From assembly GCA_946566685.1 (NCBI GenBank), contig CAMNXA010000010.1, positions 1-64,000 of the forward strand: a stretch of 64,000 nt of DNA, read 5' to 3'. The stretch's first letter is position 1. Each line of letters begins with the position of its first letter. A program made the position numbers and the translations under genes. Positions 1 through 64,000 of this stretch are shown here, in pieces. The notes below the pieces were generated by a model, which ran no database searches, had not been told where the DNA came from, and saw only the letters and a list, made by a program, of their open reading frames with translations. Source of the stretch: an uncultured Lachnospiraceae bacterium (GTDB taxonomy: Bacteria; Bacillota; Clostridia; Lachnospirales; Lachnospiraceae).

Positions 1-1
1 C

Positions 2-619
2 GAATATGAATATCAGATCAAAGCAATACATAGGAAACATGTCCAAAGCAAAGAGTACAGACATTACCGCGAAAAGAAAAGCAGGATGAAAGAAAGTGAT
101 TTTCTTCTTCCGATCATAACGGTCGTGTTGTATTTGGGAGAAGAAAGCTGGACAGGCAGGAATACACTTTTGCAGATGTTTCATAAGGCCGTCAGGGCGG
201 ACAAAATTTCTGGAGAATATATAAGAGAATATGGATTTCCATTGGTGGAGGTACATAAGGTAAGGCCGGATGACTACCAAACGGATTTACGGGAATTTTT
301 TCAGGCAATGCATTGCAGGGGAGATAGAAAACGCATGATGCAGTTATTACAAACAGAGCGTTTTCAAAACCTGTCAGATGAAACAGAGCAGGCCATAGCA
401 GTGCATCTGTATATGAAAGGACTGGCGGAGAAGATGGAAAAGGAGGGGATGTCCATGTGCAAGGCAATCCGGGAGTGGATGGAAGAAGAGAGAAAAGAGG
501 GAAAAAGAGAAGAAAAGATTCACATTATCAGGAGAATGATAGAGGAGGGACTGGACGAACAGTTTATACGGAAGATAACGCAATGTACAAAGACGGAGTT
601 TGCGTCTGCAGGAAAGTAA
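2..619 (+). CDS. Rpn-family nuclease-like protein (5' end outside window)
   Basis: The frame is open from base 2, so the gene starts before the window; 205 codons are visible. The product is very similar by eye to the C-terminal two thirds of the protein at 3997-4926, so the missing part should hold the catalytic core. Visible parts are the ITVVLYLGEE block with a following WTGRNTLLQMF, typical of the Rpn (recombination-promoting nuclease, 'putative transposase') family of Clostridia; a helical region; a Lys/Glu-rich stretch; and a tail ending EEGLDEQFIRKIT. The Lys/Glu tract is about nine residues shorter than in the later copy. Rpn proteins are PD-(D/E)XK-type DNases linked to recombination. 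Whether this copy is active cannot be seen. A strong terminator follows. Confidence 0.8.
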   Translation, partial: EYEYQIKAIHRKHVQSKEYRHYREKKSRMKESDFLLPIITVVLYLGEESWTGRNTLLQMFHKAVRADKISGEYIREYGFPLVEVHKVRPDDYQTDLREFFQAMHCRGDRKRMMQLLQTERFQNLSDETEQAIAVHLYMKGLAEKMEKEGMSMCKAIREWMEEERKEGKREEKIHIIRRMIEEGLDEQFIRKITQCTKTEFASAGK

Positions 620-648
620 GATAAAAGATTATAAATAATGATTTAAAA

Positions 649-696
649 AACTCTCAATGTAAGGTATGTAATTGTCTTATGTTGGGAGTTTTTATT
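649..696 (+). terminator. Rho-independent terminator of the first Rpn gene
   Basis: Arms at 649-663 and 676-690 pair over 15 bp, allowing a few G-U pairs, around a 12-base loop, followed by TTTATTAT. The same structure follows the duplicate gene near 4960. Confidence 0.85.
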
Positions 697-761
697 ATGA
701 GCATACGATATGATCTATTTAATGTATATGACATATCGACTAAGTGGAGGAGAGGAAGAAA

Positions 762-1709
762 ATGAATCAAAAAAGAGTATTAGTAACAGGCGGAGCTGGC
801 TTTATCGGTTCCCATCTATGCGAGAAATTGTTAGAACAGGGGCACGATGTTGTTTGTTTGGACAACCTTTTTACAGGGCAGAAAGATAATATTCGGCATT
901 TGATGAATAATCCATATTTTGAGTTCGTGCGGCAGGATGTTTTAGAAGACATTTATATAGAATGTGACCAAATCTATAATCTTGCTTGCCCGGCAAGTCC
1001 GATTCATTATCAGTATGATCCAATCAAAACTGGAAAGACAAGCGTGATGGGAGCCTTACATACACTTGGATTGGCCAAGCGCTGTCATGCCAGGATAGTA
1101 CAGGCAAGTACCAGTGAAATATATGGGGATCCGGAAGTTCATCCACAGCCAGAAAGTTATCGTGGGTGTGTTAATCCCAATGGTATGCGTTCCTGTTATG
1201 ATGAAGGCAAGCGGATGGCAGAAACATTATTTTTTGATTATCATAGACAACATGGAGTTGATATTAAGGTTATCCGTATTTTTAACACCTATGGTCCCAG
1301 GATGCGTTCAGACGATGGGCGGGTGGTATCAAACTTTATTGTGCAGGCCTTGAGCGGTAAAGATATTACTATCTATGGTAATGGGCAACAGACTCGGAGT
1401 TTCTGTTATGTGGATGATCTTGTTGACGGGATGATTCGAATGATGAACAGCCGTGACGGATTTACAGGTCCTGTGAATCTCGGTAATCCGGGGGAATTTA
1501 CGATGTTGCAGTTAGCTGAATTGATTATTCAGATAACGGGTTCCCATTCTCAAATCGTGTATCTTCCACTCCCACAGGACGATCCGACACAGCGGAAGCC
1601 GGTTATTGAGTTGGCTAAGAAAGAACTTGATTGGGAGCCAACAATCCCTTTAGAAGAAGGATTAAAGAAAACAATTGCATATTTTAAGAAAACTCTCAAT
1701 TATGCTTAA
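762..1709 (+). CDS. UDP-glucuronate decarboxylase-like SDR epimerase/dehydratase
   Basis: The 315-residue product is an extended short-chain dehydrogenase of the UDP-glucuronate decarboxylase (UXS) type, which converts UDP-glucuronate to UDP-xylose for cell-surface sugars. The NAD-binding GGAGFIG motif is at residues 10-16, an ASTSEIYG segment is near 116, the catalytic YDEGK is at 146-150, and NTYGPRM and RSFCYVDD follow, all characteristic of UXS rather than of GalE. I chose ATG 762 because GGAGGAGAGG lies just before it; an in-frame GTG at 744 would put the start inside that ribosome-binding site. No other polysaccharide genes are adjacent, so it looks like an isolated or relic sugar-nucleotide gene between Rpn elements. 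A related nucleotide-sugar dehydratase activity is possible. Confidence 0.85.
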
Positions 1710-1727
1710 AATGTTAGGAATGGAAAT

Positions 1728-2146
1728 ATGAGGTTATTCAAGAGTGAGCATAAAAATCATTTTACTCTGGACTATGTATATGCAATGTCATTAAAAGCAA
1801 AATATTTTGCTTCACGGGCCATACATGGTATTTTCCAATGATTATCGGGATGTATATATTCTTACCATATGTGGCGAGCATACTGCATACAATTCCATCA
1901 GATATTCTTTTGCTTTTTATGACATTAGTGTATGGTTACCTGTATATTGTACCCAGTATTAATTTATTCTTAGTGGCGGATGGTTTGCCACAGTTTAGCA
2001 ACCAACTGGATTTAAGTTATTCCGGAAATGTTTATGGATTCTGTCTTTTGCTGGGATAATGTACAAAACGCTGGGAAGCGAATCTGGATAAGGTGCTTAA
2101 GAAAACATTTGGTAATATTGCTGAAAATATTAAATTAAAAAAATGA
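1728..2146 (+). pseudogene. Broken gene for a small membrane protein
   Basis: An ATG at 1728 opens 37 codons (MRLFKSEHKNHF...) to a TGA at 1839-1841. The sequence continues in the -1 frame from 1838 as a hydrophobic protein with two likely membrane helices, stops at TAA 2057-2059, and continues in that same frame with a basic helical tail (KRWEANLDKVLKKTF) to TGA 2144-2146. The joined pieces give a plausible protein of about 138 residues. One frameshift and one nonsense codon make this a decayed gene. I do not recognise the family; its position after the UXS-like gene hints at a cell-envelope role, which is inference. Confidence 0.5.
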
Positions 2147-2231
2147 GAACTCATTCTGTATTGTCTGGATGATATGCAGGATTCCTCATTGCGGAAAGTC
2201 TTTATTTATGTACAAAGAAAAATAAAAACAC

Positions 2232-2260
2232 TTGCACAGATATGATTCATATGATATATT
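2232..2260 (+). promoter_or_regulatory. Possible SigA promoter for the second Rpn gene
   Basis: TTGCAC at 2232-2237, a 17-base spacer and TATATT at 2255-2260. It sits about 220 bases before the start of the Rpn gene at 2479, leaving a long AT-rich leader in which I see no other gene. Confidence 0.4.
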
Positions 2261-2478
2261 TTATCTATAATAATCGCTTTACAGAACGTAATTGTTCTAA
2301 AGAGCATATTACATCAGGGGTCTGTTAATAGGATAATGATCCCTTGTCACGCACAATCCATTCAAGGAATTTCAAGTGCGTAACTCAGGCTTTTCGCCGA
2401 ACAATTTCAACACATTTATTTAGGTACAGGCGAAGAGCAGCATATGTTTTCTCTCCTGTACAGACAAAGGAGGAGAAC

Positions 2479-3606
2479 ATGAAATACAAAGAAAATCAGA
2501 ACGAGTCTGCTATTTATCAGGAGGCGGATGTCAGCAGCAAGAGCATTTTTGGCAATCACACATTATGTGCGCAATTTTTACGGGATTATTCTGGCTTGCC
2601 GATACTTGCCAATGTGCAGCCGGAAGATATCGAGGATGTCTCGGAACGGTATCACTTATTCCGAGAAGTGGAACTGCAGGCGGACACCGTAAAGAAGGTG
2701 CGGCTGAGGGATCAAACAGGCGGCAAATTGCAGGATATCTATGTTATCTCGCTTATTGAGCATAAAAGTGAAGTCGACTATGATGTGACCATGCAGATAC
2801 TAAAATATATGATCTGTATCTGGGAGAATTATGTGAGGGAACTGGAAGAAACATCTACGGCAGAACTGGATGGGACACCAAAACAGCACAGGAAGATAAA
2901 TAAGCGCAAAGACTTCCGTTATCCGCCAATCTATCCGATTGTATACTATGAAGGTGCAGGAGAATGGACAGCGGCCCGGTATCTGAAGGATAGGATTCTG
3001 TTGGGGGATTTGTTTGGAGCCTACATACCGGATTTTACCTATAAGCTGGTAAGAACGAGAGGGTATTCTAATGAAGAGTTATTGTCGAGGGAAGACGCGA
3101 TTTCCCTGTTGATGTTACTCAATAAGATTCAGCAGGCGGCAGATTTTCAGGAAATATCTAAGATACCAATGACGCATCTGAACGAAATCTTACAGGATGC
3201 ATCATTAGATGTAGTGGAGATCATTCTCTCTGCGGTGAGGAGCCTGTGCCGGAGATTGAACCTGACGACAGATGAGATGACAGATCTATTAGAGAAGATA
3301 AGAGGTGGCAACATGGGATATTTATGGGAGAACATGGAGAAGATGGATATTCAGTTAGAGCGCCGCAACACAGCAGAGCAGAGGCAGAGGGCAGAAGAGG
3401 CAGAAAAGAAAGCAGAAAGAGCAGAACAGAAAGCAGAGAGGGCGGAACAGGAGAAATCTAATTTATATCGGATTCTTATTACAACCTGTCGGAAACAGGG
3501 AATGAATCAGGAAGAGGTAAGAAAACAGCTGCAATCCGAGACTGGACTGGAAAAAGGTAAAATAGATGAATTATTGGAAAAGTTCTGGGATTGTGATTGC
3601 TGTTGA
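2479..3606 (+). CDS. Rpn-family recombination-promoting nuclease-like protein
   Basis: This 375-residue protein belongs to a different Rpn subgroup from the genes at 2 and 3997. The core YVISLIEHKSEVDYD, followed by MQILKYM, matches the conserved [LV]IEHxS...D...RxxxYM region of the PD-(D/E)XK-type Rpn/YhgA family, with the Glu and Lys of the E-x-K half-motif present. The YPPIYPIVYYEGAGEW stretch is the second conserved block. The C-terminus (about 290-350) is a charged coiled coil with AE(Q/E)KAERAEQ repeats, then a basic end. ATG 2479 is chosen because AAAGGAGGAGAAC precedes it; the frame is open upstream but without a ribosome-binding site. A DNA-cleaving, recombination-linked role is family knowledge; target and activity here are unknown. 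Confidence 0.8.
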   Translation: MKYKENQNESAIYQEADVSSKSIFGNHTLCAQFLRDYSGLPILANVQPEDIEDVSERYHLFREVELQADTVKKVRLRDQTGGKLQDIYVISLIEHKSEVDYDVTMQILKYMICIWENYVRELEETSTAELDGTPKQHRKINKRKDFRYPPIYPIVYYEGAGEWTAARYLKDRILLGDLFGAYIPDFTYKLVRTRGYSNEELLSREDAISLLMLLNKIQQAADFQEISKIPMTHLNEILQDASLDVVEIILSAVRSLCRRLNLTTDEMTDLLEKIRGGNMGYLWENMEKMDIQLERRNTAEQRQRAEEAEKKAERAEQKAERAEQEKSNLYRILITTCRKQGMNQEEVRKQLQSETGLEKGKIDELLEKFWDCDCC

Positions 3607-3787
3607 CGGGCAGATGCTGCTTTGGAATATTTAGAAGGTAAGACTTTCAAAATAACCTTATCTTTCTCTAATTTTATGGATGTTGAATGCAACCAGTTTT
3701 TCGTATAGGATGCGCCATATGAGATGCCAGCGCTCCCAAGGAATACAACATGTTCGATATAACGTTCTTTTTTGCCTAAAAATCATA

Positions 3788-3816
3788 TTGACATATGTAG
3801 AAATATTCCATATAAT
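3788..3816 (+). promoter_or_regulatory. Perfect-consensus SigA promoter upstream of the third Rpn gene
   Basis: TTGACA at 3788-3793, a spacer of exactly 17, and TATAAT at 3811-3816 match the vegetative consensus at all twelve positions. The start codon is 180 bases downstream, leaving a long leader with two inverted repeats (3879-3896 and 3906-3942). The 3607-3787 stretch shows no gene that I can support. Confidence 0.7.
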
Positions 3817-3905
3817 AAATTCCATATAGAGAATATTTTCTCGGTGAAATGATCAGATTCGTTCCATTCTGGACGACAAATCGGAAATATCCGATTCCGG
3901 CGATA

Positions 3906-3942
3906 TCAGCCATATTTCACAAAATAATTGAAAAATGGCTGA
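3906..3942 (+). repeat. Inverted repeat in the leader of the third Rpn gene
   Basis: TCAGCCAT at 3906-3913 is complementary to ATGGCTGA at 3935-3942 with a 21-base AT-rich loop. A smaller palindrome, AATCGGA/TCCGATT with a 4-base loop, sits at 3879-3896. Both lie between the promoter at 3788 and the start codon, so they could form leader hairpins; no U-tract makes them obvious terminators. Confidence 0.45.
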
Positions 3943-3996
3943 AAGCAGTATCATGAAAGTTATTGTAATGATATGCGGCAGGCCGGAAAGGAGAAC

Positions 3997-4926
3997 ATGG
4001 GAAAACTGGATAGAAAGGACAAACCGTTCTTTTCTAATGCAGAGCGGTTTGCGGAACTTATTAATATTAATCTTTATCAGGGGGACAAGGTTCTTGTTCC
4101 GGAAGACCTTACGCTTTTGCGGAGAAGATATCCTTCACTGGTCGGTGAGTCCGGGGAAAAGGAACGGGATGTGATGATGCTGGATGAGAAACATCATATC
4201 TGTTACGGCTTAGAAATCGAAACGGAGTCTGATTACAGTATGCCGGAGCGGGTATTGGTGTATGATGCCTGTGAATATGAACATCAAATTAGAGCAATAC
4301 ATAAGGAACATATCCGCAGAAAAGATTATAAACATTACCGCGAAAAGAAAAGCAGGATGAAAGAAAGCGATTTCATTCTTCCGGTCATAACAGTGGTGCT
4401 GTATTTGGGAGAAGAAGGTTGGACAGGCAGGAATACACTTTTGCAGATGTTTCATAAAGCTGTCAGGGCAGACAGGCTTTACGAAGCATATATAAAAGGG
4501 TACGATTTTCCATTAATAGAGGTACATAAAGTAGAACCGGAAGACTACCAGACGGATTTACGGGAATTTTTTGAGGCAATGCATTGTAGGGGAGACAGGA
4601 AACGTATGATGCAACTGTTACAGACAGAGCGTTTTCAGAATCTGTCTGATGAAACAGAACAGGCTATAGCGGTGCATCTGTATATGAAAGGACTGATGGA
4701 GAAGATGGAGAAGGAGGGAGCGTCTATGTGTAAGGCGATTAGGGAATGGATGGAGGAAGAGAGAAGAGAGGGGAAAATAGAAGGCGAGAAAGAGGGAAAG
4801 AAAGAGGGAAAAAGAGAAGAAAGGATTCACATTATCAGAAGAATGATAGAAGAGGGACTGGACGAACAGTTCATACGGAAAATAACGCGGTGCACAAAAA
4901 CAGAGTTTGCGGCCGCAGGAAAATGA
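3997..4926 (+). CDS. Rpn-family PD-(D/E)XK nuclease-like protein (paralogue of the first gene)
   Basis: The complete 309-residue form of the gene cut off at the left edge. ATG 3997 follows GGAAAGGAGAAC. The core has RDVMML (candidate Asp) and LEIETESDYSMPERVLVYDA, matching the Rpn-family pattern of an Asp, then an E-x-[QE] pair, then the YxMPxR...YDA block. The ITVVLYLGEE and WTGRNTLLQMF blocks follow. Residues near 265-285 are a Lys/Glu tract with repeated EGK units; the conserved EEGLDEQFIRKIT tail comes last. These genes are often annotated as transposases but show no insertion-sequence ends here. A nuclease role is family inference. Confidence 0.8.
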   Translation: MGKLDRKDKPFFSNAERFAELININLYQGDKVLVPEDLTLLRRRYPSLVGESGEKERDVMMLDEKHHICYGLEIETESDYSMPERVLVYDACEYEHQIRAIHKEHIRRKDYKHYREKKSRMKESDFILPVITVVLYLGEEGWTGRNTLLQMFHKAVRADRLYEAYIKGYDFPLIEVHKVEPEDYQTDLREFFEAMHCRGDRKRMMQLLQTERFQNLSDETEQAIAVHLYMKGLMEKMEKEGASMCKAIREWMEEERREGKIEGEKEGKKEGKREERIHIIRRMIEEGLDEQFIRKITRCTKTEFAAAGK

Positions 4927-5023
4927 ATGAGATAAAAGATTATAAATAGTGATTAAGAGAACTCTCAATGTAAGATATGTAATGGTCTTATGTTGGGAGT
5001 TTTTATTATGAACATACGATATA
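4266..5023 (+). repeat. Direct repeat copy 2 (Rpn gene plus terminator)
   Basis: Second copy of the segment at 2-712. Similarity continues past the stop codon through the terminator and the following ATTATGA-CATACGATAT sequence, showing that a DNA block rather than only a protein family was duplicated. The copies are direct repeats about 4.3 kb apart. Confidence 0.75.
4960..5007 (+). terminator. Rho-independent terminator of the third Rpn gene
   Basis: Arms 4960-4974 and 4987-5001 form a 15-bp stem with G-U pairs, followed by TTTATT. Same structure as at 649-696. Confidence 0.85.
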
Positions 5024-5115
5024 TCATATATTCGGATAACAGGTTCTCATTTCCAAATTGCATGTCTTCCGCTTCCTCGGGATGATTCGGCATATAATCT
5101 TACTGTTAATACTGC

Positions 5116-6075
5116 TCAATTCGATTTATCAGACGGAACTGATACCAATCTGCACAAAAACATAAGAACCGAACATTTTTCGGCAATATAGAAGGCAAGG
5201 TCGCTGTTCAATAAATAGGTTTCCCAATTTGCGACAGCAGTACTCTTAGAGTAGTTCCTGTCAATAAATTCTTTGGACAGCTTAACGATACCCAGCAGAA
5301 GATTGTTCCATTCTATGGGAGTCAATAAAGTTTCTGAGAGTTCCATATCCTGATATGGAGAAAAGATTGACGGATGCAATTCTGAAAAAACATTATCTAT
5401 AATCTGAAATCTAGTAGTGTTGTCCATTCTGCCAGATGTCAACAGCGGTTTGAAAAAATCAAAATAGACAAATTTATTATCCAGATATACTATAAGCTGA
5501 TCAGACAAGGATTCATCTTCCAATATATCCAGTATTTGCTTTATGTCGATGTCTTGTTTCCTGAAATCACAGAGGATATTTAACAGATCGTGATACAGTT
5601 TCTCGATTTCAGCATTGACAGTTACATTTTTCTCTTCGTTTAGCAGACTGCTTACTATGTTGTGCAGATCATGATTGCAATTTTCTTTAAGAAGATTTAT
5701 AGTCTTTTTAGCTTTTGTGATTATAGTTTCGGTAGATTTGGAATGGAAGAATTCTCTGCTCTTTGCAGACTGCTTTTCACTGAGCAGTTCCTGTTCTACA
5801 TACTGGGCTGCGACATCAGTGAGAGAGTAGCATTTTTTGGTTCCGTTTGGGACTGTCAGTATCAAGGGGAGATCTATTTTATTAATTTTTTCAATCATGT
5901 TGCTCAGATTACTTGGTGTTTTGTTTATTTTTTCGCAAAGCGCTTTATGTTGAATACCTGGGGTGTCGGAAATGGTTTTCAGTATTAAAAACCAATCTTT
6001 TGTGAGTCTGGCTTTGATTTTAGCGATCGCATCAGATGTAAGTTGATTATCTGCATTTGTATGATTAATTTCCAT
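5116..6075 (-). CDS. Winged-helix DNA-binding protein, probable regulator of the divergent FRG locus
   Basis: The 319-residue product has an N-terminal winged helix (about residues 18-95): helix, then IQHKALCEKINKTPSNLSNM as the helix-turn-helix, then a wing ending KCYSLTDVAAQYV, in the style of MarR or ArsR folds. The remaining 220 residues are mostly helical with no motif that I recognise and could sense a ligand or partner. The start follows a good ribosome-binding site (AAGGGTGGGAG) and a strong minus-strand promoter at 6111-6139. It is divergent from the 57-codon ORF and the FRG gene, with a dense GTTCA/TGAAC array between, so control of that array is the simplest reading. Base composition is AT-rich compared with the core genes. 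Regulation is inferred, not shown. Confidence 0.65.
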   Translation of the reverse strand: MEINHTNADNQLTSDAIAKIKARLTKDWFLILKTISDTPGIQHKALCEKINKTPSNLSNMIEKINKIDLPLILTVPNGTKKCYSLTDVAAQYVEQELLSEKQSAKSREFFHSKSTETIITKAKKTINLLKENCNHDLHNIVSSLLNEEKNVTVNAEIEKLYHDLLNILCDFRKQDIDIKQILDILEDESLSDQLIVYLDNKFVYFDFFKPLLTSGRMDNTTRFQIIDNVFSELHPSIFSPYQDMELSETLLTPIEWNNLLLGIVKLSKEFIDRNYSKSTAVANWETYLLNSDLAFYIAEKCSVLMFLCRLVSVPSDKSN

Positions 6076-6110
6076 AATTTTGATACTCCCACCCTTATTA
6101 ATATAGTCTG

Positions 6111-6139
6111 ATAATATCAGATAATGAGATGGAATGCAA
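6111..6139 (-). promoter_or_regulatory. SigA promoter of the winged-helix gene
   Basis: Read on the minus strand: TTGCAT (6139-6134), a 17-base spacer, and TATTAT (6116-6111). Transcription would start near 6104, about 29 bases before the start codon. The first GTTCA cluster begins five bases upstream of the -35 box. Confidence 0.65.
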
Positions 6140-6143
6140 GAAA

Positions 6144-6236
6144 GTTCACCATAAGTTCACCGAGATAATGAACATAGTTGTTCACCCAAAAGAGGGAAAG
6201 ATGAACAAATGTGTTCATTGGCGAAAAGATGAACAC
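6144..6236. promoter_or_regulatory. Operator-like array, cluster 1 (seven GTTCA/TGAAC half-sites)
   Basis: GTTCA or its complement TGAAC starts at 6144, 6155, 6169, 6180, 6202, 6213 and 6230. Several intervals are 11 or 22 bases (6144-6155, 6169-6180, 6180-6202, 6202-6213), placing sites on one face of the helix. TGAACA-AATG-TGTTCA at 6202-6217 is a perfect palindrome. The cluster abuts the -35 box of the minus-strand promoter. Confidence 0.65.
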
Positions 6237-6331
6237 ATAGTGCTATTTGAAAAATAAATTCAGGCAAACATTATTTACCTATAAAATATTACGAATTTTT
6301 ATTAAAAAACGATAAAAAGCAGTGGAAATGA

Positions 6332-6360
6332 TTTACAAATCTATAAATATAGTTTATAAT
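6332..6360 (+). promoter_or_regulatory. SigA promoter toward the small ORF and FRG gene
   Basis: TTTACA at 6332-6337, a 17-base spacer and TATAAT at 6355-6360. Transcription would start near 6367, giving a leader of about 205 bases that contains the second half-site cluster. Confidence 0.6.
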
Positions 6361-6435
6361 CCTGTGTAATAAAATTTGTCATTTGGTTTAAAATACGATG
6401 CCAGATGGCGGTTAGCGGCAATATGCGATATTTTT

Positions 6436-6529
6436 GTTCAGAAAGTAAAGTTCACTTGTAAAAGTTCATTACTATTGCCGGCATGTTCACTGATTTTTAA
6501 CAAGTGAATAAGTAAAGTTCATCGTGAAC
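6436..6529. promoter_or_regulatory. Operator-like array, cluster 2 (six GTTCA/TGAAC half-sites)
   Basis: Half-sites start at 6436, 6450, 6464, 6485, 6517 and 6525. The last two form the perfect palindrome GTTCA-TCG-TGAAC (6517-6529), about 40 bases before the small ORF. The cluster lies downstream of the plus-strand promoter at 6332-6360, a position suited to a transcription roadblock, unless another promoter that I could not identify lies closer. Confidence 0.65.
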
Positions 6530-6571
6530 AAAGTATGTTTTGCAGAGTATTAGAGAAAGGAGGAGATAAAG

Positions 6572-6745
6572 TTGAAGCAGTTGGAAAAAAGATATGCTCC
6601 AGGACGGCGCATGAATTCTTTTTTTGTGGACATGCCTTATGTGGAGAATAAAAGGAAGAAGGCATCTGTTGAATCAGGTAATGTTTTAGAATATACATAT
6701 TATATGGATTCGGATGGGAATCTGATCAAAGAAAAATTAAAATAG
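6572..6745 (+). CDS. Small basic protein upstream of the FRG gene
   Basis: A 57-residue ORF starting at TTG 6572, preceded by AAAGGAGGAGATAAAG, one of the strongest ribosome-binding sites in the window, which argues that it is translated. The product is Lys/Arg-rich (MKQLEKRYAPGRR...), with an aromatic middle (LEYTYYMDSDGNL) and a charged end. I do not recognise it. Its stop is 18 bases before the FRG-gene ATG, which has its own GGAGG, so the two are almost certainly cotranscribed. It could be a partner or an inhibitor of the large protein; this is only suggested by position. Confidence 0.6.
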   Translation: MKQLEKRYAPGRRMNSFFVDMPYVENKRKKASVESGNVLEYTYYMDSDGNLIKEKLK

Positions 6746-6763
6746 TCCGGAGGCTTTAAAAAC

Positions 6764-9700
6764 ATGTCGGGATATATCATCGAATTGTATAAAAATATCA
6801 TATCAGATGAAAAGTATTGGACCGAGCAAAGAATCTCAAATTCAGATTTAAAAAACAAGATGTATATAACATTTGGGGAATTTGATAAGATGATGGTGTC
6901 AAGGACCAATGCATTTTCCCGCATGAGGGATGTTTCAAAGATGTCCAAGGACTGGATTGGGGACAGACAGAAGATATTTTTGTTTGAACTTGCAGACTTT
7001 AATCAGTTGGAGTATAGGGAATCAGAAAAGGAATGCGGCTTTTTTTCCAATGATGGTATGGCTTCATCATTGTGTACGAAGTTGTTTCTGGGTATTACGA
7101 TATTCCAGTTGAAAGAGAGTCAGGAAGAAAGCTTGAATGACATCAAAGACACTCTGAAAATCTGCCGCAGGAATATTCTTGAGATTGTTAAGAAGGAAAA
7201 AGTGTCGGTAGAATGTTCGGTTTTTGGAATCTTGGGAACCTATGGTGTGGCTGTTATCTGGGCGGCAGATCAATATACGGATATTTTAAAAATGATCAAC
7301 CGCATCAAAGGTGCTGATATTTTATCAGAAGATGGCAGTGAGCAGCTTGCTTATAAATTTATTTCGGTTTTTACTTTCTTTGTCAAAAATAAAGATGGCC
7401 ACAGCGAGGAAAAGATTGCAAAACTAGAGGGAACAGCATTGCTGCAGATAACGCTGCAGACAAATCTTAGTATGTCGATGCTCCAGGAAATCATGGAGAA
7501 AATTCCGGAATCCAAGAATTTTCATACGGCAGGGGAATATGACTTAATGTTGGAGACACCTGTCAAGTATCTGTATAACTGTTTTGAAAAGGGGGCCATT
7601 TTTGATCCTGCATCAGATTTTTATAAATATCATATTTTGCAGACTAATGTGAAACTTTGCGAATCTGCGACAGAAGATTACCTGAAAGGGATTGAAGAGG
7701 GAAAACCAGATGAGACATTAAAAGAAAAAATAGAAGATGTCAATCATGCAAGACCTCATGTTCCTGAAATTGAGACAAAGTATAGGAAGCTGCGAGAGAT
7801 GTTTTTTGATAAATTTCCCAAGACGGCAGGAATGGTCGATTCTTTAGATTTAATGTATGGAGACTACCATTCCAAGATCGCATTCGTTTCCAACAAAATG
7901 TGGGCAATGGATTACAGTCAGCAGTTCCTGGCAATTTTGACCCTGTTGGAAAGCAGTCTTGATGCAGCTACCACCATGGTGCATGGCAGCATTACCACCT
8001 CGGCTTTTTTGGAGGATATACAAGAAATTTTAAATTGTTTTGAATATCAGACGATTCATATATCAGAATCCAATAATCTGTTATTGAACACGCCAAAGTG
8101 CCATTTGAGTTATACCGGTCAGAATAATCTTGTTCTGTATGCATATTTTGGGATTATGAAGGATCTCATAGAATTTGCATACAGGATGCAGAAGGAAAGC
8201 AGACAGTCCAAGATTATTCCGATGATTTCCGTAGATACTGTTCCTGCAATCAGCAGTTTTTTGTTTATGGACTATGGATCTCCTTTTGAGGATCGACTGA
8301 TCAAGTTTAATTTCCCCATGATGGCGTTATATGCCCTGCCGGTCTATGTCCCTTATCTGTATCATGAAGTCTTTCATTATGTTGCTCCCCGCGACAGGGT
8401 GGTAAGAAATCAGGCCAAAGGATGTATTCTGGCATTTTGTGCTGTGAAAAATGTAATCTGTGAATTGTTGGATTCCGAGAATAATGGTCAGGATTATAAA
8501 ATGGCGCTGGATCTTACCGAGTATGTTTTGAATGGTAGAATTTACAGAGCTGTGGTGAATAAGTATTCCGACCCGCTCGTAGATAAGATCAAAAATGCTT
8601 CCGAAGTCAAATATAATCGTGAGTTGATAAATGCAGAAGGTGCTTCCTGGATACAGTATGAAGAATGCCTTTTTGAATTATTTATGAAGTATGTAGATGA
8701 ACCGGACAAGATAATGCTGTCATCTAATCTGGTTTATGTAATTCTGGATGAATTGTATTGTGCCAGAGAAGAGATTGTGAAAGAATGTCAGGCAATGATT
8801 GACCAGGGTGTCTTTCAGGAAAAAGCTATTGTATTGCTAGGAAATTTTATGACTTCGCTGGAAGGGATATTTAAGAATATTTCTCCGGAAGCAAAATTGA
8901 AAGCGTTTCGGGAGTTCTTTAAGGGAACAGGTAAGTCAGGGGAAGAACTTGTTTGCACAGATGAACTGATACAGATTTCAGATGCCTTAAAGGAGGTAGT
9001 CTGTGATCTGCCGATGATTGAATTGGCAAGATTTGATGTGGTAGCTTATCTGATCACTTATGTGAAGATTCAGAATGACCTCTTGAAGCAGGAAGATTCA
9101 GAAGCGCAGATACAGGATTATATCAGAATTGGTGTTGCGCTGGATTGTTTTTTAAAATGGGATATTGGCAATGCAGAAAAGCAGGATAAACTTGAAGCGT
9201 TGAGGCATGTATTTGTGCAGTCTTATGTGGGTCTGTATTTTAGTGAACAGCAATCTCACAAAGCCAATGGATTGAACGATTATATAAAAAGGATTGATGA
9301 TAAGGCAAACAGGTGGTTTGATAAAATCAAGGGCTGGTATAGAGAATATCTGAAAAGATACCATATATTCAGCAAGCTTATGCAAATTGTTGTGAAACAG
9401 TCCTCTATAAAAGAACGGCTTGAAGAAACAAATTATAAATTGTATGAAAAATTTGAGTGTTTAAAGGTTGCAGAATACCATGATTCGATTCGGTTATATG
9501 GTATAGGAATCTTGAAAGCTGTGAAGACTCCTGGTCTTACGGATGAAGGAAAGAGGGCAGAAATTGCAAAGGTAAAAGAACGTTTCCAAAAAGATGTATT
9601 CGCTTTTAATATCGATATTATCTTAGCGTATCAGAAACAAGAGAATTTTGAAGAACTTGGGAAAATTTGTAAGGATTGTTTTAACGGGAAAGAATTGTAT

Positions 9701-10795
9701 CAATATATAGACGAATTTCCGAAGAAGATGTCGGTGACCTGTGTAAATACCATGTATATAGCAGGGAATAAAACAGATGATGCAAAAGTCTGTAAATACA
9801 CGGTAAGAGATCTTAGCGGATTGTTCCAAACGATTCGAAAGATAGCAGCGGCACTGGAAGATCAGGGGAAAAAGCAGTACGGAGATAAGGGAGATGCTTT
9901 ATGGTATCGCGGGCAGCAGGACAGCGGGTACATACTCTTGCCCTCGGCGATGAGAAAATATGCACAGGGTACAAGAGCTGGGCAGTCTTTGAGGGATTAC
10001 CAGATTGGGGCTTATGGTGAATTTAAGTTCCGGATGGAAAATGCATCGGATAAAATTGATAAAACCGGTTATACGGAATGTGATTATCTTGCGTTGATGC
10101 AGCATTATGGGTCGCCCACAATTTATATGGATTGGTCTGAAAATGCAATTTCAGCTTTGTATTTTGCGTTGGAAGCTTTTATTGATCCTGCAAAAAAGGG
10201 CAATCAGAATGCCAGGGATGCCGTGCTTTATATTATGCACCCTAATCTTTATAATGAGGCCAGAAATAAGATGATGGATCAGGTTACTGTTAAATCAGGA
10301 CGAGCGCTGGATCGTATGATGGAGAATTCCAAGTTAAAAGGTACGAGAAGTCTGCCTAACCTGTCTATGCAGCATCACAGTGGTAATCTTGGAATGTTCT
10401 TGCTGGGAGAAGTAAGAGATGAAAGAGATGTATACGAAGCGCCGTTTGAGAGAATAGAGAGTCTGTCATTGAATCAAGATGCTGAGAATATCCTCTATCT
10501 GCCGCTGGCTATATATGCTTCCAGGGCAAATGCAAGAGTACGGATGCAGAGCGGGATGTTTATGGCATACAATATTTTTACAAAACCAAGTGAAAAGAAA
10601 TATTTTGATTATATGGCATTGGAGAATATACAGGAGTTTTATCTGAAAGCTATTCCGGATGCGATGCCCTTTTTATATGCTATTGTTATTGATGGCAATA
10701 TAAAGAAAGATGTGGCAGAATGGCTGAAAACTATCGGGGTGACTAAGGATATGATTTATCCGGAACTTGCGAATATCGGTGAGAGAATCGGATGA
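6764..10795 (+). CDS. Large HEXXH-motif and FRG-domain protein
   Basis: A 1343-residue soluble-looking protein with no signal peptide or membrane helix. Two recognisable parts: a metalloprotease-like HEVFH (residues 534-538, in LYHEVFHYV) in a long helical N-terminal and central region, and a C-terminal FRG domain from about 1048: YRGQQDSG, then LPSAMRKY, then LALMQHYGSPTIYMDWSENA and ALYFALE, matching the FRG pattern (Y-R-G, QHYGxPT, DW, ALYFA). FRG domains have no settled biochemical function and, from my recall, occur in variable, often defence-related, loci. The zinc site is inferred; candidate third ligands include Glu in the EECLFELF segment about 110 residues on. GGAGG lies 10 bases before ATG 6764. 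Composition is AT-rich, consistent with acquisition. No homologue of the full architecture comes to mind. Confidence 0.75.
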   Translation: MSGYIIELYKNIISDEKYWTEQRISNSDLKNKMYITFGEFDKMMVSRTNAFSRMRDVSKMSKDWIGDRQKIFLFELADFNQLEYRESEKECGFFSNDGMASSLCTKLFLGITIFQLKESQEESLNDIKDTLKICRRNILEIVKKEKVSVECSVFGILGTYGVAVIWAADQYTDILKMINRIKGADILSEDGSEQLAYKFISVFTFFVKNKDGHSEEKIAKLEGTALLQITLQTNLSMSMLQEIMEKIPESKNFHTAGEYDLMLETPVKYLYNCFEKGAIFDPASDFYKYHILQTNVKLCESATEDYLKGIEEGKPDETLKEKIEDVNHARPHVPEIETKYRKLREMFFDKFPKTAGMVDSLDLMYGDYHSKIAFVSNKMWAMDYSQQFLAILTLLESSLDAATTMVHGSITTSAFLEDIQEILNCFEYQTIHISESNNLLLNTPKCHLSYTGQNNLVLYAYFGIMKDLIEFAYRMQKESRQSKIIPMISVDTVPAISSFLFMDYGSPFEDRLIKFNFPMMALYALPVYVPYLYHEVFHYVAPRDRVVRNQAKGCILAFCAVKNVICELLDSENNGQDYKMALDLTEYVLNGRIYRAVVNKYSDPLVDKIKNASEVKYNRELINAEGASWIQYEECLFELFMKYVDEPDKIMLSSNLVYVILDELYCAREEIVKECQAMIDQGVFQEKAIVLLGNFMTSLEGIFKNISPEAKLKAFREFFKGTGKSGEELVCTDELIQISDALKEVVCDLPMIELARFDVVAYLITYVKIQNDLLKQEDSEAQIQDYIRIGVALDCFLKWDIGNAEKQDKLEALRHVFVQSYVGLYFSEQQSHKANGLNDYIKRIDDKANRWFDKIKGWYREYLKRYHIFSKLMQIVVKQSSIKERLEETNYKLYEKFECLKVAEYHDSIRLYGIGILKAVKTPGLTDEGKRAEIAKVKERFQKDVFAFNIDIILAYQKQENFEELGKICKDCFNGKELYQYIDEFPKKMSVTCVNTMYIAGNKTDDAKVCKYTVRDLSGLFQTIRKIAAALEDQGKKQYGDKGDALWYRGQQDSGYILLPSAMRKYAQGTRAGQSLRDYQIGAYGEFKFRMENASDKIDKTGYTECDYLALMQHYGSPTIYMDWSENAISALYFALEAFIDPAKKGNQNARDAVLYIMHPNLYNEARNKMMDQVTVKSGRALDRMMENSKLKGTRSLPNLSMQHHSGNLGMFLLGEVRDERDVYEAPFERIESLSLNQDAENILYLPLAIYASRANARVRMQSGMFMAYNIFTKPSEKKYFDYMALENIQEFYLKAIPDAMPFLYAIVIDGNIKKDVAEWLKTIGVTKDMIYPELANIGERIG

Positions 10796-10837
10796 TATAA
10801 ATTTTTATAGAATCGTAGCGTTCTTTCAACAAAAACT

Positions 10838-10885
10838 CCTCCCTGCTTATGTTATGATTTTACATAAAAAGCAGGGAGGTTTTTT
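10838..10885 (+). terminator. Terminator hairpin overlapping the next gene's ribosome-binding site
   Basis: CCTCCCTGCTT (10838-10848) pairs perfectly with AAGCAGGGAGG (10869-10879), followed by TTTTTT (10880-10885). The 3' arm contains GGGAGG, the ribosome-binding site of the gene starting at 10887, so the terminator stem and translation signal are the same bases. Confidence 0.75.
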
Positions 10886-10886
10886 C

Positions 10887-11279
10887 ATGGAAAGAATAAA
10901 AAATATTTATTGCTGGGATAGCTTGAGGGATTGGTATGATGCGCAGAATATGGGAATAGTCCATATAAAAGCAATACAGGAGAAAGGTGGTATGTTTGAA
11001 TGGAAACAGCTGCTGCACATGATGTATGCGGATTGTTTTCCACAGTGTTTTCTTTGTCTTCGTAAGAATAATGAGAATTATTTACTGTTGACAAAAGAGC
11101 AGGGAGATATGATTGACTTTATCAGTGATAGAATGCCAATACAACAGGAAGGAACCTCGTGCTTTTTTTCGGAGTTTCCGGCAGAATATAGAAGCAAAGT
11201 ATTAAATGCACAAGTGGATTCTATTTGGATTCGACTGGACGAAAATGAAAATATACATGAGGAACAAATTTTTCGGTAG
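10887..11279 (+). CDS. Unknown protein downstream of the FRG gene
   Basis: A 130-residue protein starting MERIKNIYCWDSLRDW. It is Trp- and Cys-containing, acidic toward the C-terminus, with no membrane segment and no motif that I recognise. ATG 10887 is fixed by GGGAGG seven bases upstream; the frame is open further upstream but has no other site. That ribosome-binding site is the 3' arm of a perfect terminator hairpin, so expression should depend on read-through or on the hairpin being opened. It may be the last gene of the FRG locus or an unrelated neighbour. Confidence 0.55.
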   Translation: MERIKNIYCWDSLRDWYDAQNMGIVHIKAIQEKGGMFEWKQLLHMMYADCFPQCFLCLRKNNENYLLLTKEQGDMIDFISDRMPIQQEGTSCFFSEFPAEYRSKVLNAQVDSIWIRLDENENIHEEQIFR

Positions 11280-11386
11280 AAATAATGATATGACTGCTTT
11301 ATAATGAAAACAATCTAAATTTTACTTGATTCGCAAGAAATCTATTGTCAGGGAAATGATTGCGAAAATAAAGCGAGGAACCCAAA

Positions 11387-12217
11387 ATGTTTGCAGACTA
11401 TCATGTACATACGCATTTCAGCGATGATTCCACCTATCCCATGGAAGATGTGGTAAAGGATGCCATTTATATGGGAATGGATGAAATCTGTTTCACCGAT
11501 CACGTAGATTACGGAATCAAGGTTGACTGGGACAGCGGACAGGATATCATATACCGGGCTGGGGAGCCGATGGCGAATGTGGATTATCCGGCCTATGCCA
11601 AGCAGATTGGGATATTGCGGAAGCGATACGGAAATCAGATTACAATCCGGATGGGAATGGAGTTTGGTATGCAGATGCATACGATTCCACAGTTTGAGAC
11701 ATTGTATGACAGGTATCCCTTTGATTTTATTATTTTATCCGTCCATCAGGTGGAAGATCAGGAGTTCTGGACGCAGGATTTCCAGCGCGGCAGGACGCAG
11801 CAGGAGTACAATGAGCGTTATTATGAGGAGATCCTGAACCTGGTAAAAAATTATCAGCATTACAGTGTGCTGGGGCATCTGGATCTGATTGTGCGTTATG
11901 ATGAGAAGGGTGTTTATCCTTTTGAATCTGTAAAATCTTATGTGGAAGAGATATTGAAAGAAGTCATACGAAACGGCAAAGGGATAGAGGTGAATACTTC
12001 TTCCTATCGCTATGGATTGTCGGATACTACACCATCTAGGGAAATTCTGCGACTTTATAGAGAACTGGGCGGCAGGATTATTACGCTGGGCAGTGACAGT
12101 CATAAACCGGAGCATCTGGGCGCCTGTATGGATGAGACGAAGGAGGTGTTAAAGTCCATTGGATTTGACAGTTTTTGTACTTATGACAAAATGCAGCCGA
12201 TTTTTCATGCACTTTAA
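11387..12217 (+). CDS. PHP-domain histidinol-phosphatase-like protein
   Basis: The 276-residue product has the PHP-domain metal-binding start YHVHTHFSDDS (residues 5-15), a CFTDHVDY segment, EFGMQ, VHQVED, LGHLDLI and the late GSDSH, the ordered set of His/Asp ligands expected for a PHP phosphoesterase. Length and motif order match the HisJ/HisK class of histidinol-phosphatases, the penultimate step of histidine synthesis, although some members act on other phosphoesters. No other his genes are in the window, so the pathway is not confirmed by context. A 7-bp inverted repeat (TTCGCAA at 11330, TTGCGAA at 11360) precedes the gene; a GCGAGGA ribosome-binding site supports the start. Confidence 0.8.
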   Translation: MFADYHVHTHFSDDSTYPMEDVVKDAIYMGMDEICFTDHVDYGIKVDWDSGQDIIYRAGEPMANVDYPAYAKQIGILRKRYGNQITIRMGMEFGMQMHTIPQFETLYDRYPFDFIILSVHQVEDQEFWTQDFQRGRTQQEYNERYYEEILNLVKNYQHYSVLGHLDLIVRYDEKGVYPFESVKSYVEEILKEVIRNGKGIEVNTSSYRYGLSDTTPSREILRLYRELGGRIITLGSDSHKPEHLGACMDETKEVLKSIGFDSFCTYDKMQPIFHAL

Positions 12218-12223
12218 TATAAA

Positions 12224-12256
12224 TGACCGGGGTCGCCAATCTGGATACTCCGGTCA
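12224..12256. terminator. Possible shared hairpin between convergent genes
   Basis: TGACCGG (12224-12230) pairs with CCGGTCA (12250-12256). It lies between two convergent genes but lacks a clear T-run on either side, so it may be a weak or Rho-assisted stop. Confidence 0.35.
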
Positions 12257-12271
12257 GTAAGAATACGATAT

Positions 12272-12538
12272 TCATCTCTTTCTCAACTTCAGCATCTTAT
12301 CAATCCGCGCCAGTTCTTCCGGTGTGGAATATTTCTTGATCGTATCGATGATCGTGTCGATTTCCTCGTTCGTAAAAGTGATATGGTTATCCTGCCCCCT
12401 CTTGGCGACAGCCATCAGAAAGGGAAGCATCTGTTCTTTTTTCATGGACTGGCTTTCAAATACCAGTGCCTGTAAAAATTCCAATTTGGTCTTGTCAATA
12501 TGTGTGATTGCAGGATCATTCATCCAGGTATTAGTCAT
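12272..12538 (-). CDS. Small unknown protein sharing a YSTPEE motif with its neighbour
   Basis: The 88-residue product starts at ATG 12538 (AAAAAGGAGTATC upstream); an upstream in-frame extension lacks such a site. It is helical and soluble, with no known domain. The C-terminal stretch KKYSTPEELARIDKML resembles LYSTPEEIRQLEQFQNML in the protein encoded just upstream, suggesting the two derive from a common helical module. It lies 13 bases after the stop of that gene, so they form an operon. I do not recognise a function; proximity to the Cys-rich probable spore gene makes a sporulation link possible but unproven. Confidence 0.65.
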   Translation of the reverse strand: MTNTWMNDPAITHIDKTKLEFLQALVFESQSMKKEQMLPFLMAVAKRGQDNHITFTNEEIDTIIDTIKKYSTPEELARIDKMLKLRKR

Positions 12539-12551
12539 GAGATACTCCTTT

Positions 12552-13133
12552 TTATGGGTTGTTCTGGAACATTTCATACATGGACCTTTGTTCCGGAGTG
12601 AGCATGTTCATCAGCATATCCAGCATGGGAGAGCCCTGGGAGGTGTGAGAGGTTTCACTGCCTTCTGGTGATGCCTGGGACTCATCGTTGTTATAATCTG
12701 TATTTGTAGAACTGTCATTTCCGGAGAAAGGATTCTCAAACAGGGAATCCATGGACATTTCAGGGAAAATCTCCTGCATGGCGGACATGGTCTGAGACAT
12801 TTCCTGCACAGTCTCCAGTGTTTTCAGCATATTTTGAAACTGCTCCAGTTGTCTGATCTCTTCCGGTGTGGAATAGAGACACAGTTCTTTACATATTTTG
12901 TGCAGATCAGGCTTTTCAGGGGTGGAAAGGCTGCATCCGCAAAGCTGAAAGGGATGTCTGCGCACATAGTCCATGGTATATTGCAGTTCCATGTATTTGA
13001 TGTAGATGGCCAGATGTTTTTGCATGGAAGGTTCTATGTAGGGGAGAAGAACCTTGAATTTCTGGATTTGGTTGGTAGTATATAAGGCATCGAATGTCAT
13101 AACATTGGACGCGTTTTCATGTTTGTCTGTCAT
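12552..13133 (-). CDS. Unknown protein, first gene of a two-gene minus-strand operon
   Basis: A 193-residue product if started at ATG 13133 (AGAAAGG about 10 bases upstream); a GTG at 13181 is an alternative start. The N-terminal half is helical with several Cys residues (QLCGCSL, ICKELCLY), followed by the YSTPEEIRQLEQF motif shared with the downstream protein. The C-terminal half is low-complexity, Ser/Asn/Gln-rich, Met-rich and acidic, ending LTPEQRSMYEMFQ. Disordered Ser/Met-rich tails fit surface or coat-associated proteins, but I cannot name a family. Confidence 0.6.
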   Translation of the reverse strand: MTDKHENASNVMTFDALYTTNQIQKFKVLLPYIEPSMQKHLAIYIKYMELQYTMDYVRRHPFQLCGCSLSTPEKPDLHKICKELCLYSTPEEIRQLEQFQNMLKTLETVQEMSQTMSAMQEIFPEMSMDSLFENPFSGNDSSTNTDYNNDESQASPEGSETSHTSQGSPMLDMLMNMLTPEQRSMYEMFQNNP

Positions 13134-13184
13134 AGGATATGCCTTTCTGATGCCCGTATTTTCTCTATCAGTATATGACACATG

Positions 13185-13223
13185 AGAGAAAAATAGGCTC
13201 TAAATAGAGCTAGAGCCTATTTT
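13185..13223 (-). terminator. Terminator of the Cys-rich gene
   Basis: AAATAGGCTCTA (13191-13202) pairs with TAGAGCCTATTT (13211-13222) around an 8-base loop. On the minus strand it is followed by TTTTTCTCTC, so it ends transcription from the gene at 13505-13266 before the next minus-strand gene. Confidence 0.8.
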
Positions 13224-13265
13224 CCAGATGTGTGTTAAAGAAGTGTTAAGATGAAACGTGATGGG

Positions 13266-13505
13266 TTAGTTGCCGCAGCAGCAGGATAAGAGGATCAGAA
13301 TCCAGATCCAGGAACAGCAGTTATTGTCGTTGCCGCCAAATAAGCCGTTGTTGCCGAAGAAGCCGTTACCGCATCCACAGCCATCGCCATTGTTACCGCA
13401 GCAGGATAAAAGGATAAGGATCCAGATCCAGGAACCGCATCCACATCCGTTATTTGCTGTACTGGTATTGTTGCATCCGCAGTGAGTTGCTGTTAAATCG
13501 CTCAT
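13266..13505 (-). CDS. Gly/Cys-rich small protein with duplicated hydrophobic segment, probable spore-associated
   Basis: The 79-residue product begins MSDLTATHCGC (GGAGGG upstream fixes ATG 13505) and contains two near-identical units, SWIWILILLSCCGN and SWIWILILLSCCCGN, separated by a Gly/Asn/Cys-rich linker (GDGCGCGNGFFGNNG). The duplication is also visible in the DNA. Two short hydrophobic helices, each capped by Cys pairs, recall small Gly-rich sporulation proteins of Firmicutes, in which disulfide cross-linking is plausible. A SigE/SigK-like promoter lies upstream and a strong terminator follows, so the gene is a single transcription unit. The spore role is inference. Confidence 0.7.
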   Translation of the reverse strand: MSDLTATHCGCNNTSTANNGCGCGSWIWILILLSCCGNNGDGCGCGNGFFGNNGLFGGNDNNCCSWIWILILLSCCCGN

Positions 13506-13535
13506 GTTAGTGCCCTCCAAATGTTGTTTATGGTT

Positions 13536-13563
13536 TATCTTATGAACAGAGAGCAAAATGGTG
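13536..13563 (-). promoter_or_regulatory. SigK/SigE-like sporulation promoter
   Basis: On the minus strand CATAAGATA (13544-13536) fits the CATANNNTA -10 pattern of mother-cell sigma factors, and CACC (13563-13560) supplies the AC of the SigK -35 element at about 16 bases. It points at the Cys-rich gene, about 30 bases before its start codon. Confidence 0.5.
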
Positions 13564-13651
13564 ACAGAGTTTGAGGGAATATGATTTTAGTACCCGTGTT
13601 CGCCAGGAAAACAGATGATTGGAAAGAATAGGTCAGAAACGTATTGTATGC

Positions 13652-13680
13652 TTGAAACGTATGTTCGATTGTGGTAAGAT
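13652..13680 (+). promoter_or_regulatory. SigA promoter for the NusG-domain-II gene
   Basis: TTGAAA (13652-13657), a 17-base spacer, TAAGAT (13675-13680). Transcription would begin near 13687, which makes an in-frame ATG at 13687 nearly leaderless and favours the ATG at 13720. Confidence 0.55.
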
Positions 13681-13719
13681 AGCAATATGGATAAGGATAT
13701 AAAGGAATCCAAACTACAT

Positions 13720-14178
13720 ATGAAAAAGGCGGACGCCGTTGTGATTGTAGTCTGTCTGATGACGGCTCTGCTTTTGGCGGCGGGTCTTTTGCACCGTCAG
13801 GAAAAGGGGCATCAGCTTTGTATTTCTTACGATGGAGAGACAATCATGACAGTAGAGATGGAAGACATTATTTCAGGGAAAGATGTATCTGCGGATGGCG
13901 GGGAGAGCGGGCGCTATTATCTGATTACTTATGAGGATGCCGAGGCAGTACTTGAGAAATGTGACGGACGCCCGGATCTTTTGTCAGGTGTCAGCTATAA
14001 TCTGTTGTATGTCTCAACAGAAGGAGTACAGATGGAATCGGCAGATTGCCGAGATCAGATCTGTGTACATCACAGGCCGCTGACAGGAGGTGGAGAAAGC
14101 ATCATCTGTCTGCCCCACAGGCTCGTGGTGGAACTGGTCGGCGGAGAAGTAGAACGGACAGACGGGATGGTGAAGTGA
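13720..14178 (+). CDS. NusG domain II-containing protein
   Basis: The 152-residue product has one N-terminal membrane helix (about residues 5-24) and an extracytoplasmic beta domain ending in ADCRDQICVHH, GGGESIICLPHRLVVEL, the conserved Cys-containing signature of the NusG-domain-II family seen in Firmicutes beside Gx-type transporters. ATG 13720 is preceded by AAAGGA at a somewhat long 13 bases; ATG 13687 in the same frame is the alternative but coincides with the predicted transcription start. The stop overlaps the next ATG (ATGA), implying translational coupling. The exact function is unknown; a membrane redox or transport accessory role is inferred from the pairing. Confidence 0.75.
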   Translation: MKKADAVVIVVCLMTALLLAAGLLHRQEKGHQLCISYDGETIMTVEMEDIISGKDVSADGGESGRYYLITYEDAEAVLEKCDGRPDLLSGVSYNLLYVSTEGVQMESADCRDQICVHHRPLTGGGESIICLPHRLVVELVGGEVERTDGMVK

Positions 14179-14687
14179 TGAAAAGGACGGTGGAACTGGG
14201 ATTTTTATTGGCGGTTGCCCTGATTCTTTCCTATGTGGAATCACTGATACCGTTCGGTTTTGGGATACCGGGTATCAAACTGGGGCTGCCAAACCTGATC
14301 GTGGTATTATTGCTGTATCGGGATAAGGCGCTGTCAGGCGGCGCGAAGGAGGCCTTGTTAGTAAACGGCCTGCGGATTGTTCTTTCGGGTTTTTTGTTTG
14401 GGAACCTGTATGCGATTCTGTATGGGCTGGCGGGGGCGGCTTGCAGTTTTACGGTTATGGTGCTGGCCCGCAGATGCAGGTATCTTTCCATGGTCGGGGT
14501 GAGTGTGCTTGGTGGTGTGTTTCACAATGTGGGTCAGGTTATGGCGGCAGTGTTTGTGGTGGAAACTTTTGCAGTCATATACTATCTGCCAGCCCTGCTT
14601 GTGGCGGGGGTAGTGACGGGGGCAGTCCTCGGCCTGCTGGGTATGGAATTATTGCCGTATTTAAGGCGGTTTATGGAACGGGGTTAG
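14178..14687 (+). CDS. Gx transporter family membrane protein (HepS1-like)
   Basis: The 169-residue product is almost entirely hydrophobic, with about five membrane helices and the motif GIKLGLPNLIVVLLLY after the first helix, characteristic of the 'heptaprenyl diphosphate synthase component I / Gx transporter' family, which resembles ECF-type substrate-binding membrane subunits. ATG 14178 overlaps the stop of the preceding gene. The substrate is not known. An open upstream extension of this frame lies inside the previous gene and is not translated. Confidence 0.75.
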   Translation: MKRTVELGFLLAVALILSYVESLIPFGFGIPGIKLGLPNLIVVLLLYRDKALSGGAKEALLVNGLRIVLSGFLFGNLYAILYGLAGAACSFTVMVLARRCRYLSMVGVSVLGGVFHNVGQVMAAVFVVETFAVIYYLPALLVAGVVTGAVLGLLGMELLPYLRRFMERG

Positions 14688-14805
14688 TGTGAGAAATACT
14701 TCCAGGACGCAGCAGCAAAGACGATTTCGTCAAGAAGTATGATGGTTAGGGAAAAACAGGCATGTCCGGGGCAGGAAAACGGACGGTGCGGAAACGAGGA
14801 TTAAA

Positions 14806-15426
14806 ATGTATGCATACATAAAAGGAACATTGGAAGAAATCATGGAAGATTGTGTGGTGGTGGAAACCGGCGGGATAGGGTATAATGTAAAAGTATCCAC
14901 GACTACGGCCGATCTTTTGCCGGGAATCGGCAGTGAGGTCAAGATTTATACCTATACTTTGGTGCGGGAGGATGCCTTTTCGCTCTATGGGTTTCTGACC
15001 AGGGATGATCTGGAGATATTTAAGAAACTGATCACGGTGAGCGGAATCGGACCGAAGGGCGGACTGGCCATCCTGTCGGTGATGAGTGCGGATGCACTGC
15101 GGTTTGCCGTGATGGCGGGGGATGCGAAGGCGATTGCAAAAGCGCCGGGGATTGGCGCTAAGACGGCGGAACGTGTGATTCTGGATTTGCGGGACAAGAT
15201 TTCCCTGGAAGATACTCTTCGAGGGATTGGTACGCCTACGGGCAAAGCGGGAGTGTCCATAGATGCCCAGGCCGCGGACAATGTGATGAAGCGGGAAGCC
15301 ATTGAGGCTTTGGTGGCATTGGGATATTCGGCATCGGGTGCCACGGCGGCTGTCAAAAAGGTGGAACTGCATGAGGATATCACGGTGGAGGATATTCTGA
15401 AACAGGCGTTAAAATATATGTTCTAG
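14806..15426 (+). CDS. ruvA: Holliday junction branch migration protein RuvA
   Basis: At 206 residues this is normal RuvA length. The N-terminal OB-fold begins MYAYIKGTLEEI with the typical GGIGYNV turn; two helix-hairpin-helix motifs follow (SGIGPKGG near residue 81 and PGIGAKTAE near 116). The C-terminal domain EALVALGYS...AAVKKV contacts RuvB. The tetramer binds four-way junctions and loads RuvB. The next gene is ruvB, 90 bases on, as in most bacteria. Confidence 0.95.
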   Translation: MYAYIKGTLEEIMEDCVVVETGGIGYNVKVSTTTADLLPGIGSEVKIYTYTLVREDAFSLYGFLTRDDLEIFKKLITVSGIGPKGGLAILSVMSADALRFAVMAGDAKAIAKAPGIGAKTAERVILDLRDKISLEDTLRGIGTPTGKAGVSIDAQAADNVMKREAIEALVALGYSASGATAAVKKVELHEDITVEDILKQALKYMF

Positions 15427-15513
15427 CAGTGAGAAGGATATATCATGAAGTGATGGGCACCCAAACAGGACTTGCAGTATATTTGTTATGGATTTGAAAT
15501 GGAGACAGTAATT

Positions 15514-16512
15514 ATGGCAGGCAGGATGATTGAAACGAATCTGATGGAAGAAGATATCAAGATTGAAGGATCTCTTCGGCCGCAGACGCTTGTTGACTAT
15601 ATTGGTCAAACAAAAGTGAAGGATAATCTGAAGATTTATATCGAGGCGGCCAAACAGCGCGGAGATGCTTTGGATCATGTCCTGTTCTATGGCCCTCCTG
15701 GACTTGGCAAGACCACGCTGGCGGGTATTATCGCCAATGAGATGGGGGTACATATGAAGGTTACCAGCGGGCCGGCTATCGAGAAGCCGGGAGAGATGGC
15801 AGCAATCTTAAACAATTTGCAGGAGGGGGACCTGTTGTTTGTGGACGAGATTCACAGGCTAAACAGGCAGGTGGAGGAAGTACTCTATCCGGCTATGGAG
15901 GATTATGCCATTGATATCATGATAGGAAAAGGAGCTACGGCCCGGTCTATCCGTCTGGATCTGCCCAAATTTACACTGGTAGGTGCAACTACCAGAGCCG
16001 GACTTCTCACGGCGCCCCTGCGGGATCGGTTTGGCATGATCCATCGGCTGGAGTTTTATACGGTGGCGGAACTGAAGGTTATCATCATTCATTCGGCAAG
16101 AATATTGGGAGTGGAGATTGACGAGAAGGGCGCGGTGGAATTAGCCAGGAGAAGCCGGGGAACGCCTCGGCTTGCAAACCGTATCCTGAAACGGGTGAGA
16201 GATTTCGCACAGGTGAAGTATGAGGGGGCGATCACAGAGGAGATTGCGAAGACGGCCCTGGATCTGATGGATGTAGATAAGATGGGGCTGGACCATGTGG
16301 ACAGGAATATCCTGATTACGATGATAGAAAAGTTTAAAGGCGGGCCGGTGGGCCTCGATACACTGGCGGCGGCCATCGGGGAAGACGCAGGAACCATCGA
16401 GGATGTGTATGAGCCTTATCTGATTCAGAATGGGTTCTTAAACCGAACACCGAGAGGACGTGTGGTCACGGATACGGCATATCAACATTTTGGACTTGAA
16501 ATTCCTTCCTAA
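15514..16512 (+). CDS. ruvB: Holliday junction helicase RuvB
   Basis: The 332-residue AAA+ motor has Walker [10 protein letters not shown] (from residue 60), Walker [10 protein letters not shown] (about 107-115), sensor 1 GATTRAG, the RDRFGM arginine-finger region and a C-terminal winged helix (TPRGRVVT). These are all diagnostic. ATG 15514 is chosen for the GGAGA nine bases upstream; earlier in-frame ATGs at 15499 and 15472 would add non-conserved residues. It drives branch migration with RuvA; ruvC is not in the window. Confidence 0.95.
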
Positions 16513-16581
16513 GACAGATATAATAGATATAGTGTTAAGCATTTTTATCAGGCGGCATATTTAGTATGGGAGGGGAGCCAT

Positions 16582-16989
16582 ATGTCAACAAAAACAGATA
16601 CGGAAGTGATTATTGCTGGTAAGGTGTTTACACTGAGCGGTTATGAGAGTGAGGAATACCTGCAAAAGGTAGCATCCTACATCAATAATAAGGTTGCTGA
16701 ATACAATAAGGTTGACAGCTTTAAGAGACAGTCTCTCGATACCCAGAATGTGTTGCTTCAGCTTAACATTGCGGACGATTATTTTAAGGCAAAGAAGCAG
16801 ATCAGCCGTTTGGAAGAAGAATTGCAGAACAAGGAAAAAGAAATGTATGATCTGAAGCATGAATTGATTGCTTCCCAGATTAAGCTGGAAAATACAGAAA
16901 AGAATGTCAGGAATCTACAGACAGAAATCAATGAGAATGCGAAGAAAATAGTCCGCATGGAAACCGAATTAAAAGAACGTAAAAAATAA
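16582..16989 (+). CDS. zapA: Cell division protein ZapA
   Basis: The 135-residue product opens with the ZapA domain (VIIAGKVFTLSGYESEEYLQKVASYINNK, read in parts), followed by a long coiled coil (SRLEEELQNKEKEMYDLK...). ZapA stabilises FtsZ protofilament bundles at the septum. The length with extended coiled coil matches Clostridia members. GGAGGGGAGCC upstream fits the start; a strong terminator follows immediately. Confidence 0.9.
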   Translation: MSTKTDTEVIIAGKVFTLSGYESEEYLQKVASYINNKVAEYNKVDSFKRQSLDTQNVLLQLNIADDYFKAKKQISRLEEELQNKEKEMYDLKHELIASQIKLENTEKNVRNLQTEINENAKKIVRMETELKERKK

Positions 16990-16993
16990 GAGC

Positions 16994-17022
16994 GGGAGAT
17001 GCCGTCAGGCATCTCCCTTTTC
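16994..17022 (+). terminator. Terminator after zapA
   Basis: GGGAGATGCC (16994-17003), GTCA loop, GGCATCTCCC (17008-17017), then TTTTC. A perfect 10-bp stem. Confidence 0.9.
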
Positions 17023-17062
17023 TTAAAAATAGATATGTCTATCACTATTTGAGGATTATCAT

Positions 17063-19447
17063 ATGGACAAAAAAGTGGAACTGCTTGCCCCGGCGGGAAA
17101 TTATGAGGCCTTTATGGGCGCAATGAATGCTGGTGCAGACGCAGTGTATCTGGGCGGAGAGAAGTTTGGCGCCAGAGCATATGCGGATAATTTCACCGTG
17201 GAAGAGATCTGCCGTGCCCTGCATGTGGCGCATTTTATGGGCAGAAAAATATATCTGACAGTCAATACCCTGTTGAAGGAGAACGAGGCTGCACAACTGT
17301 ATGAGTACCTGCTCCCTGTTTATGAGGGTGGACTGGATGGTGTGATCGTGCAGGATTTAGGGGTGTTTCGATTAATCAGGGCGTGGTTTCCCGGACTGCC
17401 GCTGCATGTCAGCACCCAGATGACCATGACGGGATCTGGCGGCGCTTCTATCCTGAAAGAGCAGGGAGCGGTACGGATTGTGCCTGCCAGGGAACTGTCC
17501 CTGGCAGAGATATGCACGATGAAGGAAGAGACAGGACTTGAGATTGAGTGTTTTATCCACGGCGCCATGTGTTACTGTTATTCAGGGCAGTGCCTTTTTA
17601 GCAGTATTCTGGGCGGCAGGAGCGGCAACAGGGGAAGGTGTGCCCAGCCCTGCAGGCTGCCTTATCAGATTTATGCGGATCAGAATCGGGTATTGGGAGA
17701 GGGCTATCCACTCAGTCTGAAAGATATGTGTACGCTGGAATATATCCCACAGCTGATCGAGGCGGGCATTGATTCTTTTAAAATAGAAGGACGCATGAAG
17801 AAGCCGGCGTATGCGGCCGGTGTCACGGCCATGTATCGCAAATATATTGATCTGTATTATCGTCAGGGAACGGATGGATACCGGGTGGAGCCGGAAGACA
17901 TGGACAGGCTTCGGGGGTTGTACATCCGCAGTGAGATTCAGACAGGCTATTATGAGAGACATAACGGCAAAGAGATGATCACGCTGTCAAAACCCGGCTA
18001 TATCGGAAGCGATGAACGTGTACTTGCCCAAATTCAGGCCGCTTATCTTCATGAACCGGAAAAGATGCCGGTACGTATGTCTGTGGAAGTTAGGGAAGGC
18101 ATGCCGATCCGGGCGCAGATGATGGAAGCGGTAAAAAGAGTGGGTGCATCTGGATCAGGCCAGGAGGAGACATCTGCGGATATCTCTCGGCAGCCATATA
18201 CGGAGGGGCTGATTCAGGCGGAAGCCATCGGCGAGGTGGCACAGACTGCCCAGAAGGCGCCGTTACAGACGGAAGATGTCAGAAAGCAGATGACGAAAAC
18301 CGGTAACAGTTGTGTGAAAGTGGTGGATTGTGAAATTCAAATGGCTGGCAGGGTATTCGTTCCGGTGCGTGCGCTGAACCAGCTGCGGCGTGATGTCACA
18401 GAAGCTTATGAGCGGGAAGTGATTGCACACAAGGGTTTATGCGATACGAGAACTCGCAACTTTACAACAAACAAAAAATCAGACAGGCTTGATTACACGG
18501 TCTATGTTGAAAATTCAGATAAACGGAACAATCGACTGGATGAGTCAATATCTTTATTAGAGGATTCAGAATATCGACCAAATAAGTCAACACCATTAAC
18601 GCCCTCAACGCCAACTAAGGAATGCCTTGTCAACACCTATGACCAGCTGACAGCGGTGCAAGCGTTCGGGTGCCAACGGATTTTTATAGAGAGCGATCTG
18701 TTTTTACAGGAATATGAGAAAATCCTTGCATTAGCCAAGGGCGCCGGAGCCAGAAATGCGGAACGAAATACAGATGCCTGCGCCTATTATCTGGCGCTGC
18801 CTCATATCCTGCGCAAACGTGATGAAGTATTTTTGCAGCGTCTGACGCAGAAGCTTGAGGAACCTGGTGGAGCGGGCGTGATTACTGGATTTTTGCTCCG
18901 CAATCTGGAGGGTCTGTCTTATGTGCAAAACCTGTCCAGAGACTACAAAGTCATTCCCGACAGCGGACTCTACTGTTTTCATAAAGAAACTCTGCAATTT
19001 TGGAAAGACTATGGAGAGGAGTACACGCTTCCTTATGAATTAAATGCAAAAGAGTCTTCTCAGCTTACGGCGGCGGCCAGAGAACTTGGCATGCGCACCA
19101 CGCTGGTGGCATATGGCCGGATTCCGATGATGGTCACAGCCAACTGTCTTCGCAAGACAGCCGGTATTTGTCCGCCCGGGGAAAAGGATAGACGACAGAT
19201 TTATTTGAAGGATCGCTATCAGACAACTTTTCCGATTATAGCCAACTGTGAACATTGTTATAATATTATATATAATTCGGTGCCATACTCTCTGCACACA
19301 AGCCAGAAGGAAGCGATGAGGGTGGGCGCAGACATCTGGCGTTATGATTTTGTGATGGAATCAAAAGCTGAATGTCAGCAGATTCTTGCCGGCGCATTTC
19401 CCTTTGTGGACTATACGGCAGGACATTTGAAAAGGGGCGTTGAGTAG
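17063..19447 (+). CDS. U32 family peptidase / RlhA-type RNA hydroxylation protein
   Basis: A 794-residue U32 protein. It begins ELLAPAGNYEAFMGAMNAGADAVYLGG in the manner of the family and carries the Cys cluster IHGAMCYCYSGQCLFS...RGRCAQPCRLPY (residues about 168-197), which in RlhA/TrhP-type proteins binds an iron-sulfur cluster. The long C-terminal part with further Cys (NCEHCYNI) matches the DUF3656-containing form rather than the short collagenase-like form. Family members are prephenate-dependent RNA hydroxylation factors or peptidase-annotated proteins; which applies here is unclear. Residues about 465-505 form a poorly conserved Ser/Thr/Asn-rich linker. Confidence 0.8.
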   Translation: MDKKVELLAPAGNYEAFMGAMNAGADAVYLGGEKFGARAYADNFTVEEICRALHVAHFMGRKIYLTVNTLLKENEAAQLYEYLLPVYEGGLDGVIVQDLGVFRLIRAWFPGLPLHVSTQMTMTGSGGASILKEQGAVRIVPARELSLAEICTMKEETGLEIECFIHGAMCYCYSGQCLFSSILGGRSGNRGRCAQPCRLPYQIYADQNRVLGEGYPLSLKDMCTLEYIPQLIEAGIDSFKIEGRMKKPAYAAGVTAMYRKYIDLYYRQGTDGYRVEPEDMDRLRGLYIRSEIQTGYYERHNGKEMITLSKPGYIGSDERVLAQIQAAYLHEPEKMPVRMSVEVREGMPIRAQMMEAVKRVGASGSGQEETSADISRQPYTEGLIQAEAIGEVAQTAQKAPLQTEDVRKQMTKTGNSCVKVVDCEIQMAGRVFVPVRALNQLRRDVTEAYEREVIAHKGLCDTRTRNFTTNKKSDRLDYTVYVENSDKRNNRLDESISLLEDSEYRPNKSTPLTPSTPTKECLVNTYDQLTAVQAFGCQRIFIESDLFLQEYEKILALAKGAGARNAERNTDACAYYLALPHILRKRDEVFLQRLTQKLEEPGGAGVITGFLLRNLEGLSYVQNLSRDYKVIPDSGLYCFHKETLQFWKDYGEEYTLPYELNAKESSQLTAAARELGMRTTLVAYGRIPMMVTANCLRKTAGICPPGEKDRRQIYLKDRYQTTFPIIANCEHCYNIIYNSVPYSLHTSQKEAMRVGADIWRYDFVMESKAECQQILAGAFPFVDYTAGHLKRGVE

Positions 19448-19449
19448 AT

Positions 19450-20853
19450 TTGTTGGAAATATATATCACAGAGCTTTCTAAATATTTTATCACGCTGTTT
19501 ATTGCCCTGTATACACTTGAGTGTTTCCTGGTATTTCGTTTTCAGGAGGAGGAGCGGAGAAAGGGCAGTTATATCCGCCAGAATTTCTTTATGTTTCTGG
19601 TGCATTTTTCATGCTTTCTGGTCATCTGTTTTGAGACAGGCAAGGTAGAATATCTGCTTTTCTATATATTACAGCAGATTCTTTTGTTTGCCACGATCGT
19701 GCTGTTTCGCATGATTTATCCGCGGGGCAATCGTCTGATCATCAACAATATGTGCATGCTCTTGAGCATTGGTTTTGTCATTCTGTCGCGTCTTTCTTAT
19801 GAAAAGGCGATCAAGCAGTTCTTTATTGTGACGGTATCTTTGATCATGAGTATGCTGATTCCCTATTTTATTCATAAACTCAAGTTCCTGAAAAGTCTTA
19901 CCTGGGTGTATGCCGGTGTGGGCATTGTGGCGCTGGGAGTGGTGCTGATTCTGGGAACAGTTACCTATGGATCAAAGATTTCTTATTCGATCGGCGGCGT
20001 TACCTTTCAGCCCTCGGAATTTGTGAAGATTATCTTTGTCTTTTTCCTGGCCAGTGCACTCAGTGAGTCTCAGGACTTCTTAAGAGTCGTGGTTACGGCC
20101 GTACTGGCCGGTATCCATGTGCTGATTCTGGTGGCGTCCAAGGATTTGGGCAGTGCGCTTATTTTCTTTATTGTCTATGTGATGATGGTGTTTATCGCCA
20201 CAGGACAGTGGATTTATCTGTTCGTTGGCATGGCCGGCGGCAGTGCTGCCGCGGTGGCGGCCTTCCATCTGTTCAGTCATGTGCAGGTGCGGGTGCAGGC
20301 CTGGCAGGATCCTTTTAGCTGTATCGATGCGGCAGGCTTTCAGATTACCCAGTCGCTCTTTGGCATCAGCAGCGGCGGCTGGTTTGGGCTGGGACTGTTT
20401 CGGGGCAATCCCACAGCGATTCCCTTAGTTGAGGCTGACTTTGTGTTTTCAGCGGTGGCGGAAGAATTGGGTATCGTCTTTTCCATGTGCCTGATCCTGA
20501 TCTGCTTAAGCAGTTTTATCATGTTTATGAATATTTCCATTAAATTGCAGAACGGGTTTTACCGGCTGATTGCTTTCGGACTGGGAATCACTTATATTTT
20601 TCAGGTGTTTCTGACTGTTGGCGGAGGAACCAAATTCATTCCCATGACCGGGGTGACGCTGCCTTTTATCAGTTATGGGGGCAGTTCCATCTTAACAACG
20701 CTCATTATGTTTTTTATTATAGAAGGATTGTATATCATCAGGCAGGATGAAGGAGACAGACGTGCCAAAAAGAAGAGAAAACGAAGAAGAATTGAATACG
20801 AGGCAGCAAGAGGCGAGGCGGATGAAGAAAGAGAAGAAGGAGAAGATGCGTAA
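19450..20853 (+). CDS. SEDS peptidoglycan glycosyltransferase (FtsW/RodA/SpoVE family)
   Basis: The 467-residue product has about ten membrane helices and the SEDS hallmarks: IGGVTFQPSEFVKI, ASKDLGSALIFF, EADFVFSAVAEELG and the GVTLPFISYGGSS signature near the end, followed by a basic cytoplasmic tail. SEDS proteins polymerise glycan strands from lipid II with a partner class B PBP, which is encoded immediately downstream and overlaps this gene. The start is TTG 19450, three bases after the U32 stop, with no clear ribosome-binding site, suggesting coupling. A second SEDS gene (rodA) is at 53470, so this one is more likely FtsW- or SpoVE-like. Confidence 0.88.
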   Translation: MLEIYITELSKYFITLFIALYTLECFLVFRFQEEERRKGSYIRQNFFMFLVHFSCFLVICFETGKVEYLLFYILQQILLFATIVLFRMIYPRGNRLIINNMCMLLSIGFVILSRLSYEKAIKQFFIVTVSLIMSMLIPYFIHKLKFLKSLTWVYAGVGIVALGVVLILGTVTYGSKISYSIGGVTFQPSEFVKIIFVFFLASALSESQDFLRVVVTAVLAGIHVLILVASKDLGSALIFFIVYVMMVFIATGQWIYLFVGMAGGSAAAVAAFHLFSHVQVRVQAWQDPFSCIDAAGFQITQSLFGISSGGWFGLGLFRGNPTAIPLVEADFVFSAVAEELGIVFSMCLILICLSSFIMFMNISIKLQNGFYRLIAFGLGITYIFQVFLTVGGGTKFIPMTGVTLPFISYGGSSILTTLIMFFIIEGLYIIRQDEGDRRAKKKRKRRRIEYEAARGEADEEREEGEDA

Positions 20854-22258
20854 GAAGCGGAATCGGCAGATTCTCGCGGTCACATACTTCTTTGTGGCTG
20901 TGTTTCTCTGTATGATGGGCTATACCTGTCATTATGCCATCACCCACAAACAGGAGCTGATTAATAACAGCTATAACAGCAGGCAGGAGATTCTGGTGGC
21001 GCAGAACACCAGAGGGGTAATTTATGCGGACGGCAGACAGGTGCTGGCACAGACACAGACCGATGAGGAAGGTAAAGAGACCAGGGTATATCCTTATGGA
21101 GAACTGTTCTCCCATGTGGTGGGCTATGCCGCCAACGGCCGTTTTGGGATCGAGGCTTCCGCCAATTATTATCTGATCAACTCCAACGCCAGGCTTTCTG
21201 AGAAAGTGGCCAATGATGTGGCCGGGCTCAAGTATCCGGGAGACAATGTGGTGACTACCCTGAATGTGGATCTTCAGCAGATTGCCTACGATTCCCTGGG
21301 CATGTATAAAGGGGCGGTGATCGTGACGGATCCTGCCACCGGCAATATACTGGCCATGGTATCAAAGCCGGATTTTGACCCCAATGAGATTGAAGTGATC
21401 TGGGATGATCTTTTGGAGGACAAAGAAAGCGGCGTCCTCTTAAACCGCGCTACGCAGGGACTCTATCCGCCGGGATCTACTTTTAAGATCGTGACAGCGC
21501 TGGAATACATTCGGGAAAATCCTGACTCATATAGTCAATATACGTATCAGTGCAATGGCAGATTTACCAAGGGGGAGGAGACCATCAATTGCTATCATGG
21601 CACGGTTCATGGCTATGAAGACTTTAGCAAATCGTTTGCCAAATCCTGCAATGCCTCTTTTGCCAATATCGGCATGCAGCTTGACCGGCAAAAATTTGCA
21701 GATACGCTGGAGCAGATGCTGTTTAATCAGGAACTGAAAGTAGGATTTGCCTATAATCAGAGCAGACTGGTGATTGATAAGCACACGGAAGACGCAGACA
21801 TGATGCAGGCCGCCATCGGGCAGGGAACGACAGCGGTCACACCCCTGGAGATGAATATGATCACCTGCGCCATAGCCAATGAGGGTATGTTGATGAAGCC
21901 ATATCTGGTGGATCATGTGGAGACGCATGACGGGAATGTGATCAAACAGTTTGAATCCACATCCTATAAGCGGATGATGAGTGCGGAGGAAGCCGAGGTG
22001 TTAAAGGGGCTGATGCAGGAAGTGGTAAAGAGCGGTACCGGCACCAAACTGGCGGATGCATCCTACACAGCGGCGGGCAAGACAGGCTCTGCGGAGTATA
22101 ACAGTGTGAAGGAGGATTCCCATGCCTGGTTTACGGGCTTTGCCCCGGTGGAGGATCCGGAACTTTGTGTGACGATCATCATAGAGGGCGCCGGTTCCGG
22201 CGGTGACTATGCGGTGCCCATTGCCAGGCGGATATTTGATGCGTATTTCGAGGGATAA
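20747..22258 (+). CDS. Class B penicillin-binding protein (PbpA/FtsI-like transpeptidase)
   Basis: The 503-residue product has a charged N-terminal tail, one membrane anchor (about 44-64), and the transpeptidase triad: S244-TFK, SCN at 300, KTG at 445. It cross-links peptidoglycan and would pair with the SEDS protein encoded just before it. From ATG 20747 it overlaps that gene by 107 bases; ATG 20822 is an alternative that trims the overlap to 32 bases and removes a highly charged leader. The short domain layout without a PASTA domain resembles PbpA-type enzymes of Clostridia. Confidence 0.88.
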   Translation: MKETDVPKRRENEEELNTRQQEARRMKKEKKEKMRKKRNRQILAVTYFFVAVFLCMMGYTCHYAITHKQELINNSYNSRQEILVAQNTRGVIYADGRQVLAQTQTDEEGKETRVYPYGELFSHVVGYAANGRFGIEASANYYLINSNARLSEKVANDVAGLKYPGDNVVTTLNVDLQQIAYDSLGMYKGAVIVTDPATGNILAMVSKPDFDPNEIEVIWDDLLEDKESGVLLNRATQGLYPPGSTFKIVTALEYIRENPDSYSQYTYQCNGRFTKGEETINCYHGTVHGYEDFSKSFAKSCNASFANIGMQLDRQKFADTLEQMLFNQELKVGFAYNQSRLVIDKHTEDADMMQAAIGQGTTAVTPLEMNMITCAIANEGMLMKPYLVDHVETHDGNVIKQFESTSYKRMMSAEEAEVLKGLMQEVVKSGTGTKLADASYTAAGKTGSAEYNSVKEDSHAWFTGFAPVEDPELCVTIIIEGAGSGGDYAVPIARRIFDAYFEG

Positions 22259-22278
22259 AATAAGAACGATTGTCTGGA

Positions 22279-22308
22279 GGCATCCATCCGGGAGGTGGGT
22301 GCCTTTTC
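22279..22308 (+). terminator. Terminator after the SEDS/PBP pair
   Basis: GGCATCC (22279-22285) pairs with GGGTGCC (22297-22303), one G-U pair, then TTTTC. Confidence 0.75.
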
Positions 22309-22469
22309 TGTATAGAAATTCCAGAGTGGAATAGCAAAATGTAAGAAAAATTTGGTGCGGCCACTATCTTTTGATCGGGATGATTCGTTATACATAATAA
22401 GAAGGACGAACATTTTGCCGGACAAAGAGTTTGGAAGAATGAAAGATGAATCTATGAAAGGCGGATCTG

Positions 22470-23015
22470 ATGCAGGGTGATCTCAGTTTGATCAGAAAAA
22501 TGAAGCAGGGCGATGATATGGCCTTTGATCAGTTTGTCCGCAAATATTATGAAAAGATCCTGCGGTACTGCCATTATCACTGCGCGGACCGGGAAGAGGC
22601 GCAGGATCTGACACAGGAGACCTTCGTCCGTTTTTTTACAAAATTATCCGCCTATCATTATAGAGGCAAAACATTAAATTATTTATATACAATAGCTGGT
22701 AACCTGTGCAGGGATTATTACAAAAAGGAACGGGAACTGCCGATACTGGAGCCGGACAGTATGCCAGAAGGACTTTTAGAAAGATTATCAGACGGCAATC
22801 AGATAGAAGCGGTCCTCGACCAAATGGTAGTAGAGCAGGTACTGAAGCAGCTGCCGGAGAAACTGCGGGAAATAGTTGTATTGTATTATTTTAAAGGACT
22901 GAAACTCACAGAGATTTCAGATATCCTACAGATTGGACTTCCCCTGGTGAAATATCGTATGAAACAGGCCAAGAGCCGATTGGAAGAATTGCTGCGAAAG
23001 GAGAGAGCAGATTGA
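22470..23015 (+). CDS. ECF-type RNA polymerase sigma factor
   Basis: The 181-residue product has region 2 (AFDQFVRKYYEKILRYC...REEAQDLTQETFVRFF) and region 4 (LKQLPEKLREIVVLYYFKGLKLTEISDIL, with VKYRMKQAKSRL in the recognition helix), the two-domain plan of group 4 sigma factors. AAAGGCGG lies before ATG 22470. It is the first gene of a run with a membrane protein and an ABC transporter, overlapping the next start codon, so its regulon may include this transporter. A classical anti-sigma factor with a zinc-binding HxxxCxxC motif is not visible. Confidence 0.85.
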   Translation: MQGDLSLIRKMKQGDDMAFDQFVRKYYEKILRYCHYHCADREEAQDLTQETFVRFFTKLSAYHYRGKTLNYLYTIAGNLCRDYYKKERELPILEPDSMPEGLLERLSDGNQIEAVLDQMVVEQVLKQLPEKLREIVVLYYFKGLKLTEISDILQIGLPLVKYRMKQAKSRLEELLRKERAD

Positions 23016-23824
23016 GACGGAAAGATTGTACGAGGACAGAAGAGACAGGGCGGAAACAAGGGATGCAGGCAGAAGAAAACATGCAAACAAGCCAAAAGGA
23101 TATTGCGGATGGTCTCCTTGAGGAAAAGATACAGGAGACCATCCGCAGATCCCGCAATGCCTTTTATATGGCGGAGCAGGAACGTACACTGTCGTATCAG
23201 GATTTCTTATGGATACAACTGAAAATAATCCCTAAAAGATGGTGGGTATTCCAATCCTTTCTTCTACTGGTACTGTTTATGGCATTGAGGGCTGTACCGG
23301 AGATGCTGCTCAAAAGGAGCATGGGAGTGGCGGCTTCCCTGTTCGTAATCCTGATTATTCCGGAATTATGGAAGAACAGAGTGTGCGGCAGTATGGAGAT
23401 TGAAGCTGCCACGTACTATTCCCTGCGCCAGATTTATGCGGCGCGGATGACGCTGTTCGGCATCACAGACATTTTTCTGCTTACTTTATTCTGTGGAATG
23501 GCATCGGTATGGCTGGGGCTTGAACTGTCCCAACTGGTCATTCATTTTTTATTTCCGCTTTGTGTGACGGCCTGTATCTGCTTTGGGATACTATGCAGCA
23601 GATATTGTTTCAGTGAGACAATGGCGGTCGTCTTATGTCTGTTGTGGAGCGGTGGGTGGATGATGATCGTTGTGAATGACAAAATTTATGAAAAAATCAC
23701 GATGCCCATTTGGTTCCTGTTTCTGGGATTGGCAGTGTCTGTGTTGGCGTCTGCCATTTACCGTATTCTTAAAAACTGTAATGGCTATCTGGAGGTGATA
23801 TCTGATGGAATTGAAAATGGATGA
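23012..23824 (+). CDS. Membrane protein of the ECF sigma/ABC transporter operon
   Basis: A 270-residue protein with a hydrophilic 75-residue N-terminus and about six membrane helices. TTG 23012 overlaps the sigma-factor stop (TTGA) and follows AAAGGAGAGAG, so translation is coupled. The N-terminal cytoplasmic segment plus membrane domain would suit an anti-sigma or sensor function for the preceding sigma factor, although no known anti-sigma motif is present; it could instead be an extra transporter subunit. The 3' end overlaps the ATPase gene by 20 bases. Confidence 0.6.
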   Translation: MRRKDCTRTEETGRKQGMQAEENMQTSQKDIADGLLEEKIQETIRRSRNAFYMAEQERTLSYQDFLWIQLKIIPKRWWVFQSFLLLVLFMALRAVPEMLLKRSMGVAASLFVILIIPELWKNRVCGSMEIEAATYYSLRQIYAARMTLFGITDIFLLTLFCGMASVWLGLELSQLVIHFLFPLCVTACICFGILCSRYCFSETMAVVLCLLWSGGWMMIVVNDKIYEKITMPIWFLFLGLAVSVLASAIYRILKNCNGYLEVISDGIENG

Positions 23825-24695
23825 TCTGACGAAAGAGTTTGGGAAATTTACCGCAGTGGATCATATTTCCCTTACCATGACCAATGGGGTATATGGTCTG
23901 CTTGGCATAAACGGGGCCGGGAAGACCACTCTGATGAGGATGCTGTGTACCCTGCTTCGGCCCACAGTGGGGAATATTTATTGTAATGGCAGGGATATTT
24001 TTGAGATGGACAGCGAATACCGGAAACTGTTAGGCTATTTACCGCAGGAGTTTGGATTTTATCCGGAATTTACGGTACAGGATTATCTGCTTTATATTGC
24101 AGCGCTGAAAGGAATCCGTCCCGCCGTAGCCAGGAAACGGGTGAGGGAATTGCTTGAAAAGGTCGGACTTGCAAAAGCGGCCGGCAAAAAAATGAAAAAA
24201 CTCTCCGGCGGTATGAAACGCAGGGCGGGCATTGCCCAGGCTATGCTCAATGATCCTAAGATATTGATTCTGGATGAACCCACAGCGGGCCTTGATCCGA
24301 ATGAGAGGATACGGTTCCGCAATCTGATCAGCGAGCTCTCGGAGGAGAGACTGGTGCTTCTCTCGACCCATATTGTGTCAGACGTGGAGTATATCGCCAA
24401 TGAGATCTGGCTTATGGGTGAGGGGACAATCCTGCACAGGGGATCTGTGGAGGAGATCATAGCATCCATGCCGGAAAATGTCTGGGAATGTTCTGTAAAA
24501 AAGGACCAGGTAGCTGCTTATATGCGTAACTATAAGATTTCCAATATGAAAACAGAGCCGGAAGGCGCGGCTTTGCGGATCATTTCCCGGGACAGGCCGG
24601 CGGAATCTGCGAAAAGGGCAGAGGCGTCTTTGGAAGATGTGTTTTTATATTATTTTGGAGAAAACGCAAAGAGCGAAGCGGAAGAAATCGGTTGA
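23805..24695 (+). CDS. ABC transporter ATP-binding protein
   Basis: The 296-residue product has Walker A GINGAGKTT (34-42), signature LSGGMKRR (from 133), Walker B ILILDEP followed by TAGLDP, and the H-loop STH. The C-terminal extension after about 220 is typical of antibiotic- or bacteriocin-type exporters (CcmA-like). It partners the permease that follows 21 bases later. The substrate is unknown. Confidence 0.9.
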   Translation: MELKMDDLTKEFGKFTAVDHISLTMTNGVYGLLGINGAGKTTLMRMLCTLLRPTVGNIYCNGRDIFEMDSEYRKLLGYLPQEFGFYPEFTVQDYLLYIAALKGIRPAVARKRVRELLEKVGLAKAAGKKMKKLSGGMKRRAGIAQAMLNDPKILILDEPTAGLDPNERIRFRNLISELSEERLVLLSTHIVSDVEYIANEIWLMGEGTILHRGSVEEIIASMPENVWECSVKKDQVAAYMRNYKISNMKTEPEGAALRIISRDRPAESAKRAEASLEDVFLYYFGENAKSEAEEIG

Positions 24696-24716
24696 TGGTC
24701 AGGAGGGGAAGATAAG

Positions 24717-25940
24717 ATGGTATGGTTTGAGATTAAAAAGATTTTTTCCAGGACGGGAAATAAAATTGCGTTATTGCTTTTGGCGGCGTTATTGTCTTTG
24801 ACATGTTTCCTGACGGTTGGAAGTGTGGAGTATGTGGATGAGCAGGGAGAATCTGCAAGCGGTATCGAGGCGGCAAGGCACCTGCGGGAGGACAAGAACC
24901 AGTGGGCCGGCGAGATCACAGAGGAAGTGCTGTTGAAAGTACTGCAAAGAGATGCTGAAATCAACGCATCAGAGGAGTATTTGTCCAAAGATGTTCAGGA
25001 GAATAACAAAGCGTATGCTAAAAAACAGGGTTTTTCCGATATCAGGGACATGCTGAATCATGCGTTTACTCCTTTTCGGGAGTATGATTATTACCGGGTT
25101 GACAGTCTGACTGCAAAGGAAGCGGCCAGGTTCTATGAGCAACGGGTGGTCGTTCTTATGGACTGGTTAAACAGTGATGAGGCTAAAGACAGATATTCGG
25201 AGGAAGAGAAAAACTTTATTATCACAAAATACAGGGAACTACAGACACCTTTGTATTATGAATATGCCGATGGGTGGAAAGCTTTTGCGGAATATGCGCC
25301 TACGATTATCATGCTGACGGTGCTGATTTTGGCATTTCCGATAGCGGGTGTTTTTGCAAATGAGTTTCAGTGCAGGGCGGAATCTATATTCTTTTCGGCC
25401 AGACTGGGAAGGAATAAAGCCGTCCGGTCCAAGATATACGCAGGCATATGGATCATCACAGGTATTTATTGGACGGTGATTTTTTGGTATTCAGCTGTGG
25501 TGCTTGGCATATTGGGGACGGATGGGGCAGAATGTGCGATTCAGACAAGCCTTGGCGGTTGGAAAAGTTTCTATCATATCACCAATCTGCAAAATTATTT
25601 TCTGATCGTGGGCGGCGGATACCTGGGCAGCCTGTTTATCCTCACACTGGTCATGTTCCTGTCGGCCAGGACACATTCCATGGTTTTGCCGGTCACAGTC
25701 CCCTTTATCCTGCTGTTTCTTCCTTCCTTTTTGAGTAATCTTCCTGTGTTATCCGAAGTGCTGGGACTTTGGCCGGATCAGCTTTTACAGATGGGACAGA
25801 CAGTCTGTATGTTTCATCTGTACCAGGTGGGAAATAAGGTGGTCGGGGCAGTGCCAATCATCATGATTTTGTATCCCGTGTTAACGTGCGTGCTTTTGCC
25901 CCTGTTATACCGTATATATAGTAGAACAGAGGTTAAATAA
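24717..25940 (+). CDS. ABC transporter permease
   Basis: The 407-residue product has one N-terminal helix (about 17-37), a large extracytoplasmic charged loop (about 40-190), and a C-terminal block of five or so helices, the layout of ABC-2-like permeases. It directly follows its ATPase gene and ends the ECF-sigma operon. The next gene is convergent only 28 bases away, with no obvious terminator between. Confidence 0.82.
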   Translation: MVWFEIKKIFSRTGNKIALLLLAALLSLTCFLTVGSVEYVDEQGESASGIEAARHLREDKNQWAGEITEEVLLKVLQRDAEINASEEYLSKDVQENNKAYAKKQGFSDIRDMLNHAFTPFREYDYYRVDSLTAKEAARFYEQRVVVLMDWLNSDEAKDRYSEEEKNFIITKYRELQTPLYYEYADGWKAFAEYAPTIIMLTVLILAFPIAGVFANEFQCRAESIFFSARLGRNKAVRSKIYAGIWIITGIYWTVIFWYSAVVLGILGTDGAECAIQTSLGGWKSFYHITNLQNYFLIVGGGYLGSLFILTLVMFLSARTHSMVLPVTVPFILLFLPSFLSNLPVLSEVLGLWPDQLLQMGQTVCMFHLYQVGNKVVGAVPIIMILYPVLTCVLLPLLYRIYSRTEVK

Positions 25941-25968
25941 TGGACTAAATACAGGCAGGGAGCGCGGC

Positions 25969-27027
25969 TTAGTAGATTGCCGCAATTGTAAGTTCAGGCT
26001 GGCGGGAAAGGTCAATCTTTTCACCATCCGCTTTTTGCAGCAGGGGTCTGGCCAGGTAAGCTTTGTTGATTTCCACGATCTCAGCCTCCATATCGTTATT
26101 GAGCCGCACATTGAAGTAAAGCTGCGTGGAAGCAATATGATAGAGAATCGGCCGGAGAATGGCTTCGTCATATTTGGCATAACCATCCCGCTCAAAATTC
26201 TCGATCACCTGAAAAGGATTTAAGGACTGGCGGTAGGTTCTGGCGGAGGTCATGGCCTCATAGGCATCTATGACAGCAATATATTTGGCAAAGATATCAA
26301 TCTTATCACTGCGGAGTTTGGAAGGATAGCCGGAACCATCACAGCGCTCGTGGTGCATGAGGGTGGCCTTGATCACATGTTCGTTCAAATGCTGGTCTTT
26401 TAACAGATTGAACCCCAGCATGGTATGTGTTTTTAATTTGGCAAAGTCAAGATCAGTCAGTTTATCCGGTTTCCAGAGCAATTCCTGGGGAAGTTCCAGT
26501 TTACCGATATCGTAGAAAAAGCCACACTGTATCAACAGGAAAATATCTTCCTTGGAAAGTTTCCACCAGGTGCCAAATACCCCGGCAATCAGTGCGGAGT
26601 TGAGGCAGTGAGCGTGTGTCATATCGTCCTCTCTGGGCAGCATGTTATATAGAAAATCCAGAAGCTGTTCGCCGTTTCTGGCACAGGACGTAATCTTCAC
26701 ATACAATTCCATCAGCCTGTTCATGCGTACCGGGACGCCCTTTTCCACAAAATCCATCATCAGCTGGCCATATACGGGCATACAGTCATTATAGGTAAAT
26801 TCAAAATATTTGAATTCGCTGCTGAGCCGCACTTTTTCAAAATGGGTAGTGGCATAGTCGATTTCTTCCTTGATCGCGACACACATGATGGAGTGGCGCG
26901 CCAGCTTGGCGATCACTTTTTCGGTCACTACAGTATCTTTCGGAAAGATTAGTTCATTTTGGTAATTGTAAACATCCTCACCGATCACCATATCGTTTTC
27001 CAGAGCCATACGGGCAATATTTTTCAT
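25969..27027 (-). CDS. HD-GYP domain protein with substituted HD motif
   Basis: The 352-residue product has a conserved N-terminal region (about 1-110) and a C-terminal HD-GYP domain: H138/H140, then FFYDIGK (171-176), HTMLGF (201-206), HHERCDGSGYP (225-235) and DAYEAMTSARTYR. The canonical HD pair (usually LLHDIGK) is Tyr172-Asp173 here, so one metal ligand is missing while the GYP motif is intact. HD-GYP enzymes hydrolyse cyclic di-GMP; with Tyr in place of His, activity may be altered or lost, as in other unconventional GYP proteins. A GGAGGGGATTCCC ribosome-binding site supports the start. Confidence 0.82.
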   Translation of the reverse strand: MKNIARMALENDMVIGEDVYNYQNELIFPKDTVVTEKVIAKLARHSIMCVAIKEEIDYATTHFEKVRLSSEFKYFEFTYNDCMPVYGQLMMDFVEKGVPVRMNRLMELYVKITSCARNGEQLLDFLYNMLPREDDMTHAHCLNSALIAGVFGTWWKLSKEDIFLLIQCGFFYDIGKLELPQELLWKPDKLTDLDFAKLKTHTMLGFNLLKDQHLNEHVIKATLMHHERCDGSGYPSKLRSDKIDIFAKYIAVIDAYEAMTSARTYRQSLNPFQVIENFERDGYAKYDEAILRPILYHIASTQLYFNVRLNNDMEAEIVEINKAYLARPLLQKADGEKIDLSRQPELTIAAIY

Positions 27028-27108
27028 GGGAATCCCCTCCTGTTTTTATGATAACAGAAAACAATTCTATTGAAAACCCTGAAATTCGGCTGAAATTCAT
27101 ATGGGTTT

Positions 27109-27138
27109 TTCTGTTCTATTTTTCAAAAGTGTGATAAA
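27109..27138 (+). promoter_or_regulatory. Possible extended -10 promoter
   Basis: TGTGATAAAATGG around 27130-27142 gives an extended -10 (TG-T-GATAAA). The -35 region TTCTGT is weak. The same TGTGATAAAATGG-CG string recurs before the DUF4321 gene at 45064. Confidence 0.35.
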
Positions 27139-27203
27139 ATGGACGCAGACTTTATGAATTGATAACAAAGTCCAGTGCTTTTGTGATACGATAGGGGAAA
27201 TGC

Positions 27204-27527
27204 ATGAAGTTTTATAAAAATCTCTATATTGGGGATACTATTAAAAAACCCGATAAGATAATAAGAAAACTGAAAAAGTATAAAAAGCTGCCGGGGATTT
27301 ACGTGATCGTCTGCGATGGCGCGCGAAAGCAGCTGGAAATCTACCATAGTCTGATGCTGCAACAGTGGTATTATAAGGAGAATCCGCCGGCAGTCCTGGG
27401 AATTGCGGGCAGCCAGGAAGAGGCATTTACACTGATACAGAAGATTGCACAGGAGGCTTTGGCAGCCACCGGAGAGGCGGATCTGTCTGCTTATCTTGGC
27501 GTGTATGATGAGAGTCATTTTGAATAA
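27204..27527 (+). CDS. Small unknown protein
   Basis: A 107-residue protein beginning MKFYKNLYIGDTIKKPDKIIRK, with a central LPGIYVIVCDGARKQLEI and a Cys. The pattern of short basic N-terminus and alternating strands suggests a compact alpha/beta fold. It is a common neighbour of DUF2953 genes in Clostridia by my recollection, but I know no function. The ribosome-binding site is modest (ATAGGGGAAATGC). It is followed within a few bases by the DUF2953 gene, so they are probably cotranscribed. Confidence 0.65.
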   Translation: MKFYKNLYIGDTIKKPDKIIRKLKKYKKLPGIYVIVCDGARKQLEIYHSLMLQQWYYKENPPAVLGIAGSQEEAFTLIQKIAQEALAATGEADLSAYLGVYDESHFE

Positions 27528-27538
27528 AGGTGTGTGTG

Positions 27539-28522
27539 ATGTTACATATCATATTGCTTATTTTAAAAATCATAGGGATCGTGCTTCTATGTATCATAGG
27601 AGTTATCATACTGGTGTTGCTTGGCGTCCTTTTCGTGCCGGTGCGTTATCGGATTGAAGTCATGCGAAAGGAAGGAGAGGAGGAACCACCGGTAGATGTG
27701 CGGGTGAAAGTTACCTGGCTGTTGCATTTGTTAAATGTTCTGATACGGTATCCATGCGAGACGCTTGTGCGGGTGCGCCTGATGATCTTCACCATATGGA
27801 AGATGCCGTTTCAGAAAGGGCAGGAAGGGCAGAGCGATCAGGAAGACGATGTAGCGGAGGAGGGGGACTCTCAGGCAGGAACAGATAGGGAGCCACAGGA
27901 AAAAAATTCAGAGAAACAATCTGCATCCACAGCGGAAAAAATAATGTCAGTGGAAAAAGAAAAGATTCCGACCGTTACGATTCAGGCTACGGGGACAGAG
28001 GATGAAAGCGATGAGACAAAAGAGGCCCCCACTTTTATGGACAAGCTGCGGGCTCTGCCGGTCATCCTGAGAAAGGTGATCGAGAAAATTAAGAGTCTGT
28101 TTGAAAATATACAGTACACAATCCGAAGGTTCTGTGATAAAATGAAATCTATATCGGATAATATACAGTATTATAAAGCACTTGTGGAGAGCGAAGCTTT
28201 CCATAATTCTTTCGGACTCTGTAAGGAGGAACTGGCGGCAATCTTAAAGAGTCTGAAACCGCAGAAGCTTGAGGCGAAGCTGATCGTAGGTATGGATGAT
28301 CCGGCGGCAACAGGAGAAATACTGGCGGTCTGCGGCATGTTGTACCCGATTTTGGGCGGACATGTGGATGTGACCGGCGACTTTGAGAGGAAACGTATCG
28401 AGGGCAGTGTGTTTATCCAGGGAAAGATTCGAGCATGGACTTTCCTGCGGGCAGCGGTACGGATTTATTTCAATAAAGATATCAAGAGATTACTCAGGTT
28501 ATGGAAGAAGGAGGCAGCATAA
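27539..28522 (+). CDS. DUF2953 domain-containing protein (YtfI-like)
   Basis: The 327-residue product has an N-terminal membrane helix (about 5-35, Ile/Leu-rich), FVPVRYRIEV, a low-complexity charged linker (about 95-165) and the C-terminal DUF2953 part with AVRIYFNKDIKRLLRL. In Bacillus and Clostridia this family (YtfI) is encoded next to GerW/YtfJ, as here, and is associated with sporulation. ATG 27539 with TAAAGG eight bases upstream is preferred over GTG 27530. The stop overlaps the next ATG by one base. Confidence 0.78.
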   Translation: MLHIILLILKIIGIVLLCIIGVIILVLLGVLFVPVRYRIEVMRKEGEEEPPVDVRVKVTWLLHLLNVLIRYPCETLVRVRLMIFTIWKMPFQKGQEGQSDQEDDVAEEGDSQAGTDREPQEKNSEKQSASTAEKIMSVEKEKIPTVTIQATGTEDESDETKEAPTFMDKLRALPVILRKVIEKIKSLFENIQYTIRRFCDKMKSISDNIQYYKALVESEAFHNSFGLCKEELAAILKSLKPQKLEAKLIVGMDDPAATGEILAVCGMLYPILGGHVDVTGDFERKRIEGSVFIQGKIRAWTFLRAAVRIYFNKDIKRLLRLWKKEAA

Positions 28523-28914
28523 TGGCAGAGAATAATTTTGCAGGTGTGATAGAATCCCTGATGAAGGGCATGAACGCAGTGATTGGAACCAAGACGGTGG
28601 TAGGAGATGCCACACAGGTGGGAGATACGATCATCTTACCGTTAGTGGATGTGAGTTTTGGAGTGGGTGCCGGTGCGAGCGCCGGTGATAAGAAGAATGG
28701 CGGCGGCGGTGGATTTTCTGCCAAGATGACACCCAGCGCTGTACTTGTGATTAAGAATGGGTCTACGAAACTGGTTAATATTAAGAATCAGGATACGGTC
28801 ACCAAGGTGCTCGATATGATCCCGGATATTGTGGAGAAATTTACGGCGCCGAAGGAAGAGATGATCGAGGATGATGCGGCGGTGGATATCGCTTTCCCAG
28901 AGCAGGACAAGTAG
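28522..28914 (+). CDS. GerW/YtfJ family sporulation protein
   Basis: The 130-residue product shows the family pattern: GTKTVVGDATQVGDTIILPLVDVSFGVGAG (read in parts), a Gly-rich loop, then VTPSAVLVIKNG-like SAVLVIKNGSTKLV and KVLDMIPDIVEKF. YtfJ/GerW is a spore-associated protein needed for germination responses in Bacillus. ATG 28522 has GGAGG upstream and overlaps the preceding stop, so the pair is coupled as in related genomes. The C-terminus is acidic. Confidence 0.88.
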   Translation: MAENNFAGVIESLMKGMNAVIGTKTVVGDATQVGDTIILPLVDVSFGVGAGASAGDKKNGGGGGFSAKMTPSAVLVIKNGSTKLVNIKNQDTVTKVLDMIPDIVEKFTAPKEEMIEDDAAVDIAFPEQDK

Positions 28915-28987
28915 GGTTCGGGTTTCAGAATCATTTTTCGCAAAAGAACATATAGTATAGTAAAAGCGTAAACAGGGATAGCAGCAT

Positions 28988-29128
28988 ATGAAAAAAATGA
29001 TCGGGTTTGTCGCCCTTTGTGTCGCCTGCGGAATGTTAGTCATGCTTTTTTTGACGAACCGGTTTGTGGGGCTTGTGCTGATTGTCCTGCTTATGCTGAT
29101 CGGGTACAATTTTTTTTGCTGCGATTAA
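28988..29128 (+). CDS. Small membrane protein
   Basis: A 46-residue ORF, MKKMIGFVALCVACGM... ending in GYNFFCCD, with two closely spaced hydrophobic segments and four Cys. It lies between the GerW gene and the J-domain gene, with only a weak AGGGA ahead of the ATG. Its composition (Leu, Val, Ile, Cys) and position after a spore gene suggest a small sporulation or membrane peptide, but this is speculation. It could also be non-coding. Confidence 0.45.
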   Translation: MKKMIGFVALCVACGMLVMLFLTNRFVGLVLIVLLMLIGYNFFCCD

Positions 29129-29168
29129 CGTCTGATACCAGATACATCTGATATGATGAAGGAGTACT

Positions 29169-29708
29169 ATGGAAAAATTTGAGGAGATACTGGTGCATGG
29201 TTCCGAAGATGAACTGCAAGAGTTGAAGTCCTGGCTTTTTCGGGAAAATATCCGTCTTGCAACGGCCACGAAAGAGCTGGAGCAGATGCAGGAGAAGTTT
29301 TTGCAGGAAAAGGTGCAGTTTCAGGAAGAGATGAAAGTCTTAAACCGTAAGATATCCAGCGAGCAGCAGCGGTTGAAAGAAGACAGTCAGTTTTTTGCCA
29401 AGAAGCTGGAGATTTTACAGAATGGTTTCCAGCAGCTTGATATCGACCGCAGGCGGCTTGACAAGGAATGGTCAAGGCTTGCGGCAGAAAAGGAGTTTTT
29501 GGAGGAACACAGTGTGTACGAGGGCATATCGGAAGTGTCCGTGTTTTTCCATGGGGTGAATAATCCTTTGGCGCTTAAAAAGCGCTACAAGGATCTGAAT
29601 AAGATTTTTCATCCGGACAACCTTTCTGGTGATACGGAGATCATTCAGAAGATCAACAGGGAATACGAGAATCTGAAGAGAGAGTATGAGGGATTCAAAC
29701 AGGCGTAA
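29169..29708 (+). CDS. Coiled-coil protein with C-terminal J domain
   Basis: The 179-residue product has a long coiled coil (about residues 15-115, heptads rich in Glu/Lys/Gln) and a C-terminal J domain: LKKRYKDLNKIFHPDN (HPD at 148-150) and INREYENLKREYEGF. J domains stimulate DnaK ATPase; the coiled coil could target a client or a location. GAAGGAG precedes the ATG. No other chaperone gene is nearby. Confidence 0.8.
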   Translation: MEKFEEILVHGSEDELQELKSWLFRENIRLATATKELEQMQEKFLQEKVQFQEEMKVLNRKISSEQQRLKEDSQFFAKKLEILQNGFQQLDIDRRRLDKEWSRLAAEKEFLEEHSVYEGISEVSVFFHGVNNPLALKKRYKDLNKIFHPDNLSGDTEIIQKINREYENLKREYEGFKQA

Positions 29709-29737
29709 AAAAGGTAAATTCCTTCGGAAGATTAACA

Positions 29738-29778
29738 AATCGAGCAAGCTCGATTGCGAGATCCGCTTCGCGGACTCG
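29738..29778. repeat. GC-rich hairpin repeat, copy A
   Basis: Two adjacent hairpins: AATCGAGC/GCTCGATT (29738-29755) and CGAGATCCGCTTCGCGGACTCG (29757-29778). It is the reverse-oriented counterpart of the element at 30130-30170 on the other side of rpmB. Confidence 0.7.
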
Positions 29779-29800
29779 GATAAGCGGAGGGAATATAAAA

Positions 29801-29828
29801 AGACCAGTCCCAGATGGATTGGTCTTTC
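29801..29828. terminator. Bidirectional terminator between the J-domain gene and rpmB
   Basis: AGACCAGTCC (29801-29810) pairs with GGATTGGTCT (29816-29825) around CAGAT. T-runs occur on both sides (TTTC on plus, TTTTTATA on minus), so it can end both convergent transcripts. Confidence 0.8.
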
Positions 29829-29855
29829 ATACGTTTACGATAATATTGACGAAGG

Positions 29856-30041
29856 TTAAGCGCGCTCTACTTTGCCAGATCTTAAACAACGCGTACAAAC
29901 GTGCAGTTTTTTGCTGGCGCCATTTACTTTACATTTCACGTTCTGGATATTGGAATTCCAAATTCTGTTAGATCTTCTATGTGAATGGCTTACGTTGTTT
30001 CCGAAATGAGCGCCCTTACCACAAATATCACATTTAGCCAT
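29856..30041 (-). CDS. rpmB: 50S ribosomal protein L28
   Basis: The 61-residue product is standard L28 length for Firmicutes. It starts MAKCDICGKGAHFGNNVSHSH with the CxxC (residues 4-7) and has a second CxxC (CTRCLRSGK) near the end, so it is the zinc-binding form. GAGGTG precedes the ATG. It is a monocistronic gene with a good promoter at 30185-30213 and a leader of about 135 bases containing hairpin repeats. Confidence 0.95.
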   Translation of the reverse strand: MAKCDICGKGAHFGNNVSHSHRRSNRIWNSNIQNVKCKVNGASKKLHVCTRCLRSGKVERA

Positions 30042-30080
30042 CTTTGCACCTCCTCACGATTCTTGGTTATGTCTTATGCC

Positions 30081-30101
30081 CGAGGCCGCGGAGCGAATCT
30101 C
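30081..30101. repeat. GC-rich hairpin repeat, partial copy in rpmB leader
   Basis: CGAGGCCGCGGAGCGAATCTC resembles the CGAGGCCGCGAAGCGGAGCTCG core at 30130. It is degenerate and lies within the predicted rpmB 5' untranslated region. Confidence 0.5.
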
Positions 30102-30129
30102 ACAATTGAGAAATTTCCCGGTTATTTTC

Positions 30130-30170
30130 CGAGGCCGCGAAGCGGAGCTCGAATCGAGCAACGCTCGATT
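30130..30170. repeat. GC-rich hairpin repeat, copy B
   Basis: CGAGGCCGCGAAGCGGAGCTCG-type hairpin (30130-30151, written in two parts: CGAGGCCGCGAA and GCGGAGCTCG) followed by AATCGAGC/GCTCGATT (30152-30170). Inverted relative to copy A at 29738, so rpmB is bracketed by the pair. Confidence 0.7.
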
Positions 30171-30184
30171 TATGCAACATTTGT

Positions 30185-30213
30185 ATAATAGCAGAAAGCA
30201 GAACATAATGCAA
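30185..30213 (-). promoter_or_regulatory. SigA promoter of rpmB
   Basis: On the minus strand TTGCAT (30213-30208), a 17-base spacer and TATTAT (30190-30185). Confidence 0.65.
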
Positions 30214-30274
30214 GCATTAATTACATATTTTGGGCATAAAATTTATGCTGTTGGTAAATATAGTATATTTTTTG

Positions 30275-30303
30275 TTTCATTTTTTGGTATATCGGGTTAT
30301 AAT
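30275..30303 (+). promoter_or_regulatory. Possible promoter of the asp23-DAK2 operon
   Basis: TATAAT at 30298-30303 is a perfect -10; the -35 at 30275-30280 (TTTCAT) is weak. It is 36 bases before the asp23 start. Confidence 0.4.
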
Positions 30304-30338
30304 AGCAATATATGTTTAGAATAATAAGGAGGTAATCT

Positions 30339-30698
30339 ATGAAAGTCTCTTCGATGGACACCCATATGGGGAATATTTCTATTGATCAGGAAGTGATAGC
30401 CCAGTATGCGGGTACTGTGGCGATGGAATGTTTCGGTGTGGTCGGTATGGCCAGTATGAGCGTCAAGGACGGTCTGGTCAAACTATTAAAAAAGGACAGC
30501 ATGACCAGGGGAATCCAGGTCTTTTTAAACAATAACAAACTGACACTTAACTTTCATATCATCGTCTCATACGGTGTGAGTATCCTGGCCGTGGCGGACA
30601 ATCTGATTGACAGTGTCAAATATAAGGTGGAAGAGTTTACCGGGATTGAGATAGAAAAGATCAACATCTTCGTAGAAGGTGTGAAAGTGATTGACTAA
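30339..30698 (+). CDS. Asp23/Gls24 family envelope stress protein
   Basis: The 119-residue product matches the Asp23 fold: GNISIDQEVIAQYAGTVAMECFGVVGMA, an LNFHIIVSYGVSI strand, and VEEFTGIEIEKINIFVEGV (read in parts). Members are abundant cytoplasmic or membrane-tethered proteins; in Firmicutes this short form (YloU) precedes the DAK2 kinase gene, as here, with an 8-base overlap of open frames. AAGGAGG supports the start. The specific role is unclear. Confidence 0.88.
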   Translation: MKVSSMDTHMGNISIDQEVIAQYAGTVAMECFGVVGMASMSVKDGLVKLLKKDSMTRGIQVFLNNNKLTLNFHIIVSYGVSILAVADNLIDSVKYKVEEFTGIEIEKINIFVEGVKVID

Positions 30699-30714
30699 GG
30701 GAGGAGCAAATAAG

Positions 30715-32403
30715 GTGGATTCAAATACAATAGATGCCAAATTGATGGCAAAAATGTTCCTGGCAGGTGCTAAGAACCTTGAAAGTAAAAAGGAATGGAT
30801 CAACGAGTTAAATGTATTCCCGGTGCCGGATGGCGACACGGGTACCAATATGACATTGACGATTATGTCTGCGGCCAGAGAGGTTTTAGCACTTTATGAT
30901 ATGGGAGATATCGATATGATATCTTTGTGTAAAGCAATCTCTTCCGGTTCTCTGCGCGGTGCCAGAGGTAATTCCGGTGTGATTCTGTCTCAGCTTTTCA
31001 GGGGCTTTACCAAAGGGGTAAAAGAGTGTCAGGAGATTACGATTCCGGTGCTGGCGTCAGCCTTTGAGAAGGCGGTGGAGACAGCTTATAAAGCGGTTAT
31101 GAAACCAAAGGAAGGCACGATCCTCACTGTGGCCAAAGGCGGAGCCACAAAGGCGAGGGAACTTGCAGATGCAGGGGTTACAGATCTCTCAGAGTTTTTA
31201 TCCCAGGTGATCGCCCATGCGGATGAAGTGTTGGAACAGACGCCGGAACTTTTGCCGGTCTTAAAGCAGGCGGGCGTTGTTGACTCTGGCGGTCAAGGGC
31301 TGATGCAGGTATTGAAGGGCGCTTATGACGCATATCTCGGTAAGGAGATCGACCTGACGCTTGACAAGGCGAGTGCCGGAACCGCAGCATCCAAATCCGG
31401 GACACCGAATTTCGAAGCACAGGCCAATGCGGATATTAAGTTTGGTTATTGTACCGAGTTTATCATTATGTTGAATAAGGTATTTAACATTAAGACAGAG
31501 ATGGATTTTAAGGCCTATCTGGAGTCCATTGGTGATTCCATTGTAGTAGTGGCAGATGAGGACGTGGTAAAGGTGCACGTACATACCAACGATCCTGGTC
31601 TGGCGATCCAGAAGGCGTTGAAATACGGTGCATTATCTAATATGAAGATTGACAACATGCGGTTGGAACATCAGGAGAAGCTGTTTAAACTTTCTCAGAA
31701 AGAGGAGAAGAAGCAGGAAGAAGACGATCTGCCGGGGCCGAAGAAGGATGTCGGTTTTATTGCAGTATCCGTAGGTGACGGCATTGGGGAAATCTTCAAG
31801 GGACTTGGCGTGGATTATATTATCGAGGGCGGTCAGACCATGAATCCCAGCACGGAAGACATGTTGAATGCCATCGATAAGGTGAACGCGGATCATGTTT
31901 TCATTCTGCCCAACAATAAGAATATCATATTGGCAGCCAATCAGGCCCAGTCTCTGGTAAAGGATAAAGATATTGTGGTAATTCCCACCAAGACAGTACC
32001 GCAGGGCATTACGGCGGTGATCAACTATGTGCCGGATCTGTCGGTGGAGGAAAATACAACGGCTATGATGGAAGAGATGAAAGGAGTGGCTACCGGGCAG
32101 GTTACCTATGCGGTTAGAGATACGAACATTGACGGCCAGGAGATTAAACAGGGCGATTTCATGGGTCTTGGTGACAAGGGTATCCTCTCTGTGGGAACAG
32201 CAATTTCCAGTGTTACGTTAAACATGGTGGAGGCTATGGTGACGGAAGAGATGGAGCTGATCAGTATCTATTACGGTGCAGAGATTACGGAAGAAGACGC
32301 CGAGAAACTGCGGGGACAGATCGAAGAGAAATTCCCGGATTGTGATATTGAATTGCAGTATGGCGGCCAGCCAATCTACTATTATATCGTATCGGCGGAA
32401 TAG
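30715..32403 (+). CDS. DAK2 domain fatty acid kinase-like protein (YloV/FakA family)
   Basis: The 562-residue product begins with the DAK2 kinase domain: NELNVFPVPDGDTGTNM (the Asp cluster that binds Mg-ATP, about 38-46), SGSLRGARGNSGVILSQ and GVVDSGGQGL. The central and C-terminal DUF1949/DegV-like parts complete the FakA/YloV architecture. FakA phosphorylates fatty acids bound by DegV-family FakB proteins; a degV gene follows at 34573. The start is GTG 30715, eight bases after GGGAGGAG; an in-frame TTG at 30691 lies before that site. Confidence 0.88.
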   Translation: MDSNTIDAKLMAKMFLAGAKNLESKKEWINELNVFPVPDGDTGTNMTLTIMSAAREVLALYDMGDIDMISLCKAISSGSLRGARGNSGVILSQLFRGFTKGVKECQEITIPVLASAFEKAVETAYKAVMKPKEGTILTVAKGGATKARELADAGVTDLSEFLSQVIAHADEVLEQTPELLPVLKQAGVVDSGGQGLMQVLKGAYDAYLGKEIDLTLDKASAGTAASKSGTPNFEAQANADIKFGYCTEFIIMLNKVFNIKTEMDFKAYLESIGDSIVVVADEDVVKVHVHTNDPGLAIQKALKYGALSNMKIDNMRLEHQEKLFKLSQKEEKKQEEDDLPGPKKDVGFIAVSVGDGIGEIFKGLGVDYIIEGGQTMNPSTEDMLNAIDKVNADHVFILPNNKNIILAANQAQSLVKDKDIVVIPTKTVPQGITAVINYVPDLSVEENTTAMMEEMKGVATGQVTYAVRDTNIDGQEIKQGDFMGLGDKGILSVGTAISSVTLNMVEAMVTEEMELISIYYGAEITEEDAEKLRGQIEEKFPDCDIELQYGGQPIYYYIVSAE

Positions 32404-32428
32404 AACCCTATACGTTGTTATCAGCAAA

Positions 32429-32462
32429 GGCAGCGGACATTTATTTTGTCGGCTGTCTTTTT
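32429..32462 (+). terminator. Terminator after the DAK2 gene
   Basis: GGCAGCGGAC (32429-32438) pairs with GTCGGCTGTC (32448-32457) with one mismatch and one G-U pair, followed by TTTTT. Confidence 0.7.
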
Positions 32463-32557
32463 AGGGAGTGTTTATGGATAACATGTCGTTTATGGGGGTC
32501 GGGTAAAAAACGGCCGGCCTGTTTCAAAAATTATATATCACAACGGCGGAAGAACTG

Positions 32558-34519
32558 GTGCGTTATTATCCCAGAGATTATGAACAGTTTGCCAGACCTG
32601 TTTCTCCGGAAAAAGCGCCTTTGGAGGAAATAACGGCTGTGGTCGGGCAGATTGGGGGAACTGTTGCCACCAGACATGTGAGGGGATTGAGCATCACGAC
32701 TTTTGAGGCAGTCTGTGACGGTATCCAGGTGCACATGACCTATTTTAACATGCCTTATTTAAAAAATAGTCTAAAGAGGGGCATCCCATATATCTTTCGC
32801 GGAAGATTGCAGCGAAAGGGTACCCATTACGTGATGGAGCAGGGTAAGATTTATAAACCGGAAGAGTATATGGCGCTTGTGGACCATCTTTTGCCTCTAT
32901 ATTCCACCACCAAGGGGCTTACCAACAATGCCATCACCAAGGCCGTGCGACAGGCTATTTCTCTGGTAGATCTGTCTGTGGATCCTCTGCCGGACAGGAT
33001 TCGAGAGGCGCAGGGGTTTTGTTCTCTGGAAGAAGCCGTGAGGCAGATGCATTTCCCGACAGACAGGGAGACCCTGGTGAAGGCCAGGGAGCGGCTGGTA
33101 TTTGATGAGTTTTTCCGCTTTATTCTGGTACTTCGCAGGATGCGGGATACCAGTGAGCAGACGAAAAATGCCCATCCCATGATCGAGGTGGCGCAGACCG
33201 GCCGTCTGATAGAGGCCCTGCCTTACCGGCTGACCGATGCCCAGCAGAGGGTGTGGGGAGAGATTCAGGCTGACTTGACATCCGATCGCACCATGAACCG
33301 GCTGATTCAGGGAGATGTGGGATCCGGCAAGACGATTTTGGCGTTTCTTTCCCTGCTCATGTGTGTGTCCAACGGCTGTCAGGGAGCGATGATGGCGCCC
33401 ACAGAGGTGCTGGCGAGACAACATTATGAGACCTTGCTGGAAATGCAGAAGAAGTATCGGCTACAGATTCATCCGGTGCTTTTGACGGGCTCTACGCCGG
33501 CCAGGGAGCGGCGGGAGATTTATGCACAGATTGAGAGCGGGGAGGCGGATATTGTTCTGGGAACCCACGCCCTGATTCAGGAAAAAGTGGTCTATCACAA
33601 TCTGGCGCTGGTGATCACGGACGAGCAGCACCGTTTTGGGGTCAGACAGCGGGAGAGCCTGATGCAGAAAGGCAATACCGTACATGTTCTGGTGATGAGT
33701 GCAACGCCCATTCCCAGAACGCTGGCGATCATTCTTTACGGAGATCTGCATATTTCCGTCCTGGACGAGCTGCCGGCCGACAGGCTTCCTATCAAGAACT
33801 GCGTGGTGAATACTTCTTATCGACAGACCGCCTATAAATTCATTGAAAAAGAAGTGGCGGCTGGAAGACAGGTATATGTCATCTGTCCCATGGTGGAGGA
33901 GGGGGAGATGGAAGAATTGGAGGATGTGGCATCCTATACCCTGAAACTGCGCCATGCTCTTTCTCCTTCCATTCAGATTGCCTCTTTGCATGGCCGCATG
34001 AAAGCGGCTGAGAAGAACCGGATTATGGAAGAATTCGGCGCCCATCATATCGATGTGCTTGTATCCACCACAGTCATAGAAGTGGGTATCAATGTGCCCA
34101 ATGCCACGGTGATGATGGTGGAGAATGCAGAACGGTTTGGGCTGGCACAGCTGCATCAGCTGCGTGGACGTGTGGGCCGTGGCGATAAACAGTCTTATTG
34201 CATTTTTATCAGTAAGTCAGAGCGGCCTGAGACGATGAAGCGGTTAAAGATATTGAATGAGTCCAATGATGGATTTTATATTGCCAGTCAGGATCTTGCC
34301 CTGCGTGGGCCGGGGGATCTTTTCGGAATCAGACAAAGCGGGGATCTTAGGTTTGTGCTGGGGGATATTTATCAGGATGCGGCGCTCTTACAGTGTGCCA
34401 GCGACTGGGCTGACAGGATCCTGATGGAGGATTGGGAACTGTCCGGGGTGGAATATCAGGGTTTGCTGGAGCGTTTGAACAAGGATATGATAAATGAGGT
34501 TGACTTTAGGACTATCTGA
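32558..34519 (+). CDS. recG: ATP-dependent DNA helicase RecG, N-terminus interrupted by a TAA codon
   Basis: The 653-codon open part encodes a nearly complete RecG: wedge/OB domain (YYPRDYEQF..., HYVMEQGKIYKPE), Walker A GDVGSGKT, DEQH box (ITDEQHRFGVRQRE), motif III MSATPIPRTL, motif V STTVIEVGINVPNA and motif VI QLHQLRGRVGR. In the same frame an upstream ATG at 32474, with GGGAG before it, reads MDNMSFMGVG, then TAA (32504-32506), then KTAGLFQKLYITTAEELV into this gene. That is the expected RecG N-terminus (GVGxKTAxLF) with one sense codon changed to stop. The listed start is GTG 32558, which has only a weak GGCGGAAG upstream. RecG rescues stalled forks. The gene may be inactivated, rescued by reinitiation, or affected by a base-call error. 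Confidence 0.85.
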   Translation: MRYYPRDYEQFARPVSPEKAPLEEITAVVGQIGGTVATRHVRGLSITTFEAVCDGIQVHMTYFNMPYLKNSLKRGIPYIFRGRLQRKGTHYVMEQGKIYKPEEYMALVDHLLPLYSTTKGLTNNAITKAVRQAISLVDLSVDPLPDRIREAQGFCSLEEAVRQMHFPTDRETLVKARERLVFDEFFRFILVLRRMRDTSEQTKNAHPMIEVAQTGRLIEALPYRLTDAQQRVWGEIQADLTSDRTMNRLIQGDVGSGKTILAFLSLLMCVSNGCQGAMMAPTEVLARQHYETLLEMQKKYRLQIHPVLLTGSTPARERREIYAQIESGEADIVLGTHALIQEKVVYHNLALVITDEQHRFGVRQRESLMQKGNTVHVLVMSATPIPRTLAIILYGDLHISVLDELPADRLPIKNCVVNTSYRQTAYKFIEKEVAAGRQVYVICPMVEEGEMEELEDVASYTLKLRHALSPSIQIASLHGRMKAAEKNRIMEEFGAHHIDVLVSTTVIEVGINVPNATVMMVENAERFGLAQLHQLRGRVGRGDKQSYCIFISKSERPETMKRLKILNESNDGFYIASQDLALRGPGDLFGIRQSGDLRFVLGDIYQDAALLQCASDWADRILMEDWELSGVEYQGLLERLNKDMINEVDFRTI

Positions 34520-34572
34520 CAGTAAGATGATTAAGATAGGATATTTTAGAAAAGTGGGAGAAATGTATTTAT

Positions 34573-35436
34573 ATGGCAAAGAAAATTGCAGTCATCACTG
34601 ACAGTAACAGCGGCATTACCCAATCCCAGGCAAAAGAGTATGGTATCTATGTGCTTCCTATGCCTTTCATGATTGATGATGAGACATATTATGAGGATAT
34701 TACACTGACGCAGGATGCTTTTTATGAGCGGTTGTCAAGCGGGGCGGATGTGATCACAAGCCAGCCCAGCCCGGACGCCATCTTAAAAATGTGGGACGAG
34801 GTGTTGGAGGAGTATGATGAGATTGTGCATATTCCTATGTCCAGCGGATTGAGCGGTTCCTGTCAGAGCGCCATGATGCTTGCCGAGGAGTATGATGGGA
34901 AGGTGCAGGTGGTGAATAACCAGCGCATTTCCGTGACCCAGAGACAGTCGGCGCTGGATGCGCTTGCGCTGATAGAGCGGGGCATGGATGCGGCGCAGAT
35001 TAAGCAGTTTCTGGAAGAAGATAAATTTAATTCCAGTATCTATATTATGCTGGATACTTTATACTATTTGAAGAAAGGCGGCCGGATCACGCCGGCAGCG
35101 GCGGCGCTGGGAACAATTCTGCGCCTCAAACCAGTGCTCCAGATTCAGGGAGATAAGCTGGATGCCTTTGCCAAGGCCAGAACCGTATCTCAGGGAAAAT
35201 CTATCATGATCAATGCCATCCGGGGCGATATGGATAAGAGATTCGGCGGTGTATCTCCAGAGAATATCTGGCTGCAAATAGCGTATACTTATGATCTGGA
35301 TGCGGCTAATCAGTTGAAAAAGGAAGTGCTGGAGGCATTTCCTGGATTTGATGTGCATATGGATCCGTTATCGCTGAGTGTGGCCTGTCATATCGGGCCG
35401 GGCGCACTGGCAGTGGCGTGCTGTAAGAAAATATAG
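34573..35436 (+). CDS. DegV family fatty acid-binding protein
   Basis: The 287-residue product has the DegV pattern: VITDSNSGIT near the start, the ligand-contact TSQPSP, IPMSSGLSGSC and the LYYLKKGGRI segment, then SLSVACHIGPGALAV. DegV/FakB proteins bind a fatty acid and present it to the DAK2 kinase, whose likely gene is two genes upstream. GTGGGAG precedes the start at a normal distance. Confidence 0.9.
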   Translation: MAKKIAVITDSNSGITQSQAKEYGIYVLPMPFMIDDETYYEDITLTQDAFYERLSSGADVITSQPSPDAILKMWDEVLEEYDEIVHIPMSSGLSGSCQSAMMLAEEYDGKVQVVNNQRISVTQRQSALDALALIERGMDAAQIKQFLEEDKFNSSIYIMLDTLYYLKKGGRITPAAAALGTILRLKPVLQIQGDKLDAFAKARTVSQGKSIMINAIRGDMDKRFGGVSPENIWLQIAYTYDLDAANQLKKEVLEAFPGFDVHMDPLSLSVACHIGPGALAVACCKKI

Positions 35437-35479
35437 GCAAATATGAGGAAACTCCGATAGAAGAGCATAAACCCAGAAC

Positions 35480-35511
35480 AAACCCGGAAGTAGGTATCAC
35501 TGCCGGGTTTT
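35480..35511 (+). terminator. Terminator after degV-like gene
   Basis: AAACCCGG-A-AGT (35480-35491) pairs with ACT-G-CCGGGTTT (35499-35510), then TTGC; the T-run is partly in the stem. Confidence 0.65.
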
Positions 35512-35595
35512 GCTGTGAAATGCAGACCGGCGGGACACGGCGTGCTGGCGGCCAGCGGTTTAAGAAGCCAACTTGAGTTCAGCAGGCAGATAACT

Positions 35596-35639
35596 GAGCC
35601 AGGCGCCGAGATGGTGCGTGGTCACATTCGGCTGTCAGA
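35596..35639 (+). repeat. Degenerate copy of a miaB internal segment
   Basis: This stretch matches 36413-36456 inside miaB with about five differences over 44 bases by eye (both contain GGCGCCGAGA, GGTGCGTGGT and GGCTGTCAGA in the same order). It lies 55 bases upstream of an AT-rich ORF that separates it from the intact miaB. The rest of 35520-35695 holds no gene that I can support. Confidence 0.65.
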
Positions 35640-35695
35640 ACGTTTGAGTAAACAAGATTCGGAAAAGATACGGGAGGAGAACGGATAGGGAGGTT

Positions 35696-36220
35696 ATGGA
35701 AAGAAACATAAGTGTTATAAAAGATGTGAATGGAAATCAGATTGTTATTGTGAATGACATTCGATTTAAAGGGAAAAGAAATATAGATTGGGATGAAGTT
35801 GAACAATATTTAAAACAGTATGTTGGAGAGTTTATAGAAATCGCTGAAAGTAAAGAAATCATATATATTGGCAGTGATTTACCTGATGAGTATTCAGGCT
35901 CAAATTATACTGCAAAATTAAAAGGAGCATTAGCAAAGGCAAAAGCAAATGCCGCGCAAGGAATCCCTGAGATGATAGAAATTGCGCAAAACAGAAGATT
36001 TCAGGAAAATCTAGAAAAGAAACATGATAAAAATGCAAAATATGGTTGGTATCGGTATGATTCCCGATTTGCAATTCCTGTTTTTGATGAAAATAATGAT
36101 GTTTTAAGGTATAATGTGTTTCATGCAGAGTTGGTAATAAGACATTCAGAGAACGGGAAACTGTATTTGTATGACATAATAAACATAAAAAAAGAAACGA
36201 GCACCCCGCTTGAGCCATAA
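35696..36220 (+). CDS. AT-rich unknown protein, possible phage-type nuclease-like domain
   Basis: The 174-residue product begins MERNISVIKDVNGNQIVIVNDIRF and ends YDIINIKKETSTPLEP. Conserved-looking parts are IYIGSDLPDEYSGS, AKANAAQGIPEMIEIA, KYGWYRYDSRFAIPVF and FHAELVIRHSENGKLYLYDI. I recall this layout from small stand-alone genes of gut Clostridia and from domains at the end of large phage polyvalent proteins, but I cannot assign an activity. Base composition is clearly more AT-rich than both neighbours. GGGAGG supports ATG 35696. A decayed copy of miaB sequence lies upstream, so it looks inserted. Confidence 0.6.
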   Translation: MERNISVIKDVNGNQIVIVNDIRFKGKRNIDWDEVEQYLKQYVGEFIEIAESKEIIYIGSDLPDEYSGSNYTAKLKGALAKAKANAAQGIPEMIEIAQNRRFQENLEKKHDKNAKYGWYRYDSRFAIPVFDENNDVLRYNVFHAELVIRHSENGKLYLYDIINIKKETSTPLEP

Positions 36221-36287
36221 GCCGTACGGTAAAAAACCCGCTTCTTTTTATATATTGTATAATAGAAAAGGAAAAAAATCAAGAAAA

Positions 36288-37739
36288 ATGTATAACGAAA
36301 TTGATTTAGATAAAATAGAGATAAATGCAGAGCCGCCGGAAGAGGAATCGGCCCGCCAGTATTATTTTATAGCAAAGTGCCGTAAATATGTGAAAGAAGA
36401 AAGTGAACGCCTGGGCCGGGCGCCGAGAGGGTGCGTGGTTACATTTGGCTGTCAGATGAATGCCAGGGATTCTGAGAAACTGTCAGGGATTCTCATAAAG
36501 ATTGGCTATGAACTCACAGAATCAGAGGAGGAAGCCGACCTGGTGCTGTACAACACGTGTACGGTGCGTGACAATGCGAACCAGCGGGTGTATGGGAGGC
36601 TGGGATATCTAAACAGCCTGAAGAAAAAGAATCCCCATATGAGGGTTCTTCTTTGCGGCTGCATGATGCAGGAACCTGCTGTGATAGAGAAACTTAGGAA
36701 AAGCTATCGATTTGTGGATCTGATTTTTGGTACCCATAATATCTTCAAATTTGCCCAGCTTTTGGTGACCATGTATGAAAATCAGGAGATGATCGTGGAT
36801 ATCTGGCAGGAAACGGATCAAATTGTAGAACAGCTGCCGGTAAACCGCAAATATGCCTACAAATCCGGCATCAACATTATGTTTGGCTGTAATAATTTTT
36901 GCAGCTACTGCATCGTGCCCTATGTGCGGGGCCGTGAGAGAAGCAGGGATCCGAAGGAGATTTTAAGAGAGATTGAACGTCTGGTAGAGGACGGTGTGGT
37001 GGAAATCATGCTTCTGGGGCAGAATGTCAATTCTTATGGCAAAAACCTGGAGCATCCCATCACCTTTGCAGCACTTCTTCGCGAGGTGGAAAAGATAGAA
37101 GGACTGAAACGGATACGCTTTATGACATCCCATCCCAAGGATCTGTCAGACGAACTGATTGAGGTGATGCGGGATTCAAAGAAAATCTGCAAACACTTAC
37201 ACCTGCCCGTACAGGCCGGGTCTGACCGGATTTTACAGGCTATGAACAGAAGATATACGAAAGAACAGTATCTGGCCCTGGTGGAGAAGATCAGGACGGC
37301 TATCCCGGACATCGCCATCACCACGGATATTATTGTAGGATTTCCGGGAGAGACTCTTGCGGATGTGGAGGAGACCATTGATGTGGTGCAGAAGGTACAG
37401 TATGATAATGCTTTTACTTTCATCTATTCCAAGAGAACCGGAACACCGGCGGCTGCCATGGAGGATCAGGTGCCGGAAGAAGTGGTCAGAGAGGGATTTG
37501 ACAAGCTGTTAAAGGTGGTGCAGGATACGGCCAGGGCCAGGGCAGCCCTGTTACAGGGCAAAGTCATGGAGGCATTGGTGGAGGAAGTGAACGAACAGGA
37601 TACCTCTCTCATGACGGGTCGGCTTTCCAATAATATGCTGGTGCACTTTCCGGCGGATCCTTCCCTGATCGGCAGACTGGTCCAGGTATCGCTGGATACC
37701 TGCCATGGATTTTATTATACGGGACATATAGTAGACTGA
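36288..37739 (+). CDS. miaB: tRNA-2-methylthio-N6-dimethylallyladenosine synthase MiaB
   Basis: The 483-residue product is a radical-SAM methylthiotransferase. The N-terminal UPF0004 domain contributes three cluster Cys (TFGCQMNARDSE, YNTCTVRDNA, LLCGCMMQE), the radical-SAM motif is CNNFCSYC in MFGCNNFCSYCIVPYVRGRE, and a C-terminal TRAM domain follows (VEEVNEQDTSLMTGR...). It adds the methylthio group at A37 of tRNAs after MiaA, whose gene is three genes downstream. ATG 36288 fits family N-termini (MYNEIDLDKIEINAEPPEEE); the ribosome-binding site is weak. The in-frame extension upstream to 36210 overlaps the preceding gene and is not conserved. Confidence 0.92.
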   Translation: MYNEIDLDKIEINAEPPEEESARQYYFIAKCRKYVKEESERLGRAPRGCVVTFGCQMNARDSEKLSGILIKIGYELTESEEEADLVLYNTCTVRDNANQRVYGRLGYLNSLKKKNPHMRVLLCGCMMQEPAVIEKLRKSYRFVDLIFGTHNIFKFAQLLVTMYENQEMIVDIWQETDQIVEQLPVNRKYAYKSGINIMFGCNNFCSYCIVPYVRGRERSRDPKEILREIERLVEDGVVEIMLLGQNVNSYGKNLEHPITFAALLREVEKIEGLKRIRFMTSHPKDLSDELIEVMRDSKKICKHLHLPVQAGSDRILQAMNRRYTKEQYLALVEKIRTAIPDIAITTDIIVGFPGETLADVEETIDVVQKVQYDNAFTFIYSKRTGTPAAAMEDQVPEEVVREGFDKLLKVVQDTARARAALLQGKVMEALVEEVNEQDTSLMTGRLSNNMLVHFPADPSLIGRLVQVSLDTCHGFYYTGHIVD

Positions 37740-37838
37740 CTTGGTCGGTCAATTGCTGTTCGTGAGTTTCATGCTAAATATTTGCTTGCGGCAGAGCGAT
37801 TGCGATACAAGAGATTAGAAAGAAGATGGTTAAGACTT

Positions 37839-40493
37839 ATGGCTGAATTGACACCAATGATGCAACAATATCTGGAGACAAAAAAGGAATATCAGGACTG
37901 TATTCTTTTTTATCGGTTGGGTGATTTCTATGAAATGTTCTTTGATGATGCGCTGATTGCCTCAAAAGAGCTGGAGATTACACTGACGGGCAAAAGCTGC
38001 GGACAGGAGGAGCGTGCACCCATGTGCGGCATTCCCTACCATGCGGTGGACAGCTATCTGAACAAGATGGTTTCCAAAGGATATAAGGTGGCTATCTGTG
38101 AACAGGTGGAAGATCCCAAGATGGCTAAGGGAATCGTAAAGCGGGAGGTAATCCGGATCGCCACGCCGGGTACTAATTTAAATATCCAGGCACTGGATGA
38201 TACCAAGAATAATTATCTGGTATGTGTAAGTTATTTTCCGGGTAAGATCGGCATGTCGGTGGCAGATGTCACCACAGGGGATTATTATCTGACAGAGGTG
38301 GAAGATATCCGCAGATTGCAGGATGAGATTAATAAATATGCGCCCTCCGAGGTAATCTGTAATGAACCGTTTTTTGTCAGCGGCTATGATATTGAAGATT
38401 TGAAAACACGGCTGAATGTATCGGTCTATTCTCTGCCGCCTCATTACTTTGATGAAGAGAACTGCCGGAAAAATCTGATGAAACATTTTAAGGTAAATAC
38501 CTTAAAAGGCCTGGGGATTGAGGATTTCCCGGTAGGTCTGATCGCGGCCGGGGCGCTTTTGCAGTATCTGTATGAGACCCAGAAGACATCGCTTTCGCAT
38601 TTTACCAATATTTATCCCTACCTGACCAGCAAATACATGCTTTTAGACAGTTCCACGAGGAGAAATCTGGAATTGATAGAGACCCTGCGGGAGAAACAGA
38701 AGAAGGGTTCCCTTCTGGGCGTGCTGGACCGTACCAGGACTGCCATGGGCGGCCGTCTATTGCGCAAATACATAGAACAGCCGCTGATCGATCGGGATAA
38801 GATTGAACAGCGCCTGGATGCGGTGGAGGCGCTGAGTCAGAAGAGTGTGGATCGGGAGGAAATGCGGGAATATTTAAATACCATCTATGATCTGGAGCGG
38901 CTTCTCGGCAAGGTCAGCTATAAGACGGCCAATCCCCGGGATTTGATCGCGTTTCGTAATTCCCTGGCAATGCTCCCCTCCATCCGGACTGTGCTGGGCG
39001 ATTTTGAAGCGCCGCTTTTAATGGAAATTCGCAAGAATCTGGATCCCCTGGAGGATATTTACCAGTTGATCGAGGATGCGATCGTGGAGGAACCGCCGAT
39101 TGCCATCAAGGAGGGCGGTATTATCAAAGAGGGATTTAACGAGACTATAGATGCCCTCAAGAAGGCTAAGACGGATGGCAAAAACTGGCTGGCGGCTCTG
39201 GAGGAAGAAGACAGGGAACGCACAGGCATCCGCAATCTGCGCATCAAGTATAATAAAGTTTTTGGTTATTATTTTGAAGTTACCAATTCCTATAAGGACC
39301 AGGTGCCGGAGGATTATGTGCGCAAGCAGACGCTGGCCAATGCAGAACGATATACCACGCCCAGATTAAAAGAATTGGAAGACAATATCCTAAATGCAGA
39401 GGATAAGCTGTTTAGTCTGGAGTATGATCTGTACTGCGAGATTCGGGATGCCATCGCCAAGGAGGTGGAGCGGATCCAGAAAACGGCCAGGGCGATCGCC
39501 AGACTGGATGTGTTTACGTCCCTTTCCTTTGTGGCGGAACATAATCAGTATGTGAGACCCAAGCTTAACGAAAAAGGCCTGATCGATATCAAAGAAGGCC
39601 GTCATCCGGTGGTGGAACAGATGATACAGAATGATATGTTCATTGCCAATGACACTTATCTGGATAATCAGAAACACTGCATTGCCGTGATCACAGGCCC
39701 GAATATGGCCGGCAAGTCCACTTATATGCGGCAGGTGGCGCTGATCGTACTGCTGACACAGATAGGATCCTTTGTGCCGGCGAAGAAGGCCGATGTGGGG
39801 ATTGTGGATCGGATATTTACCCGTGTGGGCGCTTCCGATGACCTGGCGAGCGGCCAGTCCACCTTTATGGTGGAGATGAATGAAGTGGCGAATATTTTAA
39901 GAAACGCTACGCCAAACAGCTTGCTTGTGCTGGATGAGATTGGGCGCGGAACATCTACCTTTGATGGTTTAAGCATTGCCTGGGCAGTGATCGAGCATAT
40001 CAGTAACCGGAAGATTCTGGGTGCCAAGACGCTCTTTGCGACTCACTATCATGAACTGACGGAACTGGAAGGCAAGATGGACAATGTGAACAATTATTGT
40101 ATTGCCGTCAAAGAAAAAGGCGATGATATTGTATTTTTAAGAAAAATCGTGAAGGGCGGCGCCGATAAGAGCTACGGGATTCAGGTGGCAAAACTGGCAG
40201 GGGTACCGGAAATGGTCATAGACCGTGCCAAGGAGATCGTGGAGCAGCTCAGCGACAATGATATCACCGAGAAGGTGCAGAGCATAGAAGTCAATGTGAA
40301 GGGGGAGAAACGTAAGCCCATTAAATATGATGAGGTGGATCTGGAACAGATATCCCTTTTTGACACGGTGAAGGATGAAGATATCATTCAGGAATTGCAG
40401 GACATTGATGTGAGCAACCTGACACCGGTGGATGCGCTTAATACCTTGTACCGGTTGCAGAATAAGCTGAAAAACCGATGGGCAGGGAAGTAA
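37839..40493 (+). CDS. mutS: DNA mismatch repair protein MutS
   Basis: An 884-residue MutS. The mismatch-reading motif is FYRLGDFYEMFFDDA (Phe-x-Glu as FYE), the connector and lever domains follow, then the ABC-type ATPase with Walker A GPNMAGKST, VGASDDLASGQSTFMVEM, LVLDEIGRGTSTFDG and FATHYHELTELE. ATG 37839 is chosen for its conserved MAELTPMMQQYLETK start, although the ribosome-binding site is weak; an open extension to 37782 is not family-like. The gene is followed by mutL. Confidence 0.95.
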   Translation: MAELTPMMQQYLETKKEYQDCILFYRLGDFYEMFFDDALIASKELEITLTGKSCGQEERAPMCGIPYHAVDSYLNKMVSKGYKVAICEQVEDPKMAKGIVKREVIRIATPGTNLNIQALDDTKNNYLVCVSYFPGKIGMSVADVTTGDYYLTEVEDIRRLQDEINKYAPSEVICNEPFFVSGYDIEDLKTRLNVSVYSLPPHYFDEENCRKNLMKHFKVNTLKGLGIEDFPVGLIAAGALLQYLYETQKTSLSHFTNIYPYLTSKYMLLDSSTRRNLELIETLREKQKKGSLLGVLDRTRTAMGGRLLRKYIEQPLIDRDKIEQRLDAVEALSQKSVDREEMREYLNTIYDLERLLGKVSYKTANPRDLIAFRNSLAMLPSIRTVLGDFEAPLLMEIRKNLDPLEDIYQLIEDAIVEEPPIAIKEGGIIKEGFNETIDALKKAKTDGKNWLAALEEEDRERTGIRNLRIKYNKVFGYYFEVTNSYKDQVPEDYVRKQTLANAERYTTPRLKELEDNILNAEDKLFSLEYDLYCEIRDAIAKEVERIQKTARAIARLDVFTSLSFVAEHNQYVRPKLNEKGLIDIKEGRHPVVEQMIQNDMFIANDTYLDNQKHCIAVITGPNMAGKSTYMRQVALIVLLTQIGSFVPAKKADVGIVDRIFTRVGASDDLASGQSTFMVEMNEVANILRNATPNSLLVLDEIGRGTSTFDGLSIAWAVIEHISNRKILGAKTLFATHYHELTELEGKMDNVNNYCIAVKEKGDDIVFLRKIVKGGADKSYGIQVAKLAGVPEMVIDRAKEIVEQLSDNDITEKVQSIEVNVKGEKRKPIKYDEVDLEQISLFDTVKDEDIIQELQDIDVSNLTPVDALNTLYRLQNKLKNRWAGK

Positions 40494-40517
40494 TTTGCTT
40501 CGCAAATAACTTTTCGA
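40493..40517. repeat. Hairpin repeat between mutS and mutL, truncated copy
   Basis: ATTTGC-TTC-GCAAAT (40493-40507) followed by AACTTTTCGAGGA; the same order (AATTTGC-TTC-GCAAATT, AACTTT, CGAGGA) occurs at 53338-53367. Confidence 0.6.
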
Positions 40518-40535
40518 GGAAGAGGGAGATGTGTT

Positions 40536-42398
40536 ATGGCCAGGATAAATGTGCTGGATCATCAGACGATTGATAAGATTGCTGCGGGGGAAGTGGTGGA
40601 ACGCCCGTCCAGTGTCGTGAAAGAATTGGTGGAGAATGCCATTGACGCGGGAGCAGATGCTGTTACTGTGGAGATTAAGGACGGCGGCACCACTTTGATC
40701 CGCGTCACCGACAATGGAGGAGGCATCGAGAAATCTCAGGTGGGCAACGCCTTTTTGCGCCACGCTACCAGCAAGATTACCTCAGCAGATGATTTGACCA
40801 GACTGGTCAGTCTTGGGTTTCGCGGTGAGGCATTGGCCAGTATCGCGGCAGTGGCCCAGGTGGAGATGATCACCAAAATTCCGGAGGAGCTGACGGGGAT
40901 TCGTTATGTGATCGAGGGTGGTCTGGAGAAGGACAAGGAAGAAGTGGGCGCACCGCAGGGGACGACCATTATTGTGCGCAACCTGTTTTACAATACGCCG
41001 CCCCGCAAGAAATTTTTGAAGCAGCCCCAGACGGAAGGGTCTTATGTGGCAGACCTGATGGAACATCTGGCCATGTCAAATCCCAAAGTCTCTTTTAAAT
41101 TCCTTCTGAACGGGCAGACGAAATTCTACACAACGGGGAGCAATGATCTGCGGGAGATTGTCTATCGTATTTATGGGAAGGAGATATCCACGGAACTTCT
41201 GGATTTTCAATGTGATCTGGAGGGGATGAGGGTTACCGGACTTTTGGGAAAGCCAGTGATCAATCGTGCAAACCGATCCTATGAGATTTTCTATATCAAT
41301 GGCAGATACATCAGAAGCACACTGATCAGCAAGGCAGTGGAAGAAGGGTATCGGGAATATCTGATGCAGCATAAGTTTCCTTTCTGTATCCTGCATTTTC
41401 AGGTGGATACGGAGAAAGTGGACGTCAATGTACATCCTTCCAAGATGGAGGTACGGATTGCAGACGGGCCGCTATTTTATGAGGATGTAAAAGAAGCCAT
41501 CCATGAGGCATTGCATGAGGTGGAGATGATTCCGGAAGTGTCGCTTTCCGAAGAAAAAAGGAAAGATAAAAATGCGAATGCAGGGAGCAGGAAGGGGCAG
41601 AGAGAGTCGGCCCCGGAGCCATTTGAGCGAAACCGCATTGCGCAGAGCCAGGTGCTTCCAGAAAAATCCCCGGCGATCCAGGCCATTTACCAGAAGAATG
41701 GGCAGGCCATCCGGGATCAGCTTCTGCGGCAGGCTTCTGTCTATAGTGCAAAGCCGGTTTCCCAAAAGGAGGAACAGATGGCGCTTTTTGATGACAGGCT
41801 TCTGTCCGCCAGAGCGAAGGAGCATTATGAGATAATCGGGCAGCTGTTTGAGACCTATTGGCTGATCGCATACCAGGATAAACTTCTGATCGTAGACCAG
41901 CATGCTGCCCATGAAAAGGTAAAATATGAGCGGCTGATGAAACGGTTTCGGGAAAAGAATGTGGTTTCCCAGACACTCAATCCCCCCATCGTGGTAACGT
42001 TTAACAATCGGGAAATGGAATGTTATCGAAATCACGCTGATGATTTTGCAAGCCTGGGATTTGTAATAGAGGAATTCGGCGCCAATGATTATGCCATCCG
42101 CGGCGTGCCCATGGATTTGTACGGGTATGCGGAGGGTGAATTTTTCTATGAGGTGCTGGATGAACTGGTAGATGAAACAGTAACAGGCACACCGGAGAGT
42201 ATCCGCATCCGTATCGCGACCATGGCCTGTAAAGCCGCCGTAAAGGGAAATATGCGTTTAAACCGCCGGGAAATGGAAGAGTTGATCGATGAACTGCTGA
42301 CGCTGGATAATCCATATCATTGTCCGCACGGCAGACCCACAATTATTTCCATGAGCAGGCAGGAGATTGAAAAGAAATTTAAGAGGATTGTAAACTGA
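40536..42398 (+). CDS. mutL: DNA mismatch repair protein MutL
   Basis: The 620-residue product has the GHKL ATPase start (IAAGEVVERPSSVVKELVENAIDAGA, read in parts; DNGGGI; GFRGEALASI) and a C-terminal dimerisation/endonuclease domain with DQHAAHEKVKYE, matching DQHA(X)2E(X)4E, and CPHGRP. This is the nicking MutL of bacteria without MutH, which makes the strand incision in mismatch repair. The middle (about 330-420) is a non-conserved linker. GAGGGAGA supports ATG 40536. Its stop overlaps the miaA start. Confidence 0.95.
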   Translation: MARINVLDHQTIDKIAAGEVVERPSSVVKELVENAIDAGADAVTVEIKDGGTTLIRVTDNGGGIEKSQVGNAFLRHATSKITSADDLTRLVSLGFRGEALASIAAVAQVEMITKIPEELTGIRYVIEGGLEKDKEEVGAPQGTTIIVRNLFYNTPPRKKFLKQPQTEGSYVADLMEHLAMSNPKVSFKFLLNGQTKFYTTGSNDLREIVYRIYGKEISTELLDFQCDLEGMRVTGLLGKPVINRANRSYEIFYINGRYIRSTLISKAVEEGYREYLMQHKFPFCILHFQVDTEKVDVNVHPSKMEVRIADGPLFYEDVKEAIHEALHEVEMIPEVSLSEEKRKDKNANAGSRKGQRESAPEPFERNRIAQSQVLPEKSPAIQAIYQKNGQAIRDQLLRQASVYSAKPVSQKEEQMALFDDRLLSARAKEHYEIIGQLFETYWLIAYQDKLLIVDQHAAHEKVKYERLMKRFREKNVVSQTLNPPIVVTFNNREMECYRNHADDFASLGFVIEEFGANDYAIRGVPMDLYGYAEGEFFYEVLDELVDETVTGTPESIRIRIATMACKAAVKGNMRLNRREMEELIDELLTLDNPYHCPHGRPTIISMSRQEIEKKFKRIVN

Positions 42399-43360
42399 TG
42401 AAGCAGGAAGCAAAAAGACCGCTGGTCATACTGACCGGGCCTACGGCTGTCGGCAAGTCTACACTGGCTGTCAGTCTGGCGAAGGAGATCGGCGGGGAGA
42501 TTATCTCTGCGGATTCCATGCAGGTATACCGCCATATGGATATTGGTTCTGCCAAGATTACGGCACAGGAGATGGCAGGGGTCAGGCATCATCTGATTGA
42601 CATGCTGGAACCCACAGAGGAGTTTAATGTGGTGATGTTTCAGCGCATGGCCAGGGAGGCGATGGAGCAGATATATGACAGAGGCCATATTCCCATTCTG
42701 GCAGGCGGCACCGGATTTTATATCCAGGCGGTCTTATATGATATAGATTTTACGGAAAATGATGAGGATACTGCGCTTAGAAAGGCATTGGAGGCGGAAG
42801 CGGCAAAGAAAGGCCCGGCGGTGTTATATGAGCGGCTTCGGGCAATAGATCCGGCTTCCTGTGAGATCATTCATGCAAATAATATAAAACGCGTAATACG
42901 CGCCATAGAATTTTACGAGAAGACAGGGAAGCGAATTTCAGAGCACAACAGAGAGCAAAAAGAACGGGTGTCATTTTATAATTCGGCCTATTTTGTCTTA
43001 CAGGATGACAGAGACAGGCTTTATCAGAAGATTGAAGAGCGGGTAGAATTGATGCTGTCCCAGGGACTGGTGGAGGAAGTGCGTGCTCTGCGGGAAATGG
43101 GATGTACCAGGGATATGGTATCCATGCAGGGGCTTGGATATAAGGAGATTCTTGCTTATCTTGAGGGCGAAATCACCATGGAAGAGGCTGTTTATCGGAT
43201 GAAACGGGACACCAGGCATTTTGCCAAGAGGCAGCTGACCTGGTTTCGGAGAGAAAAAGAAGTCCTGTGGATCGATAAAAGAGACTTTGACTATAATAGT
43301 CAATTGATTCTGGAGTACATGCAGGAAATCCTGCGCAAAAAGGGCATTATCCTGCATTAA
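42398..43360 (+). CDS. miaA: tRNA dimethylallyltransferase MiaA
   Basis: The 320-residue product has the P-loop GPTAVGKSTLA (about 14-24), the DSMQVYRHMDIGSAK segment, and the GLGYKE and F(A)KRQLTWFRR regions that bind tRNA and dimethylallyl diphosphate. It prenylates A37 of tRNAs, the substrate for MiaB. ATG 42398 overlaps the mutL stop (ATGA), so the two are coupled. The mutS-mutL-miaA order is common in Clostridia. Confidence 0.95.
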   Translation: MKQEAKRPLVILTGPTAVGKSTLAVSLAKEIGGEIISADSMQVYRHMDIGSAKITAQEMAGVRHHLIDMLEPTEEFNVVMFQRMAREAMEQIYDRGHIPILAGGTGFYIQAVLYDIDFTENDEDTALRKALEAEAAKKGPAVLYERLRAIDPASCEIIHANNIKRVIRAIEFYEKTGKRISEHNREQKERVSFYNSAYFVLQDDRDRLYQKIEERVELMLSQGLVEEVRALREMGCTRDMVSMQGLGYKEILAYLEGEITMEEAVYRMKRDTRHFAKRQLTWFRREKEVLWIDKRDFDYNSQLILEYMQEILRKKGIILH

Positions 43361-43703
43361 TTAACGGTAAACAGATAATTTCAAAATAGATAACATCAGC
43401 AAATATGCAGAAGCAAATGAAAGCGGATAAAGATTTGGTCATTTCTTGGGAGAAACAGGGAGCAATACGGATAAAATGTCGAATATTGGAATTATAATGG
43501 AATATTATGGTGGGACAGAATTTTTCCTGCCGTTCCAAAGCAATCTGTTTTTTAGATTCTATATAAACGAAACTGTATAAAATTATTGAGACAGAGCATA
43601 CCGATATTTCGATAGCGCATATAGCACGTATATGCAGGAAATGGGTCGAAAAGCAGGACTGTTTTTGAGGCGCAGAATAAAATAACGGGAGGTATGATAA
43701 AAA
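43361..43703. other. Intergenic gap without identifiable gene
   Basis: About 340 bases between miaA and the next gene. It is AT-rich, has no clear promoter at consensus quality, and only short open frames that resemble nothing that I recognise. A GGGAGG ribosome-binding site for the next gene lies at its end. Confidence 0.5.
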
Positions 43704-45005
43704 ATGATCAACCTGAAAGAACAATACGGCCGGTTTGGCATTTCAGAGGCTGTCTATCAATTCGGAAAAGAGATTCTTGATTCTTTACAGGAAAGATTTA
43801 CACAGATAGATCAGGTTGCCGAGTACAATCAGCTTAAGGTTATCCGGGCCATGCAGTCAGCTAACGTCAGCGAGGCATGTCTCCTTGGCACCACGGGATA
43901 TGGTTACAATGACCTGGGACGGGATACCCTGGAAAAGGTTTATGCCGCGGTTTTTCAGACGGAAGATGCCCTGGTGCGCCCACAGATTACCTGTGGCACC
44001 CATGCGCTTGCCCTGGCGCTGATGAGTAATTTGCGGCCCGGCGATGAACTATTATCTCCAGTGGGGAAACCCTATGATACGCTGGAAGAGGTCATTGGCA
44101 TTCGGCCGTCTAAGGGTTCCCTGCGGGAGTACGGCATATCCTACAGACAGGTAGAACTTCTGCCGGACGGCAGATTTGATTATGAAGGGATCAGGTCGGC
44201 TTTAAACGAAAAGACAAAGCTTGTGACCATTCAGCGGTCCAAAGGGTATCAGACACGGCCCACACTGTCTGTGGCGCAGATTGGAGAATTGATTTCCTTT
44301 ATCAAGGGCATCCGGCCGGAAGTGATCTGTATGGTGGATAACTGCTATGGGGAATTCGTGGAGACCATGGAACCTTCACAGATGGGCGCTGATATGGTGG
44401 TGGGTTCCCTGATCAAGAATCCTGGCGGCGGACTGGCGCCTATCGGCGGTTATATTGCGGGCAGAAAGGACTGTGTGGAAAATGCGGCTTATCGCCTGAC
44501 CTCTCCGGGACTGGGCAAGGAAGTCGGAGCTTCGCTGGGGGTGCTGCCCTCCCTTTATCAGGGATTATTTCTTGCGCCTACGGTGACGGCCAGTGCCTTA
44601 AAGGGCGCCATTTTTGCGGCTAATGTCTATGAAAAAATCGGTTTTCCGGTGGTGCCGGATGCCACGCAGAGCCGGCATGATATCATTCAGGCAGTTACCT
44701 TTGGTTCTCCGGAAGGTGTGATTGCTTTTTGTGAAGGCATTCAGGCAGCTGCTTCCGTGGACAGTTTTGTGACACCGGAACCCTGGGACATGCCAGGCTA
44801 TGACTCCCAGGTTATTATGGCGGCAGGCGCCTTTGTCTCCGGCTCTTCCATAGAACTCAGCGCTGACGGGCCAATCGCGCCGCCTTATGCGGTCTATTTC
44901 CAGGGAGGACTTACATTTCCCCATGCAAAGCTGGGCATTTTGATGACCTTGCAGCGCCTGCTGGATAAGGGCGTGGTAACATCAGATTTTAAGCGGGGCG
45001 CCTAA
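43704..45005 (+). CDS. Aluminium resistance / methionine gamma-lyase family PLP protein
   Basis: The 433-residue product belongs to the 'aluminium resistance protein' (YnbB) branch of fold-type I PLP enzymes: TTGYGYNDLGRDTLE, VRPQITCGTHAL, VDNCYGEFVE with the Asp that contacts PLP nitrogen, and GSLIKNPGGG holding the probable PLP-binding Lys. It is often found near miaA in Firmicutes. The true reaction is not established; C-S lyase or cystathionine-type activity is assumed from the family. Confidence 0.85.
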   Translation: MINLKEQYGRFGISEAVYQFGKEILDSLQERFTQIDQVAEYNQLKVIRAMQSANVSEACLLGTTGYGYNDLGRDTLEKVYAAVFQTEDALVRPQITCGTHALALALMSNLRPGDELLSPVGKPYDTLEEVIGIRPSKGSLREYGISYRQVELLPDGRFDYEGIRSALNEKTKLVTIQRSKGYQTRPTLSVAQIGELISFIKGIRPEVICMVDNCYGEFVETMEPSQMGADMVVGSLIKNPGGGLAPIGGYIAGRKDCVENAAYRLTSPGLGKEVGASLGVLPSLYQGLFLAPTVTASALKGAIFAANVYEKIGFPVVPDATQSRHDIIQAVTFGSPEGVIAFCEGIQAAASVDSFVTPEPWDMPGYDSQVIMAAGAFVSGSSIELSADGPIAPPYAVYFQGGLTFPHAKLGILMTLQRLLDKGVVTSDFKRGA

Positions 45006-45042
45006 GATTCTTTTATAAAAGTTTGTGGAAATTTACCATTTT

Positions 45043-45072
45043 TTGTATACATCAAAAACCGGTTGTGATAAA
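45043..45072 (+). promoter_or_regulatory. Possible promoter of the DUF4321 gene
   Basis: TTGTAT (45043-45048), an 18-base spacer, GATAAA (45067-45072) with an upstream TG, inside TGTGATAAAATGG. Confidence 0.4.
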
Positions 45073-45104
45073 ATGGGCGTTGGAGAAAGGAGAGAATTAT
45101 TTTT

Positions 45105-45341
45105 ATGCATAAAAATAATTGGGCTTGTTTTCTGCTGGTACTGGCAGGGATCGTAGTCGGCGGTTTTATCGGCAGTCTGTTTCCCGACACTTTTTTAAAT
45201 TACGGACAGTCTTTCGGATTATCTGAGCCGATGATCCTAAATCTGGGGATTTTGGCGATCACTTTTGGCCTTTCCATCAAGATTACCATTGCCAGCATCA
45301 TTGGGATTGCGATTGCGGTCGTGATCTACCGCCTGATGTAA
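45105..45341 (+). CDS. DUF4321 domain-containing small membrane protein
   Basis: The 78-residue product has two membrane helices (about 8-27 and 47-75) flanking the PDTFLNYGQSFGLSEP loop, the layout of the DUF4321 family found next to radC and mreB in Clostridia, as here. GGAGAAAGGAGAG precedes the ATG. Its function is unknown; the linkage with mre genes suggests cell-envelope shape work. Confidence 0.85.
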   Translation: MHKNNWACFLLVLAGIVVGGFIGSLFPDTFLNYGQSFGLSEPMILNLGILAITFGLSIKITIASIIGIAIAVVIYRLM

Positions 45342-45397
45342 ACAGGAGGACTTGCTCCCGAAAGTAAGGAGAGAAGCGCTGTCGGGAAAGAGGCTGA

Positions 45398-46120
45398 ATG
45401 AAAACACTAAAGTGTGAGAACAATGAGTATTACAGGTTGCAGAATCTTCCATATGAAAAATTTGTCACATATGGAGGTAAGTCCCTGACGGATGCGGAAC
45501 TTCTGGCGATCATCCTGCGGACGGGGACGAAGGGTATAAGCGCCGGACAGCTGGGAGAGCGGGTGCTTTCTGAGACCAGCAGGAACGGAAACGGCCTTTT
45601 AGGGCTGCATCAGATTTCCCTGCATGATCTCATGCAGATCGAAGGGATCGGCGAGGTGAAGGCGGTCAAGCTGAAAGCCATTGCCGAGATCTCCACGCGG
45701 ATCGCTCAGGCAAAGGCGAGAAAGACATTATGTTACCATAATCCATACTCCATAGCAGAGTACTATATGGAGCGGTTCCGGCATCAGAATGTGGAATATA
45801 TCCTGCTGATTATGTTTGATTCCGGAATGCATGTCATCGGGGAACATATTTTGTCCAAGGGTACTGTGAATGCCTCTCTGTTATCGCCGCGGGAAGTCTT
45901 TATCCAGGCTTTTAAGGAGCAGGCAGCCGGAATCATGATTCTGCATAACCATCCGGGTGGTAATCCGGTGCCCAGTGACAATGATCTGCATATTACGGAG
46001 CGGATCAAAGAGGCGGGCGCGCTGATGGATATACCGCTGATAGATCATATTATCCTGGGGGATAACAGCTATTTCAGCTTTAAGGAGAGCGGTCTTTTGA
46101 CGTTGGAGTCGGGAGTTTAA
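45398..46120 (+). CDS. radC: RadC family JAB-domain protein
   Basis: The 240-residue product has an N-terminal helix-hairpin-helix-like region (EGIGEVKAVKLKA) and the RadC JAB/MPN metalloprotease-type fold with ILHNHPGGNPVPSDND, the conserved HxH...D zinc site. Despite its name the role in repair is unproven. It precedes the mre operon, a conserved arrangement in Firmicutes. Confidence 0.92.
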   Translation: MKTLKCENNEYYRLQNLPYEKFVTYGGKSLTDAELLAIILRTGTKGISAGQLGERVLSETSRNGNGLLGLHQISLHDLMQIEGIGEVKAVKLKAIAEISTRIAQAKARKTLCYHNPYSIAEYYMERFRHQNVEYILLIMFDSGMHVIGEHILSKGTVNASLLSPREVFIQAFKEQAAGIMILHNHPGGNPVPSDNDLHITERIKEAGALMDIPLIDHIILGDNSYFSFKESGLLTLESGV

Positions 46121-46153
46121 AATGCTACAATAGAAAGAAAGGGGTAAATTACC

Positions 46154-47164
46154 TTGGCAAATAATGCGTTTGGAATTGATCTGGGTACCAGTAATATCAA
46201 AATATATAATCGTGCGGATGATGATGTTTTCGTGGAGAAAAATATGATCGCCATCGAGAATAAGAAGACGCTGTTCGCTTATGGGGACGCCGCTTTTGAG
46301 ATGTACGAGAAAGCGCCCAGCAATATCAACATCACATATCCTCTGAGCAATGGCGTGATAGCGGATATCCAGAATATGGAAACGCTGATCAAGTATTTCC
46401 TGAGCGATATGATGAAGAACAATGTACGTCCGGCGGACTATTATATTGCCGTTCCCTGGGATGTGACAGAGGTGGAGAAGCGCGCCTTTAAGGATCTGAT
46501 CAAGGAATCCAATGTGAAAGCCAAAAAGGTTATGATGGTTGATAAGGCTGTGGCGGATGGTCTTGGACTCGGGATAGATGTCAAGAATTCCCAGGGGGTT
46601 CTGGTGGTTAATGTAGGCTTTGATACCACGGAGATTTCCATCCTTTCCCTGGGCGGTATTGTCTTAAGCCGTCTGATCAAGGTGGGAGGCCGTAAATTTG
46701 ATGAAGCGATCAAAGCGGCGGTGCGCCGGGAATACAGTCTGATTATCGGCGGCAAGACTGCGGAAGTGGTGAAGACTTCACTGTTAGATCTGGAAGACCA
46801 GCGGGTGGGCGCCATTGTGTATGGACGTGATATCGTTACCGGGCTGCCGGTAGAACGCGAGATTCCTACAGCGCTGGTGGACGAGTGCCTGGTGGAACAT
46901 TTTAATACGATCATTGATAATATTAAGGTGATTTTGGAACGTACGCCCCCGGAATTGGCAGCGGATATCTATCGTCATGGTATTTATCTGACAGGCGGGG
47001 CATCTCAGGTCAGCAAGCTGGCGCAGCTTATGAGCAAGGGGACAGGGCTCCAGGTAAATGTTTCTGAAAATCCTGTGACCAGTGTAGCGCTTGGGCTTGC
47101 AACGATTATCAAAGAGGATAATTATAAATCGGTAGCGTATGCAATAGAAGGAATGAGTAAATGA
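46154..47164 (+). CDS. mreB: Rod shape-determining protein MreB
   Basis: The 336-residue actin-like ATPase has FGIDLGTSNIKIYNR (phosphate 1), VVNVGFDTTEISIL (phosphate 2) and YLTGGASQVSKLAQ (adenosine) motifs. MreB filaments guide cell-wall elongation with MreC, MreD, RodA and PBP2, all encoded downstream. The start is TTG 46154 with AAAGGGG upstream. Its stop overlaps the mreC ATG. Confidence 0.92.
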   Translation: MANNAFGIDLGTSNIKIYNRADDDVFVEKNMIAIENKKTLFAYGDAAFEMYEKAPSNINITYPLSNGVIADIQNMETLIKYFLSDMMKNNVRPADYYIAVPWDVTEVEKRAFKDLIKESNVKAKKVMMVDKAVADGLGLGIDVKNSQGVLVVNVGFDTTEISILSLGGIVLSRLIKVGGRKFDEAIKAAVRREYSLIIGGKTAEVVKTSLLDLEDQRVGAIVYGRDIVTGLPVEREIPTALVDECLVEHFNTIIDNIKVILERTPPELAADIYRHGIYLTGGASQVSKLAQLMSKGTGLQVNVSENPVTSVALGLATIIKEDNYKSVAYAIEGMSK

Positions 47165-48033
47165 GTCCAATCGTCAAGAAAAAAGGAGAAAAATTTACAT
47201 TACCAAGTAAATATCTCCTTTTTATTTTAACAATCCTCTGCACCGGCATGGTGCTGCTTACATTTAATACCACCGTGTTCAGCGGGCCGCTCAGTGCCGT
47301 GGCAGGATATACGGTGGTGCCCTTTGAAGAGGGAATCAGTGCGGTGGGAAGCTGGCTTTCAGGGCGGTCTGACGAACTGGCAAGTATCCGGGATTTGATC
47401 ACGGAAAATGAGATCCTTAAAAGCAAGTTGGATGAGTTGACCATCGAAAATACCAGATTACAGCAAGATCGCTATGAACTGACGAATCTGCGGCAGCTCT
47501 ATAATCTGGATAATCAGTATGATGAATATAAGAAGACAGGTGCCCGTATCATAGCCAAAGATTCCGGCAATTGGTTTTATTCCTTTGTGATCAATAAGGG
47601 CGCAAAGGATGGCGTTGCCGTGGATATGAATGTGATGGCGGGAAGCGGCCTGGTGGGTCGGGTGGTGTCTGTGGGGCCTAACTGGGCCAAGGTGAAATCC
47701 ATCATTGCGGATGATTCCAATGTCAGCGCCATGGTGCTTTCCAGTTCCGATAATCTGGTTGTTTCCGGCAATCTGAAACTTTATAACTCCGGCGTTATTG
47801 AATTTGGACAGTTGATCGATAGCGATAATGTGGTGGTGGAGGGCGATAAAGTTGTCACATCCAATATCAGCGACAAGTTCCTGCCGGGAATACTGATCGG
47901 CTACATCAACACCATCAATCCGGATTCCAATAACCTCACCAAGTCTGGATATATCACGCCGGCTGTGGATTTTGAACATCTGGAAGAAGTGCTGGTCATC
48001 ATGGAATTAAAACAGACCGTGACAGAAGAATAG
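47161..48033 (+). CDS. mreC: Rod shape-determining protein MreC
   Basis: The 290-residue product has a cytoplasmic start, one membrane helix (about 16-38), a coiled coil (NEILKSKLDELTIENTRLQQ) and the beta-rich MreC domain (ARIIAKDSGNWFYSFVINKG, VVSVGPNWAKVKSII). It links MreB to periplasmic-side wall enzymes. ATG 47161 overlaps the mreB stop. Confidence 0.92.
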   Translation: MSPIVKKKGEKFTLPSKYLLFILTILCTGMVLLTFNTTVFSGPLSAVAGYTVVPFEEGISAVGSWLSGRSDELASIRDLITENEILKSKLDELTIENTRLQQDRYELTNLRQLYNLDNQYDEYKKTGARIIAKDSGNWFYSFVINKGAKDGVAVDMNVMAGSGLVGRVVSVGPNWAKVKSIIADDSNVSAMVLSSSDNLVVSGNLKLYNSGVIEFGQLIDSDNVVVEGDKVVTSNISDKFLPGILIGYINTINPDSNNLTKSGYITPAVDFEHLEEVLVIMELKQTVTEE

Positions 48034-48068
48034 ATGGTTTCGAGGAAGAGAGGATTGGGAGGAAGGGT

Positions 48069-48587
48069 ATGAAGCGCGGCATTATCACGGCAATTCTTAT
48101 TTTAATATGTTTTCTGCTGCAATGTACTGTGTTCCGGTTTCTGGCCTTTGGCGGTATCGTGCCGAATCTGCTGATCGTCCTGACGGCTTCTTTCGGATTT
48201 ATGCGGGGAGAGAAGACAGGGCTTGTGATTGGCTTTTTTTGCGGGATATTAGTGGATATCTTTTTTGCCAGCGTCATTGGCTATTATGCGCTGCTATATA
48301 TGTATATCGGTTATATGAACGGTAAATTTTCAGCCATTTTTTATCCGCAGGATATTAAACTTCCGGTGGCGCTGATCTTATGCAGCGATTTTGTTTATGG
48401 CATTATTTGTTATGTGATTCTGTTTCTTCTGCGGAGCAGATTTGATTTTGTATACTACCTTCGGCATATTATTCTGCCGGAGATTGTGTATACGATTGTG
48501 GTCACCCTGCTTTTGTATCCGCTCATCCTCTGGATCAATACCAGACTTGAGCGCGGTGAACTGAGGAGTGGAAAAAAGTTTGTTTGA
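48069..48587 (+). CDS. mreD: Rod shape-determining protein MreD
   Basis: The 172-residue product has about five membrane helices and the family start QCTVFRFLAFGGIVPNLLIV followed by GFFCGILVDIF, typical of MreD. It completes the elongasome membrane complex. GGGAGGAAGGG precedes the ATG; the end overlaps the PBP gene by 20 bases. Confidence 0.9.
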   Translation: MKRGIITAILILICFLLQCTVFRFLAFGGIVPNLLIVLTASFGFMRGEKTGLVIGFFCGILVDIFFASVIGYYALLYMYIGYMNGKFSAIFYPQDIKLPVALILCSDFVYGIICYVILFLLRSRFDFVYYLRHIILPEIVYTIVVTLLLYPLILWINTRLERGELRSGKKFV

Positions 48588-51456
48588 GGAACTCTTAGCA
48601 CATTTTAAAGAAAATTTCATAAATATGGTCACTTCCAGACTGATCGTGCTGGTCTTAGTGCTGTTTGGCATGGGCGGTTATCTGATTTATACGATTTTTC
48701 AGTTGCAGATCGTTAATGGTGAGGATTACTATAATAACTTTCAGTTAAAAATCACCAAAGACCGCACGCTGCCGGCTACCAGAGGCAATATCTTAGACCG
48801 GGATGGCAACCTGTTGGCCTATAATGAACTGGCATATTCCGTTACCATAGAGGACGTGTATGAGTCTGGCCGTAAAAAGAACGCCAGGCTCAATGATACG
48901 ATCTGCCGCCTGATCCATATGATAGAGGAAAACGGCGATAAGGTGATCAGCGATTTTCATATCGAAATCGGCAAGAACGGCAATTATGAATACAATGTGG
49001 AAGGCACACAGCTTCTTCGTTTTCTGGCGGATATCTATGGCTATGCGTCCATTGATGACCTGAAGGAAAAGGAAAAGACGGCAACTGCCGATGATGTGGT
49101 CAAATATCTGTGCAGTACATCCCGTTATGGGATCGGGGATTATACGGATGATGAGGATTCTTCCAGTTTTGTGGAGGGGCTTGGCTTTACCAGGGATGAG
49201 GTATTAAAGATCATTACCATCCGTTATGCCATGAGTGCCAACAGCTACCAGAAGTATATTGCGACTACGGTGGCAAATAATGTCTCTGAGAAGACGGTAG
49301 CGGTGGTGATGGAAAATGCAGATACTCTGGACGGGGTTTCTGTTGCGGAAGGAACTATCCGCAAATACAATGACAGTATTTATTTTGCCCAGGTTATTGG
49401 TTATACAGGGCGGGTAGATCAGGAAGGATTGTTGCAACTACAGGAGCAGGATGAGACCTATGATATCAACGATACCGTAGGCAAATCCGGTATCGAGGCC
49501 TCCATGGAGATGGAACTGCAAGGCAGGAAGGGATCCGAGATTGTCTATGTGGACAACCTGGGTAAGGTGATCGAGACCAGTGACAGGATTGAGCCAATGG
49601 CAGGTAATGATGTCACGCTGACACTGGACACGGAACTGCAAAAAGCCTGTTATCATATTTTGGAATCGAAGCTTGCCGGTATCCTGCTTAACAAGATAGA
49701 GAATATCAAAGAGTATACGCCCCCGGAAGGCGGGAGCGGAGGCAATATACCGATTCCCATATACGATGTATATTTTGCCTGCATCAACAATAATGTGATC
49801 GACACCGCACATTTTGCCTCTGAACATGCCGGAGAGACAGAGCAGGCGGTGCGGCAGGCATATCTGGACAAAAAGTCCCGGGTGTTTGCGACTCTCAGGG
49901 AGGAACTGGAAGAGGTATGTACACCGTATGTGGATCTCACCACAGAATATCAGGTTTACGAAAGCTATATCGCAGCCTTGCTCTATGACAATGATATCAT
50001 TATGGAATCAGTGGTGGACAAAAATGATCCCACATACATTGCCTGGACAAAAGATGAAGTCATCAGTTTGAATGAGTACTTAAATTATGCCATAGCCCAG
50101 AACTGGATCAATGTGTCAAGACTGGAGATCGGTTCCCAGTATTCGGATTCCGTGGAGATTTATAATAAGATTCTTGAATATATTTTTGAAAAGATAGACA
50201 CGGATATCGATTTTGACAAAAAAATCTACCGCTATATGATCAATGCGGATGAACTGACAGGCCGGCAGATCTGTATGCTTCTGCTGGAGCAGAATATTGT
50301 AGAACCTTCCGAGGAAGAGGTTGCCCAATTTACGGCAGGAAGCATGACGCCTTATGTTTTTATCCGTAACCGCATCGAAAATCTGGATATCACACCGTCA
50401 CAGCTTGCCTTGGATCCTTATTCCGGTTCTATTGTTGTTACTGATGTAAATTCAGGAGATGTACTGGCGCTTGCCACCTATCCGAGTTATGATAATAATA
50501 AGATGGCAAATGGGGTTGACGCGGCATATTTTGCGAGTTTAAGAAATGATCTGTCCTATCCGCTCATCAATTATGCTACCCAGCAGCGGACGGCGCCCGG
50601 ATCCACCTTTAAACCTGTCTCTGCCACGGCCGGACTTTTGGAGGGTGTTATTACGCCTTCGGATACGATTACCTGTACCGGCGAGTTTGATAAAGTTTCA
50701 CCATCTCCCAGATGTCATATCTATCCGGGCGCACATGGTTCTTTGAATGTGACAGGCGGGATTCAGCGTTCCTGTAACTGGTTCTTTTATGAGGTGGGAT
50801 ATCGTCTGGGAACTGTGGGCGATACTTACAATGATAATGTAGGACTGAACAGACTTGCAAAGTATGCGGATCTGTATGGACTATCAGATCTTTCCGGGGT
50901 CGAGATCGAAGAATATGCACCGGAGGTTTCCAATCTTGACGCCGTCCGTTCAGCGATCGGCCATGGAACCAATAACTACACCACAGCCGGGCTCGCGCGA
51001 TATGTTACAACTATCGCCAATAGTGGAACATGTTATAATTTAACATTAGTAGACAAGATAGAGAATCATAACAGCGGGGCAGTTGCAGTGCATGAAGCCG
51101 AGATCAGGAACCAGATTGATATGGATCCGGCTTATTGGAATGCTATTCATACCGGTATGCGCCGGGTGGTGGAAGGAAAGAGATATTTTGCGGATCTTGA
51201 TGTGAATGTGGCAGGCAAGACAGGTACGGCACAGGAGAACAGAAACCGTCCGAACCATGCGTTGTTCATCAGTTATGCACCTTACGAGGAGCCTGAGATA
51301 GCCGTGGCGGTTCGTGTGGCCAATGGTTATTCTTCTGATTATGCTGCACAGATTGCCAAAGATGTGTATGAGTATTATTATGGACTTAAAGAGGAAAGTG
51401 AGATCATTACCGGTACAGCCGGTACGCTGGTCGGCGGTGAAATAGGCGCAGACTGA
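48568..51456 (+). CDS. Penicillin-binding protein 2 (elongation transpeptidase) with long insertion
   Basis: The 962-residue class B PBP has a membrane anchor (about 22-42), a dimerisation region (TRGNILDRDGNLLAYN), and the transpeptidase domain with PGSTFKP (Ser near 678), SCNWF and AGKTGTAQ (Lys near 882). It is longer than typical PBP2 by about 240 residues inserted around 370-610, between the TLDTELQKACY segment and DPYSGSIVVTDVNSGDVLALA. The insert has a Pro/Gly start and is otherwise helical and acidic. It works with RodA in rod elongation. GTG 48568 overlaps mreD; TTG 48580 is an alternative. Confidence 0.88.
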   Translation: MEKSLFEELLAHFKENFINMVTSRLIVLVLVLFGMGGYLIYTIFQLQIVNGEDYYNNFQLKITKDRTLPATRGNILDRDGNLLAYNELAYSVTIEDVYESGRKKNARLNDTICRLIHMIEENGDKVISDFHIEIGKNGNYEYNVEGTQLLRFLADIYGYASIDDLKEKEKTATADDVVKYLCSTSRYGIGDYTDDEDSSSFVEGLGFTRDEVLKIITIRYAMSANSYQKYIATTVANNVSEKTVAVVMENADTLDGVSVAEGTIRKYNDSIYFAQVIGYTGRVDQEGLLQLQEQDETYDINDTVGKSGIEASMEMELQGRKGSEIVYVDNLGKVIETSDRIEPMAGNDVTLTLDTELQKACYHILESKLAGILLNKIENIKEYTPPEGGSGGNIPIPIYDVYFACINNNVIDTAHFASEHAGETEQAVRQAYLDKKSRVFATLREELEEVCTPYVDLTTEYQVYESYIAALLYDNDIIMESVVDKNDPTYIAWTKDEVISLNEYLNYAIAQNWINVSRLEIGSQYSDSVEIYNKILEYIFEKIDTDIDFDKKIYRYMINADELTGRQICMLLLEQNIVEPSEEEVAQFTAGSMTPYVFIRNRIENLDITPSQLALDPYSGSIVVTDVNSGDVLALATYPSYDNNKMANGVDAAYFASLRNDLSYPLINYATQQRTAPGSTFKPVSATAGLLEGVITPSDTITCTGEFDKVSPSPRCHIYPGAHGSLNVTGGIQRSCNWFFYEVGYRLGTVGDTYNDNVGLNRLAKYADLYGLSDLSGVEIEEYAPEVSNLDAVRSAIGHGTNNYTTAGLARYVTTIANSGTCYNLTLVDKIENHNSGAVAVHEAEIRNQIDMDPAYWNAIHTGMRRVVEGKRYFADLDVNVAGKTGTAQENRNRPNHALFISYAPYEEPEIAVAVRVANGYSSDYAAQIAKDVYEYYYGLKEESEIITGTAGTLVGGEIGAD

Positions 51457-51474
51457 TTGATTGAGGTGTTGAGT

Positions 51475-52155
51475 ATGAAAAATCCCGTTATCATCAAAAG
51501 TTTTCCAAACGGCCTTTCCATCTATCTGGATGGAGAGATGCCATTTGCCCAGCTGCTTGAGGAAGTGGCTTTAAAATTTAAGGAATCTGCGAACTTCTTT
51601 AAAGATGCAAGTATGGTAGTTTCCTTCGAAGGACGCAGTCTGACAGATCAGGAAGAACGGCAGATTGTCAACATTATCACAGCCAATTCGGCCTTGAATA
51701 TTCTCTGCATTATGGGAAAGAATGAGGAGACGAACAAAAATTATGTAAAAGCATTGCAAAAGCTCTCCTTCCATCAGGAAGTGATGGAGAATGCCGGGCA
51801 GTTCTATAAGGGGACACTTAAGGACGGACAGATGCTTGAGACGGACAACAGCATTATCGTACTGGGGGATGTATACCCGGGCGCCTGTATTGTATCCAGC
51901 AAGGATGTGGTCATTTTAGGCGGCCTTTATGGACAGGCTTATGCCGGCGGCAACGGAGAGGACGGGCATTTTGTCGTGGCGCTTGAAATGTCGCCGGAAA
52001 AACTCAAAATCGGCGACTTCAAATACAAGACATCAGAGAAACAGAGCAAATGGTCGATCAAACCAAAGGTTCAGCCAAAGATTGCTTATGTGAAAGACGC
52101 AAGAGTCATAATAGAGCCAATTACCAAAGAATTACTAAACGACCTGCCGTTTTAA
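51475..52155 (+). CDS. minC: Septum site-determining protein MinC
   Basis: The 226-residue product has an N-terminal FtsZ-inhibiting domain (IIKSFPNGLSIYLDGEMPF...) and the C-terminal beta-helix (QMLETDNSIIVLGDVYPGA, VVILGGLYGQAYAGG), which binds MinD. ATG 51475 is chosen with GAGGTG upstream, 19 bases after the PBP stop; TTG 51457 is possible. MinC with MinDE keeps the septum at mid-cell. Confidence 0.9.
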   Translation: MKNPVIIKSFPNGLSIYLDGEMPFAQLLEEVALKFKESANFFKDASMVVSFEGRSLTDQEERQIVNIITANSALNILCIMGKNEETNKNYVKALQKLSFHQEVMENAGQFYKGTLKDGQMLETDNSIIVLGDVYPGACIVSSKDVVILGGLYGQAYAGGNGEDGHFVVALEMSPEKLKIGDFKYKTSEKQSKWSIKPKVQPKIAYVKDARVIIEPITKELLNDLPF

Positions 52156-52170
52156 CAAAAAGGGGCGGTG

Positions 52171-52222
52171 GAGAAAATTCCTTCGGGATTATCTCCGAGA
52201 AAATTTCTGCGGAATTATCTCC
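52171..52222. repeat. Tandem 26-bp hairpin repeat between minC and minD
   Basis: Two direct copies, 52171-52196 and 52197-52222, both of the form GAGAAAATT...GG.ATTATCTCC. Each can fold on itself (GAGA/TCTC with inner AATTCC/GG-ATT pairing). Confidence 0.65.
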
Positions 52223-52262
52223 TGTTTAGTGGACGATAACAATTCATCAACGGAGGTTTGCT

Positions 52263-53054
52263 ATGAGTGAAGTGATTGTCGTCACATCAGGGAAAGGCGG
52301 AGTAGGCAAGACCACTACTTCAGCAAACGTTGGCACAGGTCTGGCAGCTATGGGTAAAAAGGTGATTCTGATCGATACGGATATCGGGCTTCGTAACCTG
52401 GATGTGGTGATGGGGCTTGAGAACAGGATTGTCTATAATCTGGTGGATGTGGTGGAAGGAAACTGCCGCATCAAGCAGGCCATCATACGGGACAAGCGTT
52501 ATCCCACACTGTTTCTGCTTCCTTCGGCACAGACCAGGGACAAGACGTCTGTGAATCCCTCGCAGATGGTCAGAATGATCAGTCATCTAAAAGACCAGTT
52601 CGACTATATCATCCTGGACTGCCCGGCAGGCATTGAGCAGGGATTCCAGAATGCGATTGCAGGAGCGGACAGGGCGCTTGTGGTGACGACCCCGGAGGTT
52701 TCTGCGATCCGGGACGCGGACAGGATTATCGGCCTTTTGGAGGCCAATGAGATACATAAGATGGATTTGATCATTAACCGTATCCGTCATGATATGGTCA
52801 AACGAGGGGACATGATGTCCTCGGAGGATGTGGTGGATATTCTCTCCCTGCCGTTAATCGGTCTGGTACCCGATGATGAGAATGTGGTCATAGCCACAAA
52901 TCAGGGTGAGCCATTAGTCGGCAGTAACACATTGGCGGGTAAAGCCTATCAAAATATCTGTTACAGAGTGCTTGGCAAAGAAGTTCCTTTTATGGATCTG
53001 GAGAAAGGGATTTCATTCTGGGCCAAGGTATCAGGTATTTTCCATAAAAGTTAG
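52263..53054 (+). CDS. minD: Septum site-determining protein MinD
   Basis: The 263-residue ParA/MinD ATPase has the deviant Walker A SGKGGVGKTT (about 9-18), VILIDTDIGLRNLD, and YIILDCPAGIE. The C-terminal helix ISFWAKVSGIFHKS is a membrane-targeting amphipathic tail. It recruits MinC and is released by MinE. CGGAGG precedes the ATG. Confidence 0.95.
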   Translation: MSEVIVVTSGKGGVGKTTTSANVGTGLAAMGKKVILIDTDIGLRNLDVVMGLENRIVYNLVDVVEGNCRIKQAIIRDKRYPTLFLLPSAQTRDKTSVNPSQMVRMISHLKDQFDYIILDCPAGIEQGFQNAIAGADRALVVTTPEVSAIRDADRIIGLLEANEIHKMDLIINRIRHDMVKRGDMMSSEDVVDILSLPLIGLVPDDENVVIATNQGEPLVGSNTLAGKAYQNICYRVLGKEVPFMDLEKGISFWAKVSGIFHKS

Positions 53055-53065
53055 GGGGGATCGGT

Positions 53066-53329
53066 GTGTTTAAAAATCTGTTAAAGCGGAAAAGCTCAAG
53101 AGAAATAGCCAAAGACAGGCTGAAGATACTGCTTATTTCCGACAGAGTCAACTGCTCTCAGGAGATGATGGAAATGATAAAGAATGATATTGCGAAAGTG
53201 ATATCCAAATATATGAAGATTGATACCCAGAGCATGGAGATACAGATAACCAAGACAAGCGGTAAAGGCCATAGCCTCAAGAATCCGACCCTCTATGCCA
53301 ATATACCGATCCTGGATTTAAAACAATAA
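53066..53329 (+). CDS. minE: Cell division topological specificity factor MinE
   Basis: The 87-residue product starts at GTG 53066 (GGGGGGA upstream) with FKNLLKRKSSREIAKDRLKILLI, the anti-MinCD helix, followed by the topological domain with IDTQSMEIQI. A complete MinCDE oscillator is thus encoded, which is found in Clostridia though not in Bacillus. Confidence 0.92.
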   Translation: MFKNLLKRKSSREIAKDRLKILLISDRVNCSQEMMEMIKNDIAKVISKYMKIDTQSMEIQITKTSGKGHSLKNPTLYANIPILDLKQ

Positions 53330-53337
53330 CAAAAGTA

Positions 53338-53441
53338 AATTTGCTTCGCAAATTAACTTTGCGAGGACCGCTCCGCGGCCTCGGCATGACAAGGAATTTC
53401 CGGTCATCCAATTAACTTTCGAGGACCGTTTCGTGGCCTCG
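53338..53441. repeat. Three GC-rich hairpins between minE and rodA
   Basis: AATTTGC/GCAAATT (53338-53354), then CGAGGACCGC-TCC-GCGGCCTCG-type hairpin (53362-53383), then a second diverged copy (53420-53441), each followed by a GGCA tract and preceded by ATTAACTTT. They resemble the elements around rpmB and mutL. Confidence 0.65.
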
Positions 53442-53469
53442 GCAGTACGAGAAAAGGAGAAGACGCAGC

Positions 53470-54573
53470 ATGTTAAGGCACTATCACATCAGGGACTATG
53501 ATTTTAAACTGATTATCTTCGTAGTGGCGCTTACGGTTATAGGTGTTCTTGCGATTGGCAGTGCACAGGAGTCTTTGCAGTCAAGACAGACTGCGGGAGC
53601 TGTGTTTGGTTTTTTCCTGATGTTGGTTATTTCCCTGTTTGATTATTCCATTATTCTGCGGTTTTATTGGATCATGTATGCGGTTAATATTCTGTTATTG
53701 TGGCTGGTGCAGGCCATTGGTGTGGAAGCGGGCGGCGCCCAGAGATGGCTGAATCTTTTCGGGATTCAGTTTCAACCTTCGGAAACTGCCAAGATATTAT
53801 TGATTTTATTCTTTGCACAGTTTATCATGAAACATAAGGATGAGATGAATTCATTACGGATTGTGGGCGCCTGTGTGCTTTTATTCCTGCCGTCCATTTA
53901 TCTGATCTACAAACAGCCGGATATGTCTACTAGTATCATGGTGGTATTGACGTTCTGTGTGCTGCTGTTTGTGGGAGGTATTGGCTGGAAATATATTATT
54001 CTGGCGTTGTCTGTGGCGGTTCCGGCCTTTATCATCCTGCTTACGCTGATTTTGCAGCCGGATCAGGAAATCATAGAGGAGTTTCAGCAAAGACGTATTC
54101 TTGCCTGGCTGTATCCGGAAGAATATGCCACAACAGAGGCTTACCAGCAGACCAATTCTGTTACGGCAATCGGGTCCGGTATGCTTTACGGCAAGGGGTA
54201 CAATACCAATGAGATTACCTCGGTGAAGAACGGAAATTTTATTTCCGAGCCGGAAACAGACTTTATTTACGCGGTCATAGGGGAAGAGTTTGGATTTGTG
54301 GGCGGCTGTGCTGTAATTGTGTTATTGATTTTAATCTCGTTTGAATGTATTATGGTAGCTAGGAGAGCAAAAGATTTAGCCGGTACGATTATTGCCGCCG
54401 GGGTAGCGGCATTGATCGGCTTTCAGGGGATGTTAAATATCGCTGTGGCCACTGGTGCAAGTCCCAACACGGGTATTCCGCTTCCGTTTGTCAGTTATGG
54501 GCTGACTTCGCTTGTGAGTCTGTATATCGGAGTGGGATTTGTAATGAATGTACGGCTTCAATGCAAAAAATGA
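53470..54573 (+). CDS. rodA: Rod shape-determining SEDS protein RodA
   Basis: The 367-residue product has about ten membrane helices and SEDS hallmarks: GAQRWLNLFGIQFQPSETAKI, QPDMSTSIMV, EPETDFIYAVIGEEFGFVGG and NTGIPLPFVSYGLTSL. It is the glycan polymerase of the elongation machinery, partner of the PBP2 encoded at 48568. GAAAAGGAGAA precedes the ATG. Confidence 0.92.
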   Translation: MLRHYHIRDYDFKLIIFVVALTVIGVLAIGSAQESLQSRQTAGAVFGFFLMLVISLFDYSIILRFYWIMYAVNILLLWLVQAIGVEAGGAQRWLNLFGIQFQPSETAKILLILFFAQFIMKHKDEMNSLRIVGACVLLFLPSIYLIYKQPDMSTSIMVVLTFCVLLFVGGIGWKYIILALSVAVPAFIILLTLILQPDQEIIEEFQQRRILAWLYPEEYATTEAYQQTNSVTAIGSGMLYGKGYNTNEITSVKNGNFISEPETDFIYAVIGEEFGFVGGCAVIVLLILISFECIMVARRAKDLAGTIIAAGVAALIGFQGMLNIAVATGASPNTGIPLPFVSYGLTSLVSLYIGVGFVMNVRLQCKK

Positions 54574-54586
54574 CAGGGGTGTTTCT

Positions 54587-54982
54587 ATGAATATCGCATT
54601 AATCGCACATGATGCAAAGAAAAAACTGATGCAGAATTTCTGTATCGCTTATCGAGGGATTCTGAGCAAGAATGAACTCTATGCGACCGGAACCACAGGC
54701 CGGTTGATTGAGGAAGTGACAAACTTAACGATCCATAAATATCTGGCGGGTCATCTGGGAGGCGCGCAGCAGATTGGCGCCCAGATTGAGCATAATCAGA
54801 TCGATCTGGTGATTTTTCTGCGTGATCCGCTGTATCCGAAATCCCATGAACCGGATGTCAATAATGTAGTGATGTTGTGTGACAGGCACAACATTCCTTT
54901 GGCAACGAATCTGGCATCGGCGGAACTGTTGATCAAATCACTCGACAGAGGAGACCTTGAGTGGCGTGAAATGTACAAATAG
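54587..54982 (+). CDS. mgsA: Methylglyoxal synthase
   Basis: The 131-residue product has IALIAHDAKKK, YATGTTGRLI, GHLGGAQQIGA and FLRDPLYPKSHEPDV, the active-site blocks of MgsA (catalytic Asp/His), which converts dihydroxyacetone phosphate to methylglyoxal as an overflow of glycolysis. ATG 54587 follows AGGGGTG; an earlier in-frame ATG overlaps rodA and is not conserved. The gene is cotranscribed with the shape genes. Confidence 0.92.
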   Translation: MNIALIAHDAKKKLMQNFCIAYRGILSKNELYATGTTGRLIEEVTNLTIHKYLAGHLGGAQQIGAQIEHNQIDLVIFLRDPLYPKSHEPDVNNVVMLCDRHNIPLATNLASAELLIKSLDRGDLEWREMYK

Positions 54983-55952
54983 GAAGAACAAACTGAAGAT
55001 AAGCGCTGTGCTTGCGGCAGTCATGATCTGTATGACAGGATGTGGCAGTACGAAGTATGATATGCCCTATTCGGCTCAGAGCAGTGTCAGCAGTTATCAG
55101 CTTTTAAACGTGGCCAATCAGGAGACGATAGAGCCTTTTGCGGCCAATTTGTGCGTGGCAGCCAAGGATATCCCGGCATCCGGGATTAATCTGTCAGAGG
55201 TGGGAGCAGCAGCACTTTTTGATTCCAAGAATCTGGAAACCCTCTATGCCAAAAATGTGAATAATCAGATGAACCCGGCCAGTCTGACCAAAGTGATGAC
55301 GGCTCTGGTGGCGCTGAAATACGGTAAACCAGATGATGTATATGTGGCCTCGGAAAATGTGAAGATTACGGAATCGGGTGCGGTGTTATGCGGCCTGAAG
55401 CCGGGGGATAAAATGACACTGGATCAGGCGCTCCATATCCTGCTTATGTATTCGGCCAACGATGTTGCTGTTTTGATCGCAGAGGGAGTTACAGGCGGAT
55501 CCGTGGAAGACTTTGTGGCCTTGATGAATCAGGAAGCGCAGAAAATCGGTGCCACCAACTGTCAGTTCATGAATCCCAACGGATTGACGCAGGAGGGGCA
55601 TTATGTCACGGCCTATGATCTGTATCTGATCTTTCAGGAAGCATTGAAATATGAGCTGTTTAATGAGATTATACAGACCAGTTCTTATACAACGGTGTAC
55701 ATGGATGGCAATGGGGCGGACAAGTCTATAGAGATAGAGAATTCCAATCTGTACCTCAGGGGCGTCTACGATATGCCGCCAAATGTGACTGTGGTGGGTG
55801 GTAAGACAGGCACCACCAATGCGGCGGGACATTGCCTGATTCTGCTTGCCAGAAGCAGCAGCGGCACGCCTTATATATCTGTTATTCTAAAGGATGATTC
55901 CAGGGAAAAGCTGTATGCGGATATGAGTGATCTTCTGGGAATCGCCAAATAA
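54957..55952 (+). CDS. D-alanyl-D-alanine carboxypeptidase lipoprotein (PBP5 family)
   Basis: The 331-residue product has a lipoprotein signal (ISAVLAAVMICMTGC, Cys near 29) and serine peptidase S11 motifs SLTK, SAN in YSAND, and KTG in GGKTGTTN. It trims pentapeptide side chains in the wall. The start is TTG 54957 overlapping mgsA, or GTG 54966; GAGGAG lies upstream. Being a lipoprotein rather than having a C-terminal anchor is noteworthy but not rare in this group. Confidence 0.88.
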   Translation: MSGVKCTNRKNKLKISAVLAAVMICMTGCGSTKYDMPYSAQSSVSSYQLLNVANQETIEPFAANLCVAAKDIPASGINLSEVGAAALFDSKNLETLYAKNVNNQMNPASLTKVMTALVALKYGKPDDVYVASENVKITESGAVLCGLKPGDKMTLDQALHILLMYSANDVAVLIAEGVTGGSVEDFVALMNQEAQKIGATNCQFMNPNGLTQEGHYVTAYDLYLIFQEALKYELFNEIIQTSSYTTVYMDGNGADKSIEIENSNLYLRGVYDMPPNVTVVGGKTGTTNAAGHCLILLARSSSGTPYISVILKDDSREKLYADMSDLLGIAK

Positions 55953-55974
55953 AGTGTTGAATGAACTTTTCTAG

Positions 55975-56003
55975 TTGTTTTTTTGGCAGGTTTCCCTTAT
56001 AAT
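55975..56003 (+). promoter_or_regulatory. SigA promoter for the P-loop gene
   Basis: TTGTTT (55975-55980), a 17-base spacer, TATAAT (55998-56003). Confidence 0.6.
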
Positions 56004-56065
56004 AATGGGTAGATGGAGTAAATCGTACAGACTATATAAATATCTTACTTTAGGAGGGTTTTACC

Positions 56066-56485
56066 ATGGTTCAATTCATTGTAGGCAATAAGGGAAAAGG
56101 AAAGACCAAGCATCTACTTGATAAAGTAAATACGGAGATAAAAGAAGCACAGGGTAATGTGGTATATTTAGATAAGAGCACCAAGCATATGTTTGAACTG
56201 AACAATAAGATCAGACTGATTGATGTGCCGGAGTATCTGGTTACAAACAGTGATGAGTTTATCGGGTTTATCTGTGGAATCATTTCACAGGATCATGATC
56301 TGCAACAGATGTATTTCGACAGCTTTTTGAAGATTGCCTGTCTGGAGGCGGAAAATCTTGACAGAGAGATTGCCAAGATTGAGAAAATCAGCGAAAAATT
56401 CCATGTAGATTTTGTGATAAGTATATCTTTGGATGAGAGTGAGCTGCCGGAAAGTGTTCGCTCTAAGATTATCGTTTCTTTATAG
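56066..56485 (+). CDS. Small P-loop ATP-binding protein of unknown function
   Basis: The 139-residue product opens with FIVGNKGKGKTKHLL, a Walker A motif (GNKGKGKT, residues 7-14). The later VDFVISISLDE could be the Walker B-like strand. Small size and absence of other domains make it a minimal P-loop protein; in Clostridia similar genes are annotated as hypothetical ATP-binding proteins. AGGAGGGTTTTACC supports the start. Its own promoter and a following hairpin indicate a single-gene unit. Confidence 0.7.
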   Translation: MVQFIVGNKGKGKTKHLLDKVNTEIKEAQGNVVYLDKSTKHMFELNNKIRLIDVPEYLVTNSDEFIGFICGIISQDHDLQQMYFDSFLKIACLEAENLDREIAKIEKISEKFHVDFVISISLDESELPESVRSKIIVSL

Positions 56486-56521
56486 GCAAATATACATATT
56501 CAAATGGAAATTCCATAAATG

Positions 56522-56548
56522 CCCCGTAGCTTGCTGCGGGGTATTATC
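56522..56548 (+). terminator. Likely terminator after the P-loop gene
   Basis: CCCCGTAGC (56522-56530) folds back on GCTGCGGGG (56533-56541), followed by TATTATC. The stem is strong, the U-tract weak. Confidence 0.5.
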
Positions 56549-56572
56549 ATGAGAGAAGGAGACTGACTGTAA

Positions 56573-57985
56573 GTGGCTGACGATCGCAACAAGATAGCTA
56601 AATATAGAAGGCCGATCAATTTAAACATCGGTATGGTGATCTTTGCCGTGATTTTTATCTATGTAGTGATCTGCGTTGTCATGTACTTTAGGACAGATCA
56701 TATCGTGGGATACAGCGTTATGGAAGGATCCCTTACTTCCAATAATATTTACAAAGGGATCGCCCTGCGGGAGGAAGAGGTTGTGACCAGCCAGGATGCG
56801 GGGTATATCAACTACTTCGCGAGAGAAGGAGAGCGAGTTGCGGCCAGAAACCTGGTCTATACGATTGATGAGACCGGCAGGCTTGCCGATTATATCAAGG
56901 CTGGCGAGAGTGGAGAAAATACTTTATCAGAATCAGATCTGGCTGAACTGAAGACGGAGATTACTTCGTTTACAAATCGTTTTGACTGTAGACAGTTTGG
57001 GGAAGTCTATAATTTCAAGCACAATGTAGAAGGAACCGTCATAAAGCTTGCCAATTATAATATTTTGGAAAATGCAGATGCCTTAAACGATGCTTCCGGC
57101 ACTGCTTTGATCAATTACCGCTATGCGGACAAAAGCGGCATCGCGGTGTTTGCCACGGACGGTTATGAGGATCTGACTTTGCAGGATATGAAGGCAGAGT
57201 ACTTTGATGAGGAGAAATATGAGAAAAAATATCTGGTGAACAATGATCTGGTAGCGGCTGGAGACCCGGTCTATAAACTTTGCAAGAGTGAGGACTGGTC
57301 CATTGTGATTCAGGCAGAGAGAGAACTTTTGGATGTTCTGGAGAAGAAACGGCAGGATGGTAAGGATGTATATGTGGAGGTGCGGTTTTTAAAGAATCAG
57401 TATACTGCCTGGGGCAAGGTGGATATCTTTACGAATGAAGTGGGAGACAACTTCGTTTCGCTCACCTTTACCAATTCCATGATCACGTTCTGTACAGATC
57501 GGTTTATCGATATTGAACTTCTCCTGGAGGATGAAAAAGGGCTTAAGATCCCCAATACTTCGATTGTGCAGAAAGAGTTCTTTATCGTGCCCAAATCTTA
57601 TGTGACAAAGGGTGGTAAGCGCGGTGAGTATGGCGTCCTGCTGGAGACCTATGACGATGAGGGTAATGCGATCACACAGTTTATAGAGACGCCGATCTAT
57701 CATGAGACTGAGACAGACTATTATCTGGATGATACCGTCCTGCGGGCAGGCAATTACATCATCAAGCCGGAATCAACGGAGAAGTTTGCCGTCAGCTATA
57801 CGGGCACTCTGACCGGTGTGTATAATATCAATAAAGGATATGCGGATTTTAAAGAGATCAGTATCCTGTATAACAATGACGAGTACTCAGTGGTGAAATC
57901 CAATACGATGTATGGCCTGAATGTGTACGATTATATTGTGCTGGATGCTTCCATGGTGGGGGATAATGAGTTTATATATGATTAA
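56573..57985 (+). CDS. HlyD-like membrane protein of the yggS-sepF cluster
   Basis: The 470-residue product has one membrane helix (about 18-39) and an extracytoplasmic part with a barrel-sandwich-like half (IALREEEVVTSQDAGYINYFAREGERVAARNLV, read in parts), annotated in Clostridia as HlyD-family adaptor. No transporter gene is adjacent; it sits ahead of yggS and sepF, a conserved place in Lachnospiraceae, so a role linked to division or envelope is more likely than efflux. The start is GTG 56573; AAGGAG lies 13 bases upstream. Confidence 0.75.
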   Translation: MADDRNKIAKYRRPINLNIGMVIFAVIFIYVVICVVMYFRTDHIVGYSVMEGSLTSNNIYKGIALREEEVVTSQDAGYINYFAREGERVAARNLVYTIDETGRLADYIKAGESGENTLSESDLAELKTEITSFTNRFDCRQFGEVYNFKHNVEGTVIKLANYNILENADALNDASGTALINYRYADKSGIAVFATDGYEDLTLQDMKAEYFDEEKYEKKYLVNNDLVAAGDPVYKLCKSEDWSIVIQAERELLDVLEKKRQDGKDVYVEVRFLKNQYTAWGKVDIFTNEVGDNFVSLTFTNSMITFCTDRFIDIELLLEDEKGLKIPNTSIVQKEFFIVPKSYVTKGGKRGEYGVLLETYDDEGNAITQFIETPIYHETETDYYLDDTVLRAGNYIIKPESTEKFAVSYTGTLTGVYNINKGYADFKEISILYNNDEYSVVKSNTMYGLNVYDYIVLDASMVGDNEFIYD

Positions 57986-58673
57986 AGAAAATCTTGACAA
58001 TGTAAAACAGAATATGGAGAAAGCCTGTGGTTTATGTGGCCGCGCCGCAGAGTCCGTTAAATTGATTGCGGTGAGCAAGACCAAACCCGTGGAGGATATT
58101 GAACAGGCTTATGCTTATGGCTGCCGGGACTTTGGGGAAAACAAGGTGCAGGAACTTGTGGATAAATATGAGAAAATGCCGAAGGATATCAGATGGCATA
58201 TGATCGGACATTTGCAGCGCAATAAGGTGAAATATATTGTGGATAAAGTCTATCTGATCCACAGTGTGGATTCTGTACGGCTGGCGGAGGAGATCAGCAA
58301 AGAAGCGGTTAAGAAAAATCTGACAGTCTTCGTCCTGGTGGAAGTCAATGTGGCCGGGGAAGAGAGTAAATTTGGCACATCTTCCGAGGAGGCGCTGCAT
58401 ATGGTGGAAGAAATCGCCAAATTGCCCGGAATCCGTGTGAAGGGGCTGATGACAATCGCGCCTTTTGTTGAAAATGCAGAGGAAAACAGACTATACTTTG
58501 CAAAATTAAAACAAATTTATGTTGACATAATACAAAAAAACATTGATAATGTTTGTATGGAAGAACTTTCTATGGGAATGACCGGAGACTATGAAGTTGC
58601 AATAACAGAAGGCGCTACATATGTCAGGGTCGGTACAGGCATATTTGGAGAAAGACATTATAACACGGTTTAG
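57978..58673 (+). CDS. YggS family pyridoxal phosphate homeostasis protein
   Basis: The 231-residue product has the alanine-racemase-like barrel of YggS/PLPBP: LIAVSKTKP (PLP-binding Lys), DFGENKVQEL, WHMIGHLQRNKVK, VNVAGEESKFG, GLMTIAPF, ELSMGMTGDYEVAI and GTGIFGER. It controls free PLP and amino-acid balance. ATG 57978 overlaps the previous stop; ATG 57966 is an alternative with an overly close GGTGGGG. The yggS-sepF order is conserved. Confidence 0.9.
   Translation: MIKENLDNVKQNMEKACGLCGRAAESVKLIAVSKTKPVEDIEQAYAYGCRDFGENKVQELVDKYEKMPKDIRWHMIGHLQRNKVKYIVDKVYLIHSVDSVRLAEEISKEAVKKNLTVFVLVEVNVAGEESKFGTSSEEALHMVEEIAKLPGIRVKGLMTIAPFVENAEENRLYFAKLKQIYVDIIQKNIDNVCMEELSMGMTGDYEVAITEGATYVRVGTGIFGERHYNTV
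58522..58550 (+). promoter_or_regulatory. Intragenic promoter within yggS, toward sepF
   Basis: TTGACA (58522-58527), a 17-base spacer, GATAAT (58545-58550). Eleven of twelve consensus bases match. Confidence 0.5.
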
Positions 58674-58726
58674 TATACATAAGTTGAGAAAGAATAATAA
58701 GTCTGACAGACATGGAGGATGCAGTA

Positions 58727-59227
58727 ATGAGTGTAATGGATAAGTTTTTAAATGCCATGAAACTGAACGATGAAGAGGATGATGGGTACTATGATGATGA
58801 CTTTTATGACGATGATCCGGAACCGTTAAAAAAGCCGAGTCAGATGAAAGATAGCGCTTCTATGGAGGATGACAAGGGGATTCGCAAGGCATCTCCGAAA
58901 GTAACACCGATGCCCAAGAGCAAAAAGATGACAGGTAACGGCATGGAGGTCTGTGTGATCAAACCGACAACGGTGGAGGATGCCAGGGAGATTACGGAGA
59001 CATTGTTGGCGAACCGGACAGTGGTCTTAAATCTGGAAGGTCTGGATGTGGATATTGCCCAAAGGATTATTGATTTTACTTCTGGTTCCTGTTTCGCAAT
59101 GTCGGGAAATCTGCAAAAGATTTCTCATTATATTTTTATCATCACACCGGCAAGTGTAGATATTTCCGGAGACTTCCAGGAGATATTATCCGGTTCTTTC
59201 GATGTACCGATTGACAATGGATTTTGA
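58727..59227 (+). CDS. sepF: Cell division protein SepF
   Basis: The 166-residue product has an N-terminal amphipathic start (SVMDKFLNAMKL), an acidic linker rich in Asp/Tyr, and the SepF domain (VCVIKPTTVEDAREITETLLANRTVVLNLEG and AQRIIDFTSGSCFAMSGNLQKIS, read in parts). SepF bundles and tethers FtsZ to the membrane. ATG 58727 is eight bases after GGAGGA; an upstream ATG at 58712 lies ahead of that site. A strong terminator follows. Confidence 0.92.
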   Translation: MSVMDKFLNAMKLNDEEDDGYYDDDFYDDDPEPLKKPSQMKDSASMEDDKGIRKASPKVTPMPKSKKMTGNGMEVCVIKPTTVEDAREITETLLANRTVVLNLEGLDVDIAQRIIDFTSGSCFAMSGNLQKISHYIFIITPASVDISGDFQEILSGSFDVPIDNGF

Positions 59228-59280
59228 TAGGGGATACCGGTGATGACAGGAGTTATATAAGAAAGATACGATATTTTAAT

Positions 59281-59318
59281 CAGACTTCCTGGCAGTTCAT
59301 GTCAGGAAGTCTGTTCTT
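59281..59318 (+). terminator. Terminator after sepF
   Basis: CAGACTTCCTG (59281-59291) pairs perfectly with CAGGAAGTCTG (59303-59313), then TTCTTG. Confidence 0.8.
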
Positions 59319-59355
59319 GATTATACAGGAAAACAAGGGAAGGCGGGCATGAAAG

Positions 59356-60465
59356 ATGGCTAATCGAATGACAATTAATTATGAGAAAAAACCATGTTAT
59401 GATATTGTTTTTACAAAGGATTTTGATCTGCTTTTGGATGAGTTACTGGCTTTTGACGTAGAGAACAGAAGAGTGGCGGTGATTGCGGACACCAATACGG
59501 CTGCGTTATTTGGGGAAATGGTAAAAGGCATATTGGAGGGGCATTGCCGGAAGGTGATCCTTCATGTATTCCCGGCAGGGGAAGCGAATAAGACACTGGA
59601 TACCGTGAAAGAAATATATAAGAAGCTGATTGAGGAACAGTTTGACCGCAAAGACCTTCTGATCGCGCTTGGCGGCGGGGTGGTGGGTGATATCACCGGT
59701 TATGCGGCGGCTACTTATCTAAGGGGCGTTGATTTTATACAGATTCCCACCACATTGATCGCCCAGTCAGACAGCAGCATTGGCGGTAAGACAGGGGTGG
59801 ATTTTGACGGTTATAAGAATATGGTGGGTGCGTTCTACATGCCCAAACTGGTCTATATGAATATCGGCGCTTTAAAGGAACTGGATGACAGGCAGTTCTA
59901 TGCGGGATTTGCCGAGGTGATGAAGCATGGGCTGATTAAGGATGCTGCCTTTTATGAATGGCTGCTGGACAATATGTATGAGATTCACGACAGAGATCTG
60001 GAAATCCTGGAAGAGATGGTCATGAGAAGCTGTAGTGTCAAGAAACTTGTGGTGGAGAAGGATCCCACGGAGAAGGGAGACCGGGCGCTGCTTAATTTTG
60101 GACATACCATTGGTCACGCCATAGAGAAGGCCATGCATTTTGAGATGCTGCATGGAGAGTGCATATCCTTGGGGATGGTGGCAGCGGCCTATATTTCCTG
60201 GAAACATAACTGGCTGTCCATGGATGAGTACTTAGAGGTGCGGGATATGTTCGTCCCCTTTCATCTGCCGATCAGCATTGATTCGATTGAACCGGAGGAA
60301 ATTGTACGGCTGACCAAATCGGATAAGAAGATGGAAGCCGGGCAGATTAAGTTTGTACTGTTAAAAAAGGTCGGGAAGGCAGTTATTGACAGGAATGTTA
60401 CGGAGGAAGAGATTCTGGAGGCTGTCAGGGAAATATATTTTAGTGATGAGGATATGAGGGAATGA
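59356..60465 (+). CDS. aroB: 3-dehydroquinate synthase
   Basis: The 369-residue product has LLIALGGGVVGDITGYAAATYLRG (NAD-binding, read in parts), IPTTLIAQSDSSIGGKTGVD, AEVMKHGLIKD, and LLNFGHTIGHAIE (zinc His). It makes 3-dehydroquinate in the shikimate pathway. The lspA start overlaps its stop. No other aro genes are near, so this is an aroB-lspA-rluD-type grouping as in related genomes. Confidence 0.95.
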   Translation: MANRMTINYEKKPCYDIVFTKDFDLLLDELLAFDVENRRVAVIADTNTAALFGEMVKGILEGHCRKVILHVFPAGEANKTLDTVKEIYKKLIEEQFDRKDLLIALGGGVVGDITGYAAATYLRGVDFIQIPTTLIAQSDSSIGGKTGVDFDGYKNMVGAFYMPKLVYMNIGALKELDDRQFYAGFAEVMKHGLIKDAAFYEWLLDNMYEIHDRDLEILEEMVMRSCSVKKLVVEKDPTEKGDRALLNFGHTIGHAIEKAMHFEMLHGECISLGMVAAAYISWKHNWLSMDEYLEVRDMFVPFHLPISIDSIEPEEIVRLTKSDKKMEAGQIKFVLLKKVGKAVIDRNVTEEEILEAVREIYFSDEDMRE

Positions 60466-60989
60466 GCCTGAAAAAGAAAATCTTTTTATTTCTGGATCTG
60501 CTGGTGATTGCCGGTCTGATCACGCTGGATCAATATACGAAATATCTGGCGGTCATACATTTAAAGGATAAGCCAGCTTATAATATCATAAGTGGCGTAC
60601 TGGAATTAAATTACCTGGAGAATCAGGGGGCCGCTTTTGGCATGTTGCCCAACCAGAAGGTTTTCTTCATTTTTGTGGCGATCGTGATCACGAGTGTGGT
60701 GGGTTATGTGCTTTATAAAATGCCGGACAAAAAGAAATACACCAAACTGCACATTTTATTCAGCCTGATCGTGGCAGGGTCGATCGGCAACATGATAGAC
60801 AGGATCCGGTATGATTATGTGGTGGATTTTATTTATTTTGTACGCCTGAATTTTCCGATCTTTAATGTGGCGGATATCTATGTGTCGATCGCCGCTATTT
60901 TTCTGATTGTTTTGCTGTTGTTTGTATATAAGGAAAAGGATTTGTATTTTATCAGCTTTAAGCAGAAGAGATACCGGGAATTTAAATAG
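60462..60989 (+). CDS. lspA: Lipoprotein signal peptidase II
   Basis: The 175-residue product has four membrane helices and the aspartate dyad in GSIGNMIDRIRYDYVVDFIYF (read as GNMIDR and VVDFI) and FPIFNVADIYV. It cleaves prolipoprotein signals, such as that of the carboxypeptidase at 54957. ATG 60462 overlaps the aroB stop (ATGA). Confidence 0.95.
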   Translation: MSLKKKIFLFLDLLVIAGLITLDQYTKYLAVIHLKDKPAYNIISGVLELNYLENQGAAFGMLPNQKVFFIFVAIVITSVVGYVLYKMPDKKKYTKLHILFSLIVAGSIGNMIDRIRYDYVVDFIYFVRLNFPIFNVADIYVSIAAIFLIVLLLFVYKEKDLYFISFKQKRYREFK

Positions 60990-61001
60990 AAAAGAGAATT
61001 T

Positions 61002-61910
61002 ATGGAACAGTTTACTTATCAGATTGGGATTGAGGAAGATGACGAGAGGATTGATAAATGGATCAGCAGTGCACTCACAGATCTTTCCCGTTCCTATATT
61101 CAGAAATGTATCAAAGAGGGGCAGGTTTATGTCAATGATGTCCCCAGAAAAGCCAGCTATCGGCTTAAGGTGGATGATGAGATTGTATTTCGGATCCCGG
61201 AAGCAGTGGAGCCGTCCATCTGTGCGGAGGATATTCCCCTGTCTGTTCTTTATGAGGATGAGGATGTTCTGATCGTGGATAAACCCAAAGGTATGGTGGT
61301 ACATCCGGCGCCAGGGCATTACAGCGGTACTCTGGTCAATGCGGTGCTGTATCACTGTCAGGGACAGCTTTCCGGGATAAACGGCGTCTTAAGGCCAGGT
61401 ATTGTACACCGGATTGACCGGGATACTACGGGATCCTTAGTGGTCTGCAAAAACGACCGGTCACACAGGGAGATTGCTGTGCAGTTAAAAGACCATTCTA
61501 TGACCAGAAGCTACCGGGCCATTGTCCATGGTGTGCTGAAGACTGATGAGGGGACGGTGGATGCGCCCATCGGCAGGGATGAGAAAGACCGCAGAAGAAT
61601 GGCCATCAACGATAAGAACGGCAAACCGGCTGTTACGCACTATAAGGTGCTGAAACGTTTTCGGGAGTATACTTATATAGAGTGCAGGCTGGAGACCGGC
61701 CGCACGCACCAGATCCGTGTGCATATGACATCCATCGGGCATCCGCTTTTGGGGGATGAGGTGTATGGAAACCGCAGATCGCCATTTCGGCTGGATGGAC
61801 AGACACTGCATGCATATACGCTTGGTTTTATACATCCGGGCACACAGGAGTATCTGGAAGTGAGTGCACCGCTTCCGGCCTATTTTGAACATTTGCTTGA
61901 GATTTTATGA
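61002..61910 (+). CDS. RluD/RluA family pseudouridine synthase
   Basis: The 302-residue product has an N-terminal S4 RNA-binding domain (RIDKWISSALTDLSRSYIQK), then KPKGMVVHPAPGH and the catalytic GIVHRIDRDTTGSLVV (Asp in RIDRDT), plus LETGRTHQIRVHM. It isomerises uridines in rRNA, most likely the large subunit, by resemblance to RluD; the target position is not evident. It follows lspA by 12 bases, as in many Firmicutes. Confidence 0.9.
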   Translation: MEQFTYQIGIEEDDERIDKWISSALTDLSRSYIQKCIKEGQVYVNDVPRKASYRLKVDDEIVFRIPEAVEPSICAEDIPLSVLYEDEDVLIVDKPKGMVVHPAPGHYSGTLVNAVLYHCQGQLSGINGVLRPGIVHRIDRDTTGSLVVCKNDRSHREIAVQLKDHSMTRSYRAIVHGVLKTDEGTVDAPIGRDEKDRRRMAINDKNGKPAVTHYKVLKRFREYTYIECRLETGRTHQIRVHMTSIGHPLLGDEVYGNRRSPFRLDGQTLHAYTLGFIHPGTQEYLEVSAPLPAYFEHLLEIL

Positions 61911-61996
61911 TTCTTTTGTGCTGGGATTTTTCGGCTCAGGAGGGAATAAATATTAAATAATTATTAATTTTTTTTGAAAAATTATAGACAAAACTC

Positions 61997-62025
61997 TTGT
62001 CATTTACCACTTTTACGCGTATAAT
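61997..62025 (+). promoter_or_regulatory. SigA promoter of the cstA-associated operon
   Basis: TTGTCA (61997-62002), a 17-base spacer, TATAAT (62020-62025). Confidence 0.7.
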
Positions 62026-62067
62026 TAATTCCATTAGCATTTCCCCAACACAATATATAGGTGTTAC

Positions 62068-62110
62068 ATCATGCAATAAGTATAATACATAGTGATATAT
62101 TGCATGATGC
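62068..62110 (+). promoter_or_regulatory. Perfect 12-bp inverted repeat in the leader
   Basis: CATCATGCAATA (62068-62079) and TATTGCATGATG (62099-62110) with a 19-base loop, about 40 bases after the predicted transcription start. It may act as an RNA hairpin or as an operator. Confidence 0.65.
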
Positions 62111-62122
62111 GGGCAAATGACT

Positions 62123-62182
62123 GATACAAAGAGGTATCAAATACAGGTTAGGTATCCCTTTGCGGATACCTTTTATTGTATA
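62123..62182 (+). terminator. Attenuator-like leader with terminator hairpin
   Basis: Hairpin TGATAC/GTATCA (62123-62140) is followed by terminator hairpin AGGTATCC/GGATACCT (62151-62172) and TTTATTGTAT. The GTATC in each hairpin is the same, so the 5' arm TGATAC can pair with either, giving mutually exclusive folds. It lies before the probable start codon at 62210. Confidence 0.55.
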
Positions 62183-62209
62183 GAGAATGCATTTTGGGGT
62201 ATTTTTATG

Positions 62210-62578
62210 AGATTCTACAGTCTGGAACAGACACAAGCCGTAGAGAAACAGGATCTGGAGCAGGATTATAAGGAGAGTCGGGAAATCGGTATCGTCCGCA
62301 TCGGCAAAGAACGATTATATTTTCGGCGTATGCGTAAGATTTATTATATTCCTTATGCAGACATCAGGCGGTGTTTCCGCAGGGTGATGCTGGTGCCAGC
62401 CAAGTTATGCTGCGGCCGGGGTGATCTGGAAGTGGAGAATCTGGTGATTTGTACGGACAGGGGAGAGGCGGCACAGATTCAGCTGCCCGGAGCCAAGGCA
62501 GGGAAGATTCTTTTGGAAGAACTTAAAAAACGTCTGCCGGATGCAGAATTTACGCCGCAAAATGCCTCCAAAGAATAA
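62210..62578 (+). CDS. Unknown protein, first gene of the cstA operon
   Basis: A 122-residue protein starting MRFYSLEQTQAVEKQDLEQDY and containing RIGKERLYFRRMRKIYYIPYADI and a Cys pair (LCCGRGDLEVENL). The alternating basic and hydrophobic strands suggest a PH-like beta fold, but I cannot assign a family. ATG 62210 has TGGGGT seven bases upstream; the in-frame ATG at 62117 lacks a ribosome-binding site and would translate through the leader hairpins. The product precedes another unknown gene and a CstA-type transporter, suggesting a shared regulon. Confidence 0.6.
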   Translation, partial: RFYSLEQTQAVEKQDLEQDYKESREIGIVRIGKERLYFRRMRKIYYIPYADIRRCFRRVMLVPAKLCCGRGDLEVENLVICTDRGEAAQIQLPGAKAGKILLEELKKRLPDAEFTPQNASKE

Positions 62579-62612
62579 GAATAAGTAAGAATATAAGAAA
62601 TAGGATAATAAA

Positions 62613-63104
62613 ATGACTGTAAATGAAATCTTAGAAAAACTGCTTCGGTCTTTTCAGGTCTATTATAATGTGAAAAGGGAGGACGTGGAGCCGCTTTTTG
62701 TGGCGGAGGCAGAATTCCATACCCATGACGAACAGTTCTTTCTGGTAAAGAGTGCAGTGCTTGCAGAGGCGGAATCGAGGGAATATATTTATTTCGCCAC
62801 AGAACAATATTTGGATGAAACTTTACTGATGCATCTCGATGAAGCGGCCTGGGGGAGTGGGATGAAGCGTGTAAGGCCTCACAAAGACCACCGCAATACG
62901 GATGTTTCACTGTTTATTGTGGCAGAGAAGATATCTGAGGAAGCTTTCAGGAAAATTCCAAAGCTCCGCCATTATCAAAGCTACCATCTGGGGTTGCAGG
63001 GATGGAGCCATTACCGACTGGTTGCTATTGAGCAGGCCTCCGGACGCGCGGTCTATAACCGCTTTGGCCGGAGTTATAAAAAGCTCATTCGCAATATTAT
63101 TTAA
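62613..63104 (+). CDS. Unknown protein upstream of cstA
   Basis: The 163-residue product MTVNEILEKLLRSFQVYYNVKREDV has a folded alpha/beta look with EFHTHDEQFFLVKSAVLAEAESREYIYFATEQYLD (read in parts) and RVRPHKDHRNTDVSLFIVAEKI, ending RFGRSYKKLIRNII. I know no function. It lies between the small unknown gene and the transporter, with 26 bases to the cstA start, so it is cotranscribed and may help regulate or use the transporter. Confidence 0.65.
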   Translation: MTVNEILEKLLRSFQVYYNVKREDVEPLFVAEAEFHTHDEQFFLVKSAVLAEAESREYIYFATEQYLDETLLMHLDEAAWGSGMKRVRPHKDHRNTDVSLFIVAEKISEEAFRKIPKLRHYQSYHLGLQGWSHYRLVAIEQASGRAVYNRFGRSYKKLIRNII

Positions 63105-63130
63105 AACCTTAAAGTAAAGGAGAAGGAAAA

Positions 63131-64000
63131 ATGACAGCAATTTTAATCATTCTTGTTGCGATTGTCCTGCTTGTCATAGGGTATGTTGTCTATGGCTCCT
63201 GGCTGGCAAAGCAGTGGGGCGTTGACCCCTCAAGAAAGACTCCCGCAGTAGAGATGGAGGACGGCGTTGACTATGTGGCAGCACCTCCGGCAGTCCTGAT
63301 GGGACACCATTTCTCATCTATTGCAGGCGCAGGTCCAATCAATGGGCCGATTCAGGCTTCCGTATTCGGATGGCTGCCTGTATTTTTATGGTGTATCATC
63401 GGTGGTATCTTCTTTGGCGGACTTCAGGACTTTGGTTCCCTGTTTGCATCTGTTCGTCACGAAGGTAAATCCGTTGGTGAGATCATCAAGGATTCCATGG
63501 GTTCCAGAGCACAGAAGCTTTTTACGATTTTTGCACTGTTAGTGCTGATTCTGGTAATCGCTTCCTTTGTAAACGTTGTGGCGGGTACTTTCTTCACAGC
63601 GGAAGGCGGATTTGGTATTACCACAAGTCCTACCGGTAACCAGACCACAGCGATGATTTCCGTATTGTTCATCGTATTGGCGATTGTGTATGGTATTCTT
63701 ACCAACCGTTTCCATGTAGGAACCGTGCCGGCTACGATCGCTGGTGTGATTGGTATCGTGCTGATCGTTGTTCTCGGTCTGAATGTAGGTCTGATCATGG
63801 GCCGTACTGCATGGATCGTGCTGATTGGTGTGTATATCACAGTGGCATCCCTGGTTCCTGTATGGATCCTGTTACAGCCCCGTGACTATCTGTCCAGTTT
63901 CTTACTGTATGCGATGATGATTGTTGCCCTTTTGGGTATCTTTATGTCGGCATTTACTGGCACAGCAACCTTCACCATTCCGATGTTTACTGGATGGAAG
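63131..64000 (+). CDS. cstA: CstA-type peptide/pyruvate transporter (cut by window end)
   Basis: The first 290 codons of a carbon-starvation CstA family membrane protein. Diagnostic parts are YGSWLAKQWGVDPSRKTPA, GVDYVAAPPAVLMGHHFSSIAGAGPINGPIQA (read in parts) and WILLQPRDYLSSF, with about seven membrane helices visible. Family members take up peptides or pyruvate during nutrient limitation. AAGGAGAAGGAAAA precedes the ATG. The gene continues past the window edge. Confidence 0.9.
   Translation, partial: MTAILIILVAIVLLVIGYVVYGSWLAKQWGVDPSRKTPAVEMEDGVDYVAAPPAVLMGHHFSSIAGAGPINGPIQASVFGWLPVFLWCIIGGIFFGGLQDFGSLFASVRHEGKSVGEIIKDSMGSRAQKLFTIFALLVLILVIASFVNVVAGTFFTAEGGFGITTSPTGNQTTAMISVLFIVLAIVYGILTNRFHVGTVPATIAGVIGIVLIVVLGLNVGLIMGRTAWIVLIGVYITVASLVPVWILLQPRDYLSSFLLYAMMIVALLGIFMSAFTGTATFTIPMFTGWK

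Follow-up and report, generated by a model that had tools for sequence, protein, structure and literature searches.

Our analysis indicates that the thirteen GTTCA/TGAAC half-sites at 6144-6529 of the window (the whole stretch of DNA analysed, 64,000 nucleotides) form the putative operator region of the winged-helix regulator encoded divergently beside them, a reading to which we assign a probability of about 0.65. This regulator would control itself and most likely also set the expression of the operon on the other side, which encodes a small ORF and an FRG-domain protein. GTTCA most likely belongs to the neighbouring regulator, judging from sequence comparison, and the regulator probably controls both its own gene and what is likely a phage-defence operon. 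The genes, promoters and sites of the region are listed here by position.

5116-6075, minus strand: winged-helix regulator, 319 aa, with a MarR/ArsR-like winged helix-turn-helix at residues ~13-105 and a C-terminal part that is all helical in the model
6139-6111, minus strand: likely regulator promoter, TTGCAT-N17-TATTAT, with a weak -35; score 8/12, outside the promoter-scan list
6144-6159, minus strand: direct pair TGAAC-N6-TGAAC with an 11-bp step, 4 bp above the regulator -35 (cluster 1)
6169-6184, both strands: inverted unit TGAACA-N4-TGTTCA, overlooked in the sequence-only reading (cluster 1)
6202-6217, both strands: inverted unit TGAACA-N4-TGTTCA (cluster 1)
6230-6234, minus strand: lone half-site, 12 bp above the weaker promoter-like site of the next line (cluster 1)
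6247-6274, plus strand: weaker promoter-like site, score 9/12
6332-6360, plus strand: likely promoter of the small ORF-FRG operon, TTTACA-N17-TATAAT, score 11/12, between the clusters
6436-6489, plus strand: four direct-order GTTCA half-sites in steps of 14, 14 and 21, in the presumed 5′ untranslated region (cluster 2, part 1)
6517-6529, both strands: outward pair GTTCA-N3-TGAAC (cluster 2, part 2)
6572-6745, plus strand: small ORF, 57 aa, start TTG; 10 of 11 relatives have a recognisable counterpart ahead of the FRG gene
6764-10795, plus strand: 1343-aa protein with a C-terminal FRG domain (Pfam FRG, 1.9e-15; PADLOC PDC-S15, 2e-26) and HExxH at residues 534-538
10884-11279, plus strand: third gene, ~131 aa, its start chosen inside the ORF 10767-11279

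The sequence-only reading had reported thirteen copies of the word in fewer than 400 bases, where chance predicts about one, and all of them were recovered. GTTCA is found on the plus strand at 6144, 6155, 6180, 6213, 6436, 6450, 6464, 6485 and 6517, and on the minus strand (as TGAAC) at 6169, 6202, 6230 and 6525. The steps from site to site are 11, 14, 11, 22, 11 and 17 in cluster 1, 206 between the clusters, and 14, 14, 21, 32 and 8 in cluster 2. The intervals of 11, 14 and 22 bases that had been described are present, and intervals of 8, 17, 21 and 32 also occur. Similarly, the two palindromes that had been called perfect do have perfect arms, but the arms at 6202-6217 are separated by four bases and those at 6517-6529 point outward around three. 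The two inverted units of cluster 1 start 33 bp apart. The half-site slightly exceeds the pentamer, as all 13 copies are preceded by A or T and 12 of the 13 are followed by C or T.

To judge the excess we used 3000 dinucleotide shuffles of the intergenic region 6076-6571 (496 bp), in which 1.13 copies of GTTCA were expected (sd 1.04) and at most six were reached. In the same shuffles no pentamer containing two or more G/C came to more than nine copies, and therefore the excess of GTTCA is no artefact of choosing the word post hoc. Besides GTTCA, only AAAAA (14 copies) reaches thirteen copies in 386 bp anywhere in the window. Over the whole window GTTCA shows no enrichment (98 copies versus 120.7 expected), so the excess is local.

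The FRG-side promoter is the strongest promoter-like site of the region and is located ~100 bp from cluster 1, with cluster 2 lying 76 bp below its -10 box. Since this promoter is flanked by the two clusters, cluster 2 would be transcribed as part of the leader ahead of the small ORF and the FRG gene. A further palindrome, TCTGATA-A-TATCAGA at 6107-6121, spans the -10 box of the regulator promoter; its full match is unique in the window and it is possibly a second operator.

The winged-helix protein proposed at 5116-6075 was confirmed, its DNA-binding domain having a MarR/ArsR-like fold of the MarR-type winged helix-turn-helix. No curated family cut-off of Pfam or NCBIfam was exceeded by the protein, Pfam MarR and HTH_24 both being sub-threshold (for MarR 15.3 bits, E 0.019, against a curated cut-off of 24.6 bits). 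Members of the MarR family are small proteins whose dimer interface is formed by the terminal helices. The regulator, at 319 aa, continues past the winged helix for ~200 residues that are mostly helical, and because of this size and long helical C-terminal part we class it as MarR-like in fold and not as a MarR member. Weak matches were also obtained to PADLOC Csa3 (E 0.0011, residues 30-162 on profile positions 152-278 of 305) and to NCBIfam cas_HTH (15.5 bits, cut-off 60.2). In regulators of the Csa3/CARF type the CARF domain precedes the winged helix; in the present protein the winged helix is N-terminal. A structure model from the single sequence was discarded as too poor (pLDDT 35.9).

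Of 77 genomes of the genus, eight had a match to the regulator, own genome included, and three loci (L098, L099 and L100) encode full-length relatives of 25 to 30% identity. A single-sequence search of the family and class samples gave weak matches in 5 of 397 and 2 of 391 genomes, and a profile of four regulator proteins, which takes in more distant relatives, found members in 19 of 294, the own genome being counted each time. Matches in G001 and G164 were excluded for internal stops, and G149 and G338, distant relatives in other operons, were counted only among the 14 operon heads described below. Close relatives were found in none of the viral contigs, phages, plasmids and genome contigs searched; nor did the four-row profile match any viral contig, or the L100 regulator any plasmid or phage. 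No match to the FRG protein was seen near the regulator relatives (tblastn, E up to 0.01, 19 loci). The regulators of L099 and L100 face a different operon, encoding two proteins of ~185 and ~220 aa, the former presumed to be a membrane protein (7882-9354 in L099, 5622-7131 in L100), and the two partner proteins of L100 had no convincing Pfam match. Another subfamily (L126, L127, L128 and L131) is located in small operons, and in the first three of these an unknown first gene, without a Pfam match in L128, is followed by a gene of ~210 aa. L098 was left out of the site counts because its contig ends ~100 bp above the gene; the end, near 7288-7331, resembles what we take to be a sequencing adapter, so its last bases are probably an assembly artefact. 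Among the titles listed by a literature search on the half-site words, none concerned this regulator family.

Evidence for assigning the word to the regulator comes from the DNA upstream of these relatives. When all 20 upstream stretches were pooled with no selection, GTTCA ranked first of 508 pentamers (29 copies versus 11.41 expected; 0/400 shuffles as high). It also ranked first of 401 (13 versus 3.33; 0/600 shuffles) in the stretches immediately upstream of six relatives' genes (L099, L100, L103, L104, L124 and L125), which were picked after the site counts had been seen. Three further stretches (L129, L131 and L133, with 0, 2 and 1 sites above the gene) also qualify, and with them GTTCA came second of 463, behind CAAAA (16 versus 5.14; 1/400 shuffles as high), and eleventh of 459 once L125 was removed. 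The 14 stretches above presumed operon heads, to which L129 and L131 belong, had 0 to 3 sites each (16 versus 8.2; fifteenth of 503), and without the four L126-type operons the remaining ten, the most distant, were at chance level (7 versus 5.56; 139/400 shuffles as high). Taken together, these ranks indicate that GTTCA accompanies some members of the wider family, chiefly L125 and the L126 type, with no such association in the ten stretches that are most distant.

The carriers of the signal are L125, with five copies in 320 bp (0/2000 shuffles as high), L100, with three in 299 bp (P 0.011), and the four L126-type operons; L124 and L103 had two each (P 0.07 and 0.10) and L104 one (P 0.47). L099 had none, and its count of GTTTA was not above chance (P 0.25). 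L099 and L100 are one locus in two species, in which three half-sites align with equal steps of 29 and 21, reading TGAAC/TGAAC/GTTCA in L100 and TAAAC/TAAAC/GTTTA in L099, with the identical base changed in each half-site. It looks as if protein and sites may have changed together, in a single case that was noticed afterwards. Altogether the comparison supports the view that a half-site (A/T)GTTCA(C/T) goes with the regulator and some of its relatives, and the attribution of the array to the 5116-6075 protein, already made in the sequence-only reading, gains from the presence of the word beside some relatives that have no FRG gene.

A recurring arrangement of sites and promoter points the same way. 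In the four L126-type operons we observed the layout TGAAC-N6-TGAAC-N7-TTGATN-N17-TANAAT. The regulator promoter of the window has the same TGAAC-N6-TGAAC, with a gap to the -35 of 4 and not 7 and with a different -35 box. A general form of the layout, which was read off the four operons themselves (possibly orthologous, and then not independent), occurred among 138 sequences (1.02 Mb, window included) only in these four, in the window and in its copies (L001, L006 and L089). When 59 other letter orders of the pentamer were searched in this layout, two matched, both in the window and its copies. Across 44 genomes, hand-picked from the 77 of the genus, the layout was found in the four discovery genomes and in 2 of the 40 others, the reversed control being found in 3 of 44. 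The proposal that the regulator tunes its own gene is in part supported, by the 11-bp direct pair that abuts the weak -35 box of the regulator's own promoter.

On the other side of the array, the Pfam FRG domain was found at residues 1045-1137 of the 1343-aa protein with 58 bits, against a cut-off of 25. The HExxH motif (8363-8377 of the window) is a metallopeptidase-like signature far from this domain, and its H, E and H are kept in 3 of 3 aligned relatives; the motif was one of two seed patterns in the search, by which the later relatives are biased for it. The search gave 14 loci, of which 12 (L043-L054) match over much of the protein's length and 11 contain the gene start; L048, L055 and L056 were excluded, for lacking the gene start or for matching at the FRG end only. 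In alignments of the small ORF with its counterparts from 10 of the 11 relatives an N is invariant and an F and a Y are nearly so, and in L043 and L044 small ORFs that resemble the third gene by eye follow the FRG gene. Viral contigs contained no FRG relative, phages and plasmids matched at the FRG end only, and no solved structure was related to the protein by sequence. To the left of the locus are three YhgA/Rpn-like ORFs (86-619, 2344-3606 and 3973-4926); the second scores above and the third just below the Pfam Transposase_31 cut-off, and the C-terminal parts of the first and third are near copies by eye. FRG domains belong to the ART superfamily and are proposed, in the accessible text of PMC9503650, to be antiviral effectors with possible NADase or ADP-ribosylating activity. 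The operon is likely a phage-defence operon.

The sequence-only reading had proposed conserved half-sites at related loci as a check, and this expectation failed for the FRG relatives: the array is lacking in 11 of 11, and GTTCA occurs 0 to 2 times in the 500 bp ahead of the small ORF. For L044 this stretch measured 148 bp, and for L051 it was taken ahead of the FRG gene. The regulator was likewise not found near them, by its profile against 439 ORFs of 12 loci, as far as the contigs, some of them short, reach. Relatives lacking the array therefore also lack the regulator within that reach, and they provide no evidence against regulator and array forming one unit.

That the array is bound by a different protein, for instance a host factor or a phage repressor of the CI type, with the neighbouring gene a bystander, appears unlikely. 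The operator OL of phage TP901-1 CI, AGTTCATGAAACGTGAACT, does have the identical half-site word, according to the accessible text of PMC4941734, 10 of the 20 stretches above regulator relatives show no excess, and tandem TGAAC-N6-GTTCA units were seen in 27 viral stretches (L062-L088), many in regular steps of 10 or 11 bp. On the other hand, the word is in excess above several regulator relatives, the scanned neighbouring proteins contain no phage-repressor domain, and the tandem inverted unit was found in 0 of 396 other genomes of the family (reversed control, 4 of 397), so that it is not a family-wide host site. In the own 3.9-Mb genome there are four TGAAC-N6-GTTCA units, two of them in the array (reversed control, two), and a survey of the other GTTCA groups there, covering C4, C6, C15, C16, C23 and C26, found no comparable array, with at most three sites close together. 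The viral arrays lie within ORFs of at least 100 aa in 19 of 27 cases; ten of the loci have one BLAST-linked ORF group in common, in several of them the array-holding ORF, and by eye this group resembles a replication initiator. An iteron-type site for replication or partition would have this regular kind of array inside viral-contig ORFs as its model, some of them replication-like by eye, but the array of the window has irregular steps, lies between genes and, by eye, has no replication gene next to it, and we regard this as the least credible account. A role of cluster 2 in RNA, where GUUCA repeats would belong to a structured 5′ leader instead of being bound by protein on DNA, is hardly more probable. 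A long stem is possible in 6445-6512 (z -2.48; 3/200 shuffles as good), but the presumed leader as a whole (6368-6575, z -0.86) and 6430-6550 (z -0.78) fold no better than shuffles, and 4900-6900 contains no Rfam family beyond one chance-level match elsewhere in that stretch (E 0.49).

If the array is indeed the operator of the regulator, a dimer with winged helices one DNA turn apart would contact half-sites 11 bp apart and read inverted units and direct pairs alike, and several dimers could crowd onto cluster 1 with neighbours cooperating. The direct pair beside the weak -35 box would provide self-control, slightly likelier positive than negative. Because the FRG-side promoter is located between the two clusters, FRG expression is most likely governed by this protein as well, through looping between the clusters, a roadblock at cluster 2 or activation from cluster 1. 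Repression through a loop or a roadblock is a guess that we favour only slightly. It is cluster 2 alone, downstream of the promoter, that suggests the silencing of the FRG operon proposed in the sequence-only reading, and its 14-bp direct steps have no counterpart for comparison. A purely activating regulator, acting on its own gene through 6144-6159 and on the FRG operon through cluster 1, with cluster 2 tempering expression or titrating the protein, is a possible reading to which we give less weight. Sites just above a -35 box are the usual place for activators, and the pair lies there in all five promoter-linked cases (the four operons and the window), ending 4-7 bp away. The weak -35 of the regulator promoter fits this too, as do the sites of L100, which by eye lie upstream of the TTGCAA/TATAAT promoter of its partner operon. 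Against it speak the position of cluster 2 below the FRG-side promoter, and that promoter's score of 11/12 and distance of ~100 bp from cluster 1.

Extending the preferred operator reading, one may imagine an undescribed family of long MarR-fold regulators in this genus that read a five-base half-site in any order (direct, inward or outward), control themselves positively from a direct pair above a weak -35 and were attached locus by locus to differing partner operons, the sites here having multiplied to 13 in two clusters and making a sharp looped on/off switch around a defence-effector promoter; this wider picture is speculative and, as a whole, rather doubtful. Through comparison alone, an unnamed regulator family is given a likely binding word, and a ready-made test system is offered, in which the copy number of the word ranges from 2 to 13 and protein and sites may have changed together in one pair of loci. 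It also suggests how a probable phage-defence effector stays under local control. Were that control positive and not silencing, the usual view of a repressor guarding a toxin would be wrong at this locus.

With MarR-type autoregulators the locus has the divergent control region in common. MarR proteins usually have one or two palindromes; here, unlike that type, a longer protein with an extended helical C-terminal part faces 13 half-sites in mixed order. OmpR/PhoB-type response regulators bind 11-bp direct pairs just above the -35 box, and such a pair is also seen at the array, but by Pfam scan the regulator has no receiver domain, and its winged helix was matched to MarR and ArsR chains. TP901-1 CI, a phage repressor, has a helix-turn-helix of a different kind. 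Its half-site AGTTCA(C/T) and the location of its operators at a divergent-promoter switch, as far as the accessible text of PMC4941734 and PMC7250872 describes them, are like those of the array, while the two half-sites of OL point outward around 7 bases and the pairs of the array are mostly inward or direct. Proteins of PADLOC PDC-S15 and other FRG-domain proteins have the C-terminal FRG domain in common with the large protein of the operon; unlike PDC-S15, that protein has about a thousand further residues with HExxH and a conserved small ORF in front, and it is accompanied by a divergent regulator that the search of 12 related loci did not find. Regulators that adjoin their own operators are ordinary, and the new elements here are the unnamed regulator family with its assigned word, and an array of such size and with its sites in such mixed order. 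We view the system as ordinary in kind, a self-controlling regulator that acts locally and whose array of half-sites is unusually large.
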